The notes under the pieces were generated by a model. It worked only from the letters and a program-made list of their open reading frames with translations, did not search any database and was not told the origin of the DNA. A DNA stretch of 64,000 bases from Sacculina carcini (Eukaryota; Arthropoda; Thecostraca; Sacculinidae): the NCBI GenBank assembly GCA_916048095.2, contig OU696594.1:5363281-5427280 (forward strand). The letters are read 5' to 3'. Of this stretch, positions 1 through 64,000 are shown piece after piece (positions within the stretch are counted from its first letter, which is position 1; the number at the start of each line of letters is the position of its first letter). Both the position numbers and the translations under genes were made by a program.

Positions 1-175
1 TGTGTTTGTGTGTATTGTGTATGTATGTATGTGTGTGTATTTGTGTGTGTGTGTATGTGTGTATATTTGTGTGTGTATATGTGTGTATGTACGTGTGTGT
101 ATTTGTGTGTATATATGTGTATATGCGTGTGTGTATGTATGTATGTATGTGTGTGTGTGCAAGTTCATTTGCATA
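1..175. repeat. (TG)n microsatellite
   Basis: Interrupted TG repeat with TATG and TTTG variants. It is open in several frames as VCVCV-type peptides, which I do not regard as genes. The following 176-385 is AT-rich and holds nothing recognisable. Confidence 0.9.
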
Positions 176-384
176 TTGTTTGTGCTAAATAACAATATGC
201 AAACTATATTTGGGTTTTCGACAATTACCTCTAAATACTACTTAGTGATATATATTTAGTATTATTATATTCTATATTATTTTATAATAATTGTATCTGA
301 TTTTTTTAGATTAAGTTCATGGTCGCCGTAGGATTCGTATTGGTAGGATCAATTTGTTGTTCTGTAGATCCAATCTTTCCAATC

Positions 385-716
385 ATTCCAATTGGTTTTC
401 CTATCTTTTTTCCTCTATGCTTCTTCAATTATTGAGAGCCAATTTTTCACGTTTTCCACACACACACACACACACACACATAACATTACATTTACATTAG
501 GTAGATATTTATATAGCGTCCTACACCTAGAGGGTCTCTATTGCGCTGAAACACACACACACATACACACACACACAACTATAGCCAATACTTCCTTTTC
601 TATACAAACACACATCAGCGTCTGAGAAATGCAATAATAAATTAAGTTGTTCCACTGAAATTAAATGTCCAGAAAGTCACTATAGAAATGAAAATAAACG
701 AAAATTATGATTGATA

Positions 717-759
<43 letters not shown>

Positions 760-848
760 TTGTCCTGTTCTGTCCGATCTTCAATTTCCCACTTGACAAT
801 CCCTTCATTAGCCCACCAGTGGGGAATTTCCCATACAGGTTACGGTGA
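385..848 (-). mobile_element. hAT-like MITE with internal CA repeat, interrupted copy
   Basis: Reverse-oriented copy of the dispersed family best seen at 44968-45240. It carries the family blocks for the TGTCCTGTTCTGTCCGA segment, the ACTTGACAA segment and the CCACCAGTGGGGAATT end. Its internal microsatellite is expanded to (CA)n near 720-757. A LINE 3' tail at 481-549 sits inside the copy, flanked by CA on both sides. Both ends are decayed, so the boundaries are approximate. Confidence 0.65.
481..549 (-). mobile_element. Orphan L2-like LINE 3' tail in a CA tract
   Basis: On the - strand this reads a GCGC-type stem, then GAGACCCTCTAGGTGTAGG, then GCTATATAAAT and an AATGTAAATGTAATG tail. It closely matches the 3' end of the intact LINE at 48190-48252. 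The GCGCTATATAAAT core is characteristic of L2-clade LINEs and SINEs that share their tails. CA repeats flank it on both sides. Confidence 0.75.
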
Positions 849-2410
<1,562 letters not shown>

Positions 2411-2898
2411 AAGCAATGGAGATAAATACTTTCTTTCTTCTTTAATCTATTATAATTCCTAACTTTTTTTCTTCCTGAAATATTGTGTATCTTGTGTGTT
2501 TGGTTTTAACTTGTCTTTCTATCTTCTTGAGAATTGTTTTCCATATTCCTAATGTTTTTCTTATGTTTTTTAAATAATACGTATCTCTTTCTTTGTTCCT
2601 ATGTTTCTTATCATATATATTTCTTATGTTATTTTATTTTCGAGATCTCTTTTTTAGATCTTGTTTCTTTTTGTTATATTCTTATTTTTAGCTTTTTTTG
2701 TTTTTTCTTATTGAAATCATGTGTATATTTATTCTTGTTCTTATTTTATTTTCTTATGGATTTTTTTCTTTTCTTCTTGATATCATTCATATTTTTATCC
2801 TTGATTTTTCTGTCTTATCTTCTTTCTTATATGTTTTTATTTATTTTAATCCTTGTTCTTATCTTTGTTATTTTTATTTTTTTTTATTGTTCTTGCAG
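2411..2898 (+). other. T-rich intronic sequence before the first visible exon
   Basis: Strongly T-rich on the + strand (CTT and TTTT runs), ending in TTGTTCTTGCAG directly before the exon at 2899. Apparent ORFs here encode only F, L, Y and S runs. It is best explained as a pyrimidine-rich intron of the gene that follows. Confidence 0.6.
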
Positions 2899-3113
2899 GG
2901 TTTGCAGCGTGATGTTTCTGCTCTGCTGGAGTTTCGAGAACATCTTCTCGACTCCTTGCCGCGCACCAATCCTTTGGAAGCGACACAACTTCCTCTATCG
3001 CCAGCCACGGTAATAAATCGCCCTGTAACCGCTGATAGGGACGATGGTGATGCTTTGGTGCGATGTTCTTCAACCTCATGGAAACATCGACGTAAACTTC
3101 TTCACGCCGCTGA
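2899..3113 (+). CDS. Exon a of the unrecognised gene
   Basis: Acceptor TTGTTCTTGCAG, donor GTGAGT, phase 0 in and phase 2 out. It encodes 71 complete codons beginning GLQRDVSALLEF, a helical Leu-rich start followed by a Pro/Arg-containing segment and a basic stretch WKHRRK. Confidence 0.7.
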
Positions 3114-4364
3114 GTGAGTGTCCAGTTTCTGTCAGGTTTGGTCCGGTTTTAGTCGGTTTTCTGCGATTTGGTTTGGATTTGTACGGTTTCATTCGTTTTT
3201 TGTGTGTGGTTTTGTACGGTTTTGTCTGGTTTGTATCCGCTTTTGTGCGGTTTGGTTCGGTTTTGCCCACATTTGGCCAGATATCTGGTACCATCATTTA
3301 CTGCTGGGTGGACAGGGGCTGTTGTATTTTAGAATTCACCCAAATATATTCTCCTCCGCCGGGATTCGAACCACGGACCTCCCGCTTGTTAGGCGGGTGT
3401 GCTAACCACTACACCACGGAGGCCAACAATTATGTCTTTCTATTCATCAACTACTACGTCATATATCGTATTATCACATGTCGCTTTTTGTTTAAACTTT
3501 TCCAAAGGATTATTTCCATAAATATGTTGGATTATAGAATTCGCCTAAAGAAATCCAGCAACAATATATAAGGGTATAGCCTTTCTTTGCTTTCTTTCTG
3601 TGTACTCTTATTTACTCTCTAAATGCACTTTTACAGTGATCCGGATTTCTCGAACGTTCTTGGGGACGGACTTTCCGGAGGTCATCATAATTTGCGTGAC
3701 TCCAGAGATCCGCTGACCAAGCGACAGATCTCTTCCGCTGTCGATGAGTGTGATTCTGTTGTCCGCGAAGATGTGGATCCTCAGCAGACATCCACTGCCG
3801 TCTCGTCCACCGTGGTGGGAGCTAGCGGAGGAGGTGGAGAATCGGGGCACAGCGGGGGAACTTCCACTAGTGGAGTCGGAACCAGTGTCGGAGCTCAGAC
3901 CAGCGGAGTCTCTACGTCTGGAGGTGGTGGAGCGTCTTCCAGCGATGAACTTCTACAGCTTCTGGAAGGCATCGAGCTAAGAGCTCGTCGGCTCCAGTTG
4001 GACAACCACACACGACGGCAGCTGTTGACGTTCCGGCGACCTGCCGGACGTCAAGCTTCTTCAGCTTCTACGGTTTCTCCTTCGGCGGAGTTGGGAGATG
4101 TAACTTTGCAGTGTCGCTTTTGTCAACGTCCGGCCGTCGCCGTGGCCGCTCCTTCTCCGGCTATCCGTCTATCCGACGACGGTGTGCAGGAAGAGCGATG
4201 TGGTCCGCAAGAGAGACAGAGTTTGAGAGCTCTCCGCTCTCAGCAACAACGCAGCTCTCCGTTCACGCAGAGGTCTGAATCAAAGGCGTTTTTGAAATCA
4301 CTCTGAAGAAGACTTTGAAGTCTTCTGAATTCTTAGCTAACCAACATCAAAGTTGATAGCTTTG

Positions 4365-4398
<34 letters not shown>

Positions 4399-7300
4399 AC
4401 GCATAAATAACACGGTCAACACAGAAGATATCGGCTTAGTTTATCAAGGAAATGTGTGCGTAGAAGACTATAAAACAAACTGAAGAAAACACGTTGTCGA
4501 AAAGATATATATAAAGTATAGTTTCTCTTTCAGGAGCGTAGATAAGTGGAATCACAAATTTGACAGCAAAATAGTTGAAGCTAGAAATTTAAGTTCCTTT
4601 AAAAATATGCTAGATTAATTATGGAAAATAGACGGGACAGCACGAGCTTAGCTCATATCCTGTAGAACAACTATGTGAGTACACTGACACACACACACAC
4701 ACACACACATACACAGATACATACATAATATATACAATACATAGAAATCGCATCAGAGGAAGTTTTTTAAAAGACGATAGTAAGAAAATATAATAGAATG
4801 AGATAAAAAAATACACGAAGACGGAATCGAATAATATACAAGAAGATACAAGATAGTAAGATAAAATATATATGGAGATAGAGTAGAATAGGATAAAAGA
4901 TACAAAAATACAACAAGATAGATTAAATATATTAGAAGATACAATAAGATGGAAGGAAAATACAAGAAAATGGAATTAGAAAAATAAAGATTAAATTATA
5001 TATGATTTTGAAGAGGATTGAAGATAAACAAATATGAATAAACTATGTTGAACAGCTAAATAGGACGGCTTTTTTTATTTATCTAATTAACCTCCTTTGG
5101 TTTTTCCACTCTCAATGTTTGTGTGTGTGTGTGCTAGTGTGTGTGTGTGTGTGTGTATTTTGTGTGCTAGTGTGTGTATGTTTGTGTTAGTGTGTGCTAG
5201 TGTGTGTGTGTTTGTGTTAGTGTGTGCTAGTGTGTGTGTGTTTGTGTTAGTGTGTGCTAGTGTGTGTGTGTGTGTGTATGTGTGCTAGTGTGTGTGTGTG
5301 TGTCTGTGTGTGTGTGTGTGTTGATGTGTTTCGATTTTAATCATAATAATAATAATAATATTAATAATAATAATTTTGATTTGTCCTGAAGGCTTTGTCC
5401 GGCGCGTTGGTCGACAATGGCCGATATTACGTCCGGATGTTCTGTGCCGGATTTGCGTGAATCCGTCCGACACAACGCCGAAAACAACAACGCCGTAATA
5501 GAAGAAGGAGCAATTCCGGCCGTAGCTACGGCCGGAATTGCGACGACGGATAACAGCTACGGACAATGTCCGCTTTCCGGCTTTGCCGCTCGATCCTACC
5601 ACATCCGACCCACACAACAACATCAACAACATCCGAGCGGTGGATGTGTTGGATGTGCAGTGTGCGATACATCCAGCACATCCGCACACTGTCGATGTGA
5701 TGATGTTATGATGTGCGTTTCAGATGTGCAGCGTCTTATAGACGAGCGCAGTGATCTCATTCAACGTCTACTAGACTCCGAACTGGTCAGTTTGTGTGTC
5801 TGTGTGTGTGTGTGTGTAAGTGTAAGTGTAAGTGTAAGTATGTGTCTGTTTGTGTGTTTGTGTCTGTGTGTGTGTTTATATGTGTGTTTGTATGTTTGTG
5901 TGTTTGTGTATTTGTGTGTGTGTGTATCTGTGTGTGTGTTTGTGTGTGTGAATGTGTGTTTGTGTGTCTATGTGTTTGTGTGTGTGTGTCTGTGTTTGTG
6001 TTTGTTTGTGTGTGTGTTTATATGTGTGTTTGTGTATTTGTGTATTTGTGTGTCTGTGTGTGTGTGTGTGTGTGTATTTGTGTGTATGTGTGTGTGTTTG
6101 TATATGTATATATGTGTGTGTATGTGTGTTTGTGTGTGTGTCTGAGTGTTTGTGTGTGTTTGTGTCTGTGTGTGTGTGTGTGTATGTGTGGGTGTGCGTA
6201 TATTTATGTGTGTACTTCTGTGTGTGTATGTGTGTGTGTGTGTGTGTGCTTTGTATGAGTATATGTGTTTGTTTTGTGTCTATGTCTGTGTGTGTGTGTG
6301 TGTGTGTGTTAATGTATAACCTGTGTGTATGGGAAATTCCCCACTGGTGGGTTAATGAAGGGGTTTTCAAGTGGGTAATTAAAGGTCGAACAGAACAGGA
6401 CAACTATATGTATGTGTGTGTGTGTTTTTATCAATCAGAATTTTCGTTTATTTTCATTTCTCTAGTGACTTTCTGGGCATTTAATTTCGCTGGAATAACT
6501 GAATTTATTTCTGGATTTCTCAGACGCTCTTGTGTGTGTGTGTGTGTGTGTGTGTGTGGAAAATGTGAAAAATTGTCTCTCACCATTAAGAAGAGCAAAA
6601 CAAGAGAAAAGGTTTTGATTGGAATTAATAATTGACAATTAAACCAACAATTGATCAATTGACAATTAATTGATCACTGTCAATTAATTGATAGACAGAC
6701 AGTAATTGAAGAATTTGAGAGGAAAAGAGAGATATTTATAGACGTTTTCTATAAATCTCTCTCTAGCGTAATGATTCGCTTTTAGTGATATTTTTGCGAC
6801 TTTCTTTTGTTCAACTATAGATGGCGCTGCGATCTCACAGTCAGGCTGCCAGTCTTCAGTGGCGCATTCGTCACATGTGCGCCGTTAATCGTCAATTGCG
6901 CCAGCATTGTATCAGCGCCGAATCTTGCGGCCTGATTACCAATCACAATCATCTCAATCATTATGGCTGTGATGGCGTCCAATCAGCACGTCGGCTCATG
7001 TAATTTCTGCAATTTGCAATTGTTTTTTTTGTTTTTTTTTAATTCTTGATATCAATATACATATTTCATAATTTATAATATGAAATTTCTTGGGTCTTTA
7101 ATTAGTTTTCCGCTCTATATATATATATTATACATTTGTTTATACATTGTGTAATTAATTTTATTAATGTAATTTATGTTAATAATGTAATTAATGTTCA
7201 GAATGTAATTAATGTTCATAATGTAATTTTTTTGTAAATGTAATCGACAAATTATTTAACATTATAAATTATGATTATGTGGTAAATTATTTCACATAAT

Positions 7301-9281
7301 TTATCAAGTGGATAATATGAGTCTCATTTGTTTGTTCTTAGTTTTAATGCCAAAAAATAACGCCATATACATTATACATTACACTAAATTACATTATACA
7401 AAATCCAAATATATTATGGACACTTTTTTCTTGTTTTATTGGAAAAATCACGTAAAAAATAATTTGATAAGTTATAATTATCCCAACTTTATAAATTGTA
7501 ACTTATGACTTCATTTATTCATTATATATTTTCTCAGAAATAATTGAATCTTCCATAGATTCTTTATAAATTTGCTAAAAAAGCATACTTCTAACAAGAT
7601 CTTGTGATCCTTTGATTTTGTGATCTTGTGATCCTTTGATATTGTGATTTTGTAATCTTCTGATCATTTGACATTGTGATCCTTTGAGCTTGTGATCCTT
7701 TGGCATTGTGATCCTTTGATATTGCGATGTTTGTGCTCTTCTGATCCTGTGATCTTGTGATCCTTTCCATTGCGAGTTTTGTGATCTTCTGGTCTTTTGA
7801 TCCTTTGACATTGCGATCTTCTGATCTTGTGATCTTCTGATGCTGTGATCTTGTGATCTTGTAATATTCTTATCGTGTGATATCTTATATAGATATCAAA
7901 GGACCACAATTGTGATCCTTTGGTATTGTGATTTTATGATCTTCTTATCTTGTGATCTTGTGATCTTATGATTCTGTGATCCAGTGGTCAATCTTCTCGT
8001 CCTCTGTCCGCCTCTGCTGCTACTGCATTCAACCAACAGCAGAGACGACGAGTACGTCAGCTTGCCGGTACGTCAACGGAGGTCATGCGTTGCCGTACGT
8101 CAACGGACGCTGCCGGACCCGGCGGATCCGCCGCCGGCAGGTCTGTATCGCGCATTCCACAGCCTCTCTCGCTGCTGCGTCGGCCAAACAATCCTCCAGC
8201 CAAATCGGCCGCATCCTACGCTGACGCGGGCATTCAGACGCCATGGAAAACTGACGCAACGCCTAGGAAGACATCTGATGTTTGTATCGGCACGGATGCG
8301 TCGCCGTTTCGGCCAGCGAAGGCTACGAAGGCAGCTGTGTCTGTGCGTTTGCCCAGTCGCGACCAGGTGGCGGCTGTATTGCGCATCACCGATCCGTTGC
8401 AATTGCAAAAACAGCTGCTCTTATTGCTAGTCGAATCGGAGGTGAGTGATTTTTCTTTTAGCTTAGCTAAGCTAAGCTTCAAATTGTTTGTTTGTTTGTT
8501 TTCTCGGTCAAAATTAGAAAAACAAGTAGAGAAAAAACAGTGAAATGTTCAAAAATTGCATCCAATTATAAGTGCAATTTATTTTCCATTTTTTCAAATA
8601 ATTGAAGCAAAGATGGATTATTAATTATAGATAAAGTTAGTAATTTGTCTATTCTATTATAATTAGTGCTGTAAATAAGTCTATCAAATCTTATTTTCAA
8701 TAAAAAATTCACACTTTCCTAAGATATCTAAATCAACACACACAAACAAAAGTTATTAGGTTACTAAAGGCTACTTTTTCATCGTTAGGTTAGGTTAGGT
8801 TATTTATTGTTGTTTTTATTGTTTATTTATTAGGTCGTCTGTTTGCAGGAGTTGATAAAAAAATAAAAAAAATGAACAGGAAGAAATAGCGAGATTTCGA
8901 AAAAGTAAATGTTTTAATCAGGATTTTGTTTATACTCTCTCACTTTTTCTTGTTCTAAATAAATGTTGGTTATACATAAAACAACATATTATAAATTAAA
9001 ATAATATATCATATTATTATTATGAAGGTTTGGGTTAGAAAAATTAATTACAATGTGTATGTGTGTGTGTGTGTTTTGTGTGTGTGTGTGTGTGTGTGTT
9101 CTGTGTGTGTGTCTGTCGGTATGTGTGTGTGTTCTGTGTGTATGTGTGTATGTGTGTGTGTGTGTATCTTGTGTCTGTCGGTATGTGTTTCTGTGTGTGT
9201 GTTCTGTGTGTTCTCTGTGTGTGTGTGTGTGTATGTTTGTGTGTATGTGTATCTGTGTGTGTGTGTGTGTGTATATGTATA

Positions 9282-9314
<33 letters not shown>

Positions 9315-12300
9315 ATATGTGTGTGTGCTTGTGTGTGTGTTCTGTGTGTGTTCTGTGTGTGTTCTGTGTGTGTGTGTGTGTGTGTTCTGTTTGTGTATGT
9401 GTATGTTTATGTTTGTGTGTGGTTTCTTGTAGACATTACGTAGTCAGTTGAACAGTTTTCAGGAAGCGAGTGATGTAGCCCCCCTTGATACTGTGACTGA
9501 CACCGTCTCTACAGGTCCACCCCCCTACATCTCTTCATCCTGCATCCGCCCATTATCTACGTCCCAACAGGTAATTAATTAATCATTCATTGTATTAATT
9601 GCAATCGCCGAATATGCACGTTCAATTTTATTTGCAATTTAGCATACATAGCTAAAAATTAGGAAGAAAATGTAAACATAGTTTATAGATTTTATTTTAC
9701 GCAAATTATTCAGCTGTTTTTTTTGTATAGGGATAAATATTTATACGCACACACACACACACACACACACACAATATGAAAACATTGATTGCTCAAATAT
9801 ATATTACATTAATTTATAACTTTAATTTGGACATTTGTACAGCGAAATTATCTGGACATTTAATTTCGCTGGAACAACTGAATTTATTATTGTATTTATC
9901 AGACGATCTTGTGTGTGTGTGTGTAAAATATGAAGAATCGCCTCTCATTATTAACAAGTTATAAATCTGAATAGGTAAAAAAGAATACGCCAAAATAATG
10001 TTCTAATTTGGCAGAAATTTGCTATTTTTCACACTAATTGTATCTTCGTTTCGTTGTTGCATTATTAAATCGATTGTGTATGCGTGCGTGCGTGTGTGTG
10101 TGTGTGTTTGTGTTGTGAGCTATGCATTCGAGATCGCCCTCAATTAGATAGTTATATTAAATATTTATGACCAGAATTCATTTCTTTCCGCCAGCCAACT
10201 CCACAATTTGATCAAGAAAAGCCACTTTTATATTTGTTGGCTTTATAAATTATTCCTTTGTTTACGCTTCTAGCACGAAAACCATTCTTTTGTGTGTTTG
10301 TGTGTTGGTTTGTCATGTGTTGTCAATTATGTTATATTGCCAAATAATCGGATATACAAGTTTAACGGACAAACTTTGGCTTCTGAGTGAATTATCATTA
10401 TTAATCGGGTCGATTCGGTGTTTAGCTGAAACTAGTTTTGTTCCTGGGATAATTTTATTATTATTCGTTGAATAATAAATGTATTTATGAAAGTGTATAC
10501 AATATAAAGTGTATTTATCAAGAATTTATGTTAATTCCGAATTCATTTTAGAATTTAATCATTAATAAATTCAGTTTTGGAATCTTCGCTATTCTTTTTA
10601 TTATTTCTAAATTATTTTTGTTAATTTCAATTTCAGTTAACACAAATTCTAATGTTTTGAAGTTATTTTTCCTATGTCAAAACCATGTGTGGAAATTTTT
10701 CCAACCCCAAATATAACAAACAAACTAACAAGATTTTTTTTCGGCTCTGTTTTGTGTTGTCGTTGGAAAATGATTTCTCTTCAGTGGAATAATTCAAGAA
10801 TTCATTGTATCCTAAATTTAGCTAATTTATCTGTGTGTGTGTGTGTGTGTGTCTATCCATATATTTTCTTACAAAAACGATATTGAATTTGAGTCTATTT
10901 TTTGCGCGTGTGTATTAATATTTTTGCTTACAATTTCTTCATTTTTGTTGATATCATTTGAGGAAAATTCACTTCGGTAATTTTAAACGAAATTAATACC
11001 TGTTCTGCGTATATATGCATGTGTGTGTATCCATGTCTATATTTATCATTACTGTCAAAATGTTGCACAAAAGTGTTCATGTTTTGTGTGCTATCATATG
11101 GTTTGTGTTTTTATGAATTGTGTCTGAAGATGTAGTCAGTCAACTCCGAAACGTTACATAATAGAGGAAAACTTTTCAAATGCTTGAGTCAAAGCGACCA
11201 AAAACTGGCGAAAGATTCGAGATAATCTACCAGAAGAAAAAAAGATTTCAAAATGCGAAAATCTACTAGCTGGTTTCACCAATATCATATCTATCCGTAT
11301 GTATCTGTGTGTATGTGTGTGTGTGTGTGTGTGTAGGAATTGGGTAAAGGCATTGAAAGCTCAAACATCAGAGATGACGAAGATTCAGAGTTAGCTGTTG
11401 TCTTGCGCTCTCACAGTCCACCATTGACCCAGGTCACGCTTGGTGACCCGGGGTCAACAACCAAAGGTCAACAAGCCCAGTCACGTGATCACACAGCGAT
11501 GACCTCAACGACTCGACCTCACACCGCGTCAGAGGTCATGCACAAGAAGGTAATAATAATATAAATATAATATATGCCTTAAGTGACAGCTGCTACACGG
11601 GAAGAAGTGGAAGCTTATGAACACACACAGGTGTGTCCCGTGCAGCTCGCTGTCACCGCAGAACCAACCCTCTCCACGCTATGACGCCACAAAAACGTAA
11701 GACGTATTAGAGAGGACCACCTCCCCAGAATGCATGACACAACACATGACTGATATCTGGTACCATCATTTACTGCTGGGTGGACAGGGACTGTTGGATT
11801 ATAGAATTCACCCTAAGAAATTCTCCTCCGCCGGCTAAGGAGATATATTCGGAGGTTAACAAAATGCGAAGGTTTTTATAGAAAAATGAGCAACTACACT
11901 TGAAATATTCATGGTGAAGATTTGTTTGGGGAGACTTGATTTTTTTTTGGGGGGGGGGGCTATAACACCCCTCCAAGCTTCCCGCTTTCTTGGTTATGCC
12001 AATTTTCAGATGTGAGATGTGATTGTCAGATGTAAGTAAGTCATGTAAGTAAAGTAAGTAACTCAATGAAATTGAATTTAGAATGAAGAACACAATAGTA
12101 GAACTGTTCTGTGTGTGTGTGTATGTGTTTGTATTTATGTGTGTGTGTGTGTGTGTGTGTGTTATGTGTGTACGTTTGTGTGTTTATGCTTGTGTGTTTG
12201 TGTATTTGTATGTGTATGCTCGTGTGTATGTATGTTTGTATGTATGTGTTTGTGTATGTTTGTATGTATGTGTATATGTATGTGTTTGTGTTTGTGTCTG

Positions 12301-12982
12301 TTTGTGTGCATGTGTATGCTTGTGTGCATGTGTCTGTGTATGTTTTTGTGTATGTGTTTGTGTATGTTTGTGTGTGTGTATGTTTGTGTATGTGTTTGTA
12401 TGTATATATATATATGTTTGTGTGTTTGTATGTGTGTTTGTATGTTTATGCTCGCGTGTATGTATGTTTGTTTGTGTATGTTTGTCTGTATGTTTGTGTG
12501 TGTGTGTGTGTATGTAGTTCTCGTGGCCCATGTTCCGAGCGTGTTAGCGTGTATACGACAACTTATATGTAAGTTAAGAGGCACAAATTTAAAGCAATAT
12601 ATAGAAACAAATATAGTTTATTTGGGAGTTTGTATGTGTGTGTGTGTGTGTGTATGTACGCATTATCTTGTTCTGTGGACGAAACATAGAAGCTACCGGT
12701 GTGTGTGTATGTGTGTGTGTGTGTGTGTGTGTGTTTGGTGGAGTCTTGGATTGGGTTTACACATTGATGTGCATGTTTATGTCCATGCATGTGTGTTCGT
12801 GTGTGTCTAAAATATCCCAGGCATCGATATTAGAGATTACTATTTTTTTGGTTGTCATTTTTGTAAATTTTTGTGCATTATTTACATCACCATGGTTGGT
12901 TTTAGCTTGGTGCGTTTTTTCAACTCTTCTCCATTTTCAACTTCCTTTTTCATCACGGAGTTTGGCAGTATCAAATTGAAGC

Positions 12983-13013
<31 letters not shown>

Positions 13014-15019
13014 GTGTACTGTACTGTACTGTACTGTACAGGAGATGAGCAAGACTGTCTGACTATGCTCTCTACAGAAAACCCCTGTGTTTTGTCTAAT
13101 CTATGCTTAAATTATACAATACTCTTTTATTCCACTACACATGATTTTCATTTCAAAGACTATTCCAAATATCAACACACCTATTTGGGAAACTATACTT
13201 TTTTATATCCCTGTAACCACTCAGGTCTGCCTCCAAGGCATTTATTGCGTCTCCTTCGATCTCTCACACTAACCAAACTACCCAACCTTTTCTATCCAGT
13301 TTGTCTTTGTCAATGCTATGCTTGTAAACGTTGATTAAATCACCCCATAATCTTCGTATGCGTTCTGTGTGTGCTTGTGTGTGTAAGTAAGTAAGTAAGT
13401 ATATTTGCCACAATAACATGAATTATAAGAAAACAAAAACAATATCAATATAGAAATAGCACAAATACATCGAGCCGCATCTCTTTGATGCACATTTCAT
13501 TTCAATAATTTTCCACTATTTTTTTTATGGAGAACAATTTCATTTAGGAATACATAATGTCAAATCAAATACACAAACACATCAATACATGTACAATTAG
13601 TTATGTGTGTTTGATACAGCGAACGCAGTTGCGCTTATAACACAGACACACACACTAATACGACCACATATATGCACACGATACACTCACGCATACACAC
13701 ACACACATGAGTATGACACAGGATTTGACATTTCGGAATACAAACAAAAAGAAGGAAGACGAGGACACAACAGGAAACTAAAGAAAACCAGATGCCGCAG
13801 CGACTTGAGGAAATATGGCTTCCCGTTTAGGTGCATTACCAAATGGAATTCTTTGAGCAATGATGTTGTGGCAGCCTCAACCATTAGTTCCTTTAAGTCG
13901 TTGTTGGACAAATGTGGCAATTGAGACGGGACAGCTCGAGCCATGCTCATCTCCCGTAAATTCAACTCGGTGAGAACATACATATCGACATACTGAATAA
14001 ATCTTCATCATATGTGTGTGTGTGTTTGTGTGTTTGATTGGTACCAGGATTGGCGTGGCAGTTTTCCTCTGACGGAACGGTCCACTCCGACGACCGTATC
14101 TTCCGCTACGGCTACGGCACTCCCTAATGCTTCTGTTCCTGTCGATGGTCGAGTTCCAGCCAGTCAAAGCCAATTGATCGGTCATATCCTGGATGCCTTA
14201 GCCAACGGCCAGTGTGTATCTTCCGTCAACACCACGCCGATTTCTTCAACTCCTTCCACCACGGTGGTATCCACTTCTTCAGCTGGCGATGGTGTTGTGG
14301 CTTCGTCATGTTCTTCGGCGTCGTCAGCTCCAGTGGATGCGATCACCTCCAATCCCAATGTCCGGACGAGAACGTCGGGATGTCTTCTTGAAGATGGTGC
14401 CTGCGATGGTCGCACATCTCGACTCCATCCCGATGTCCTGATGTCCGATGTGGGTCATGCGGAAGAGGAGGAATATGTCGAGGAGGACTATGTGGACAGA
14501 GCAGCGGAGGAATATGAGGAGGAAGAGGATGAGAGCGAGGAGGCTGGTGCAGGAACAAGTCTTGAACCTCCTCCGCGATCGGCTCACGTTGCCTCCCACT
14601 TCCACCGACGTCTCCATCACAATCACCTTCAACACCATCAGCAAAGACGTGCGAGCGCAACATCAACAGCGAGCACCAGCTCTGATAACGCCGGTAATTG
14701 CAACATCATTGCAGGAAGCAACTCGAGATCAGCTCAACTCAGTGGAGGTGCGAATATGGAAGCGCATTTTGGCTACAAATACGGGACAAGAACCTGTTCC
14801 ACTTCTTCCCCTTCTCAACATCAACAACATCAAAGAAGAAGACAACAAACAACAACACCATCCACATCAACGGTTACCACAACGGTGTCTTCAGCAGTAA
14901 CGTCTTCTCCGGCGTCCGGATCGGCAGTCGGTGTTGTCAAGGAATCCGGAAATGCCCGAGTTGGACGTTATATCCGCAGTCTTCTGCATCGAATCTCCGA
15001 ATCTCCCGATCATCACTAG
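2899..15019 (+). CDS. Unrecognised Ser/Thr/Gln-rich protein gene, eight visible exons
   Basis: Eight exons (2899-3113, 3637-4272, 5392-5785, 6821-6999, 7985-8441, 9433-9570, 11337-11549, 14048-15019) join with matching phases 2-2-0-2-0-0-0 and encode about 1067 residues ending in TAG. The exons are GC-rich against AT-rich introns. No family was recognised. Visible parts are Gly/Ser-rich stretches, a C-x2-C near the end of exon 2, Cys/His-rich segments, short amphipathic helices in exons 3-5, an acidic Glu-rich block and His/Gln-rich runs in the last exon. A scaffold or coiled-coil protein is possible, but that is inference. The first visible exon starts in phase 0 without a convincing start codon, so the true N terminus is unseen. 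The weakest junction is the exon 2 donor, GAG|GTCTGA. Confidence 0.6.
3284..3424 (-). mobile_element. tRNA-Val-derived SINE, 3'-truncated copy
   Basis: On the - strand it starts with a tRNA-like head: GGCCTCCG, an A-box region GTGTAGTGGTTAGCAC, an anticodon arm CCCGC-CTAACAA-GCGGG (AAC, Val) and a B-box GGTTCGAATCC followed by CGGAGGA. CCTCCG can pair with CGGAGG as an acceptor stem, but the T stem has two mismatches, so a working tRNA is unlikely. The SINE body continues to TGGTACCAGATATCTGG and stops. It lies in an intron about 310 bp from its downstream exon. Confidence 0.85.
3637..4272 (+). CDS. Exon b of the unrecognised gene
   Basis: Acceptor CTTTTACAG completes the codon split after exon a. 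The reading frame runs to a stop at 4304-4306. The end at 4272 is inferred because the next exon requires a phase 2 donor and GAG|GTCTGA is the best in that phase. The product has long Ser/Thr/Gly-rich stretches, a helix SSDELLQLLEGIELRARRLQ and a C-x2-C (LQCRFCQRP). Confidence 0.6.
4362..4401. repeat. Short CA tract in intron
   Basis: (CA)n of about 40 bp just after exon b, followed by AT-rich intron. Confidence 0.8.
4543..4680 (+). pseudogene. LINE reverse-transcriptase C-terminal remnant
   Basis: One + frame reads VDKWNHKFDSKIVEARNLSS followed by FKNMLD and a stop. This is the typical end of CR1/Jockey-type ORF2 proteins (W-N-x-L ... V-x-A-x-S-x-x-S-F-K ... L-D). The stop is followed by a GACGGGACAGCACGAGC block that recurs after the similar remnant near 13924, so both are 3' ends of one LINE family. 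Confidence 0.6.
4682..5391. repeat. Intron with CA, GATA-like A-rich and TG tracts
   Basis: CA at 4685-4712, then about 300 bp of purine-rich AAGATA/GATAGA degenerate repeats, then (TG)n with regular TGTGTTAGTGTGTGCTAG variants at 5115-5325. A short (AAT)n follows. The exon at 5392 starts about 65 bp after the TG block. Confidence 0.7.
5392..5785 (+). CDS. Exon c of the unrecognised gene
   Basis: Acceptor TTGTCCTGAAG, donor GTCAGT, phase 2 in and phase 0 out. It encodes an Asn/Ala-rich stretch, a Cys-rich segment (CVGCAVCDTSSTSAHCRC) and a final predicted helix DVQRLIDERSDLIQRLLDSE that looks like the start of a coiled coil. Confidence 0.7.
5786..6312. repeat. About 520 bp interrupted (TG)n starting at a splice donor
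   Basis: The intron becomes TG-repetitive within about eight bases of the donor and stays so for about 520 bp, with TTTG, TATG and CTG variants. (GTAAGT)n-like steps occur at 5816-5840. Frames are open across it only because of the dinucleotide repeat. Confidence 0.9.
6318..6640 (+). mobile_element. hAT-like MITE with two internal TG tracts
   Basis: Forward copy of the dispersed MITE: CCTGTGTGTATGGGAAATTC, CACTGGTGGGT, the AAAGGTCGAACAGAACAGG block, TG tract, CATTTAATTTCGCTGG, CAGACGCTCT, a second TG tract, then ATTAAGAAGAGC and AAAAGGTT. It belongs to the same subfamily as the copies at 385, 9838, 15215, 61560 and 63785. Confidence 0.7.
6821..6999 (+). CDS. Exon d of the unrecognised gene
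   Basis: Acceptor TTGTTCAACTATAG, donor CAT|GTAATT, phase 0 in and phase 2 out. It starts MALRSHSQAASLQWRIRHM, continuing the helical region of exon c, and then becomes His/Asn-rich. Confidence 0.7.
7000..7604. other. AT-rich intron, nothing recognised
   Basis: Very AT-rich sequence with a tandem-like TAATTAATGTTCAGAATG motif at 7150-7230. No coding signal or mobile element was seen. Confidence 0.6.
7605..7980. repeat. GATC-rich degenerate minisatellite up to an acceptor
   Basis: Some 30 degenerate units around TTGTGATCCTTTGATA. Nearly every unit contains GATC. The array runs to the acceptor GATCCAG of exon e, so the T-rich repeat acts as its pyrimidine tract. The complementary strand is open as KDHKI/RRSQ repeats, a by-product of the array. 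Confidence 0.8.
7985..8441 (+). CDS. Exon e of the unrecognised gene
   Basis: Acceptor TTCTGTGATCCAG, strong donor GAG|GTGAGT, phase 2 in and phase 0 out. It encodes 152 residues: an Ala/Ser/Gln/Arg-rich start, a Pro-rich middle and a final Leu-rich helix LQLQKQLLLLLVESE that probably continues into exon f. Confidence 0.75.
8784..8802. repeat. Short (TTAGG)3
   Basis: Three perfect TTAGG units, the arthropod-type telomere motif. They are too few to indicate a telomere and are recorded only as an interstitial motif. The surrounding 8560-9040 is AT-rich intron. Confidence 0.7.
9055..9424. repeat. About 370 bp (TG)n next to a 3' splice site
   Basis: Interrupted TG repeat with TCTG and TATG variants, ending in TGTGTGGTTTCTTGTAG. 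The acceptor of exon f follows immediately, so UG repeats occupy the usual branch point and pyrimidine-tract region. Confidence 0.9.
9433..9570 (+). CDS. Exon f of the unrecognised gene
   Basis: Acceptor GGTTTCTTGTAG, donor CAG|GTAATT, phase 0 on both sides, 46 codons. It starts TLRSQLNSFQEAS, a plausible helix continuing exon e, and then becomes Thr/Ser/Pro-rich. Confidence 0.7.
9838..9965 (+). mobile_element. hAT-like MITE fragment
   Basis: 3' half of the dispersed MITE (CATTTAATTTCGCTGG, ACTGAATTTATT, TCAGACGATCTTGTG, a TG tract). A CA tract of about 30 bp lies upstream at 9748-9774. Confidence 0.6.
9966..11330. other. AT-rich intron with short TG tracts
   Basis: About 1.4 kb without a supported exon. 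It has TG tracts at 10083-10110, 10828-10852 and just before the next acceptor. Open frames at 10290 and 10674 lack coding composition. Confidence 0.5.
11337..11549 (+). CDS. Exon g of the unrecognised gene
   Basis: The acceptor is the end of a TG tract (TGTGTGTGTAG) and the donor is AAG|GTAATA. Phase 0 on both sides, 71 codons. It starts ELGKGIESSNIRDDEDSELA and is then Ser/Thr/Gln/His-rich. Confidence 0.7.
11574..11836 (-). mobile_element. tRNA-Val-derived SINE, head lost
   Basis: SINE body from the conserved TTAAGTGACAGCTGCTACAC end to GAATTCACCCTAAGAAATTC. It breaks at CTCCTCCGCCGG, exactly where the tRNA-like head should begin. Confidence 0.8.
11837..12104. other. Intronic sequence with a G run
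   Basis: It contains TTTTTTTTTGGGGGGGGGG at 11940-11959 followed by CTATAACACCCCTCC. This resembles the G-run ends of the CAGTGGCG-type MITEs elsewhere in the window, but no inverted repeat was found. Confidence 0.4.
12105..12515. repeat. About 400 bp interrupted (TG)n
   Basis: TG/TATG/TTTG repeat in the last intron of the unrecognised gene. Smaller TG tracts follow at 12634-12660, 12700-12735 and 12985-13018, the last followed by (TACTG)n. Confidence 0.9.
13607..13970 (+). pseudogene. LINE reverse-transcriptase C-terminal remnant
   Basis: One frame from about 13720 to a TGA at 13922-13924 reads GHNRKLKKTRCRSDLRKYGF, then FRCITKWNSLSNDVV and ISSFKSLLDKC. This is the classic C-terminal signature of CR1/Jockey-type ORF2 proteins. 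The stop is followed by GACGGGACAGCTCGAGC, as after the remnant at 4543-4680. The upstream part of the frame is CA-repeat translation. Confidence 0.7.
14048..15019 (+). CDS. Terminal exon h of the unrecognised gene
   Basis: Acceptor TTGATTGGTACCAG lies about 15 bp after a TG tract. The exon opens DWRGSFPLTERSTP and runs 323 codons to TAG at 15017-15019. It has Ser/Thr-rich stretches, an acidic block near 14460-14540 (EEEEYVEEDYVD and following), a His-rich run, a Gln/Arg-rich run and a final helical segment ARVGRYIRSLLHRISE. Uniform GC-rich third positions support coding. Confidence 0.8.
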   Translation, partial: DWRGSFPLTERSTPTTVSSATATALPNASVPVDGRVPASQSQLIGHILDALANGQCVSSVNTTPISSTPSTTVVSTSSAGDGVVASSCSSASSAPVDAITSNPNVRTRTSGCLLEDGACDGRTSRLHPDVLMSDVGHAEEEEYVEEDYVDRAAEEYEEEEDESEEAGAGTSLEPPPRSAHVASHFHRRLHHNHLQHHQQRRASATSTASTSSDNAGNCNIIAGSNSRSAQLSGGANMEAHFGYKYGTRTCSTSSPSQHQQHQRRRQQTTTPSTSTVTTTVSSAVTSSPASGSAVGVVKESGNARVGRYIRSLLHRISESPDHH

Positions 15020-15214
15020 AATACGTCACCGGTGATCCTTTTCCTTTCCATTTCCTCCCAAAGGATTATTTTCAGTAGAACAGCTGTGAAATTTTCAAGT
15101 CTGTTCATCAATTAATTGGCAGTCATCAATGTAATGCTAGTTGATCAATTATCAATTAATTGCCAATTAATCAATTATTTATTATAATTGTCAATTATCG
15201 AATCCTATCGAATC

Positions 15215-15471
15215 AAATCCTTTTCTCTGGTGTTCGTCTTCTTAATGAGAGCCAATTCTTCATTTTCCACACACACCCACACAAGAGCATTTGAGAAATC
15301 CAATAATAAATTAAGTTGTTCCACTGAAATTAAATGTCCAGAAAGTCACTATAGAAATGAAAATTCTGATTGATAAAAACACACACACACACACATATAT
15401 ATAGTTGTCCTGTTCTGTCCGACCTTCAATTACCCACTTGATAACCCTTCTATTAACCCACCAGTGGGGAA

Positions 15472-15504
<33 letters not shown>

Positions 15505-15512
15505 AGTTACAG
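15215..15512 (-). mobile_element. hAT-like MITE with CA tracts
   Basis: Reverse copy of the family. It has both internal CA tracts, TTGTCCTGTTCTGTCCGACC, ACCCACTTGATAACCC and CACCAGTGGGGAATTACCC. It begins about 200 bp after the stop codon of the upstream gene. Confidence 0.75.
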
Positions 15513-15930
15513 ACCATTATGTACTAGATAATTTAGCTCTTGTGTGTATGTGTATGTGTATGTGTGTGTGTGTGTTGTATTGAAAACGTCCTTTGGAGTC
15601 TGTGATAGCTTGTATGCGCGCGCGTGTGTATATGCATGAAAATATGTATGTGTATGTGTGTGTGTTTTCTACAATTAATTAATTAATTAGCGAGATGGGT
15701 TACTGGTGTTTTCCCGTCAACGCCGAAATGGATTGAATGGTTACGTTTACCAAAGATACACACCGCGTGTGTGTGTGTGTGTGTGTGTATGCATGTCAGG
15801 GGGGATGAGAGGTTGATTTCGGGGGGGTTTGCGATCATTTTTCTGTTTTGGCGTTAATTTCCGGTCTGCGCGCGCGTCTGTGCGGGCGTTTTTTGCGTTT
15901 CTCTAGAATGTTTGTCATTGTTTATCTAAG
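15513..15930. other. Intergenic sequence with short TG tracts
   Basis: TG tracts at 15540-15575 and 15765-15790, alternating CGCGCG motifs near 15617 and 15870, and (AATT)n near 15674. No gene was seen. Confidence 0.5.
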
Positions 15931-15941
15931 CCAGACACTTG

Positions 15942-16855
15942 GTAACACACACACACACACACGTACACACACACACACACACACACAAATATATACACAG
16001 TGAAACACACATCAATATCACACACACACACACAAATACATACACACAAATACACACATACACACAAATACACACGTACACATACATACACACACAAACA
16101 CACCGAAATATACACACACACTCCCAAATATACACACACCCAAATAAACACACACAAATACACATATACACACACACTACACTCAAATATACACACACAA
16201 ATACACATATACACACACAAATACACAAATATACACAAACACACACACAAATACACACACACCCAAATATACAAACACAAATACACATATACACACTACA
16301 CACACACACACAAATACACACACACACAAATATACACACAAATACACATATACTCACACACACACAAATATACACACAAATACACATATACTCACACACA
16401 CACACACACAAATATACACACACACAAATATACACACAAATACACATATACGCACACACACACAAATATACACACAGACACACACACACACAAACCCACA
16501 CACACACACACACACAAATACACGCACACACACACACAAACCCACACACACACACACACACAAATATACACACAGACACACACCCACAAATATACACACA
16601 AATACACATATACCCACACACACACAAATATACACACATTGACACACAAATACACACACACACACACACAAATACACACACATACACACACACACACACA
16701 CAAACCCACACACACACACAAATACACACACAAACACACACCCAAATATACACACAGACACACACACACACACAAATACACACACAAACACACACCCAAA
16801 TATACACACAGACACACCCAAATATACACACAGACACACACACACACACACATAG
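15942..16855. repeat. About 900 bp (CA)n-rich array
   Basis: Interrupted CA repeat with an AAATATACACAC variant recurring at roughly 20-60 bp, giving THTHT or CVCVC translations in all frames. It is the longest CA-dominated block in the window by total span. Confidence 0.95.
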
Positions 16856-17159
16856 AGCGAGGTTGTGTCGCATTGCCCCAGGCTGGCTGTGTTGGACAGT
16901 GTGTTTTATTTTCTCGCCGCCAGGTGTCTCTGCGTGTCGTAGAAGAAATGTTTCTACAATGTGCCTATTGTAACATGTGTGTGTGTGTGTGTGTGAAAGA
17001 TATTGAAGATATTGGAAGGATTTTATCAGGGTGATTTGTGGGTGCATTTTTTCAGTCACTGTTGTTTGTGTCGTGCCTTGATAAACTATGTGTCTGTATG
17101 TGTGTGTGTTTTTTTTACTTTTTCATCGGCTATATAAGTATGTTCATGCTCGAAGAGAT
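16856..17159. other. Unassigned intergenic sequence
   Basis: Mixed-composition sequence with one short TG tract. A short frame after 16860 continues from the CA array, but nothing marks it as a gene. Confidence 0.4.
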
Positions 17160-17165
17160 CAGGTT

Positions 17166-17446
17166 TTATGAACACACACAGGTGTGTCCCGTGCAGCTCG
17201 CTGTCACCGCAGAACCAACCTTCTCCACGCTATGACGCCACAAGAACGGAAGACGTATTAGAGAGGGCCACCTCCCCAGAATACATGACACAACACATGA
17301 CTGATATCTGGTACCATCATTTACTGCTGGGTGGACAGGGACTGTTGGATTATAGAATTATCCTAAACAAATTCTCCTCCGCCGGGATTCGAACCAAGGA
17401 CCTCTCGCTTGTGAGGCGGGTGTGCTAACAACTACACCACGGACCC
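17166..17446 (-). mobile_element. tRNA-Val-derived SINE, near full length
   Basis: On the - strand: tRNA-like head with CCGCCTCACAAGCG (anticodon CAC, Val) and GGTTCGAATCCCGGCGG, then the body to CTGTGTGTGTTCATAA. The distal TTCTTCCCGTGTAGCAG end is missing. Confidence 0.85.
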
Positions 17447-18168
17447 CGAAGTTAAAAGTCATAATTTGTAATATGTATATACTTATTAGGTAAGTTCGAT
17501 ATAGACATCTGTTTGGATCTCCCGTTTTGTAAATTTCTGGAGCCACCCCTGAATATTAGTTGATGAAATTGCCTTCACAGAATTTATTGATTAGTTATTG
17601 ATGAGATATTCTTCTCCGAATTTTAATATTTATTATTCAAGGAAATTACCCCAGTTACGCAATCGAGATCATCTATCCCACGGAATTGATAAACGTTCAG
17701 TTTTTTGCTCTGGAAAATATAATAAAACATCCTTGCCTATGTGTTCTTGAATCATAAATCTTTTCTTAAGTCTTAACATCATATACCCATAATATGCCTT
17801 ATATAATATGTCATTATACCCGTCGAGAATTGTGCTGAGTTCAGTTCATTGGGTATATTGTAATCAAAATCTGCATGGTAAAAATATAGAAATTATAAAT
17901 ATATTAACAATTATACCTTATGCAATATACTTACGCAAAACTTCGTGGAAAACTTACCTAATAACAAGAAAAATAACAAAAGGTAACCTGACGATAAAAA
18001 GGTAACCTAACGATGAAAAGGTAAATTTTGGTAACCGAATAACTTTAAATAATTATCGTACACAACTTTTTTATGCAGTTTTAGGCAGCTTATGCAAAAG
18101 TGACCTTTAGGTGAAAAAGTAACTTTATTAACTTTTGACAGCCCCAATAATCAATGTATGCAACAATT

Positions 18169-18170
<2 letters not shown>
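17447..18170. other. AT-rich intergenic sequence
   Basis: No gene seen. An AAAGGTAACCTGACG-like motif repeats three times near 17977-18045. Confidence 0.5.

Positions 18171-18222
<52 letters not shown>
18171..18222. repeat. Perfect (TG)n tract
   Basis: About 50 bp of uninterrupted TG, 40 bp before the 17-bp satellite. Confidence 0.95.
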
Positions 18223-18225
<3 letters not shown>

Positions 18226-18261
18226 GTTTCTGGCGTTTCACTATGTGCAGTTGAGGATGTA

Positions 18262-19432
18262 TGTATGTATATTACTAAGTATAGTATATTACTAAGTATA
18301 GTATATTACTAAGTATAGTATATTACTAAGTATAGTATATTACTAAGTATAGTATATTACTAAGTATAGTGTATTACTAAGTATAGTATATTACTAAGTA
18401 TAGTATATTACTAAGTATAGTATATTACTAAGTATAGTATATTACTAAGTATAGTATATTACTAAGTATAGTATATTACTAAGTATAGTATATTACTAAG
18501 TATAGTATATTACTAAGTATAGTATATTACTAAGTATAGTGTATTACTAAGTATAGTATATTACTAAGTATAGTATATTACTAAGTATAGTATATTACTA
18601 AGTATAGTATATTACTAAGTATAGTATATTACTAAGTATAGTATATTACTAAGTATAGTATATTACTAAGTATAGTATATTACTAAGTATAGTATATTAC
18701 TAAGTATAGTATATTACTAAGTATAGTATATTACTAAGTATAGTATATTACTAAGTATAGTGTATTACTAAGTATAGTATATTACTAAGTATAGTATATT
18801 ACTAAGTATAGTATATTACTAAGTATAGTATATTACTAAGTATAGTATATTACTAAGTATAGTATATTACTAAGTATAGTATATTACTAAGTATAGTATA
18901 TTACTAAGTATAGTATATTACTAAGTATAGTATATTACTAAGTATAGTATATTACTAAGTATAGTATATTACTAAGTATAGTGTATTACTAAGTATAGTA
19001 TATTACTAAGTATAGTATCTTACTAAGTATAGTATATTACTAAGTATAGTATATTACTAAGTATAGTATATTACTAAGTATAGTATATTACTAAGTATAG
19101 TATATTACTAAGTATAGTATATTACTAAGTATAGTATATTACTAAGTATAGTATATTACTAAGTATAGTATATTACTAAGTATAGTATATTACTAAGTAT
19201 AGTATATTACTAAGTATAGTATATTACTAAGTATAGTATATTACTAAGTATAGTATATTACTAAGTATAGTATATTACTAAGTATAGTATATTACTAAGT
19301 ATAGTATATTACCAAGTATAGTATATTACTAAGTATAGTATATTACTAGGTATAGTATATTACTAAGTATAGTATATTACTAAGTATAGTATATTACTAA
19401 GTATAGTATATTACTAAGTATAGTATAGTAAA
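18262..19432. repeat. 17-bp satellite array, about 68 units
   Basis: Head-to-tail array of ATTACTAAGTATAGTAT. Units are almost identical. A single A-to-G variant (AGTGTATT) occurs at 18371, 18541, 18762 and 18983, spacings of 170, 221 and 221 bp (10, 13 and 13 units), which suggests a higher-order unit. Other changes occur near 19018, 19312 and 19348. It ends in a short TATAGTAAAG variant. Confidence 0.97.
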
Positions 19433-19439
19433 GTATAGC

Positions 19440-19662
19440 GCTCCGCCCACAAGATTTCTTATGAATTAGATGCTCAATTTCTTATTAATTAGATGACATA
19501 TAGGAGGGGGGCCAGTGCCCCCTCCTCAAATATGGCAAACCTCTCCCCAAAATCATAATCAATTTCTTTCCATTGTAAATGAAGCTTTACTGCCTACAGT
19601 AATCTTATTTGTCCTTAACCCCCTCAGTCCCCCATCGTAAAAATCCTGGCGCCGCCGCTGAT
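19440..19662. mobile_element. CAGTGGCG-type MITE, one end
   Basis: The right end reads AATCCTGGCGCCGCCGCTG, an inverted form of the CAGTGGCGRCGCCAGG terminus seen at 35029 and 54947. C-runs and CCCCTCAGTCCCCC are typical of this family. The left terminus is not visible, perhaps lost beside the satellite. Confidence 0.5.
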
Positions 19663-20265
19663 AATGGGGGTCAAAATTATTGCCTTCGGGAGATGGACAT
19701 AGGACCATTTATCCGCTCTGAGTCGTGGTAGTTTGACCTAAAACTCGTAATCAAACGGATCATTCATGCTGAAAGTGTTTTCCTCGCATATAATAGAATA
19801 ATGTTACTGTTAGGTGCCCAGCGTCCAGAAAACTGGACGGCTCATATCTTAAAAACTATTAAATATTTCTCTGTGAAATTTACTACAAATGTTGAGTGTG
19901 CCATAAATAGGCGTTCCTGTGAAAATCACTCATCTACCTATTTTGGTTAACTTTGGGCATTAATGGGTTAAGCAGATTTTTCCATTCATGCAACTTCCCT
20001 CAATGTATTCTATTGATTGACATAATTTGACATATCCTTACACAGAATTTGACTTAGCAAACTGGGATTTCTCACATACTGAAATTTGGCACGAAAATGG
20101 GAGCTGATTATACTTGGTTGATTACGATAAGTATATTCGAGTTCTTCCCATTCCACATTGGTCTTGAGAATTTTTAGAATTTCAGTAATAATAATAATAA
20201 TAATATTAAAAATAGCTGAATTTACCCTTTAAACCTCTTTACAGATATATTATACAGATATATCA
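19663..20265. other. Intergenic sequence without a gene
   Basis: Mixed AT-rich sequence. GGGCATTAATGGGTTAA near 19955-19971 resembles a piggyBac-like MITE end, but no partner end was confirmed. (AAT)n at 20188-20205. Confidence 0.4.
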
Positions 20266-20474
20266 TTCACACACTTACACACACACACACACACATACAT
20301 GCAGACAGACACACATACATACAGACTGACACCTGTATGTCCGTCGGTTGAATAGTGCGCATGCGTATGTGTGTGTATGTTTGTGTGTGTATGTTTGTGT
20401 ATGTATGTTTGTGTGTGTGTGTGTGTATGAACCCTATCCGAGATGATATTGTCCTGAATCCAACTGACCAAGAC

Positions 20475-20514
<40 letters not shown>

Positions 20515-20647
20515 TACACACACACACACACTCACACAGACAGACACACACACACAGACAGACACACACATACACATTCAGTTCCAAATTCAGTCGGTTC
20601 TTATAGTTCTTTGCCTCAGGTTGGTTTATTCTCTGGAACAGGTTTGT

Positions 20648-20723
<76 letters not shown>

Positions 20724-20730
20724 CTGTGGT
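20266..20730. repeat. CA and TG microsatellite cluster
   Basis: CA at 20270-20300 and 20475-20575, TG at 20360-20428 and 20650-20722. The opposed tracts could form long hairpins in RNA. Confidence 0.85.
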
Positions 20731-20902
20731 AAATTGTACTATTTGTTGATCTGGAGTCGTTGTGTTGTAGTTAGCAGAAATATTAAATGTTGATCGTTTA
20801 ATTGCAAAGGGCATATTTTATTGTTGAAAATATTCACATTGGGTGATATGAAAATTATATTTTTTGACAAGTTTTGGCGCTCTCATGTCGAAAATTCTTT
20901 TT

Positions 20903-21062
20903 TCATGGTCTAACTAAATTTATTTCTACTTGAATATTGTCCAGCATAGCTGCGATATCTACTGGTTTTCCGAATTTCAAAGCTTCATACGCAATTACAC
21001 ATTGTTTAAACTCTATTCGAGATTTCACCGATAACCAGTGGAGTTTTATCAGAACCGGCGTG
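20903..21062 (-). pseudogene. LINE ORF2 C-terminal fragment
   Basis: The - strand reads VTPVLIKLHWLSVKSRIEFK followed by CVIAYEALKFGKPVDI. This matches the conserved post-RT segment of CR1/L2-type ORF2 proteins (P-V-L-x-x-L-H-W-L-P-V-x-x-R-I-x-F-K). The flanking sequence is eroded. Confidence 0.7.
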
Positions 21063-21117
21063 ACAAGGTGATCACAATTCGATCTCAATCAAGATCTTAT
21101 ATCTATATTCATATAAT

Positions 21118-21456
21118 GGAGGACCATAATACAGACAGTTGCAATAATACATACAGTTGCAATAATACAGACAGCTGCAATAATACAGACAGTTGCAATA
21201 ATACAGACAGTTGCAATAATACAGACAGTTGCAATAATACAGACAGTTGCAATAATACAGACAGTTGCAATAATACAGACTGTTGCAATAATACAGACAG
21301 TTGCAATAATACAGACAGTTGCAATAATACAGACAGTTGCAATAATCCAAACAGTTGCAATTATACAGACAGTTGCAAGAATACAGACAGTTGCAATAAT
21401 ACAGACAGTTGCAATAATACAGACTGTTGCAATAATACAGACAGTTGCAATAATCA
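21118..21456. repeat. 18-bp minisatellite, about 18 units
   Basis: Unit ACAGACAGTTGCAATAAT. Because 18 is a multiple of 3, all frames stay open and translate to hexapeptide repeats such as DSCNNT or LLQLSV. These are not treated as proteins. Confidence 0.95.
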
Positions 21457-22240
21457 ATTGTACTGATAACATCTTGATCGTCTCACATAGTGTCGGTGTC
21501 CACAGGATAGATCCGGAGGGTTCCATGACATCCCAGTGAAAAATAAGAGAAGTTAGAAAATCACCTTTATACTGAATTCTTATCACATTCAATATATGAA
21601 CGTCATTGAATATATATTAAAAAATACAAAGAAAAAACATCAAGTGTTCATCAAATGGATTTTTTTTTTGCAAATTTTTACGGATGCAAATTTTTGACCC
21701 CCTAGGGGGTCGCGATAGGGGGGTTGATAACCTCTGTATTTGAGCGTTTGCATCGAAATATTTCTTCGTACGATATTTGATAGTTTTTCGATGTCGTCTT
21801 ATGATGTCCATTTTCAATTGGAATATTTCAGGACTGTGCATTGGTGATAAAGTGCATATACATCGTCCGCTTTTATATATTTTAAATGATATCTCGCATT
21901 GGATCAGCTAACACTAAATATATTCTATTACCAACAATGGAAGTAGGTTTATCAACATATTTCATCATATTGAAAGATCTCATAACATCATTGAAGTTAC
22001 GAAAATGTCGTGCATTTGAAATATCGCATCATAGATTAAAATCACCATTAATAATATTTATTATTATTATTTATTTTGATTAATACATATGATAATATTA
22101 AATATAGATTTGTAATTATTATTATAAATATTAGTATGATATTAATTATTATTATCATGTCCAGTGTTTCCTAATATAGTCCAAACTGATCGATAAATGT
22201 AATTGCGCTCAGATTTGGAGGTCTATCTAAAAGAAATAAT
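21457..22240. other. AT-rich intergenic sequence
   Basis: No supported gene. A GACCCCCTAGGGGGTC palindrome lies at 21696-21711. Confidence 0.5.
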
Positions 22241-22245
22241 TGTCG

Positions 22246-22385
22246 TTTTAAGTCCGCTTATTTCACTGTCTTCCTCCATTGGTTCCAAATTAATCAAATA
22301 ATTCATTTTCTCCTTTGCAATTTTTGTGACACAATTGGGACAGAAATAACCCAACATCGACAGCACACATTTTCACCACTTTCTT
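22246..22385 (-). pseudogene. Coding-like segment with Cys pair, unrecognised
   Basis: A - strand frame reads MLGYFCPNCVTKIAKEKMN, then a Glu-rich stretch, then a stop. It has a C-x2-C and plausible composition but no matching splice sites were confirmed. It may be a transposon remnant. Confidence 0.25.
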
Positions 22386-22624
22386 GTATTTTCAAGAAAT
22401 ATTTGTGTATTCGGTGTTTATCGCTTGAATTACTGTAGTATCTATATCAGATAGACACATATCTGTTGGTGCTGAAACGTAATTTTCTTGGACTTGGCTT
22501 CTAAAAACACAATTCAACAAATACTTACAGAAAAACTGGAGGGCAATTGACAACAATAAGCTAAAGGCGTATCAAACACGAATTTAAGCATTGCAGCAGT
22601 AGTGACTTTAAAAGTCGACAAAAA

Positions 22625-22790
22625 GAGGTAATATTGGCAAGATTAAGAACAGGGCATACTAGCATTTCATATAGATAATTGATACTAAATGGAGGTGCAC
22701 CGCACTGTCATGTTTGCAACAAGACTAACGATGTTGCACATATTATAATCGAATGCACTAGGAACAGTCAACAGAGAAAAAACATTACTC
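22625..22790 (+). pseudogene. LINE ORF2 terminal zinc-knuckle remnant
   Basis: The + strand reads EVILARLRTGHTSISYR, a stop, then GGAPHCHVCNKTNDVAHIII and ECTRN. The L-R-T-G-H motif and C-x2-C...H-x4-C are the classic end of Jockey/I-type ORF2 proteins. The internal stop shows it is dead. Confidence 0.7.
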
Positions 22791-23637
22791 GATTAGTATA
22801 AATGCAACAATATTACTCTCACAATTGAAAATATATTGGGGGATAATCAACCAATAGTATGCACGGTGCTTCAGTACATAGATCAGTGTAACATCAACAT
22901 AATATGACAGCCATGTGTACCGAACTTGACCAATTTCTTCTCAAATGTGTGACTGATTGTATTATGGGTTATTTCCATGAGAAAAAAACAACAAAAACAC
23001 AAAACACAAACACAACAAAAAGTTTACATAGCTATGAATATGGTATATACATAGATATATAAAACGTATGTAAGGTATATATTTGCATGCATTGTATGGA
23101 CAGTCGTTTGGAATGGGTAGTATCTTGTACTTGCCTATTGGTTGTCCATTGAATGTGTATATGTGGGTATGCATATATATGTATGCATATATGTGTATGT
23201 GTATATATATGTATGTATATGTATATATATATGTAACAAAAAATCACACAAAAACTATTTACTTACCGTTTCTGGTGAGATATAAATATTTACTTGTTTT
23301 GTGTGTATCTTGTGTGATATGTATGTGTGTATATGTCTATATATGTGTGCGTGTGTGTCTGTATGTGTATGTATATGTATGTAGATGTGTGTATGTGTGT
23401 GTGTGCACGTATGCATGTATATATACGATGTATTTATATATGGGGCGAACGACTGAAACAATAAGGAGCAATAATCCACCTGGGTTGGCTCCTGTTGCAG
23501 TCGTTCGGTGATTGAATTAAATAAAAAAATACGTTGGTGCGTACAATGTTGAACAGTTTCTATCAATAGTGTCACGAATACTGAAATTCCTATTCGTGCA
23601 AGACCGCGCTTGCAATAGATCGCATGCAACCCCATTG
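22791..23637. other. Intergenic sequence with TATG/ATAT repeats
   Basis: TATATG-type repeats at 23150-23235 and 23300-23440. Nothing gene-like was found. Confidence 0.5.
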
Positions 23638-23946
23638 CAGAGCCGTTGCGAGGACTCATCAGGCCCCCCCCCCGAAGGCAGCACTTGGGGCCCCTCCCGA
23701 AGGCAACACTTGGGGCCCCTCCGAAGGCAACAATTGGGGCCCCCATTATAAATAAGTCATCAAATAATAAATATTTTTATTATACATAATCACATAATAC
23801 AAGCTAAGGTGAAAACATCTGAGCAAAAAGGTAAAGTCTATACATAATATGATAAATTTTAATGTCATACGTGAAGCAACGGGGCCCCTCAGCACTCGGG
23901 GGCTCCCCCCGGCCGGGGGGTATGGGGGGCGGTTGCTACGGCTCTG
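23638..23946. mobile_element. 309-bp hAT-type MITE with exact 8-bp TSD
   Basis: Termini CAGAGCCGTTGCGAGG and GGTTGCTACGGCTCTG are imperfect inverted repeats. The element is flanked by identical CCCCATTG copies at 23630-23637 and 23947-23954. Inside are three copies of a GAAGGCARCAMTTGGGGCCC unit. The exact duplication suggests this is one of the younger MITEs in the window. The 8-bp target site indicates hAT-type transposition. Confidence 0.85.
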
Positions 23947-24204
23947 CCCCATTGCATGTTTTAGAGTCTGTCTGTGTTTTCCTCAATTCTACTTAACTCA
24001 GCAATGAAATGTGGACATGATATACGTGTGACACTATGTTCATTCTGGCGATTTGCTTTCAGGCAGTTTGTGCATTGTCTTTTCTCAATATATATGTTCC
24101 TGGTGTCCAAAAGTATTGTATTGTGTTTCACAGTGCATCTAACAATAACAATAACAAATCGAGAGAGAAAAGTTAAAATACATGGTCAACTATAATAATA
24201 TACA

Positions 24205-24420
24205 TGAACGATTGTTATCGGATGATGGTTTATTATTTATTGTTATTTATTTTTTATTTTTTTTCCAACTCTCTTTCTAGACTTCTTCGAACTCTCTTTC
24301 TCTCTGTATCTTTTGGGCGCTTCCGGTACATGGGGCCACCTTAGGGTGGTAATAGTGCTTGTACTCTTCCCATGCTACTGAATTTGCCTGTAATTAATGA
24401 TAATGATAATGATAACGATG
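24205..24420 (+). mobile_element. Dispersed retroelement 3' end with (ATT/GAT)n tail
   Basis: Shares about 200 bp with the inverted copy at 40288-40520: GTTATCGGATGATGGTTTAT, a T-rich middle, GGGCGCTTCCGGTACATGGG, GCTACTGAATTTGCCTGTAA, then a trinucleotide tail. Shorter copies lie at 59285 and 63395. It is probably a SINE or the 3' end of an unrecovered LINE. Confidence 0.65.
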
Positions 24421-24599
24421 TGATATGCTGAAATTGATCAGATATGTGGCAATATACATATATACACATATACATAACGTATACTTACACACATATATAC
24501 ACACATACACATCGTATACATAATCATACATCATTATATACATATATACACATATACATGTAAAATTATGTTGTAGAACAAAGACAGTACGTGTGCAAA

Positions 24600-27147
24600 A
24601 AGTATAATAAAATCAAACTGATATGAGACGGTTATATGAGTAGGCTGCTTGGCACCTGAACAACTGAGTCAAACTGTAGGAAGACGGCGGTTCTCGCAGC
24701 GTTCTTACGACAGCCTTAATGTCGCGTTTTGTTCTCATATCACTGAAGGATGGCCAGCCAGAGCTACGCAACGCCATCCGACACATGGTCGTATTTCGCT
24801 ATGCCGTAAACAACTCTAGCCGCGAATCGTAACAATCGACTCACTCTTTCCGAGTCCTGTTGTTTGAGACCTCCCAAGACCGGAAGACAATATTAAAAGC
24901 TTAGAGAAAACGTAGGAGGCCACCAGGGATTTGACGATCGGCGTTCTGAGCGTTTTTCTCAGTTTGGCGATTGTGACCAGCACTGCGCTGCAGCATCTGA
25001 CGACGTGTGACACGTGCGCGCTCCAACTGAGAGTCTCATCAACAATGACGCCCAATACTTTAATATCGGTGACTTTGTTGAGTCTGGCACATAGAGGCAA
25101 GTTCGAGAGTGACGATTGCGTGCCGCATACCATGATTTTTGTCTTTTTGGCGTTTGTATTTAGACCGTTTGCATTGTACCAGTGTGTAGCAGCTCGTAAA
25201 CTAATCTTCAACTGACGTTCCGCCTCGTAGATTCCATTGGTCGAAAGTTGTTCCTGAGGTGAGGTGATGACTAGTTGAATATCGTCGGCGTATGGGAACA
25301 TTCGACCGTATGGTATGTGGCACATCAGGTCGTTGACAGCTACCAAGTATAACAGCGGACCGAGAACAGAACCTTGAGGAACGCCATATTCTATTGGGAG
25401 TGTGACAGTTCCGCCGCGCACAATTTGTGTCCGTTTGCTCAGATAACTGTTGAACCAGCATGACTCAACTCCGCACCACTCCAATCTACGGCAGATGTTT
25501 TTTTCTATACACACAGTCAAAGGCCTTACTGACATCAAGTGAAGCTATTATGGCTAGTATATTGGCTAGTAGTATTAAGTCCATTTTCCGTGATATATAG
25601 TCGGAGAGCACCAGGAGCAAGTCCTTGCATGAACACCCTTTACGGTAAGCGAACTGGTCTGCAAAGAATTGGTTGATACACACAGCAAAGGTATGTGTGT
25701 TATTATCAATTGAAATTCGTTTATTTTTATTTCAAATGACCTCTAATGACATTTACTTTATGATGTAACAACTGAATTTATTGAATTTATCAGCGCTGTT
25801 GTGTGGAAAATGAAGAGGAGAATCATTAATCTTAAGAAGAATCTTAAGAAGTGGGGAATCATTGAGAGAAGAAAGGTTAAGAACGACAGTTCTATAAACT
25901 CAGTTAGCATTGCATATTCCAGCACCATCCAGGCTTTCCTATATTTCAAGTAATTACTGCTAATGAAAGTATTGCAAGGCGCAAAGGTCGAGTGTTTTCG
26001 GGCTTTGAGGTATCCCCTGACTTAGACCAGAACAGCTGCCTTCCAGTCAGATGGAAATATCGATGTTCGGAGAGAACAATTCACGATCTTGAGCAGGTAT
26101 GGTCCTATCACAGGGAAACATTTTTCGATGGCAAAAAGAGGTATACCGTCTGTTCCAATGGACGACTTTGACTTGATGGAGTTCAAGTGATTTGACAATT
26201 TAGGCAAGGTGATGTGTTAGAGAAAAAGCATCCGAAACTACCGAAACTGGTCTAATCTCAACGCGTCTAGATGTTCGAAAATTGTCGAGTTCGTCTGCAA
26301 TAGAGCGAGTGACGCTGGAGTAGAATGAGTTGAACATATCTGCTGTCTCCGCCGATTCTGCGATTTTCGGTTGGCTGGACGGGTCGTTTTTCCCGATGAC
26401 AATTAAACGCCGCAAGCCTGCCCAGAATTCTTGTGTGCCTCGTTGCATTTGTTGCGTGTCATTTGATAACTCAGTCGATTTGCTTCGATCTCAGTTTTTA
26501 CCAAGTTTCTCATCTTTCGAAACTCAGCAAGTTTAGCGGGGTCCTTTGTTCTCCGCCAGTGCCAATACAGATTATTTTTCGCGTTGATTTTGCGACAGAG
26601 CTCGGTATTGTCTCTGATGCATGGTTTAGAAGTCTTTTTGGCTAAAACGGTTTTCATTGGACACACTAGGTCGACACACACGTTCTAATTCTTGTGTGAA
26701 TTCGCTCAACATTTCGTCGACATTTGTATCAATTTGGTCAAATCAAGACCAGTCTGACCACAGCAGGTTCACACACATCAGGCCCCAATTAGCTGTGCAG
26801 ATGTTCGGTAAGAGGCACGTCGTGCACCCTGTCATCTTCGATGTTAGTTATGATAACATCGAGTAAGGATTCCGTGGGCGGCAGATGTGTGGGTTTTTTG
26901 ATCAGCTGTTTCATGTTGAAATCATGTAGTGATGTGACGAAACGCGAGGATAACGTGTCATTCAGTAGATTGAAGTTCATATCGCCAGTATGTATGAGCG
27001 AATGAGGTAACGCTAGCGCCGACTGAAATAATGTGTTCATGAACTTCAAGCTAGCTTCGACTAGTGAGTTTGGTGACCTGTATATTACACCTACGGTGAC
27101 GGCATCGCAGCATTTGCTTTTCACTGTCAAGAATAGTGCCTCTATAG
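24600..27147 (-). pseudogene. Degenerate CR1/Jockey-like LINE, main part
   Basis: A - strand LINE broken by frameshifts and stops. Recognisable in order are endonuclease pieces near 26789-27130 (VGVIYRSPNS, HTGDMNFNLL), a linker, and RT motifs in 25683-24816: QFAYRKGCSCKDLL, SLDVSKAFDCV, YGVPQGSVLGPLLY and FPYADDIQLV. A MITE-bearing block (25690-25997) interrupts the region before the RT motifs. A hAT MITE at 27148-27448 separates this part from its endonuclease start at 27449-27650. The 3' end is near 24600. Confidence 0.8.
25690..25997 (+). mobile_element. MITE plus flank inserted in a LINE
   Basis: The 3' part of the dispersed hAT-like MITE (ACTGAATTTATTGAATTTATC, AGCGCTGTTGTGTGG, AAGAAGTGGGGAATCATT) followed by about 110 bp running TTCTATAAACTCAGTTAGC to GTATTGCAAGGCGCAAA. 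The same MITE-plus-flank block recurs at 33431-33808, so the two arose by duplication or belong to a larger composite element. Confidence 0.7.
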
Positions 27148-27448
27148 CTGGGTTCTCAACCTTTTGATGGCTCCATACCCCCGATGGATTGTCGAATATG
27201 GTCCCATACCCCCTTTACTTGACTGTTCAAATAATTATCACCAATCCGATTATTGGTCAGCATGTCTTCCAGATCAACGAGTGTTTCAATCGCTTGAAGT
27301 GAGTGTACTTTAGATACGGATTACTAGGAAAAATCATAATAATTGATAATATTATTATGCATAAATCGTTGATAATTTATGCCATCAGTACCCAGAAATA
27401 TATTCCCATACCTCCAAGGAGTAGGTTACCCCCGGTTAAGAAACCCTG
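27148..27448. mobile_element. 301-bp hAT-like MITE splitting a LINE
   Basis: Ends CTGGGTTCTCAACC and GGTTAAGAAACCCTG are inverted repeats of the hAT type. The 8-bp flanks CTCTATAG (27140-27147) and CTCTATGG (27449-27456) are a target-site duplication with one mismatch. The LINE endonuclease frame continues across the site once the insert and one flank are ignored. Confidence 0.85.
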
Positions 27449-27650
27449 CTCTATGGTATCACAGTCACTCACAATGTCAAGTTTGATGACCTTCAGTTCA
27501 GTACGGCACAGAATAGCGACTCCGCCTCCTCTGTCTTTTGTCCTGTCACATCACCACACTGAATGACCAGGAACTATAATGAATTTGTTGGATAGCGAGG
27601 ACTTGAACCAACTCTCGGATATGCAGAGAATGTCTATGCGGTTTTCACTA
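27449..27650 (-). pseudogene. LINE endonuclease 5' fragment, unit 1
   Basis: The - strand reads DRTKDRGGGVAILCRTELKV followed by KLDIVSDCDT. The RGGGVAI motif is typical of LINE apurinic-like endonucleases. It is cut upstream by a SINE. Copies lie at 29520-29720 and 31795-31995. Confidence 0.7.
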
Positions 27651-27905
27651 AAGGTTAAAGGTTAAATGCCTAAGTGGCAGCTGCTACACGGGAAGAAGCC
27701 GAAGCTTATGAACACACACAGGTGGGTCCCGTGCAGCTCGCTGCCACCACAGAACCGACCCTCTCCACGCTATGGCGCCACAAGAACGGAAGACGTATTA
27801 GAGAGGGCAACCTTCCAAGAATGCATGACACAACACATGACTGATATCTGGTACCATCATTTACTGCTGGGTGGACAGGAGCTGTTGGATTATATAATTC
27901 GCCCA
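27651..27905 (-). mobile_element. SINE body, unit 1
   Basis: Starts with AAGGTTAAAGGTTAAA, the SINE 3' tail in inverse orientation, and runs to AATTCGCCCAG without the tRNA-like head. It is inserted in the LINE endonuclease remnant. Confidence 0.8.
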
Positions 27906-29086
27906 GTCCAGCACACTTGAAACGAATCGGTGGATTTCCTTGGTGTCTGGCTGGTTTTATCAATTGTGTCCATATTTAGGACAAGAGTAGCACAACAGTC
28001 TGTAAGATGTATGAGTTTCAACATACTAGCTTTGAAAAAGCACATACAGACACACAGTCATGTACACGTTATTAACGTATTAATTTATACCAATGCAGTT
28101 ATAAGTTGAGAAAATGTCATTTTCACAGAGTAGATATAGAGTTTGGCCAATATTAATTATATATACATTTATAATAATAACAATATATTTATAAAAAAAA
28201 ATTGATAATAAAAAAACAAAATATATTGGTAACCACAATAGTTTAAATATTAAACAGCATAATATTAATAATTATAAATACCATTAATTTACGAATTATT
28301 AATTTAATATAAAAAACAGTATAAATGTTGGATACCACAAGAGTGTCCTATTATAACATTTATGTGTCATAAATTTTAAATTGAAGTCGTATTATTGTCT
28401 GGCCTCAAATTTCTACAACAAAACAGAAGAGAAAAATCAAGAAGATTAAAAATATAGACATATTTTTTCTAGATATAAACAAAACAAAGCGAAACATTTG
28501 CAGAGAAAAATCTAAATCAATTATGTAAATTGTATTGGTTGAAATGTTGCTGAGATTGCATGGAATTGCATGTTGCATGAAATTGCTGCCTCTAGACAAA
28601 TGACAGCATTTAAGTTGCAATGAGCCAATTCCAAGCTTTTCAGACTTCATCTCAAAGTCCATCTTCATCCAGGTCCAATTATTGCAGAAGCAATATCGAT
28701 TCTATTGTCCGAATTCAGATGGGAATATTTGGCTGACAAATGGATCTATACGTCCAACACCTGTGCATGCTTGCGTAAATTGATATCGAGTATGTGTATG
28801 GGGTTGGATGTCATTTGGAATTCGTCGAATAATCTCTTCTGCAAAACATAGCCATTGAAGCCACAGGGCTTTTGTTATCAGTCCAGCGACCTGAGCTATT
28901 AAATTCCACGAATTCCGTGTCTGAATTATTAAGATTGTCTAACGGTATTCTGATTACTAGCTAGCATACCTTTGTTGAGATATGTCCTCCAATATCACCT
29001 TGGCCATAGAACTGACACATAATGACATTGCTCAAGACATAACGCAATCTGAACAATGTTGTTGGCTTAAATTAATCGAACTTCGG

Positions 29087-29169
<83 letters not shown>

Positions 29170-29718
29170 CCACACACACACACACACATACACATACATA
29201 CACACACATACATACACACACATACACACAAACACACATAACTTGTTTGCCATCCTCATAACATCGTAAGCTTAGAAATTTCATAAGGAAGATTTAAGGG
29301 AGGTATTGAGAATGACAGTTTTTCAACTGAGTACATCAGATCAACGAGTGTTTCAATCGCCTGAAGTTACTGTACTTTAAATACGGATTACTATGAAAAA
29401 TCATAATCATTGATAATTTTATTATGCATAAATCGTTGATAATTTATGCCATCAGTACCCAGAAATATATTCCCATACCCCCAAGGGGTAGGTTACCCCC
29501 GGTTAAGAAACCCTGCTCTATGGTATCACAGTCACTCACAATGTCAAGTTTGTTGACCTTCAGTTCAGTACGGCACAGAATAGCGACTCCGCCTCCTCTG
29601 CCTTTTGTCCTGTCACATCGCCACACTGAGTAGCCAGGAACTGTAATGAATTTGTTGGATAGCGAGGACTTGAACCAACTCTCGGATATGCAGAGAACGT
29701 CTATGCGGTTTTCACTAA

Positions 29719-29968
29719 AGGTTAAAGGTTAAATGCTTAAGTGGCAGCTGCTACACGGGAAGAAGCCGAAGCTTATAACCACACAGGCGTGCCCCGTGCA
29801 GCTCGCTGCCACCGGAGAACCGACCCTCTCCACGCTATGGCGCCACAAGGACGGAAGTCGTATTAGAGAGGACCACTTCCCCGGAATGCATGAAACAACT
29901 GACTGATATCTGGTACCATCATTTACTGCTGGGTGGACAGGAGCTGTTGGATTATAGAGTTCGCCCAG
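29719..29968 (-). mobile_element. SINE body, unit 2
   Basis: Copy of the unit 1 SINE with small changes, including AACCACACAGGCGTGCCCC in place of the longer ACACACACAGG run. It shares that variant with unit 3, so units 2 and 3 are closer to each other here. Confidence 0.8.
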
Positions 29969-31144
29969 TACAGCACACTTGAAACGAATCGGTGGATTTC
30001 CTTGGCGTCTGGCTGGTTATATCAATTGTGTCCATATTCATTACAAGGGTAGCACAACAGTCTGTAAGATGTATGAGTTTCAACATACTAGCTTTGAAAA
30101 AGCACATACGGATATACAGGCATACACACGTTATTAACGTTTTAATTTATACCAATGCAGTTATAAGTTGAGAAAATGTCATTTTCCCAGAGTAGATATA
30201 GAGCTTGGCCAATATTAATTATATATACATCTATAATAATAACAATATATTTAGAAAAGATTGATAAAAAAATAATATATTGGTAACCACAATAGTTTAA
30301 ATATTAAACAGCATAATATTAATAATTATAAATAACATAAATTTACGAATTATTAATTTAATATAAAAAACAGTTAAAATGTTGGATACCTCAAGAATGT
30401 CACATTATAACATTAATGTGTCATAAATTTTAAATTGAAGATGTATTATTGTCTGGCCACAAATTTCTACAACAAAACAGAAGAGAAAAATCAAGAAGAT
30501 TGAAAATATAGACAAATTTTTTGTCTAGATATAAACAAAACAAAGCGAAAGATTTGCAGAGAAAAATCTAAATCAATTATGTAAATTGTATTGGTTGAAA
30601 TGTTGCTGAGATTGCATGGAATTCGATGTTGCATGAAATTGCTGTCTCTAGACAAATGGTAGCATTTAAGTTGCAATGAGTCAATCTCAAGCTTTTCAGA
30701 CTTCATCTCATAGTTCATCTTCATCCAGGTCCAATTAGCGGGAGCAATCTCGATTCTATTGTCAGAATTCAGATGGGAATATTTGGCTGATAAATGGATC
30801 TATACGTCCAACACCTGTACATGCTTGCGTAAATTGATATGGATATGTATGTGTATGGGGTTGGATGTCATTTGGAATTCGTCGAATAATCTCTTCTGCA
30901 AAAAATAGCCATTGAAGCCACAGGGCTTTTGTTATCAGTCCAGCGACCTGAGCTATTAAATTCCACGAATTCCTTGTCTGGATTATTAGGATTGTCAAAC
31001 GGTATTCTGATTACTAGCTAGCATACCTTTGTTGAGATATGTCCTCCAATATCACCTTGGCCATAGAACTGACACATAATGACATTGCTCAAGACATAAC
31101 GCAATCTGAACAATGTTGTTGGCTTCAATTATTCGAACTTCGGT

Positions 31145-31512
<368 letters not shown>

Positions 31513-31992
31513 AACTTGTTTGCCATCCTCATAACATCGTAAGCTTAGAAATTTCATAAGGAAGATTTAAGGGAGGTATTGAGAATGACAGTTTTTCAAC
31601 TGAGTACATCAGATCAACGAGTGTTTCAATCGCCTGAAGTTACTGTACTTTAGCTTACGAATTACTAGGAAAAATCATGATCATTGATAATTTTATTATG
31701 CATAAATCGTTGATAATTTATACCATCAGTACCCAGAAATATATTCCCATACCCCCAAGGAGTAGGTTACCCCCGGTTAAGAAACCCTGCTCTATGGTAT
31801 CACAGTCACTCACAATGTCAAGTTTGATGACCTTCAGTTCAGTACGGCACAGAATAGCGACTCCGCCTCCTCTGCCTTTTGTCCTGTCACATCGCCACAC
31901 TGAGTAGCCAGGAACTGTAATGAATTTGTTGGATAGCGAGGACTTGAACCAACTCTCGGATATGCAGAGAACGTCTATGCGGTTTTCACTAA

Positions 31993-32243
31993 AGGTTAAA
32001 GGTTAAATGCTTAAGTGGCAGCTGCTACACGGGAAGAAGCCGAAGCTTATAACCACACAGGCGTGCCCCGTGCAGCTCGCTGCCACCGCAGAACCGACCC
32101 TCTCCACGCTATGGCGCCACAAGGACGTAAGACGTTTTAGAGAGGGCCACCTCCCCAGAATACATGACACAACACATGAGTGATATCTGGTACCATCATT
32201 TACTGCTGGGTGGACAGGATCTGTTGGATTATGGAATTCGCCC
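31993..32243 (-). mobile_element. SINE body, unit 3
   Basis: Same truncated SINE as in units 1 and 2, lacking the tRNA-like head and fused to CAGTCCAGCACACTTGAAA. Confidence 0.8.
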
Positions 32244-32904
32244 AGTCCAGCACACTTGAAATGAATCGGTGGATTTCCTTGGCGTCTGGCTGGATATATC
32301 AATTGTGTCCATATTCAGGACAAGCATAGCACAACAGTCTGTAAGATGTATGAGTTTCAACATACTAGCTTTGAAAAAGCACATACAGACACACAGGCAT
32401 GCACACGTTATTAACGTATTAACTTATACCAATGCAGTTATAAGTTAAGAAAATGTCATTTTCACAGAGTAGATATAGAGTTTGACCAATATTAATTATA
32501 TATACATCTATAATAATAACAATATATTTAGAAAAGATTGATAAAAAAATAATATATTGGTAACCACAATAGTTTAAATATTAAACAGCATAATATTAAT
32601 AATTATAAATAACATAAATTTGCGAATTATTAATTTAATATAAAAACAGTATAAATGTTGGATACCACAAGAGTGTCCTATTATAACATTTATGTGTGAT
32701 AAATTTTTAATTGAAGTCGTATTATTGTCTGGCCACAGATTTCTACAACAAAACAGAAGAGAAAAATTAAGAAGATTAAAAATATAGACATATTTTTTCT
32801 AGATATAAACAAAACAAAGCGAAAGATTTGCAAAGAAAAATCTAAATCAATTATGTAAATTTTATTGGTTGAAATGCTGCTGAGATTGCATGGAATTGCA
32901 TGTT

Positions 32905-33273
32905 GCATGAAATTGCTGTCTCTAGACAAATGGTAGCATTTTAGTTGCAATGAGCCAATCTCAACCTTTTCAGACTTCATCTCAAAGTTCACCTTCATCC
33001 AGGTCCAATTAGCGGGAGCAATATCGATTCTATTGTCGGAATTCAGATGGGAATATTTGGCTGACAAATGGATCTATACGTCCAACACCTGTGCATGCTT
33101 GCGTAAATTGATATCGAGTATGTGTATGGGGTTGGATGTCATTTGGAATTCGTCGAATAATCTCTTCTGCAAAATAGCCATTGAAGCTACAGGGTCTTTG
33201 TTATCAGTCCAGCGACCTGAGCTATTAAATTCCACGAATTCCTTGTCTAGATTATTAGGATTGTCAAACGGTA
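32905..33273 (-). pseudogene. Coding-like segment repeated in all three units
   Basis: A - strand frame reads FVEFNSSGRWTDNKDPVASM, then ILQKRLFDEFQ and IHILDINLRKHAQVLDV, a TAG, then IHLSAKYSHLNSDNRIDIA and NWTWMKVNFEMKSEKVEIG. Equivalent segments lie near 28575-28955 and 30615-31000. I do not recognise the family. The TAG is present in all three units, so it predates the triplication. It could be a pseudogene exon or an unrecognised transposon protein. Confidence 0.45.
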
Positions 33274-33430
33274 TTCTGATTACTAGCTAGCATAACTTTG
33301 TTAAGATATGTCCTCCAATATCACCTTGGCCATAGAACTGACACATAATGACATTGCTCAAGACATAACGCAATCTGAACAATGTTGTTGGCTTCAATTA
33401 TTCGAACTTCGGTGGCAATGACACGCTATA

Positions 33431-33808
33431 CCAGTGGTTCTCAACCTGTGTGTGGAGAATTCCCCTGTCTGGTGGGGAAATGGAAGAGTTGTCAAGTGGG
33501 AAGCTAAAGGTCGGACAGTAAACGATAACTATGTGTATTTTTATCAATTCAAATTCGTTAATGTTTGTTTCTAATAACCTCTAATGACATTTACTTTGAT
33601 GATGTAACAACTGAATTTATTGAATTTATCAGCGCTGTTGTGTGGAAAATGAAGAGATGGCGTATTAAGAAGTGGGGAATCATTCAGAGAGAAAAAAGGT
33701 TGACAACCACAGTTCTATAAACTCAGTTAGCATTGCATATTCCAGCACCATCCAGGCTTTCCTATATTTCAAGTAATTACTGCTAATGAAAGTATTGTAA
33801 GGCGCAAA
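33431..33808 (+). mobile_element. hAT-like MITE plus shared 3' flank
   Basis: Starts CAGTGGTTCTCAACC, ends near GGTTGACAACCACAG (33712), with flanks of the form NNCTATAN on both sides. The 95 bp after it match the block at 25690-25997. The internal TG tract is reduced to TGTGTA. Confidence 0.75.
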
Positions 33809-34019
33809 TTATGAAAGCAAATGTCCATTATTGTTATATTGTATCACACGTTTTATTCTGTAGTTTTTTGGTGTATTTTCTCGGCGTACTAAATATCTTG
33901 AGTGATTGCGTAAATGAATATTCGTCTCTCCCAGAAAAAAGTAACCTTCGTTGCTCTGCCAGCGGTAGAAAAAATCTTAATGAAATTAAAAGGTTAATGA
34001 CCTCAAGTGACAACTTATA

Positions 34020-34540
34020 ATTTCAAGTATACTAGTAAGTATACTTGAAATACTTTAAGTAATCAACTAATATAAGTAAGTACTTTAACAAAGTACTATA
34101 CATTCAAGTAATTTTAGTTATATATTTCCAAGTATGACATTGAATATACTTAGGTACAATTTTGAGTATTTTAATGATAATTTGAAGTATACTGACAATT
34201 TTTGTTATTTATATAAATGAAAATTTTATTGTTCTTATATTAATGTGCTTGTATGTAATGCGACACAGTATGTATATTCAGGTTTGTGTAATGCGGTACA
34301 GTATATTTATTCAGATTTGTGTAATGCGGTACAGTATGACTGACTGAAACGCAAATAATATGTGAACACACTGTTATTGACTGTAATTGACACAGATCAG
34401 CGTCCAAACACTGTAGAAAAAGAAAAAGAGCAAGAAAGGAATAAAAATGGAAAGATAAAAATGAAAGTCGACAGTGGTGAAAAAGTTAAAAAGCGGGAGA
34501 AGGAAGCATTAATTCAGATAATTATAATACACAAAAAGTC
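34020..34540. other. AT-rich sequence with short repeats
   Basis: AAGTATACTT-like motifs at 34022-34200 and three GTTTGTGTAATGCGGTACAGTA-like units at 34255-34340. No gene was seen. Confidence 0.5.
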
Positions 34541-34546
34541 ATTCAA

Positions 34547-34676
34547 GACCAGTGGTTCTCAACATTTTTTCTCTGATTGATTCATTTTCCACAAAACAAC
34601 AGCGCTGATAAATTCAATAAATTAAGTGTTTCCACCGAAATTAAATGTCAGATACGAAAACTAATTCAGATTGATA

Positions 34677-34729
<53 letters not shown>

Positions 34730-34812
34730 TTGTCCTGTTCTGTCCGACATATTATTTCCCACTTGACAACTTCTTCATTTAACCACCAGTGGAGTAATTT
34801 CCCACACACAAG
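34547..34812 (-). mobile_element. hAT-like MITE with 50-bp CA tract
   Basis: Begins CAGTGGTTCTCAACATTTT. In its middle is a (CA)n of about 48 bp at the position where other copies carry it, followed by TAGTTGTCCTGTTCTGTCCG. It ends near CCCACACACAAGTTAC. Confidence 0.75.
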
Positions 34813-34966
34813 TTACCCACTGAATTGTACAAATTCGCAAGTACATCTGTACAAAAAACAACAATTTAAATGCGTTTTTCTGCTCTCCATACTTTTTATT
34901 TCATTTCAAGAAGAACATATTCAGTTGTGATGTTTCCAACTGCCTTTAGCCCAATGACTCTCCATT

Positions 34967-35001
<35 letters not shown>

Positions 35002-35028
35002 TTGTGTGTATGTTTGTGTGCTGACACA

Positions 35029-35300
35029 GCAGTGGCGACGCCAGGGGGGCTAGAGCCCCCCTAAAATACACCAACCTCCTAAGCACCCCCAAATAATAAT
35101 CATTTACATTAAAATTTCCTACCACTGTAAATGAAGTCCTGTAGTTTTGGCTCAAGTTTGAGGACTGAATCAGTGTGCCCCAGTGCCTTATTATAATATT
35201 ATGTAGTCAGCGTTCAAGTGTAGCTCTTCATGCTTCACCAAACCCCTCAATTTTCTCTTTAGCCCCTCATCTGAAAACGTCTGGCGCCGCCTCTGTGGTC
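35029..35300. mobile_element. CAGTGGCG-type MITE, both ends present
   Basis: Left end CAGTGGCGACGCCAGG and right end TCTGGCGCCGCCTCTG are inverted repeats of about 16 bp. GGGGGGCTAGAGCCCCCC near the left end can form a hairpin. Flanks do not show a clear target duplication. It belongs with 19440, 54947 and 62634. Confidence 0.75.
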
Positions 35301-35594
35301 TAGTTATTTGCTCTGGACATTTATTGCAAAGAACGAGCGGCTTTTATGATGCAATAAATTTACACGCGCCTTGTCACGTCGGCCATTGAGGTGGCGTAAT
35401 TGTTGCAAATTGTTGCAAATTGTTGCAAATGTCATGTGGTTAAGTAGATAGTTTGTAGTTGCTACAGGCTACACAAGAAAACATAAATAAAGTGTGGGCA
35501 AAACATACAAACGTGTTTATATAAATCAAACACACTAGTAATTTTCTCATTTCAACACAACATAAATAGTTAGTAAACCGCATTTTCTCTAACA

Positions 35595-36050
35595 TTGTGT
35601 GTGAGTGTGTGTGTGTGTGTTTGTGTTTGTGTGTATGTGTACGTGTGTATATGTGTGTATGTTTGTCTGTATTGTGCGCATGCGTGTGTGTGTATGTGTG
35701 TGTGTATATGTGTGTGTGTCTGTTTTGTTCGTATGTGTGTGTGTGTACGTGTGTATATGTGTGTGCGTGTGTGTGCGTGTGTGTATCTGTTTGTGTGTGT
35801 GTGTGTGGTCATCTGTTTGTTTGTGTGTGTGTGTGCTTGTGTGTGTATGTGTGCTTGTGTGTGTATGTATGTATGTGTGTATGTGTGCTTGTGTGTTTGT
35901 GTGTGTTTGTGTATGTTTGTGTGTGTGTATGTGTGTGTGTGTGTGTGTGTTTGTGTGCTTGACACACAAACACACACCTATTCACACACACACACACACA
36001 CAAACATACACAAGCACACATACATACACACACAAGCACTTATATATACA
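35595..36050. repeat. About 450 bp TG then CA array
   Basis: Interrupted TG for about 360 bp, then switching to CA at 35963 to 36040. The switch creates a large potential inverted repeat. Confidence 0.9.
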
Positions 36051-36760
36051 CTCTTTTATTAAATCAAGACAAACTTAGGACACATCCTCTTGAACTTGTG
36101 AAATATTACAGGTGAAATGAATGAATTTTAGAATGCAATATTTATGCTCACATCAAATGTGATTTATTGTGATTAAAAGTGTAGATTTTTGTGTCGAGGC
36201 TCGGGGGGATGACAGTCATCATGCATTAGTGTTCAAAGTTGACTCAGTTGGTCAATTACATGAGATCCTCAACCATTTTATGCCTAGTCAATTACAACAC
36301 ACACATACCTCAATGAAAAGTATATTGCATATAATTGCATACACACTTGTCGTGTATTGTTACTTTTTTTGCTATGCTGATTTCGATGAAAATTGTCGCG
36401 TAAAAGAAAACTGATTTGAATAGAATTTTAGCGTTGATAAAAAGAAAAATGCAAAAATACAAGTTTAACAGAGGTAATTACAAAAGGGTTATATCAAATA
36501 AAAATTTAGAAATTCCAAACTACAAGTGGAAATCATTTTCAAGTATAAATTTTCATTTTCTACAAATTCAGATATGTATTTGATGATGTTGTGATTTTTG
36601 TATTACAGTTTTTTGTGTGCATCAAACGAAAAGCTTTTATAAGCTTCCTTAAATCGAACGGACAATCTCAATAAAATACTCCAGAATAAATCAGCGATAA
36701 ACCGCCTAGCACAGAAGATTTATAGAAAAAGAACAGCTTCAAAATCAGTCAATCAATATT
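36051..36760. other. Upstream region of the GPCR gene
   Basis: AT-rich, without recognised elements. It should contain the promoter and 5' UTR of the receptor gene, but no motif can be assigned with confidence. Confidence 0.4.
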
Positions 36761-37498
36761 ATGTCAGACAACATCACCATGAAGTCTTTGGATGCGGAGA
36801 TCTTGAGCGACTGTGTTCTCCAGCTGACTGCCAACGATTCCAGCATCTCGGCAAATTTCAGCGAAATCTTCAACATCACCAGTGGTGAGGTACGTTTGGA
36901 GAACGTTCACTCCTGGCGAATTCCATCTGCCCTCCAAGAATGTGCATGCTATCATGGAAATATCAGCGACACGGACTTTGCCGCGCTGGCGTGTGCTCCC
37001 GAATCGCGCGATCTTGTCTTCCAGATCGTAAGCTGGACTTTGTATGTTCTGCTTATAATCCTAGCGGCTGGAGGCAACTCGATCTTGTGCTATGTGGTTC
37101 TTTCGTGCCGTCACATGCGCACACCAACCAACATCTACATCGCCAACATGGCTATCGGAGATCTGATGATGAGTGTTCTGTGTACTCCGTTGACGTTCGT
37201 CAACGTCATACTCCTGCGGTATTGGCCGTTCGGAGCGGCTATGTGTCGAATCGTGTCCTATCTCCAGGCGGTCTCCGTATTTGTATCGGCCTACACTTTG
37301 GTGGCCATCTCCATAGATAGACACAGAGCCATTGTGAAGCCCCTAAGCGTGAGATCTTCGCTATCGGAGTGTTGTCGGGTGATTGGTGTTGTGTGGATGC
37401 TAGCAGCTATCACCTGTCTTCCAATTGCCATCACTTCAACCACGCTCGTGCCCGATTCTCAATACTACCGCGTCCATCAGCTACACTTATGCCAAGAG
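36761..37498 (+). CDS. GPCR exon 1
   Basis: The start is the first ATG of the frame (MSDNITMKSL), giving a plausible glycosylated 83-residue ectodomain. It encodes TM1-TM4 and the ECL2 cysteine, ending HQLHLCQE. The donor GTGGGT is non-ideal, and a (GTAA)n array with many better-looking GTAAGT sites begins 18 bp later. Confidence 0.85.
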
Positions 37499-37872
37499 GT
37501 GGGTGTATATCTGTGTAAGTAAGTAAGTAAGTATGTAAGTAGGTAAGTAGGTAAGTAAGTAAGTAATTAAGTAAGTACGTGAGTAAGTAAGTAAGCAAGT
37601 AAGTAAGTATATAAATAAGTAAGTATGCAAGCAATCAAGTAAGTAAGTAAGTGAGTAAGTAACTAAGTAAGTAATTAAGCAATTATGTAAGTAATTGAAT
37701 AAGTAATTAATTAAGTAAGTACGTAAGTAAGTGGCTAACTAAGTAAGTGAATATATAAGTTAGTAAGTAAGTAAGTAAGTAAGTAAGTACGTAAGTAAGT
37801 ACGTAAGTAAGTGACTAACTAAGTAAGTGAATATATAAGTTAGTAAGTAAGTAAGTATGTAAGTAGGTAAGC

Positions 37873-37935
<63 letters not shown>

Positions 37936-40900
37936 TATGTAAGTAATTAATTAAGTACGTGAGTAAGTAAGTAAGCAAGTAAGTAAGTATATAAATAAGT
38001 AAGTATGCAAGCAATCAAGTAAGTAAGTAAGTGAGTAAGTAACTAAGTAAGTAATTAAGCAATTATGTAAGTAAATAAATAAGTAATTAATTAAGTAAGT
38101 AAGTAAGTACGTAAGTAAGTAAGTAAGTACTGATATGCTGCATACATAAAAAAATAAGAATAAACACTTTTTCAAGATTCATAACACACTACGCTATTTC
38201 AGTGAGTGTGTGTGTATGGGTGTGTGTATGTGTGTATGTTGTTACTAGTTGTTGTTACTAGTAGTATCGATAGTAATGAGTCAGACAGGCTCGTGACTGC
38301 CGCCTTCCAGTTATGTCGTATTTCTTCTTGAGAACATGATTGTTGTAGATTGATGAACAATATCGATAATTGCTAATTTATTCCAGGTTTCTATTTAGCT
38401 CTACTTTCGAAAACTAGATTTATGAACGCCCTATTTGTATACTACGTTTCTGTAGAACCAAAATGATGATTTCGGCTAGATTTGCGAAAAATTCAAACAA
38501 CCTCCAATTTTCAACAGGTTCTTTTCCAATAAGATATATATGTATAAACTGTGATCAAATATGATCTAATGTTGTATCTTCTAGTGATGGTAAGCGCTTG
38601 TGTGTATGTGTGTGTGTGTGTGTGTCTGTATGTCAGGTTTGGAGAGGGCAGGATGGGCGGTACTACACCGTTCTTGTGGTGCTCTTGCAGTTTGTACTTC
38701 CTGTCGCAGCTTTGGCCATCACCTACGGAAGCATCGCACTCGAGATTGGAAGACAAAATCGAGCCGTCCATGTTGGAGCCAACGAATCGGCCCGCCATAT
38801 TCATCTCGCTCGAGCCAAGCGCAGAGTCAGTGTTCTGTTGCAGATTGCAAGAAACAAACAAGCAAACAAATCGTGCATTTGATATTGCACACTATCACAC
38901 ACTATCAATCATGCAATATATATGTGATAAAGCGATGCAAAAGTGTTTATAAATTACATTGAAACAGAAAAACAAACTCAAACGAAAGAAATAGAAAAGC
39001 GGATAGGATAGGATCAGAGGATGTGAACTGAAGCAAACACACAAAGCAAGGCAAAATATAGCCCAGATTGATAGTTGTAATTTTAGTTGTAGTCCCAGAC
39101 TGAAAACAACTCCAAGACTAGAAGGATCAGATACGTACAGCTATATAACAACAACAACAACAACAACATATATTTAATATAGCGCACATATTCATAAACA
39201 GGCGCAAAAAAACACAACCGACAGGAACATCACAGCGAGCAGGGAGTAGGCACAACTAGAAGAATGAAAAGACGTTTGTAAAACTGGAAGCATGCTAGAT
39301 GGCCGTTGGCTATCATCTAGCTCATCCGCCCTTGAAACGAATAACACATGAGTATAACATACGATATAAAAACGATATAACACATGAGGTCTTAGCCGGG
39401 GATGCAAACCTGGCTCCTAAAAGTTGCGAGGATTTCTGTGAAAATTCTGAGAAAATATGCTTTATATTTTTCCTGGGGACAACTTTATTTTAATCCTCTT
39501 AAAAAGTTAAAGGTTAAAGACCTCAAGTGACAGTTGCTACACGGGAAGAAGTCGAAGCTTATGAACACACACAGGTGTGTCCCGTGCAGCTCGCTGCCAC
39601 CGCAGAACCAATCTTATCCACGCTATGACACCACAAGAACTGAAGACGTATTAGAGAGGGCCACCTCCCCAGAATGCATGACACAACACATGACTGATAT
39701 CTGGTACCATTATTTACTGCTGGGTGGACAGGGACTGTTGGATTATAGATTTCGCCCAAAGAAATTCTCCTCCGCCGGGATTCGAGCCACGGATGCGGAT
39801 GTGCTGCCACTACACCACTGTTAATTAACCTTGGCCCTATTGAGGACGACTAGATTTTCTTAAGGGACCGCAGGAGGAAACTGAAAACAATGGAAGTGTC
39901 ACCATGTTTTTTCTCGAGCCACAAAAGATTTATGTTGACACAAGTTGTCGGAGAAGTCTAGAGAGGTCACGCCACTAACATCCATCTGTATTTGGGACCA
40001 CAAGGACTTCTAAGAGGACCAAAGACTGCTTCTGGAAGTTCAAGGGTTGTTTATGGGGAGGTCACAAAGACTCGCATTGTGTTGAAGGGAGCCAAAGTAT
40101 TGAAAAGGTTGAGAAGGACTGCGTTATAGGTAATATACAGGACTGTTATTATATTATTATATGTTGTTTGTTTTGTCTGACAGACAATAATAATTATGAT
40201 GGTCGTAATGGCTGTGTTTATTGGCTGCTGGCTGCCACATCATATTCTACAGGTAAGTGTCTTTTTAACACGCTAGACCTGTGGTTCTTAAACTGTATTA
40301 TTATTATTATTATTATTATTAATTACAGGCAAATCCAGTAGCATGGGGGAAGAGTGCAAGCACTATTACCACCCTAAGGTGGCCCTATGTACCGGAAGCG
40401 CCCAAAAGATTCAGAGAGAAAGAGAGTTCGAAGAGAAAAAAGTCTAGAAAGAGAGTTGGAAAGAAAATAATAAATAAATAACAATAAATAATAAACCATC
40501 ATCCGATAACGATCCATAATGTCACTCCGCCCACGTTCCTCAATAAATAATAACAATCAACAACGAATATGTGATTCAGTAAATAACAGCCATCAATAAA
40601 TAAGAATAAACAGTAATAAATAAGTAATAAATAACAATCAAGAACAATACATATGATTCAATAAGAAACATCCAACAATAAATATAAATATGATTCAATA
40701 AGTAACAACAACACAAATAAATATGATTCAATAAACAATAACACCAATAAATATGATTCAATAAACAACAACAACAATAAATATTATTCAATAAACAGCA
40801 ACAACAATAAATATGATTCAATAAACAACAACAACAATAAATATGATTCAATAAACAGCAACAACAATAAATATGTAGAAAATTGAAATGAATTGAAATT

Positions 40901-43481
40901 ATGTAGAAAAATGTAGAAAATTCCCCTGTCTGGTGGGGAATGGAAGAGTTGTCAAGTGGGAAACTAAAGGTCGGACAGAACAGGACAATTATGTGTGTGT
41001 GTTTATCAATTCAAATTTGTTTATTTTTGCTTCTAATCACCTCTAATGGCAATTACTTTATGATGTAACAACTGAATTTATTGAATTTATCAGAGCCGTT
41101 TTAGTGTGGAAAAAGATAAACGGTGTTCTGAGCTACTTTGAATAGCGAAAGAAATGCATAATTATGGGTGATACATGTATAGAGACAGATTAATAACTGT
41201 GTTAAGTTTCGTCTAACTGCGTCTATGGGAAGTGGTTTAGGGGGATTCCTTAGTGAACGCCGCTAGTATATCATGTCTTTCAAAGAAATATATAAATTGA
41301 TATGATTGAGGTTTAATTTGGCGTTAATTCAGCTTTCTTTGACGAGTTGTGTTGTTTAAGTTATTTAGCGGTCATATATCATGTGATTTATACATGCCAC
41401 CCACTTTCTATGCAAATTTCTACCAAACCCTTATACGCACACACGCGTCCTCACACTATATGATCTTGTGTGTGTTTATTAAACACACACACAGAGCGAA
41501 AGAGAGTGTAAATTCAACTCAGAGAATTGCAGAGAAATTCAGAAAATAATAATTGAAAGTTTTGGTTATTATAAAGATTATGTTTTCCATATATCTATAT
41601 ATATTTGTGTGTGTTTATATATCTTTACGTTTATATGTCTGAGTTTCTCCATATTTTTTGTTCAAGTGTTTACATCTGTGTCACTGTATTAATGTCCATG
41701 TTTAAATTAAATATCCAAGCCTATATACACAAGTTTTTCTATGCCTGAAATTCTATGTCCATTATTTCTATGTTCTTATTGTATTTTTATGTAGTATAAA
41801 GTAAAAAATTCTGGTGATTATAATGTATTGTTACTTGCGTCTATGAATATGTTATTTATGTAGATCAGTATGTTACTTATGCCTATATATATCCATATGT
41901 TACTGACACTTATCCGTATATTACTTATGCCTATCCGTCTGTTCGTCAGATTATTTTCGACTTCTTTGATGGACCGCTTGAGTGGCCGGGAATATTGTAC
42001 GTATACACTGCATGTCATTGGCTCAGTATGTCTTCGTGTCTGTGGAACGCTGTCATATATTGCATCATGAACGCCAACTTTCGCTGTGGTTTTGCCAGTG
42101 CTTGTAGGGAGTAAGTCCGACGTACTATTACAATAACTCAACAATCTCAACAACAACACAAATCAGAAAACACACTCACACGCGAAAACAAGGTGCATCT
42201 GGCCAGGTTGAGATGCGGTCATCATCCTGCCCTTCTGTCCTATCAGAAAAGGCTGAATGACGCAATCGATGACACCTGTGTCCAGATTGCAATTCAGCAG
42301 CACACACCATCACACACACACATCATGGAACACTGCACAGCACACACACAACTCAGACGCCAACACACAATCAATTCCATCAGGGACCTGTGGAACAGCC
42401 CGGTCACAGTGCCGTGTCTTTCCTCAGCAGCTCGAGGCTGCTCGGCCAAACAACCTGAGGAACGTCAACAACAACAACAATAATATCAACTTAACGAAGG
42501 TCCGGGCCACTTTTCAGGCCTGAAATACTAGGTTTTAGTTGTACAGTACCCCAATATGCCCTCCCCGAATTTTCAACTTTTCAGTCCGGTAGTATTTTTC
42601 AAATGATCTGTTTGTTCCACATATAGAATATGTTTAAAAGTTTGTCCTTCTCTAACATTTACGTGTTAATTTAAGTTTTTTTCATAGAACTGTTGCACAT
42701 ATTTGTACTTTATTAACATTGATATGTATCATACTTAAATGAAGCTTGTTCTTTTAGATTAATACATAATTGAACTGGACTTTTTCATCCTGAAATGAAT
42801 CTGTTCATTAAGCCCACCATTTAAGTTATGGAGTAGAATTTTTGATAAAAATATGGAATTTTCGAAAAAATACTCTCTTTCTGATATAAATATTTTTTTT
42901 TTATGCTGTAATATTCATTGAATTAATGTTGTCAGTTTTTGTGATCTGATCTCGTGTGTGGACAATGATCACACAAGATCAACTCGGCGATCCACAAGTC
43001 GTTTCGCCTCTTCGATCTCACGAACGCATCGCAGGAACCAAGCGGTTCCGTCGCCGAATCCGGAAACCGGAATCCGGACCACCGCAGCCATTCTTCCAGG
43101 ATCGATAGGATCCAACACAAGACGACAGACTATTTCACGTTTGCATAGGTACCACAAACAAATGGCTCAATAATCAACGTTGCAACATCTTGCAGATTGC
43201 AGCTTATCAGTGATATCTTGCAACAATTCCAAGCTAAATATATTATTCATTCAATTTACATCTTATACATTAATCCGCATATATTGCATATTTTTTTATA
43301 TAAAATAGCATAGGTTAGAAAAAATGTATACTGAACCATATCTCACATACAAATATAGCCATAGATAATTATTTAGCTATATATTTTATAAAACCAACAA
43401 TTATTTGATGTTATTTAGCCTTTGACGAAGGAAAAATGTTTCTCCCATGTATTTGGTGGTTTATGCTTGTGTGTTTGTCTC

Positions 43482-43513
<32 letters not shown>

Positions 43514-45829
43514 TGCTTGTGTGTGTGTTTCCTTATTGCATGAACCGAAGGTAGTGAGGAACACTAGACTTTTGATTTTGCAGGATTTGTTTATGATAAT
43601 TGTTTTTTTAATTCTGTTACAGATAAATCAATATCCAACCCGCATGCATCGGTTAAATTGCCTCTGAATATTTATTTTCCACTGCCAATATTATGAGAAT
43701 GAAAATATATATAATTATTTCACATCGAATCGCAACATTTTGCAACTTCAAAAACGAAAATAATTTGATTTGAAGGTGCTCTGAGTTGACAATCGCGCGT
43801 AAGATTGTCCAATATCTCTCTTTGCTGTTGACCTTGGCTACATTTATATTGAGAAATAAATTTAGAATTGGCAACAGTAGTTTACCGGAATGAAATAAAT
43901 GTCAAATCCCGTTAACAACTCTATCAAATGTATCTAATACAATGTACCGTCTATTTGAGAGGCACCCTCTAATTGAACGTCACTACGGGGGAAGGTTTGA
44001 TAAATAGAACTGCATGTCACTTAAATAGAGCTTTTACGCTAATATACATCTCATATAGCTTTATAGCACCTCTGTTATACGTGGATATTTAATGTCCCTT
44101 ACATATTCATCCGATAACAATAATATACAATGATATGTATATACGACTATACTAGTGAGATCGAATTTGGCCATCAATCAAATTATTTCTGATCGTTCTG
44201 ATCACATTTTCGTTTGATATTCTTTCTGTTTATACTTGTATTACCAATTCAAGGAGGTCCGTGGTTCGAATCCCGGAGGAGGATAATTTCTTAGGGCGAA
44301 TTCTATAATCCAACAGCCCCTGTCCACCTAGCAGTAAATGGTACCATATATCAGTCATGTGTTGTCATGTATTCTGGGTAGGTGGCTCTCTCTAATACGT
44401 CTTCCGTTCTTGTGGCGTCATAGCGTGGAGAGGGTTGGTTCTGCGGTGGCAGCGAGCTGCACGGGACACACCTGTGTGTGTTCATAAGCTTCGACTCATT
44501 CCCGTGTAGCAGCTGTCACTTGAGGCATTCGACCTTTAACCTTCATAAATATACTCCTAAATCAAGCCGTATGTTTGGTGGAGTCAGTTGGGCTTGTGTG
44601 TCTGTCCGAAATTACAGCTATCAGATCTTCTCTCGTGCATGGTCTTCGATCCGCAAGTAATTTGGTCACGTAATATAGACCAAATTAGCTGTCAGTACAG
44701 ATCAAATACCTTCTTACATTACATGTCATTGTGTCTATTAGCACGACAGCATAATAGGGTATTTGTCTATAACACGACAGCACATTATTGTAGAAGGACT
44801 GGATATTTCGATAGCAAAAGTCTTTCCTATAGCTTGACAGATTCTAAGCTCAACGGTGCAAAACTAAAAATAGCCCCAACAAAAATAAAAAATCACATTC
44901 CCCAGATACTAAGCTATTTCTTTAAAGGCTCCTAGACATTAGGAACAATTCTTGGATATATATAGATCAGTGGTTATTAACCTGTGGGGAATTCCCCTGT
45001 CTGGTGGGTAATGGAAGAGTTGCCAAGTGGGAAGCTAAAGGTCGGACAGAACAGGATAACTATGTGTGTGTTTTTATCAATTGAAATTTGTTTATTTTTG
45101 TTTCTAATGACCTTTAATGCCATTTACTTTATGATGTAACAACTGAATATATTCAATTTATCAGAGCTGTTGTATGGAAAATGAAGAGTTGGCTCATTAA
45201 GAAGTGGAGAATCAGTGAGAATAAAGGTTGAGAACCACTGGTCTAGACTAATTGCAAGACGCTAGAGAGACAAGACTTTTCAGTGGTTCCCAATCTGTGG
45301 TACGCGTAGGCCTTCAAGATGGTACGCATACAATTTCGGAGTGATAAACAATGATAACAGGACATGATTTCTGATGTGTTGTGAGCAAAGTAATGTCCCT
45401 CATTAACCAGCTGGTAGAGAAGAAGCATATAAACTACTCTCATTGAGTTGTTTTCTTCAGTTGATTTGTGTGTTCTACTTGTACAATTATGTAAATAAAG
45501 TGATATCTGATAGAACCGAGTTTCTCTGGAACCAGGTGGTACTCGGCGACTGTATTGGGACTTTCAATTGGTACTCGCTAGCAAAAACGTTGAGAACCAA
45601 AAGGATCTACTAAAGGGATTCGCTTCTGTTGTTTGACAGAGTACGTAGCGAACGTGAGGGATCTCGGGTGGTTTGTACCTTGGGCGCGGCACTTCCGTGT
45701 CAACCTGAACTCAACAGCCACACACCGTCCTGTGAACATATACCCATCGATAATTTGAATGGTGCTTGTCCAGCCAATGACATCTCAAGCACAACCAATG
45801 GCTGCGCAGTGACGGCTACCTACGTTTAG
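36761..45829 (+). CDS. RYamide/luqin-type neuropeptide GPCR, six exons
   Basis: Exons 36761-37498, 38637-38825, 40184-40252, 41950-42110, 42936-43148 and 45640-45829 join in phases 0-0-0-2-2 to about 519 residues. It is a plasma-membrane class A receptor, expected to bind an amidated neuropeptide and signal through G proteins. Seen: five N-glycosylation sites in the N terminus (N4, N25, N32, N38, N67), TM1 with GN (105-106), NMAIGD in TM2 (129-134), YWPFG and C172 before TM3, FVSAYTLVAISIDRHRAIV at the TM3 end, C244, TM5, CWLP in TM6 (324-327), and ACHWLSMSSCLWNAVIY in TM7. YWPFG, FVSAYTL and ACHWLSMS recall RYamide and luqin receptors. DRY is DRH, and NPxxY is NAVIY at 365-369. The tail ends TATYV, a class I PDZ-ligand pattern. 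A tachykinin- or NPY-like relative is the alternative. Confidence 0.85.
37513..38130 (+). repeat. About 600 bp (GTAA)n in GPCR intron 1
   Basis: Tetranucleotide repeat GTAAGTAAGTAA with point variants. A block of about 115 bp starting GTGAGTAAGTAAGTAAGCAA occurs twice (about 37578 and 37970), and a GTGAATATATAAGTTAG block also occurs twice. Thus it grew by segmental duplication as well as slippage. Every unit resembles the splice donor consensus. Confidence 0.95.
38637..38825 (+). CDS. GPCR exon 2
   Basis: Acceptor TCTGTATGTCAG directly after a TG tract, donor GTCAGT, 63 codons. It encodes the end of ECL2 (VWRGQDGRYY), TM5 (VLVVLLQFVLPVAALAITYG) and the third intracellular loop to LARAKRR. 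Confidence 0.85.
38900..39500. other. GPCR intron 2, left part
   Basis: No exon seen. (AAC)n at 39149-39167. Composition is A-rich. Confidence 0.4.
39507..39832 (-). mobile_element. tRNA-Val-derived SINE, near full length
   Basis: From the AAAGGTTAAAGACCTCAAGTG tail to a decayed tRNA-like head (GTGGTGTAGTGG, GCTCGAATCCCGGCGG). The anticodon arm is damaged. It lies antisense in GPCR intron 2. Confidence 0.85.
40184..40252 (+). CDS. GPCR exon 3
   Basis: Small 69-bp exon between TTTTGTCTGACAG and CAG|GTAAGT, phase 0 on both sides. It encodes the TM6 core TIIIMMVVMAVFIGCWLPHH. Its size explains why it has no notable ORF of its own. Confidence 0.85.
40288..40520 (-). mobile_element. Dispersed retroelement 3' end, inverted copy
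   Basis: Reverse-complement relative of 24205-24420: (ATT)n, TAATTACAGGCAAATCC, TTACCACCCTAAGGTGGCCC, CGGAAGCGCCCAAAAGATTC and ACCATCATCCGATAACGATC. Homology covers about 230 bp. Confidence 0.7.
40575..40880. repeat. About 30-bp minisatellite in GPCR intron 3
   Basis: Degenerate units of ACAACAACAATAAATATGAT plus TCAATAA. The opposite strand is open as NHIYCCCCLL repeats, which is a by-product. Confidence 0.85.
40915..41125 (+). mobile_element. hAT-like MITE fragment
   Basis: TTCCCCTGTCTGGTGGGGAA, AAAGGTCGGACAGAACAGG, TG tract, AACAACTGAATTTATTG and TCAGAGCCGTTTTAGTGTGG. Both terminal repeats are missing. Confidence 0.7.
41126..41900. other. GPCR intron 3, right part
   Basis: No exon or element was seen. 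There are short CA and TATATC runs. Confidence 0.4.
41950..42110 (+). CDS. GPCR exon 4
   Basis: Acceptor GTCTGTTCGTCAG, donor GTAAGT, phase 0 in and phase 2 out. It encodes ECL3 (IIFDFFDGPLEWPGILYVY), TM7 with NAVIY and the start of the tail (NANFRCGFASACR). Confidence 0.85.
42193..42483 (+). pseudogene. LINE ORF2 terminal remnant in GPCR intron 4
   Basis: One frame reads VHLARLRCGHHPALLSYQKR, then NDAIDDTC and HIMEHCTAHTQLRR, ending in a Gln run. L-x-R-L-R-x-G-H plus a late H-x4-C pattern identify the end of a Jockey/I-like ORF2. The expected C-x2-C is partly lost. Confidence 0.65.
42936..43148 (+). CDS. GPCR exon 5
   Basis: Acceptor AATTAATGTTGTCAG restores the frame after exon 4 (RDFCDLISCVDNDHTRS). 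The tail is rich in Ser, Thr and Arg with possible phosphorylation sites. The donor CATAG|GTACCA leads in phase 2 to exon 6. If it is not used, the frame stops at 43171-43173 (KQMAQ), giving a shorter receptor. Confidence 0.7.
43174..44250. other. GPCR intron 5, left part
   Basis: AT-rich with one TG tract at 43478-43530. No gene was found. Confidence 0.4.
44251..44544 (+). mobile_element. tRNA-Val-derived SINE, forward copy
   Basis: Starts within the head (GAGGTCCGTGGTTCGAATCCC), so box A is lost and box B is intact. It runs to TTCCCGTGTAGCAGCTGTCAC and ends GACCTTTAACCTT, which defines the SINE 3' tail. Confidence 0.85.
44588..44935 (+). pseudogene. Unrecognised open frame, possible transposon piece
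   Basis: The frame includes LHYMSLCLLARQHNRVFVYN and RTGYFDSKSLSYSLTDSKLN, and stops after YFFKGS. Composition is plausible for a protein, but no family is recognised and no splice sites are evident. It lies between a SINE and a MITE. Confidence 0.25.
44968..45240 (+). mobile_element. Complete hAT-like MITE with internal TG
   Basis: CAGTGGTTATTAACC and GGTTGAGAACCACTG are terminal inverted repeats. The interior holds TTCCCCTGTCTGGTGGG, GTCGGACAGAACAGGA, a short TG tract and AACAACTGAATATATTC. The 8-bp flanks ATATAGAT and GTCTAGAC agree at 5 of 8 positions, as expected of an old hAT target duplication. This is the reference copy for the family. Confidence 0.85.
45281..45604 (+). mobile_element. 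Second hAT-like MITE type
   Basis: Starts CAGTGGTTCCCAATCTGTGG and ends near AACGTTGAGAACCAAAAGG. The GTGGTACGCG and GGTACTCGC sub-terminal repeats are inverted relatives. It ends about 35 bp before GPCR exon 6. Confidence 0.75.
45640..45829 (+). CDS. GPCR exon 6, C-terminal tail
   Basis: Acceptor CTTCTGTTGTTTGACAG, phase 2 in, 62 codons plus TAG. It encodes a Cys/Ser/Thr-rich tail (VRSEREGSRVVCTLG to NGCAVTATYV). The final T-Y-V fits a class I PDZ ligand. Higher GC than the flanks supports coding. The link to exon 5 rests on phase and splice motifs only. Confidence 0.55.
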
Positions 45830-46014
45830 ATGATTCGATGTCGGTGAGAAGAATATCAAACCAAATGTCCAATCAATATATCCGAAAAATCATTGTACTT
45901 GTCTATATTCCTCAAGGAGAAGCGTTTGTTGGGATATTGTTTGCTCTTTGAGTAAAAAAGCATATACTATGTAGAGACTTAGGAATTCACAGACTAAATA
46001 ATCGCTAGATTTCA

Positions 46015-46270
46015 GAGAGAGAGAGTGGGGAAAACTCCAAATGCAGGGACTAAGGAAGACCGAAATTCCTGAGACTCAGAAAGGCAGAAACCAAGAAAGT
46101 TCGAAATTCTAGAGGTTAAAAAAGCCTCAGGAATTCAGAGACTAAGGAAGACTAACGTTCCAGAGATTGAGAAAGACGTAGGAATTCAGAGTCTAAGAAA
46201 GACTGAGATTGCAAGATTCAGGAATTCAAAGACAAAGGAAGGCCAAAATTGCAGAATCTAAGAAATACCC
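46015..46270. repeat. Degenerate GGAATTCAGAGACTAAG repeat
   Basis: Purine-rich units resembling AGGAATTCAGAGACTAAGG at irregular spacing of about 40-60 bp. It looks like an eroded minisatellite. Confidence 0.6.
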
Positions 46271-46424
46271 GAAGAAATGTCTCCAAATCGATCCACAAGG
46301 ATAATTTCCAAAGGCATGCTGAAGACATCCTGTATCTTTCATGCAAATCTTTATAGTAGTCTTTATATCATTGCAAATCTTTTATAGTACTGTATTGTGT
46401 CACTTGGCTGCCAAAAATAGGGGT

Positions 46425-46645
46425 AGATTTGGGTAAAATTAGGGTAAAATTAGGATACAATTAGGGTAAAATTAGGGTAAAATTAGGGTAAAATTAGGGT
46501 GAAATTATGGTAAAATTAGGGTAAAATTGAGGGAAAATTAGGGTAAAATTAGGGTAAAGTTAGGGTAAAATGAGGGTAAAATTAGGGTGAAATTATTGTA
46601 AAATTAAGGTAAAATTAGGGTAAAATGAGGGTAAAAGTTGATTGG
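46425..46645. repeat. 11-bp (ATTAGGGTAAA)n array
   Basis: About 18 units, each containing TTAGGG followed by TAAAA, with variants such as TGAGGG. It shares the TTAGGG core of telomere repeats but the 11-bp period shows it is not a canonical telomere. Confidence 0.9.
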
Positions 46646-47975
46646 GGTTGCCAAAAATGGTGGTAGATTGGAGTGGATTTTGAAATCGTCGAATATAATT
46701 ACAATGTCTGAAAAATTAGTCCAATTTGAGCGAGCTTCAGTGATCGGCGGAAAAATCTATAATACATAAACAATGTCAGATGTTTTGTACAAATATTTTA
46801 CCAAAGCTTCCTTGATATTATTAATTCCTGAATGTTTACATGCTTAGAAAGTACTTGTGTGTCTGTCTGTCTGTCTGTCTGTATCGAATATATGAAACGG
46901 TATAGGATTATCGATATAGTGATGTCGTTATATTTATATGTATGTATAATTTATTTCTACATATTTGGTCGTACATATGTTGGCTATATAATTGTAGTAT
47001 ATAATCAATATATATTTACGATAAATAAATTGAAATGTGTATATGTCATGGATGTTAATAAATAAACAGCAAATATAACCGTGTTTGTATAAAAAAAAAT
47101 ATTTTTGTTCACTTCGGTTTTATTATCAGAAAAGTGGTAAGCGTTAATAAATCGAATTAAAATGAATATATAAGATGAACCGAAATCAGAGAGGCGGAAT
47201 TTAGAATCTTCTTGAATTTCTGCTTTAATGCACCAATCAACGATAGCCTCTTCAGATACGCAAATATAAACATACAAATAAACCACATATAACAAAATAA
47301 ACATTAAATTGACAATAAAATTATTAAATATATGAAAAAATGTAATAAAACTGTAATAAACCAAAACTATTGAACGATTTGATCAAATATAATAAAATAT
47401 TGACGCCATAATTAGAACAACATTGAATTAGAAGGCGACTAAATAATAAACAAAAGAAATAGTAAGATTTATTCATATTTAAAGAAGTAATAAATTGATC
47501 GCATAAAAAATTAATCGAAAACCAAATATATAAAAAATCTAGAGATACGTGAAAGAAGTGTTTTAATTAAGTTGGAACTATGACGCCGTTATGTATAGCT
47601 TGGTTTATTACAATTGTGTGTGTGTGTGTGTGTGTGTGTGCGTATGTGTGTGTGTGTGTGTGTGTGTGTCTAACCAAATTTATCCGCCGACATCGTCAAT
47701 ATATTGACAATATAACATCGACGGAGATTTCTAATACAAATTAATTTCGATACATCAAGTGAATGACATAGATTATAAATATTATTATTTTTTAAATAAT
47801 TTTAACAGTATTTGTTTGTTTATTTGTACGATTGCTTCCATAAATTATTTTATACACAATCACAAAGACACACACACACACACATACACATACATACACA
47901 CACTAAGCACATCTTACACAGGTCAATTACAACACATATATAAGTAATTCGGGATAATTCTTCAAAAATGTATGT

Positions 47976-48007
<32 letters not shown>

Positions 48008-48160
48008 TGCTATGTCTTTCATGAATAGGGTAATCATAATTCAATATGCTAGACCCTTTATAGCAACGTTCAACGAATTTTGAACGTGGAGAATGAGAGA
48101 AAGAGAAAGAGAAAAAATACACAAATACAATATGACACACACAATCATGACAGATCAATA
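46646..48160. other. AT-rich intergenic sequence
   Basis: No gene was found. (CTGT)n at 46862-46881, TG tracts at 47616-47670 and 47978-48008, CA at 47868-47902. Open frames are compositional. Confidence 0.5.
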
Positions 48161-48189
48161 CATCACACACATACACACACACACACACA

Positions 48190-48354
<165 letters not shown>

Positions 48355-48417
48355 ACACTAACACAAATGCATGCATTCACAAGGTAAAAGATGGAGAGGG
48401 AGAGAACAGAGAGAAAA

Positions 48418-51400
48418 TCACACCTTATATTCATCGCTAGTGTACACAATGTTATCTAAGATATAATAGGACTTCAACAGAAAAAATTTCTTAGAGTGTT
48501 TTTTGAAAAGAGGAATAGAAGTGATAGAACGCAGTGTTGGGGAGAGCTTATTGTAAATACGGGGTCCTAAGATAGATAGACAGCGATTATAGTGAGAATG
48601 TCTAGAAGGAAAAGCAGGTTCCAATAAGAGACGAGAATCATCAGATGACCTAAGTGTACGAGTAGATTTTTTAAAAGACAGAAGATCGAATAAATACGAG
48701 GGCTTACGAAAAATAAGGGTAGAATGAATAATTAAGCAGACACGATGGTCAATAAGTGCCTTAATAGGGAGAAGTCCTAATTTTTGTAGAAAGGGAGAGA
48801 CATGAGAGCCAGCAGGGATATTGTAAATTAAACGACAGGCTTTATTAATAACAGATTGAAGTTTGCGAAGCTGGCGGTGGTTAAGAGAAAGAAAAAGCGA
48901 GCAACAATATTGAATCCTACTGAGAATGAAAGAATTAGCTAGTTTAAAGGCAGCAGAGACAGTTAAGTATCTTCGGATAGAATATATTCGCCTAATATGA
49001 AAATTACAGACCTTAATAATATCGGAGATGTATAGATCAAAACAAAGAGAATCATCAAGTAAAACACCTAAGCTACGAACAGAGTTAGAGAGAGGAACAG
49101 ATAGAGAAGTTAAGCTTCTAGAAGATTGAAAAATGATATATTTAGTCTTATCGGGATTGAGCTTAAGATGGTGGGAAAAAGACCAAGTTTCAATATCATC
49201 CAAGAGAGAAGAAACAGAAGATTGGGAAATAGTATTAGACGAGAAAATAATTTGGATATCGTCCGCAAAGATTTGGAAAGTGACATCATGACGATGAAGG
49301 ATTGCACCAATGGAAGTTAAGTAAATATTGAAAAGGAGAGGGCCTAGGACGGATCCCTGTGGGACACCGTATGAGAGTGGGAAAGACTCACTACAAGAAT
49401 CACTGGTACAAACAAACTGAGACCGAGTAGAGAGATAAGAGCGGAAGAATGATAGTGCAGTACCACTAATACCTAGGTTAGACAGAGTATTGAGTAGAAT
49501 TAGATGATCAACAGTGTCAAAAGCTGCAGAGAAGTCCAGTTGAATGAGAAGAACATCCTTACAAGCAAGAGTAGACTTAAGAATAGAGTCATAGAGGAAG
49601 AGAAGCGAGGTTTCTGTGGAGTGAAAGCTACGGAAGCCTGACTGTTCAGGGAGAAATAGATCATGGCGCTCAAGGTAGTCCGAGATCTGGACATAAGCAG
49701 CCATTTCAAGAGATTTGGATAGCCAAGGAATTCTAGAGATGGGACGGTAGTTAGACAAACAATTGGGATCAAGGTTATGTTTTTTCAGAATTGGGAGAAT
49801 ACTGGCACTCTTTGACGCAAGAAATTCGCCAAGAGAGAAAGCCGTATTGATAAAATAAGTGATGAAGGGAAGAAGTAACTCAGTACAGTGGGGAATTCGA
49901 GCAAGGTCAATAGGATCCAGGGAGGAAGATCGAGTGTGAACACGTCTCAATAGTAATCTGCAGTCAGAAATGGAAATTGGGTGGAACGAGTGAAAAATGG
50001 AGGAGGTAGCGGGAGAATAAGACAATATAGCAGGAGGGAAACGACAGCAGATATTAGAGATTTTTGTCTCAAAGAAATTTGAAAATAGGGAAGGTAAGCG
50101 AGATGAATCACTATCAGGAAACACAAGGGTATTGGAATTGCCTAGGAGTCTATTGAAAATATTCCAAAGAGATTTACTATCAAGACAGGAGGAAATCTTA
50201 AAATTATAATAGGATTTTTTGGCGTTCTCACACAAGATATGATGGTGACGCCGTGCAACACAATAAGAATTCCATGATGCGTCATTTTTCAGACGCAACC
50301 AATGGCGCTCAAGTCGTCTAAGAGAAAGCTTGGAATTACGAATTTCACTATTGAACCAGGGGCTATGAAGAGAGAGAGAGGAATGAAACTTCTTAACAGG
50401 AACAAACTGATCTCTAAGAAGTTCAAGACAGGAGTTGAAATATTTACAAAGATCAGAAGGGGGTAAACAAATATATGAATCAGAATTGAAAGAAGAAAAT
50501 ATATTATTGCAAAGTGAGTCATAATCAGCATTTTTATAATCTAAAAATGAGACAGTTTTTTTAGATCTTATGATGATAGGAATAAATGCGGAAAATTCAA
50601 CTAATGAGTGATCAGAAACAGAAGAATCAATAGGGAGAATGGTCAAATCCTTAATAAAAATAGGAGAGTCAATAAACGAAAGCACTAAATCAAGGGTGTG
50701 GCCACGTTCATGAGTAGAGCCGCACACATGATTTGACAAGCCATACGAAGAAATTAATTCTAGAAACGAAGATGTGCACGACTTGAGATGAGGAGCATCT
50801 AGCCAAAGATTAAAATCACCACATAAAACAATCCTAGAAGAAAACATAGATACAAGCGTGTCAAGTAGAGTACTAAACTCATCTAAGAAAACAGAACTAG
50901 ATACATAGTTACCACGATAGATTGAGAGAATACAGACGGGGAGAGAGTAACGGCTAGTGATCTTACAGCAAACATATTCGAAGGAATTGATACACAGACC
51001 TAACTTACATTGAATAAGACGGATACAATCAGAATTAAAAATAATAGCAACACCACCACCAACAGACTTAGAGGAATTAGAACTATTGATGGAGCGAGAC
51101 TGGTGATAAGCGGAGTAGTTAGAAGGAAGACAGCTATTAAAAGTAGAAATTTCAGAGGGAGAAAGCCAAGATTCATTCACAAAGAAAATGTCATAATTAA
51201 CTACGACAGAGACAAAGAGAGAAATTTTAGATCTAATAGAACGTAAGTTCCAAAGAGCACAACGTACATATTTACAATCAGCAGAAACAGAGAGTGATAA
51301 ATTATTGAGATTAGATTTAGGTGAAGAACACTTAGCGGTACGACGAGTTTGAGGATGAGAAGTAGACTCTTTGACGCTGGAGGTGGACGAGGCTGGAAGA

Positions 51401-51441
51401 TCTGGCTGGTCAAAATTCACGTCTAGTTTCCCGGACGGCAG
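48418..51441 (-). CDS. LINE ORF2: endonuclease and reverse transcriptase
   Basis: The open frame begins after a TGA at 51444-51442 and gives about 1000 residues. Counting from the GTG at 51420, endonuclease motifs are WNLRS (57-61), NESW (82-85), GGGVAIIF (121-128), CGDFN (200-204) and SDH (269-271). RT motifs are GFRSFHSTETS (595-605), LDFSAAFDTVDH (628-639), YGVPQGSVLGPLLF (684-697) and FADD (718-721). It cuts the target and copies the element RNA by target-primed reverse transcription. There is no AUG before residue 192, inside the endonuclease, so separate AUG initiation cannot make the full enzyme. It is in the -1 frame relative to ORF1. There is no RNase H domain. Confidence 0.9.
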   Translation of the reverse strand: MPSGKLDVNFDQPDLPASSTSSVKESTSHPQTRRTAKCSSPKSNLNNLSLSVSADCKYVRCALWNLRSIRSKISLFVSVVVNYDIFFVNESWLSPSEISTFNSCLPSNYSAYHQSRSINSSNSSKSVGGGVAIIFNSDCIRLIQCKLGLCINSFEYVCCKITSRYSLPVCILSIYRGNYVSSSVFLDEFSTLLDTLVSMFSSRIVLCGDFNLWLDAPHLKSCTSSFLELISSYGLSNHVCGSTHERGHTLDLVLSFIDSPIFIKDLTILPIDSSVSDHSLVEFSAFIPIIIRSKKTVSFLDYKNADYDSLCNNIFSSFNSDSYICLPPSDLCKYFNSCLELLRDQFVPVKKFHSSLSLHSPWFNSEIRNSKLSLRRLERHWLRLKNDASWNSYCVARRHHHILCENAKKSYYNFKISSCLDSKSLWNIFNRLLGNSNTLVFPDSDSSRLPSLFSNFFETKISNICCRFPPAILSYSPATSSIFHSFHPISISDCRLLLRRVHTRSSSLDPIDLARIPHCTELLLPFITYFINTAFSLGEFLASKSASILPILKKHNLDPNCLSNYRPISRIPWLSKSLEMAAYVQISDYLERHDLFLPEQSGFRSFHSTETSLLFLYDSILKSTLACKDVLLIQLDFSAAFDTVDHLILLNTLSNLGISGTALSFFRSYLSTRSQFVCTSDSCSESFPLSYGVPQGSVLGPLLFNIYLTSIGAILHRHDVTFQIFADDIQIIFSSNTISQSSVSSLLDDIETWSFSHHLKLNPDKTKYIIFQSSRSLTSLSVPLSNSVRSLGVLLDDSLCFDLYISDIIKVCNFHIRRIYSIRRYLTVSAAFKLANSFILSRIQYCCSLFLSLNHRQLRKLQSVINKACRLIYNIPAGSHVSPFLQKLGLLPIKALIDHRVCLIIHSTLIFRKPSYLFDLLSFKKSTRTLRSSDDSRLLLEPAFPSRHSHYNRCLSILGPRIYNKLSPTLRSITSIPLFKKHSKKFFLLKSYYILDNIVYTSDEYKV

Positions 51442-52736
51442 TCATCGCTGGTCTTGGTGCGGTATATAACTCGAGTTCTCGCCAAGATTAAGCAGGGACA
51501 CGAGGGGTCAAACGAAGAGTGGCTGGCGCTGCTACGACCAGCTCGCGAACAGTTGGCGCATTTGCTGGCAACTTTCAAGGAACACGATTTTGTGGCGTGT
51601 TTGCCAGCACACCAGCCACAGGTGTTCTCTCGGGCCGAGCACTTGACAGCCATGTGACCGTGACGCTGGCACTTGGCACAGCGAGTGACCCAGTAACGGT
51701 CGTGTACCACGCACCGTCGGTCGCCCAGGTAGAGGTATCCTGACTTCATCACGACGTCACGGATGGCAGGAGAGACGGCGGCAACAACTGTCTTTGAGTG
51801 GCTTGCAGACTTCTTTGAGAAAAGCACCTTGAAGTCGGAAGAGTGCTTGATTGCTGTCTGGACTCCATCATTTTTGAGGCACACAGAGTCGAGGATGTCC
51901 TTGTCAGAGATGTCAGAACTGACCGATGTAATGGTCAGTTTTGGCATGATCTTGCCACGACAGGAGGCATTGAGCTGTGTGTCGCTCTTCATCGCCAACA
52001 TTGCACAGTCTGCAGATTTTGAGTCTGGCAGACTGATTTTGACAGCACCACGCTTGGTTTTTGTCATCTTGACCACTGGAACAGTTTTCAGCGCCTCTGA
52101 GACACGCTTTTTGTCCACTGGAGCTTGATCATGTGAGTGCACGATGATCTCCCGTGACACCGCCTGCGAGTATGAACGCGGATGTTGAACAGGCGTTGGC
52201 GGAGTCGGCATCAGTGGCGGAGTCGGCATCAGTGGCGGAGTCGGCATCAGTGGCGGAGTCGGCATCAGTGGCGGAGTCGGCATCAGTGGCCGAGTCGGTA
52301 TCAGTGGCGGAGTTGACATCAGCGGAGGCTTGGGGCAAGTCATCCGTTGTAGCTGAGCCTTGATTTCGCTGACGGTCTTAGTCAGCTGCACCAGAGATTG
52401 GCTTTCAGTCGGTGACGATTGGGTCATGTCCACCATGGTTTTTTTGTCGGCGGTTGTTATGCCGACAAGGCTGTCCAGCCACTCCTGCATTTCTGCAGTG
52501 TTGCAGTCACGAGCGAGAGTGCAACTTTCACACGTGAAGGAAGCCCTGGTGGTGAAGAAATTAATGGTCATGTACTTGGGCATACGGCTGCATCTCACAT
52601 GCACATGTTTTTTGCATTGTGAACAGAACAAGGCACAAGCAGTCACGGCCATTTTGCACGTCGTACAAGTTGAGCCGTCAGGAGGGGAAGCAGCACGGGA
52701 CGGTTGAAGCCCGGCAGGCTTGGTCATCGCGGCCAT
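51423..52736 (-). CDS. LINE ORF1: PHD-like finger and zinc-knuckle protein
   Basis: About 437 residues from MAAMTKPAG. The frame is open 18 codons further upstream, but that part is repeat-derived. Visible in order: a Cys4-His-Cys3 PHD-like finger (CTTC, CSQCKKHVHVRC, CESC), a (PPLMPT)n proline-rich repeat, a region that could be RRM-like, and three zinc knuckles (CAKCQRHGHMAVKC, CGWCAGKHATKSC, CANC...H...C). It is expected to bind the element RNA and act as a chaperone in the RNP. The frame ends DDCRPGN and TAG, and its last codons form the slippery site. Confidence 0.85.
   Translation of the reverse strand: MAAMTKPAGLQPSRAASPPDGSTCTTCKMAVTACALFCSQCKKHVHVRCSRMPKYMTINFFTTRASFTCESCTLARDCNTAEMQEWLDSLVGITTADKKTMVDMTQSSPTESQSLVQLTKTVSEIKAQLQRMTCPKPPLMSTPPLIPTRPLMPTPPLMPTPPLMPTPPLMPTPPLMPTPPTPVQHPRSYSQAVSREIIVHSHDQAPVDKKRVSEALKTVPVVKMTKTKRGAVKISLPDSKSADCAMLAMKSDTQLNASCRGKIMPKLTITSVSSDISDKDILDSVCLKNDGVQTAIKHSSDFKVLFSKKSASHSKTVVAAVSPAIRDVVMKSGYLYLGDRRCVVHDRYWVTRCAKCQRHGHMAVKCSARENTCGWCAGKHATKSCSLKVASKCANCSRAGRSSASHSSFDPSCPCLILARTRVIYRTKTSDDCRPGN
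51426..51432 (-). promoter_or_regulatory. GGGAAAC -1 ribosomal frameshift site
   Basis: On the - strand the ORF1 codons CCG GGA AAC TAG contain G GGA AAC, a perfect X XXY YYZ heptamer in the correct phase. A -1 slip here continues CTA GAC GTG straight into ORF2. The zero-frame stop is the next codon. A weak stem, TTTTGAC with GTCAAAG, can be drawn starting about 10 nt downstream with a 33-nt loop, but no stimulator is proven. Confidence 0.8.
52199..52320 (-). repeat. 18-bp in-frame repeat in LINE ORF1
   Basis: About six to seven copies of an 18-bp unit encoding PPLMPT on the - strand. Copies are almost identical, consistent with recent slippage or conversion. It makes a flexible proline-rich linker between the PHD-like finger and the RNA-binding part. 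Confidence 0.85.
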
Positions 52737-53141
52737 GACGGGCACGATACGATCACAAGCACACGATCTTACACACAGACACACACGCACTCACAGACAC
52801 ACGCGCACACAGACACACGGCCCACACACGCACACACACAGGCAAACGCGCACACAAACACACGATCTCACACACAGACACACGCGCACACATACACACA
52901 CACAGGCACACGCGCACACAAACGCACACGCGCACAGATCGAGCACTGAGGGGCCGTCCCCAACAAGGGGGGACGCGCCAGGCACACACACACACACACG
53001 GAGGGTCGGACCAGGCACAGAAATTAGCACCTAGCCGCGAAAACCTCAACCACTATCAGCAGCACAAATCACCACGAAAACGCAAATAGCCGGAGCGACA
53101 CAAAAACACATCCGCACAGGACAAGCTCTCAAACAAGAGTG

Positions 53142-53143
<2 letters not shown>
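52737..53143 (-). other. LINE 5' UTR with CA tract and hairpin
   Basis: Rich in CACACG and CGCACACA steps (GTGTGCGCG on the element strand). It contains a perfect 7-bp hairpin CGTCCCC/GGGGACG at 52955-52975. Its 5' boundary is set where CTCTCAAACAAGAGTG meets (CA)n. It may hold the internal promoter, which cannot be seen directly. Confidence 0.6.

Positions 53144-53197
<54 letters not shown>
53144..53197. repeat. (CA)n flanking the LINE 5' end
   Basis: About 54 bp of CA directly outside the LINE. With the CA stretch outside the 3' tail it marks the probable insertion site. Confidence 0.9.
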
Positions 53198-53201
<4 letters not shown>

Positions 53202-54095
53202 TACAATTGATATAATACATACGAAAATGACTAGATCAAAAGAAATTGCACAATATGGGGCCGATATTGGGGCCGATATTACGTTTCTGGAAGTAAATTA
53301 ATTGTCGTTCGTTCATTCATACATCGATTACAATAGAAACACACACACATACACACACATACATGCATACATGCACACATATATACACAAACACTCATAA
53401 GGTTATTGGTATTTCTCAAGGACGATAATCAAAAGCGATCAAATAAAGGGATGATATTAAGAATTCCCATGGGTTTTCCCACTTTCAAATTCCCAATTTA
53501 CCAATTGATATTTCGCGTGGTAAACTGTCATTAACTTAATTACATTTTGAATTTTCCCATCTCCAATTTCTCAGCTGCATTTTTTCATCTCTGTTTTCCC
53601 ACCTGTTCCCACCTGTTCCCACTTGCTCATTTCCCCATTTCCCACTTTGCAATTTTTTCCACACATTTTTGTCACTTGAACACTCGATATATTTCGGCTG
53701 TTTACCACATTCCCACTTCCCAATTCCCATTTTCCCAATTTGGTCTTGTCTTTGAAATTGTGTCATTTTTTCTGGGTGACTTTTGATTGGCTATTAGAAG
53801 TTTCCCCAAACTACGCTCACACATCAATGCCAGATACAAATTGCACATGACAACACAAATATTGCACACACACACACGCACACAAACACATATATTTAAA
53901 TAGAAAACACCAAAAAGGAACACAAATCAATATACAACATAAGCAAGAAAAAAACCTGAAAAAAGATAAAATGTTTTACAATTCTTCATTTTGTTTCCTA
54001 TTTAAAAAGTTTAAATATGCACATATTTTTATTTTCAATTAATAGTCAAAAACGAATTTGCACCGAACACCGATAAGACATTTTCTCAAATTTTC
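53198..54095. other. Intergenic sequence with CCCAATTTTCCCA repeats
   Basis: Degenerate TTCCCAYTTSCCA pyrimidine-rich units at 53465-53730, probably an eroded minisatellite. Short CA tracts at 53340-53360 and 53866-53890. No gene was seen. Confidence 0.5.
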
Positions 54096-54099
54096 TCAA

Positions 54100-54255
54100 A
54101 TTAGTTTATTTTTGTTTGTAATCAACTCTAATGCCATTTACTATAGGATGTAACAACTGAATTTATTGAATTTATCAGCGCTGTCGTGTGGAAAATGAAG
54201 ATAAGATGACTCTTATTAAGAAGTGGGGAATCAGTCAAAACGGATCTTGAAAAAC
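54100..54255 (+). mobile_element. hAT-like MITE fragment downstream of the WD40 gene
   Basis: TAACAACTGAATTTATTGAATTTATC, AGCGCTGTCGTGTGG and AAGAAGTGGGGAATCAGTC are shared with other copies. It ends about 30 bp from the WD40 stop codon, so it probably forms part of that gene's 3' flank. Confidence 0.7.
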
Positions 54256-54283
54256 ACCGAGAACGCGTACGGATCTCATAGTT

Positions 54284-54379
54284 TTATTGAAGTACCATCT
54301 TCACTAGATATCCGTCTGTAAGTCCGGCATATACGGATCCGTCCTCTCCCACTGCCAAAGAATGTACGGCACTGTTTAC
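54284..54379 (-). CDS. WD40 gene terminal exon
   Basis: Acceptor TCTCACATACAG follows a TG tract on this strand. It encodes VNSAVHSLAVGEDGSVYAGL plus TDGYLVKMVLQ and stops. The stop lies in CAATAAAAC, so TAA overlaps an AATAAA poly(A)-signal-like hexamer. Confidence 0.8.
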   Translation of the reverse strand, partial: VNSAVHSLAVGEDGSVYAGLTDGYLVKMVLQ

Positions 54380-55378
54380 CTGTATGTGAGACACACACAA
54401 ACATACATACACATACATTTACATACACATATACACACATACACATATACACACACACACACACATACACATATAAACACATACACACACACACATACAC
54501 ATACACACACATACACACATATACATACACACACTCACACACATACATTATTGCTGTGAGTTAAAAATATGTGGATGTTAAAAATAATTTCAGACAACAT
54601 CAGAGAAAGATAGAATACAAATACATATAAGAGATACAAAAAATGACAAAAATAATTGGTCGTTAATTTGGTGATGAAAAAGTATGTATAATTTATGCCA
54701 TAATTTAGACTATAATTAGATTTTTATTTTTTATTTTGTACAAATTTATATATCATCCTATCTATATAATCTATATAATTTTTATATCTATATATATGAT
54801 TTATAAATTGATATATCTTAAATTTGTATAATTTATCTATTTATCTTAAATTTATACATCAAAATTTATACATATTCTATATATAAATCGTCGATAAATA
54901 GTATCGACTTTTGGGCATGGAAATTCGGTATGACAATACATCAGTGGCGGCGCTAGGATTTTTCCCGATTGGGGCTAAGACGAAACGCATGACGAACTAC
55001 ACACGAAATATGTCAGAAATGATCATAATTTTTTTTGGGGTGAGAGGTGGGGTTTCGGATGACATTTTTGGGGGGTTTAAGCCCCCCTCTGACACCGCCA
55101 TTGCAGAAAATCTCACCGTAGTTCCGGTTGCAATGCACGATTTGCTAGCAATATCCCATATGCGTACAGAGTTGTCATACGCACCGCTATACAAATGTCC
55201 CTTGTGCGAAGCCATACAGGTTACAATTTTGCTATGACCCTAGACACATACACATACACACACACACACATACACATACATACACACATACAAACAAACA
55301 CACACACACATAGATTCATTAGCATGTAATTTATTCCTCAAGTCTATAGATTTCTGGATTATAAATATTCAAAATAAA

Positions 55379-55450
<72 letters not shown>

Positions 55451-58400
55451 TGTTCACTACACTTTTCTTTCTTTGTTTGTTATATATTAATTAAATGCAC
55501 ATGTGTATGTGTGTTTGTGTGTATGTATTTATCTGTATGAAGGTATGTGTATGTTTGTCTGTGTGTGTGTGCGTGTATGTGTATATGTGTGTATGTATGT
55601 GTAAAGTAAAGTAAAGTAAATTGCATTTATTGCACATCCATCAAAATATACATTTGAGGCTTTTCAGTACAATATATAAATATATATACACACACACGCA
55701 CACAAACACACACACACACACCCACACACATACACATACACACAATCATTCATGTATACAAACAACAACATAACATCAATATAGACATATTAGCACGTAC
55801 TCAGCAACAACTTGATATATAAGCTCATAGGCAGTAAGGTTCGTGTTTGTGCGATATTCAAGTTGTGTTCACGAGAGTGTTTTCATGTGAATGTCCCGTA
55901 TATATATCTGGCAGCGTCGTAGTTCAATCGTTTTCTTCCGGCATCTGTGATAATCTTCGGGTAGATAATGTCGCTTTGTCTTGTCGTTCGAGATCCGCTT
56001 TGTCGCTCTATGGTGTTGTACAGCAGGTTCGGTGTGTTTGTCTGCATAATTTTGAAAATGAGTCGTTTTCTGTTGGTTGTAAATAACTCGTCAATTCGCG
56101 GCATTCCCAGCTTGGTAAATGCGTCGGATATATGATCTCGTTTTCGTCTTTTCGTGAGTATTCGTGCGCAGAAGTTGAGGACTTTTTGAAGTTTGTGAAG
56201 GTGTGTAGGTCCTGCTGTGCCATATATAGTGATGCAGTATGTAAGTGTTGACATAATGAACGCATTGATGAGAGGCCGATGTGTTCTTTCGGGTAAAGAT
56301 GACTTGGCGTTGTTCAAGGCAATCAGCATGCCTGTCGATTTGCGAGCTAGTTTGTCAATATGCTCTTCAAAGTCGAGATATTTATCTAGCGTAACTCCCA
56401 ATAGCTTGATGCTGTTCTGTTCGGCAATGTTTGTATCTGAAAAGCGCAATTGTACAGTAGGAAATGTTTTCAGCAGGTATTTTGTTCCAGCTATCAAAAC
56501 CTGCGTTTTTTGAGGATTGATTTTCATCTTGTTTGCGGTGTAGTAACAAAATATGTTCTTCGTTCCAGATAATGTATCGTTTCGTTCAATTGATGTTTAC
56601 TCGTTGAAATGGTTAATGTGGTGTCGTCTGCATATTGTACGATTTCGATTCTTTTCGATACATGAGATGACAAGTCGTTAGAAAAAAGCAAGAACAACAC
56701 ACAACTGAGAGAGCCCCCTTGAAATATCGACATATTTGGTGTTGTCGCTCTCTTGGATGATAATTGGTATCCACCAGGCTGTTGCACTTTGACTTGTTGA
56801 GTGTGGCCTTTCAAGTAATGTCGGAACCAGCGGTCATCGATGTTGTAAGATCGTATTTTGTCGAGCAGTAGGTCGTGGTCAACAATATCAAAGCACTTTG
56901 ACAAATCAATTGATGTTACGATTGTCGCTTTCCTTTCCTGCATAGCCTTGTAGATGGTGTCGGTCACTGTTGCAAGCGCTGTTTCACACGAGTGGTCTTT
57001 CCTGTAGCCATGATGTGCATCACTCAGTATGTTATGGTCTTCCATGTATTGGGTCAGTTGTAGTTGCACCACCTTCTCTATTATTTTCATTACTGGCGGA
57101 AGTATGGATATCGGTCTCGTGTCGTTGTTGCCTTTAGGTATAGGAACGATCATCGCATGTTTGAGTCGTGTTGGTACTTCGCAAGTTATTAGGCTTTCAT
57201 TCACAACGTCTAATAGTATATGGCATATACCGTCGTAAAAAGTGATTATCGACTTCATACTGATGCCGTCGGCGTCTTCTGTCATGCTCGGCTTCATGCT
57301 AAGTGTGATCATTGTTAATGCTTCCATACTGATCGCACTCAGTTGTAAACAGCCTGTATTGACTCGTGGCAGTCTGTTGCCTATACAGTAGTCGCTAACT
57401 GGTATTTCCCGTGATGTCGATGCTCCGATGTTTAGATATTGGTCGTTAAGTTCGTTTGCGTCATGTATAGTCGGATGTTTTCGGTTTGTTGTGCCAATTA
57501 TGTGTTTGCATTGTCGCCAAAAATCGTTCGGTCTTTTCTGGATTCGCTCTGATATCAACGTCGCAGAGTAGTTTCGTATGGCAATCTTGCATTCTTTGTT
57601 TAATTTCCGGTATTCGTCTGTCATTTTCTGTAGTAAGGCGTACTTTCTTCTCTTGTATAATAATCGTATGTCGAATGGGAGCGGTCGTCGGTGTGTGTTA
57701 CGTATTCTGACTCGTCTGACAGGCAGGAAAATAGTGAGAAATGTGGCAAAAATGTGGACGAAATACTCGTACTTTGTCTCGATTGATTTACTAGAATAAA
57801 ATGGAGTCCAGTCTGACAGCCGCAGAAGGTCTATACACAGCGGTATGTTTATATTCTGGTAAAGTCTTGTGATTTTCATAATTTCGTTTGTTTTTGTGGC
57901 AGTGTGTGTGTGTGTGTGCGTGTGTGTGTTTGCGCATATATAAACCAGCATGTTAAGATTGAATCTTTTATTTATCTGAGTAATCTATTTTGAATAATTC
58001 ATGATTTATGAATAATTCTTTTGAATACTTCTTGATTACATTAATATATTTAATAGTTCTTGGTAAAATATTTTTGATTTAGCATGACTGGGCTTAAGTT
58101 TTTAGTCATAAATTTTTCTTGAAGAAAGCAAGCATGGTTTTAAATAAAATATTAGCAAATATAAAATTGAGTTTAATTGTATTTTCACATGTTGTGCCTT
58201 TTCCATCCTATGAAAAATTTCGAAAAAATTTAGCAAAAAAACAGGTCAGCCAACGTTTTTTCCACACAAAAAGAATATTTGTCATTTTCCCAGAAGAACA
58301 AACAATATTTGTTTGACATCCATAAATTACTTCCACATAGCCAGCTAACCTTTCCATCTTCTCTGATGCCCAACTAAAAAGATAAATGACTTTCGGTAGC

Positions 58401-58914
58401 TATTTTGGGCATGTGTGTGTGTTTGTGTGTGTGTGTATGTGTGTGTATGTGTGTGTATGTGTGTGTGTGTGTGTATGCGTGTGTGTGTGTGTGTATGAGT
58501 GGTTTACAGATGCGTCTATTAGATAATAAGATAGAAAATTAAATTGAGAATAAAATTAACGTGTCAAATAATTATTTTTTCTCCTATCTTCTTAAAAACA
58601 CAAACCGCTGTCTGAATATATATATTTTAAATACCTTTAATTAAATTTCTTTTATAAGAACTTATTTGCTGCATTTTTCAACTTTTTCAACATATTTTTG
58701 AATATTCTATTAATCCATCTGTTTTTCAAGTATTTTTTCATCATAAAATACTGATCTTGAAACATCTTGAAAATGTGCTGGAAATATCTTGAAAATTTGC
58801 TTTATCGTTACGTACTGTTCACTACAATTTCATTTATATATTCCACCTACAACTTTCTCTTAGGAAACAGAATTTCATTTCATTTCTATGTCATTGAATG
58901 AACGTTTCAGTTGC

Positions 58915-58946
<32 letters not shown>

Positions 58947-60360
58947 CTGTGTGTGTTGATTTGTGTGTGCAACATTGCATACCTGCAATGTTGCAAGCAC
59001 TTCTCTGTCTCGTCTCAATTCAATGTTGATACCAGCTCGTTCACAATAGCAGAGTACACTACCACTCTCAGTCTGTGATTCTCCGGACGTTGAAGGATTG
59101 AGGAGTACGAGCGGAGGACGTCCGTGGAAGGAGTCGAGGATGATGAACTTGGTTTCTCCAGACTCGCTCTCTCCTGGAAAACGTTCCAGCCAAGATTTGA
59201 CTAAATCCTGACTTTTTCCTGACTGAAACCTTCACTTTTGTAACTTTCCTTCTCTCGACATCTTTTTGGTTAGCTTCCACTACACATGGGGCCAACGCAG
59301 GGTGGTAATAATGCACTTGCACTCTTCCCCCATGCTACTGTATTTACCTGTAATTAATAATAATAATAAAAAGATATGTCCCTTGTGGAGGGGAGCTTGC
59401 AAATATGAAAAGATAAGATAAATGCTTTTCAGGAGGTTTTGAGAGAATTTGCAAAATACCTTTGGAAATTCTGAGGGTCTTTCAAAATAACTTCGTAATC
59501 TGGAGGAATTAAAATTATCTCCTGGAGGAATTAATGATTATAACTTTACTTTCGTAATCTTAAGTAAACATTAGCAAAATTTATTATACAAATACTGAAC
59601 GAAATCTGACTTGAACATTATAAATCAACTGATATTTTGAACTTAAACAAAATCTATTAAATTTTCTCTCTTTTCAATTCTGGCAAACGTTTGGAACTTA
59701 GAAACGATCAAACACACAACAAACATATAACAAACTATTTCTATCAGTAAAATATAAATATATTAGTGAGGTATTTTCTGAATGACATTTCGTGTTTATA
59801 TTTGTCTTGAGTTTTCTCCATAGAGATATGCCTTCAGGAAAATAGAGAAATGTCTTCAGCTTTACATGGTGGTTTGTGAAACGTCTGAACACTCACGAAA
59901 CATGATTTGTGTGCGAGTGATATCCTTATCTCGCACCGAAAAGCACACATCTTTCTCAACAGCCAAGTCCCATACCTCTTCCACACAACTCAGTGTAAAC
60001 ATACCGCTACCTTGACAGTTCCAAATCTTCACCTAAAAGCATACTCAAACACACACACACACACACACAAATACACACACATACATACACAAATAAATAT
60101 ACACATACACACACACAAATACACATACACACTCACACACAAGTACAACTAAACACACAAATGAATACATTCACAAAGAAATACACATAAACACTCTCAC
60201 ATACACACTTACACATACACACACTCACACATACACATACACACACTAGTACACACAGATACACATACAAAACCATGCACACACATACATACATATACAT
60301 ACACACAAGTACAACCACACAAATACACACAAATACACACACAAATACACACACATACAA

Positions 60361-60391
<31 letters not shown>

Positions 60392-60989
60392 AAACACATA
60401 CTAGGTAACTGAAGGTAATTTAAAAATCACAATCTATTTCTGTAAATAAGAGAGAATATATATTTGAAAAACTTTTTTAAAGCATTTTTAAAGTGAGCAA
60501 ATTACCATAATCTATTAGTTTAATATGTGGTTTGGGAAAACAACAAAATATTTCGAAGATAAATATTAAATACTGTTTAATAACAACAGATAATTTAAAA
60601 TATAATTTAGGATAATATCCAAGACGGTTATCCAATTTAAAGATAATTTTTAATGGAAATTGTCTTTGTTTTTCTAGTATAATTACTTTCTGATTAAATG
60701 TGTATTTAATTATATCAAATTTTAGGCCTTCTGTATAATGTGTACAAACTAAAAAATCTCTCTCATGAATGTTAATAGATAAATTTACTGTAGGTATTAC
60801 TGTATATTTCTAATAAATAAAAATTATATATTTGAGGGCAATGCCTGTTTTCCTAATTTCTGAGTTAAATTTAACTTGCTGTTTATCATAAAAAATACAA
60901 AAATAGGTTGGGTTAAGCTGATTCGAATATCTCCCAATAATTTTAATCCAATAATTTACTATATATATTTATGATACATTATAATTTAT

Positions 60990-61065
<76 letters not shown>

Positions 61066-63274
61066 TGTCCCGTGCAGCTCGCTGTCACCGCAGAGCCGAC
61101 TCTCTTCAAGCTATGACGCCACAAGAACGGAAGATGTATTAGAGAGGACCACCTCCCCAGAATGCATGACACAACACATGACTGATATCTGGTACCATCA
61201 TTTACTGCTGGGTGAACAGGGACTGTTGAATTATAAAATTCCTCAAAGAAGTTCTCCGCCGGGATTCGAACCAGGGACGTTTCGCTTGTGAGGCGGGTGT
61301 GCTACCACTACACCACGAAGTCCGACGTACCTTTCCGCTCATATCTCCTGAATAGAGTTTATCTCCCGCAGCCAAAAGCTTGCGGATTTCGTTGTCGTGA
61401 CCTTCCAGAGTTTGCTTGAGCTGCAAAGTTTCCGTGTCCCATATTTTGATGAGTCCATCGTTGCCTAAACACGGTAGAAATACAACGAACCAATTACAGA
61501 ACAATGTACTGGTCTTGGATGAATCATTTGTAAAATATTTTTTAATCTGATTCTTCAATTCTTCTTAATGATGATAGCCAATACTTTCTTTTCTATACAA
61601 ACACACAACAGCGTCTAGGAAATTCAATAATAAATTCAGTTATTCCAGTGAAATAAATCTCGAGAAAGACACTATAAAAATGAAAACAAACGAAAATTAT
61701 GATTGATAAAAACACACACACATACACATAGTTGTCCTGTTCTGTCCGACCTTTAATTACCCACTTGACAATCCTTCATTTACCCAACAGTGGGGAATTA
61801 CCCACACATGAATATACTGTATAAAAGAAACGTGGGTATAATATACCTTTTCTGTTTTTGGGCATAACTTCTGGTATTACGTTTTGTTAGTAATAAATAA
61901 CTTTACTTATCGTAGAAATGATGAAATTCCTCATCAGAAATATCTGAAAATAGATATATTGATTAGCTACAAATTAATTTTCAATTATATGTATATATGT
62001 CTTCAATAAACATTTCATAAGACTAACTCCTTTTTATAAGAGACACCGTATTTTTGAAAGTGAAAATTTTGAACCCAAAAATACTTTATTATACACGCGA
62101 AAATACGATAGACAAATCCGTACCAGGGGTTTCCAAGCTTGAAAGTTGTTCAAAGCAAGGTCATCGAACTCACCAGTAGTAACCAGCTGATTTTGAAATA
62201 TGCAAATTGAGTTCACTGTGTTGTACTGAGCCTGAATTTCCTTATCAATGCTTAGATCTTGGTTGTATATCTGCAAAAAAACAGACACACTTGAATGTTT
62301 GCGCGTCTGCAGGTGTGTGTGTATGTGTGGGTGTGTCTGTATGCTTGTTTGTGTCTGTATGTGTATGTGTATGTGAATGTCTAATGTTTTTGTGCGAAAA
62401 ATGATTTTCCTGGTATTATAAAACTTCAAAGTCACATTAAACAAACTCATAAGAATATTATTAATTATATTTGATTAAATATGACAAAAAACACAACCAC
62501 GATAGAATTTAAGATGGTTCGTTGATTAAATATCGTTTGCGTAGAGGAACACACACACACTAAATGTTATAGAGTTACGCTAAAAGAAACCTCGCTTCAC
62601 ACTTCCCTATAGTGAAAATGCATAGTACATAGTGGCAGAGGCGAATCCAGGATAATTCCGCCGGGGGGCTAAGTAAAAAGATGTAGGGCTTGGCGAAACA
62701 TGAGGAACTACACTCGAAATTTTCTTGGTCAGAATTTTTCAGTGCTCGGGGGTCTTCACACGTCTTTTTTTAATGCAATTTTAGCTTTTTAAGCCCCCCT
62801 CCTTAAGGCATCAAGTGACAGCTGCTACACGGGAAGAAGTCGAAGCTTATCAACACACACAGGTGTGTTCCGTGCAGCTCGCTGCCACCGCAGAACCGAC
62901 CCTCTCCACGCTATGACGCCACAAGAACGGAAGACGTATTAGAGAGGGTCACCTCCCCAGAATGCATGACACAACGCATGACTGATATCTGGTACCATTT
63001 ACTGCTGGGTGGACAGGGACTGTTGAATTATAGAATTAACCCAATGAAAATTTCACCCTCCAGGATTCGAACCACGGACCTCCGGCTTGTGAGGCGGGTG
63101 TTCTACCACTACACCACGAAGTCAAATGACAGAATGGTGTAAAACCGACTATTAGCTTGCCGCCTTCAGCTCCCGTGTAGAGTTTTCCCTTGTGGAAGAC
63201 CATTGAGATGACATCTCCACTCTGCTTGGTCTCGGGAGTGACCGAAGCGGTAATATTCAAACTCATAGTCGATT
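54284..63274 (-). CDS. WD40 beta-propeller protein, six 3' exons
   Basis: Exons 63274-63150, 62270-62174, 61464-61331, 59222-58983, 55239-55117 and 54379-54284 join in phases 0-1-0-0-0. The 5' part is beyond the window (first visible exon enters in phase 1). Blade signatures are KLYTGAEGGKLIIY, GNDGLIKIWDTETL, KLYSGDMSGK, HLYSGAYDNSVRIWDI and SVYAGLTDGYLVKMVLQ, with GHDNEI and GHSKIV at blade junctions. The exon at 59 kb puts an unusual Ser/Pro/Gly-rich insert into one blade. The propeller is expected to be a protein-binding platform. TRAF7- or kinesin-associated WD40 domains are distant look-alikes, but I cannot name the family. Introns hold a LINE, SINEs and MITEs. Confidence 0.8.
54390..54550. 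repeat. CA (TG on gene strand) tract at a 3' splice site
   Basis: About 150 bp of interrupted CA. Read on the - strand it is (TG)n ending about 10-20 nt before the acceptor of the terminal WD40 exon. Confidence 0.9.
54551..54940. other. AT-rich intron of the WD40 gene
   Basis: ATATAT/TTTATA-rich sequence without features. Confidence 0.5.
54947..55103. mobile_element. CAGTGGCG-type MITE beside a splice donor
   Basis: Ends CAGTGGCGGCGCTAGG and CCCCTCTGACACCGCCATTG are inverted repeats. GGGGGGTTTAAGCCCCCC forms a hairpin near the right end. It lies about 14 nt inside the intron from the donor of the 55117-55239 exon. Confidence 0.75.
55117..55239 (-). CDS. WD40 gene exon, blade with VRIWD
   Basis: Acceptor ATGTGTCTAG right after a TG tract on this strand, donor ACG|GTGAGA. 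41 codons from GHSKIVTCMASHKGHLYSGA to ATGTT, with the WD40 signature SVRIWD. Confidence 0.85.
55376..55449. repeat. (AT)n microsatellite, about 74 bp
   Basis: Perfect AT repeat. It can form a long hairpin. Confidence 0.95.
55602..57900 (-). pseudogene. Degenerate 5'-truncated LINE in a WD40 intron
   Basis: Same strand as the host gene. One frame (57951-56524) holds the linker and RT motifs HGYRKDHSCETAL, SIDLSKCFDIVDHDLL and QYADDTTLTIS. The usual GVPQGSxLGP motif is changed to FQGGSLSCVLF. A frameshift near 56560-56600 moves the rest (NPQKTQVLIAGTKYLL, KLLGVTLDKYLDFEEH) to another frame that stops at 55883. The 3' end reads GCAATAAATGCAA and then a (TTTAC)n tail at 55602-55621. There is no endonuclease domain. 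CR1/Jockey-like. Confidence 0.85.
57905..58980. other. WD40 gene intron with TG tracts
   Basis: AT-rich. TG tracts at 57901-57928, 58414-58495 and 58916-58970. No exon could be supported. Confidence 0.5.
58983..59222 (-). CDS. WD40 gene exon with blade insert
   Basis: 80 codons in phase 0 on both sides, from SGKSQDLVKSWLERF through FIILDSFHGRPPLVLL to NIELRRDREVLATLQ. The donor CAG|GTATGC joins to GHSKIV, making LATLQGHSKIV, a normal blade junction. An alternative acceptor at 59207 removes five residues. GC content and exact phase fit support it. The upstream pyrimidine tract is weak. Confidence 0.7.
59285..59375 (+). mobile_element. Dispersed retroelement 3' end with (AAT)n
   Basis: CATGGGGCCAACGCAGGGTG, CCCCCATGCTACTGTATTTA, CCTGTAATTAATAATAATAA. 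Short relative of 24205-24420. Confidence 0.65.
59376..60045. other. WD40 gene intron, nothing recognised
   Basis: AT-rich with a degenerate TTCTGGAGGAATTAA motif near 59490-59535. Confidence 0.5.
60046..60392. repeat. About 350 bp interrupted (CA)n
   Basis: CA repeat with TACA and AATACA variants. On the gene strand this is a long UG-rich stretch, more than 800 bp upstream of the next WD40 exon. Confidence 0.9.
60393..60985. other. AT-rich intron sequence
   Basis: No features were seen. Confidence 0.5.
60990..61061. repeat. (CA)n at the distal end of a SINE
   Basis: 72 bp of perfect CA adjoining the ACACACAGGTGTGTCCC part of the next SINE. It may be an expansion of the SINE's own short ACACACAC run. 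Confidence 0.9.
61062..61322 (-). mobile_element. tRNA-Val-derived SINE next to a splice donor
   Basis: Head on the - strand: TTCGTGGTGTAGTGGTAGCA, CCGCCTCACAAGCG (CAC anticodon arm), GGTTCGAATCCCGGCGG. It begins about 8 nt after the WD40 exon boundary at 61331, in the same orientation as the gene. Confidence 0.85.
61331..61464 (-). CDS. WD40 gene exon, blade with IKIWD
   Basis: Acceptor CTACCGTGTTTAG, donor AAG|GTACGT, phase 1 in and phase 0 out. 44 codons: GNDGLIKIWDTETLQLKQTL, EGHDNEIRKLLAAGDKLYSG, DMSGK. Confidence 0.9.
61560..61815 (-). mobile_element. hAT-like MITE copy
   Basis: CAGCGTCTAGGAAATTCAAT, a CA tract, TAGTTGTCCTGTTCTGTCCG, ACCCACTTGACAATCC and CAGTGGGGAATTACCC. Reverse orientation. 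Confidence 0.75.
61816..62110. other. AT-rich WD40 gene intron
   Basis: No features seen. Confidence 0.4.
62174..62270 (-). CDS. WD40 gene exon
   Basis: Acceptor TTTTTTTGCAG, donor ACTG|GTGAGT, phase 0 in and phase 1 out. It encodes IYNQDLSIDKEIQAQYNTVN and SICIFQNQLVTTG, with the final G codon completed by the next exon (LVTTGNDGLIKIWD). Confidence 0.85.
62634..62805. mobile_element. CAGTGGCG-type MITE, interrupted
   Basis: AGTGGCAGAGGCGAATCCAG and CCGGGGGGCTAAG at the left, AAGCCCCCCTCC at the right, where a SINE begins. The right terminus is lost. Confidence 0.55.
62806..63122 (-). mobile_element. Full-length tRNA-Val-derived SINE
   Basis: From the AGGCATCAAGTGACAGCTGC end to a tRNA-like head (TTCGTGGTGTAGTGGTAGAA, CCGCCTCACAAGCCGG, GGTTCGAATCCTGGAGG). 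It is inserted in a MITE on one side and starts 28 nt after the WD40 exon boundary at 63150 on the other. Confidence 0.85.
63150..63274 (-). CDS. WD40 gene, first visible exon
   Basis: Acceptor TTTTTTGTCAG, donor ATA|GTCGGT, phase 1 in and phase 0 out. It encodes STMSLNITASVTPETKQSGD, VISMVFHKGKLYTGAEGGKL and I. The donor is weak, but the joined frame with the next exon (GGKLIIYNQD) is natural for a WD40 blade. Confidence 0.75.
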
Positions 63275-63784
63275 CTGACAAAAAAACAACACACACATCA
63301 CACATATTCTTCAGTTATTAATAATATAAATCATTATTTTGATTATTTCCTCACTGGTTTTTTATTTTCCTGGCTGAAACCTATATTTTTTTAACTGCTT
63401 GCACTTTTCCCCCATGCTACTGGATTTGGCTGTAATTAATAATAATAATAATAATTATAATATTTTTATTATCAGAATTTTCTTATAAATTGCAATTTTG
63501 CAATACTCATGCATCTTGATCATTAAGAGATATTGCAAGAAAGAGAGGAGGAATAACGGTAGAAAAAAACACAAGAATTAAATAATTCAAGAAATAAAGA
63601 CTTCAAAGGTCTTTTAGTTTATATGTTCTAGGCTTCAAGATCTCAATAATTCAAAACTTCCGAGTTTCAATACTTCAAGACCTACGACGTTCATGACTGC
63701 AATAATTTCAACCTACAAGATTTCAGGATATTTTTGTGGACAAAAAAATATACCAACACATTGGTTACCATGCTAGATCATTGG
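63275..63784. other. Sequence upstream of the first visible WD40 exon
   Basis: Contains a dispersed retroelement 3' end at 63395-63470 (TTTTCCCCCATGCTACTGGA, CTGTAATTAATAATAATAAT) and a degenerate CTTCAAGA-type repeat at 63590-63730. No exon was identified. Confidence 0.5.
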
Positions 63785-64000
63785 TCCGCAATTTGAGTGG
63801 GAAATTACCCCACTGGTGGGTAAATGAAGGGGGTATCAAGTGGATAATTAAAGGTCGGACAGAACAGGACAACTATGTGTGTGCGTGTGTGTGTGTTTTT
63901 ATCAATCATAATTCGTTTATTTTCATTTCTTTTCGTGTATTCTTGATATTTAATTTCGATTGAACAACTGAATTTATTAATGGATTTCTCAGACGCTGTT
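63785..64000 (+). mobile_element. hAT-like MITE, cut by the window edge
   Basis: GTGGGAAATTACCCCACTGG, AAAGGTCGGACAGAACAGG, a TG tract, TTTAATTTCGATTGAACAAC and CAGACGCTGTT. Same subfamily as the copy at 6318. Confidence 0.75.

Follow-up and report, generated by a model that had tools for sequence, protein, structure and literature searches.

Candidate recoding junctions between ORF1 and ORF2 in a clade of LINEs from Sacculina carcini

A two-ORF LINE and its junction

The window, that is, the whole 64,000-nucleotide stretch of Sacculina carcini DNA analyzed here, carries on its minus strand an element whose sequence identifies it as a two-ORF LINE of putative CR1/L2 type, recently active (Table 1). 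ORF2 contains both an AP-type endonuclease (EN) and a reverse transcriptase (RT) domain, the combination by which a LINE is recognized; matches to the RT region include solved chains of LINE-1 ORF2p, among others, and eight other matches in the genome carry the full 1007-codon frame at an identity that rounds to 100%. ORF1 has a full-length homolog in P0030 (32% identity over 98% of the query). The original prediction listed a PHD-like finger, zinc knuckles, an endonuclease, and an RT in this element. The latter two were recovered by Pfam, while the PHD-like and knuckle assignments are Cys/His patterns seen by eye, a Pfam search of ORF1 having returned no PHD or zinc-knuckle match above cut-off. 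Comparison with PDB gave weak matches of the PHD-like cluster to ARID4 (E 0.21 and 0.45) and of ORF1 to the HIV-1 nucleocapsid, and the zinc-knuckle region aligns across 12 families, with its C and H residues kept only in part.

Table 1. Features of the LINE, in positions of the window
Feature	Positions	Strand	Evidence
ORF1, 437 aa from ATG 52736: PHD-like cluster, middle part, three CCHC-type knuckles	51423..52736	-	Sequence; homology to P0030
PHD-like Cys/His cluster, ORF1 residues 24-72	52521..52667	-	Sequence pattern; weak PDB matches
Three CCHC-type zinc knuckles, ORF1 C-terminus	51492..51680	-	Sequence pattern; alignment of 12 families
UGA opening the ORF2 frame; confines the -1 window to 19 nt	51442..51444	-	Sequence; copies
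Putative slippery heptamer G GGA AAC, phased to ORF1	51426..51432	-	Sequence; distinct fetched junctions A 20/20, B 24/24, C 7/7, N 3/3
ORF1 stop UAG, adjoins heptamer	51423..51425	-	Sequence; fetched junctions
ORF2, 1007 codons, stop 48420-48418, first Met index 198	48418..51441	-	Sequence
Endonuclease domain PF03372, ORF2 residues 63-255	50677..51255	-	Pfam E 4.9e-6, just above curated cut-off
Reverse transcriptase domain PF00078, ORF2 residues 553-784	49090..49785	-	Pfam E 2.7e-31
3' end: GCGCC...GGGCGC inverted repeat, short AATGT repeats, (TG)n	48190..48252	-	Sequence; tail motif in 28/40 copies

On the minus strand, ORF1 ends GAT GAC TGC CGT CCG GGA AAC TAG. ORF2 lies in the -1 frame relative to ORF1, and 19 nt are common to both frames. 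These letters confirm the core of the original prediction, which had described a phased GGGAAAC immediately before the ORF1 stop and a -1 slip into an ORF2 frame opened by a TGA. It had further claimed that ORF2 lacks an AUG for about 190 codons, through most of the endonuclease. This too is borne out: the first Met of ORF2 falls 195 codons past the heptamer, well beyond the EN motif at index 64 and within the Pfam EN match. By arithmetic, a -1 slip at the heptamer would yield a fusion of about 1439 residues, in agreement with the 1440 or so predicted. The junction heptamer is the sole phased X XXY YYZ heptamer among 435 positions of ORF1.

Elsewhere in the window, (TG)n tracts lie on both sides of the element (48160-48190 and 53145-53200), the one upstream of this copy being long. 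Long (TG)n/(CA)n tracts at 15900-17100, 31030-31570, 35440-36080, and 5750-6630 contain open stretches of up to about 400 codons, in several reading frames, that are seemingly spurious, and frames at 55886-57984 and 24819-27214 appear RT- or EN-like by eye, suggesting more LINE remnants.

Junctions across copies and related families

The assembly from which the window derives (264 Mb, 43 contigs) was searched for copies. A 261-bp junction probe identified at least 40 copies, at least 11 of them at full score with the window's own included; because eleven matches score full, the LINE family appears to have been active recently. The GGGAAAC-TAG and the ORF2-opening UGA are kept in 40 of the 40 copies listed by the probe, several of which are broken in their ORFs elsewhere. 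Nearly all of these copies belong to two subfamilies, A and B, which are about 10% apart over the element, show 193 synonymous and 123 non-synonymous differences over the full length of ORF2, and were located with a probe that itself includes the heptamer. Some A and B copies have long open frames that reach the end of the fetched stretch, and very long frames also occur in the match tables.

The 3' tail motif was found in 28 of 40 copies (L009-L047 and the window copy), 27 of which are readable beyond it, the tail of L025 being masked by N. (TG)3 or more stands next to the tail in all 27 of these A/B copies, and (TG)8 or more lies close by in 19. A target preference of this LINE for TG microsatellites is likely, as judged from the 3' flanks counted.

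Subfamily C was recovered by an ORF2-protein search, independent of the junction, and retains GGGAAAC-UAG in 7/7 junctions. Its flanks differ and the GUG past the stop is lost, yet the 27 nt around the heptamer are identical to those of the window copy and the B copy L036; the B copy L047 is one base off. Family N likewise ends ORF1 in GGGAAAC-TAG, and its sister family O in GGAAAAC-TAG (3/3 fetched junctions each, out of at least five matches each). Both have ORF2 in the -1 frame and no AUG from the junction to the EN motif. A comparison of A with N shows 10/10 identical positions across heptamer and stop, against 40/68 upstream and 13/27 downstream.

After removal of duplicates, the distinct junctions number 20 in A, 24 in B, 7 in C, 3 in N, and 3 in O, and GGGAAAC-UAG is kept in all 54 of those from A, B, C, and N. 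Excluded from these counts were L001-L008 (shorter cut-outs of refetched copies), L086-L093 and L103 (positions already represented by other loci), L066, L094, and L101 (family F, below), L105 and L106 (other records), and L081 and L102, which are truncated before the junction; these last two 5'-truncated copies begin right at (TG)n. The alignment of genomic copies that had been proposed as a check thus finds both the heptamer and the -1 relation conserved. Two observations had been named in advance as speaking against a frameshift, a conserved ORF2 AUG and a disrupted heptamer, and neither refuted it. No conserved ORF2 AUG was found among the fetched copies, and A, B, C, and N all carry an unbroken heptamer, replaced in O by the variant GGAAAAC, which is not a strict X XXY YYZ sequence.

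Family G, on a branch apart from A-C, provides further support for the frameshift reading. Its ORF1 ends TCA AAA AAC TAA, placing a phased A AAA AAC directly before the stop in 3/3 fetched junctions (out of the full and partial places listed); ORF2 is again in the -1 frame, with its first AUG at index 284. In G, the corresponding position is taken by another retroviral heptamer, with the frames again offset by -1. The features expected of a -1 frameshift site are thus found as follows: a phased X XXY YYZ heptamer in A, B, C, N, and G, with O deviating; a downstream ORF overlapping in -1 and lacking a nearby AUG, where C has an AUG (17 codons ahead of the EN motif) absent from A, B, N, and O; and conservation, in copies as well as in families, of both the site and the frame relation. 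Of the 9758 codon positions in the ORF2s of ten families, 20 hold a phased X XXY YYZ heptamer. The chance of a heptamer is thus about 0.2% per codon position, and about 4e-6 for two branches each to have one in the final 7 nt of ORF1, the latter value being our own post hoc arithmetic with a background pooled from related families. A cluster of G-like ORF2 pieces at G000:C30:5295537-5449604 lies in open frames of 1027-1336 codons, without an internal stop in 10 of 12 matches; it is possibly a duplicated, altered LINE enzyme gene.

Six further families (D, E, H, I, L, and M) carry ORF1 and ORF2 in one frame, separated by a single border UGA in 26/26 fetched junctions, and none has a phased heptamer at the end of ORF1. 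The border reads UGA CUA in D (6/6), E (9/9), H (2/2), and M (2/2), UGA CUU in I (1/1), and UGA CGU in L (6/6). In E, the stop appears fixed rather than a random lesion, because thirteen matches share the same 958-codon open frame (two have a stop within the match). E, H, I, L, and M have no Met ahead of the EN motif, while D has an AUG one codon past the UGA; overall, an ORF2 AUG before the endonuclease motif is absent in 10 of 12 families, the exceptions being C and D. Several of the copies sampled are defective: L065 (D) and L075 (E) are broken, and ORF1 is truncated in L080 (M), L078 (L), and L061 (D). The two H copies, 18 kb apart, have an extra ORF1 stop in common and may stem from the duplication of a single dead insertion.

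In human cells, UGA CUA is the consensus context of high readthrough, with 0.6-2.3% measured in HeLa for three genes (PMC4359377). A single in-frame stop in a leaky context is thus present in D, E, H, and M. The UGA CUU G context served as a low-readthrough control at 0.27% (PMC4359377), and family I is therefore weaker as a strong readthrough site; the UGA CGU border of L, like the UGA CUU of I, is weaker evidence for readthrough. One idea is that the UGA CUG ahead of the heptamer in A-C, absent in N and O, is a relic of a readthrough stop.

The tree of LINE ORF2s includes database proteins, one of which, P0021, is named as a fish protein. The ten families with full ORF2 form one clade, in which A-C make up one branch, G is sister to L, and the rest are D, E, H, I, and M; N and O, for which junctions only were fetched, are outside the tree. 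The ORF2s of G and L are 76% identical, although their modes of ORF2 access differ (-1 heptamer versus in-frame UGA). The AU test rejects a clade made up of A, B, C, and G (p-AU 2.1e-39), and at least two changes of mode are needed on the tree. Because this grouping is rejected, the mode must have changed at least twice, with the implied fusion kept. These data suggest that selection keeps the fused protein rather than the device that makes it.

Family F (L066 and L101), a LINE of this genome that is more distantly related, lies outside the clade. In L066, an ORF2-frame AUG lies 8 nt ahead of the ORF1 stop, a layout nearer to the classical one, beside seemingly recoding relatives. A SART1-type AUG in the ORF2 frame, overlapping or adjoining the ORF1 stop, is absent from the window junction and present in D and in this outgroup.

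Beyond this genome, no relative was confirmed in viral_contigs, and genome_contigs contained two relatives in prokaryote bins, with differing layouts (a single long ORF; a 2A-like motif), that are probably eukaryotic contaminants. Neither collection yielded a relative with a readable junction of the kind described here. P0001 and P0030 are relatives known here from protein alone.

Proposed access to ORF2 and its alternatives

We propose that the enzyme bearing EN and RT is made as an ORF1-ORF2 fusion by recoding, a reading that the junction sequences make quite probable. A ribosome at the end of ORF1 would decode G GGA AAC just ahead of the UAG. Some ribosomes would slip one base back, onto GGG AAA, read CUA GAC, and continue into ORF2, while the remaining ribosomes would terminate at UAG and release the ORF1 protein. 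A ribosome holding Asn-tRNA may be made to pause by the UAG beside the heptamer. Selection would act on the fusion and on the excess of ORF1, with relatives using AAAAAAC UAA or a leaky in-frame UGA, mostly UGA CUA; the invariant feature of the clade would be a fusion obtained during elongation, by a device open to exchange. What the data show is the sequence, its phase and conservation, the lack of an AUG, the two alternative junctions, and the tree; slippage and readthrough themselves, any rates for them, and the lack of a free-standing ORF2 product are inferred.

A 3' stimulatory structure is usual, though not universal, at -1 frameshift sites. The original prediction had proposed looking for a downstream pseudoknot, and nothing stood out either in folding or in a simple pseudoknot scan. 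The 111 nt just downstream of the window junction gave z +0.53 against shuffles, and among the 12 families no folding window had a z below -1.7. In the pseudoknot scan of the same families, a simple and thus weak test, at least 4 of 30 shuffles were equal or better everywhere. Retroviral GGGAAAC and AAAAAAC sites are tabulated with pseudoknots (PMC3835772). Across the linker of 57-59 codons, no constraint was detected in the ORF2 frame, and pn/ps cannot tell the frames apart (0.61, 1.62, and 1.81 in the ORF2 frame; 1.2, 0.69, and 1.05 in the ORF1 frame; 2.21, 1.07, and 0.61 in the third frame). Given this lack of codon-level constraint, translation of the linker is argued from its open frames and from an in-frame 3-nt indel in C.

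Three other routes to ORF2 were weighed. Termination-reinitiation, in a variant of the SART1 stop-start arrangement, would restart ORF2 at a nearby non-AUG codon, and we regard it as unlikely. Candidate codons do exist: A-C have a CUG directly past the ORF2-opening UGA, and A and B have a GUG 2 nt past the UAG. The identity of the 27 nt in the window copy, L036, and C (L047 one base off) would also fit, as would the ORF2-frame AUG of outgroup F. However, the GUG is altered in C, the CUG is missing at its place in N and O, and the AUGs that B, C, N, and O have just past the stop belong to the frame of ORF1 rather than that of ORF2. Nor would reinitiation lead one to expect that ORF1 has a phased heptamer within its final 7 nt on two branches, or that six sister families have a lone in-frame UGA.

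Independent initiation of ORF2, by internal ribosome entry or from a shorter transcript and with no fusion, seems more doubtful still. The lack of any 3' stimulator in the folding and pseudoknot scans would agree with it, and for LINE-1 ORF2, AUG-independent initiation has been considered likely (PMC5009743). Yet in A, B, E, G, H, I, L, and M a start at the first in-frame AUG would remove the EN motif, and the fixed -1 or 0 frame with its border heptamer or UGA would be left unexplained. Least probable, to the point of being hardly credible, is a joining of the frames before translation, by splicing or by RNA editing (e.g., A-to-I, turning UGA or UAG into UGG). Editing would fit the families with an in-frame UGA, but no base change can produce the -1 shift of A-C, N, O, and G. 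Copies of a spliced RNA would escape the junction probe and hence be missed by the sampling used; still, none of the loci opened had ORF1 and ORF2 fused in one frame. On the comparative evidence, the case for a LINE clade with recoding in the gag-pol style is strong. The broader proposal, in which the entire clade would make its ORF2 enzyme only as a rare extension of ORF1, with the device swapped at least twice and the fusion kept, showing that a fixed ORF1:ORF2 ratio or a covalent link of ORF1 to the enzyme is selected in LINEs, we hold to be rather likely, with less assurance than the fusion itself.

Relation to known systems

The junctions described here most resemble the gag-pro/pol sites of retroviruses, with the same heptamers, the same -1 direction, and a fusion towards reverse transcriptase (PMC3835772). 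GGGAAAC is used by MPMV, SRV-1, ovine maedi-visna, and FIV, and AAAAAAC by MMTV and HTLV-1; both are frequent retroviral heptamers, and retroviruses possess both devices (PMC3835772). Unlike these viruses, the element here is a LINE without LTRs or a protease match, its stop adjoins the heptamer, and no pseudoknot was found. The single in-frame stop between the ORFs of D, E, H, I, L, and M is similarly comparable to gammaretroviral and alphavirus readthrough, the UGA CUA context resembling the alphavirus-like one (PMC4359377), though again in a LINE and with no 3' structure found.

Among non-LTR elements, a need for frameshifting has been named for the gag of HeT-A, which is a precedent (PMC5009743). 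However, this Drosophila telomeric element has no RT of its own, and for TART, another such element, a start codon in the +1 frame is presumed. SART1, LINE-1, and Zorro3 are also two-ORF LINEs, and translation of ORF2 is tied to ORF1 in SART1 and L1 (PMC2881922, PMC5972666). SART1 uses an overlapping AUG (UAAUG reinitiation) and Zorro3 needs its ORF2 ATG (PMC1965478), whereas the window junction has neither. CR1/L2-lineage LINEs with a type IC ORF1 (PHD, RRM, CCHC) share the EN-RT order and, to judge by Cys/His patterns seen by eye, may share the ORF1 make-up (PMC4120745). As a difference, the relevant passages of that source speak of stop plus start codons, or of one ORF alone, for some subgroups, and mention no recoding signal (PMC4120745). 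LINEs with 2A (StopGo) likewise apply an elongation-level device to their polyproteins (PMC5972666), but 2A splits one ORF, while here two ORFs would be joined. NPGP 2A-like motifs lie ahead of the endonuclease in the relatives P0002, P0003, P0006, and L106, a third elongation-level device.

Within the open-access full-text literature, of which parts were covered and to which subscription papers and Repbase notes do not belong, we found neither a -1 heptamer or leaky UGA between ORF1 and the EN-RT ORF of a LINE nor a swap between the two; the passages of one review likewise name no slippery site that joins ORF1 to ORF2 in a LINE (PMC5009743). The parts are thus known already, and what appears new is the putative recoding junction in a LINE clade together with the exchange of device.

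Translation of the second ORF in LINEs has long been an open question, for which the published accounts of SART1, LINE-1, and Zorro3 point to reinitiation or other forms of initiation. If the reading proposed here is true, this clade would constitute a natural comparative experiment, in which pairs such as G and L, with enzymes 76% identical, let control of the ratio be compared side by side. It would also represent a convergence with retroviruses in elements that have no protease match, raising the question of whether the enzyme works while tethered to an RNA-binding ORF1.
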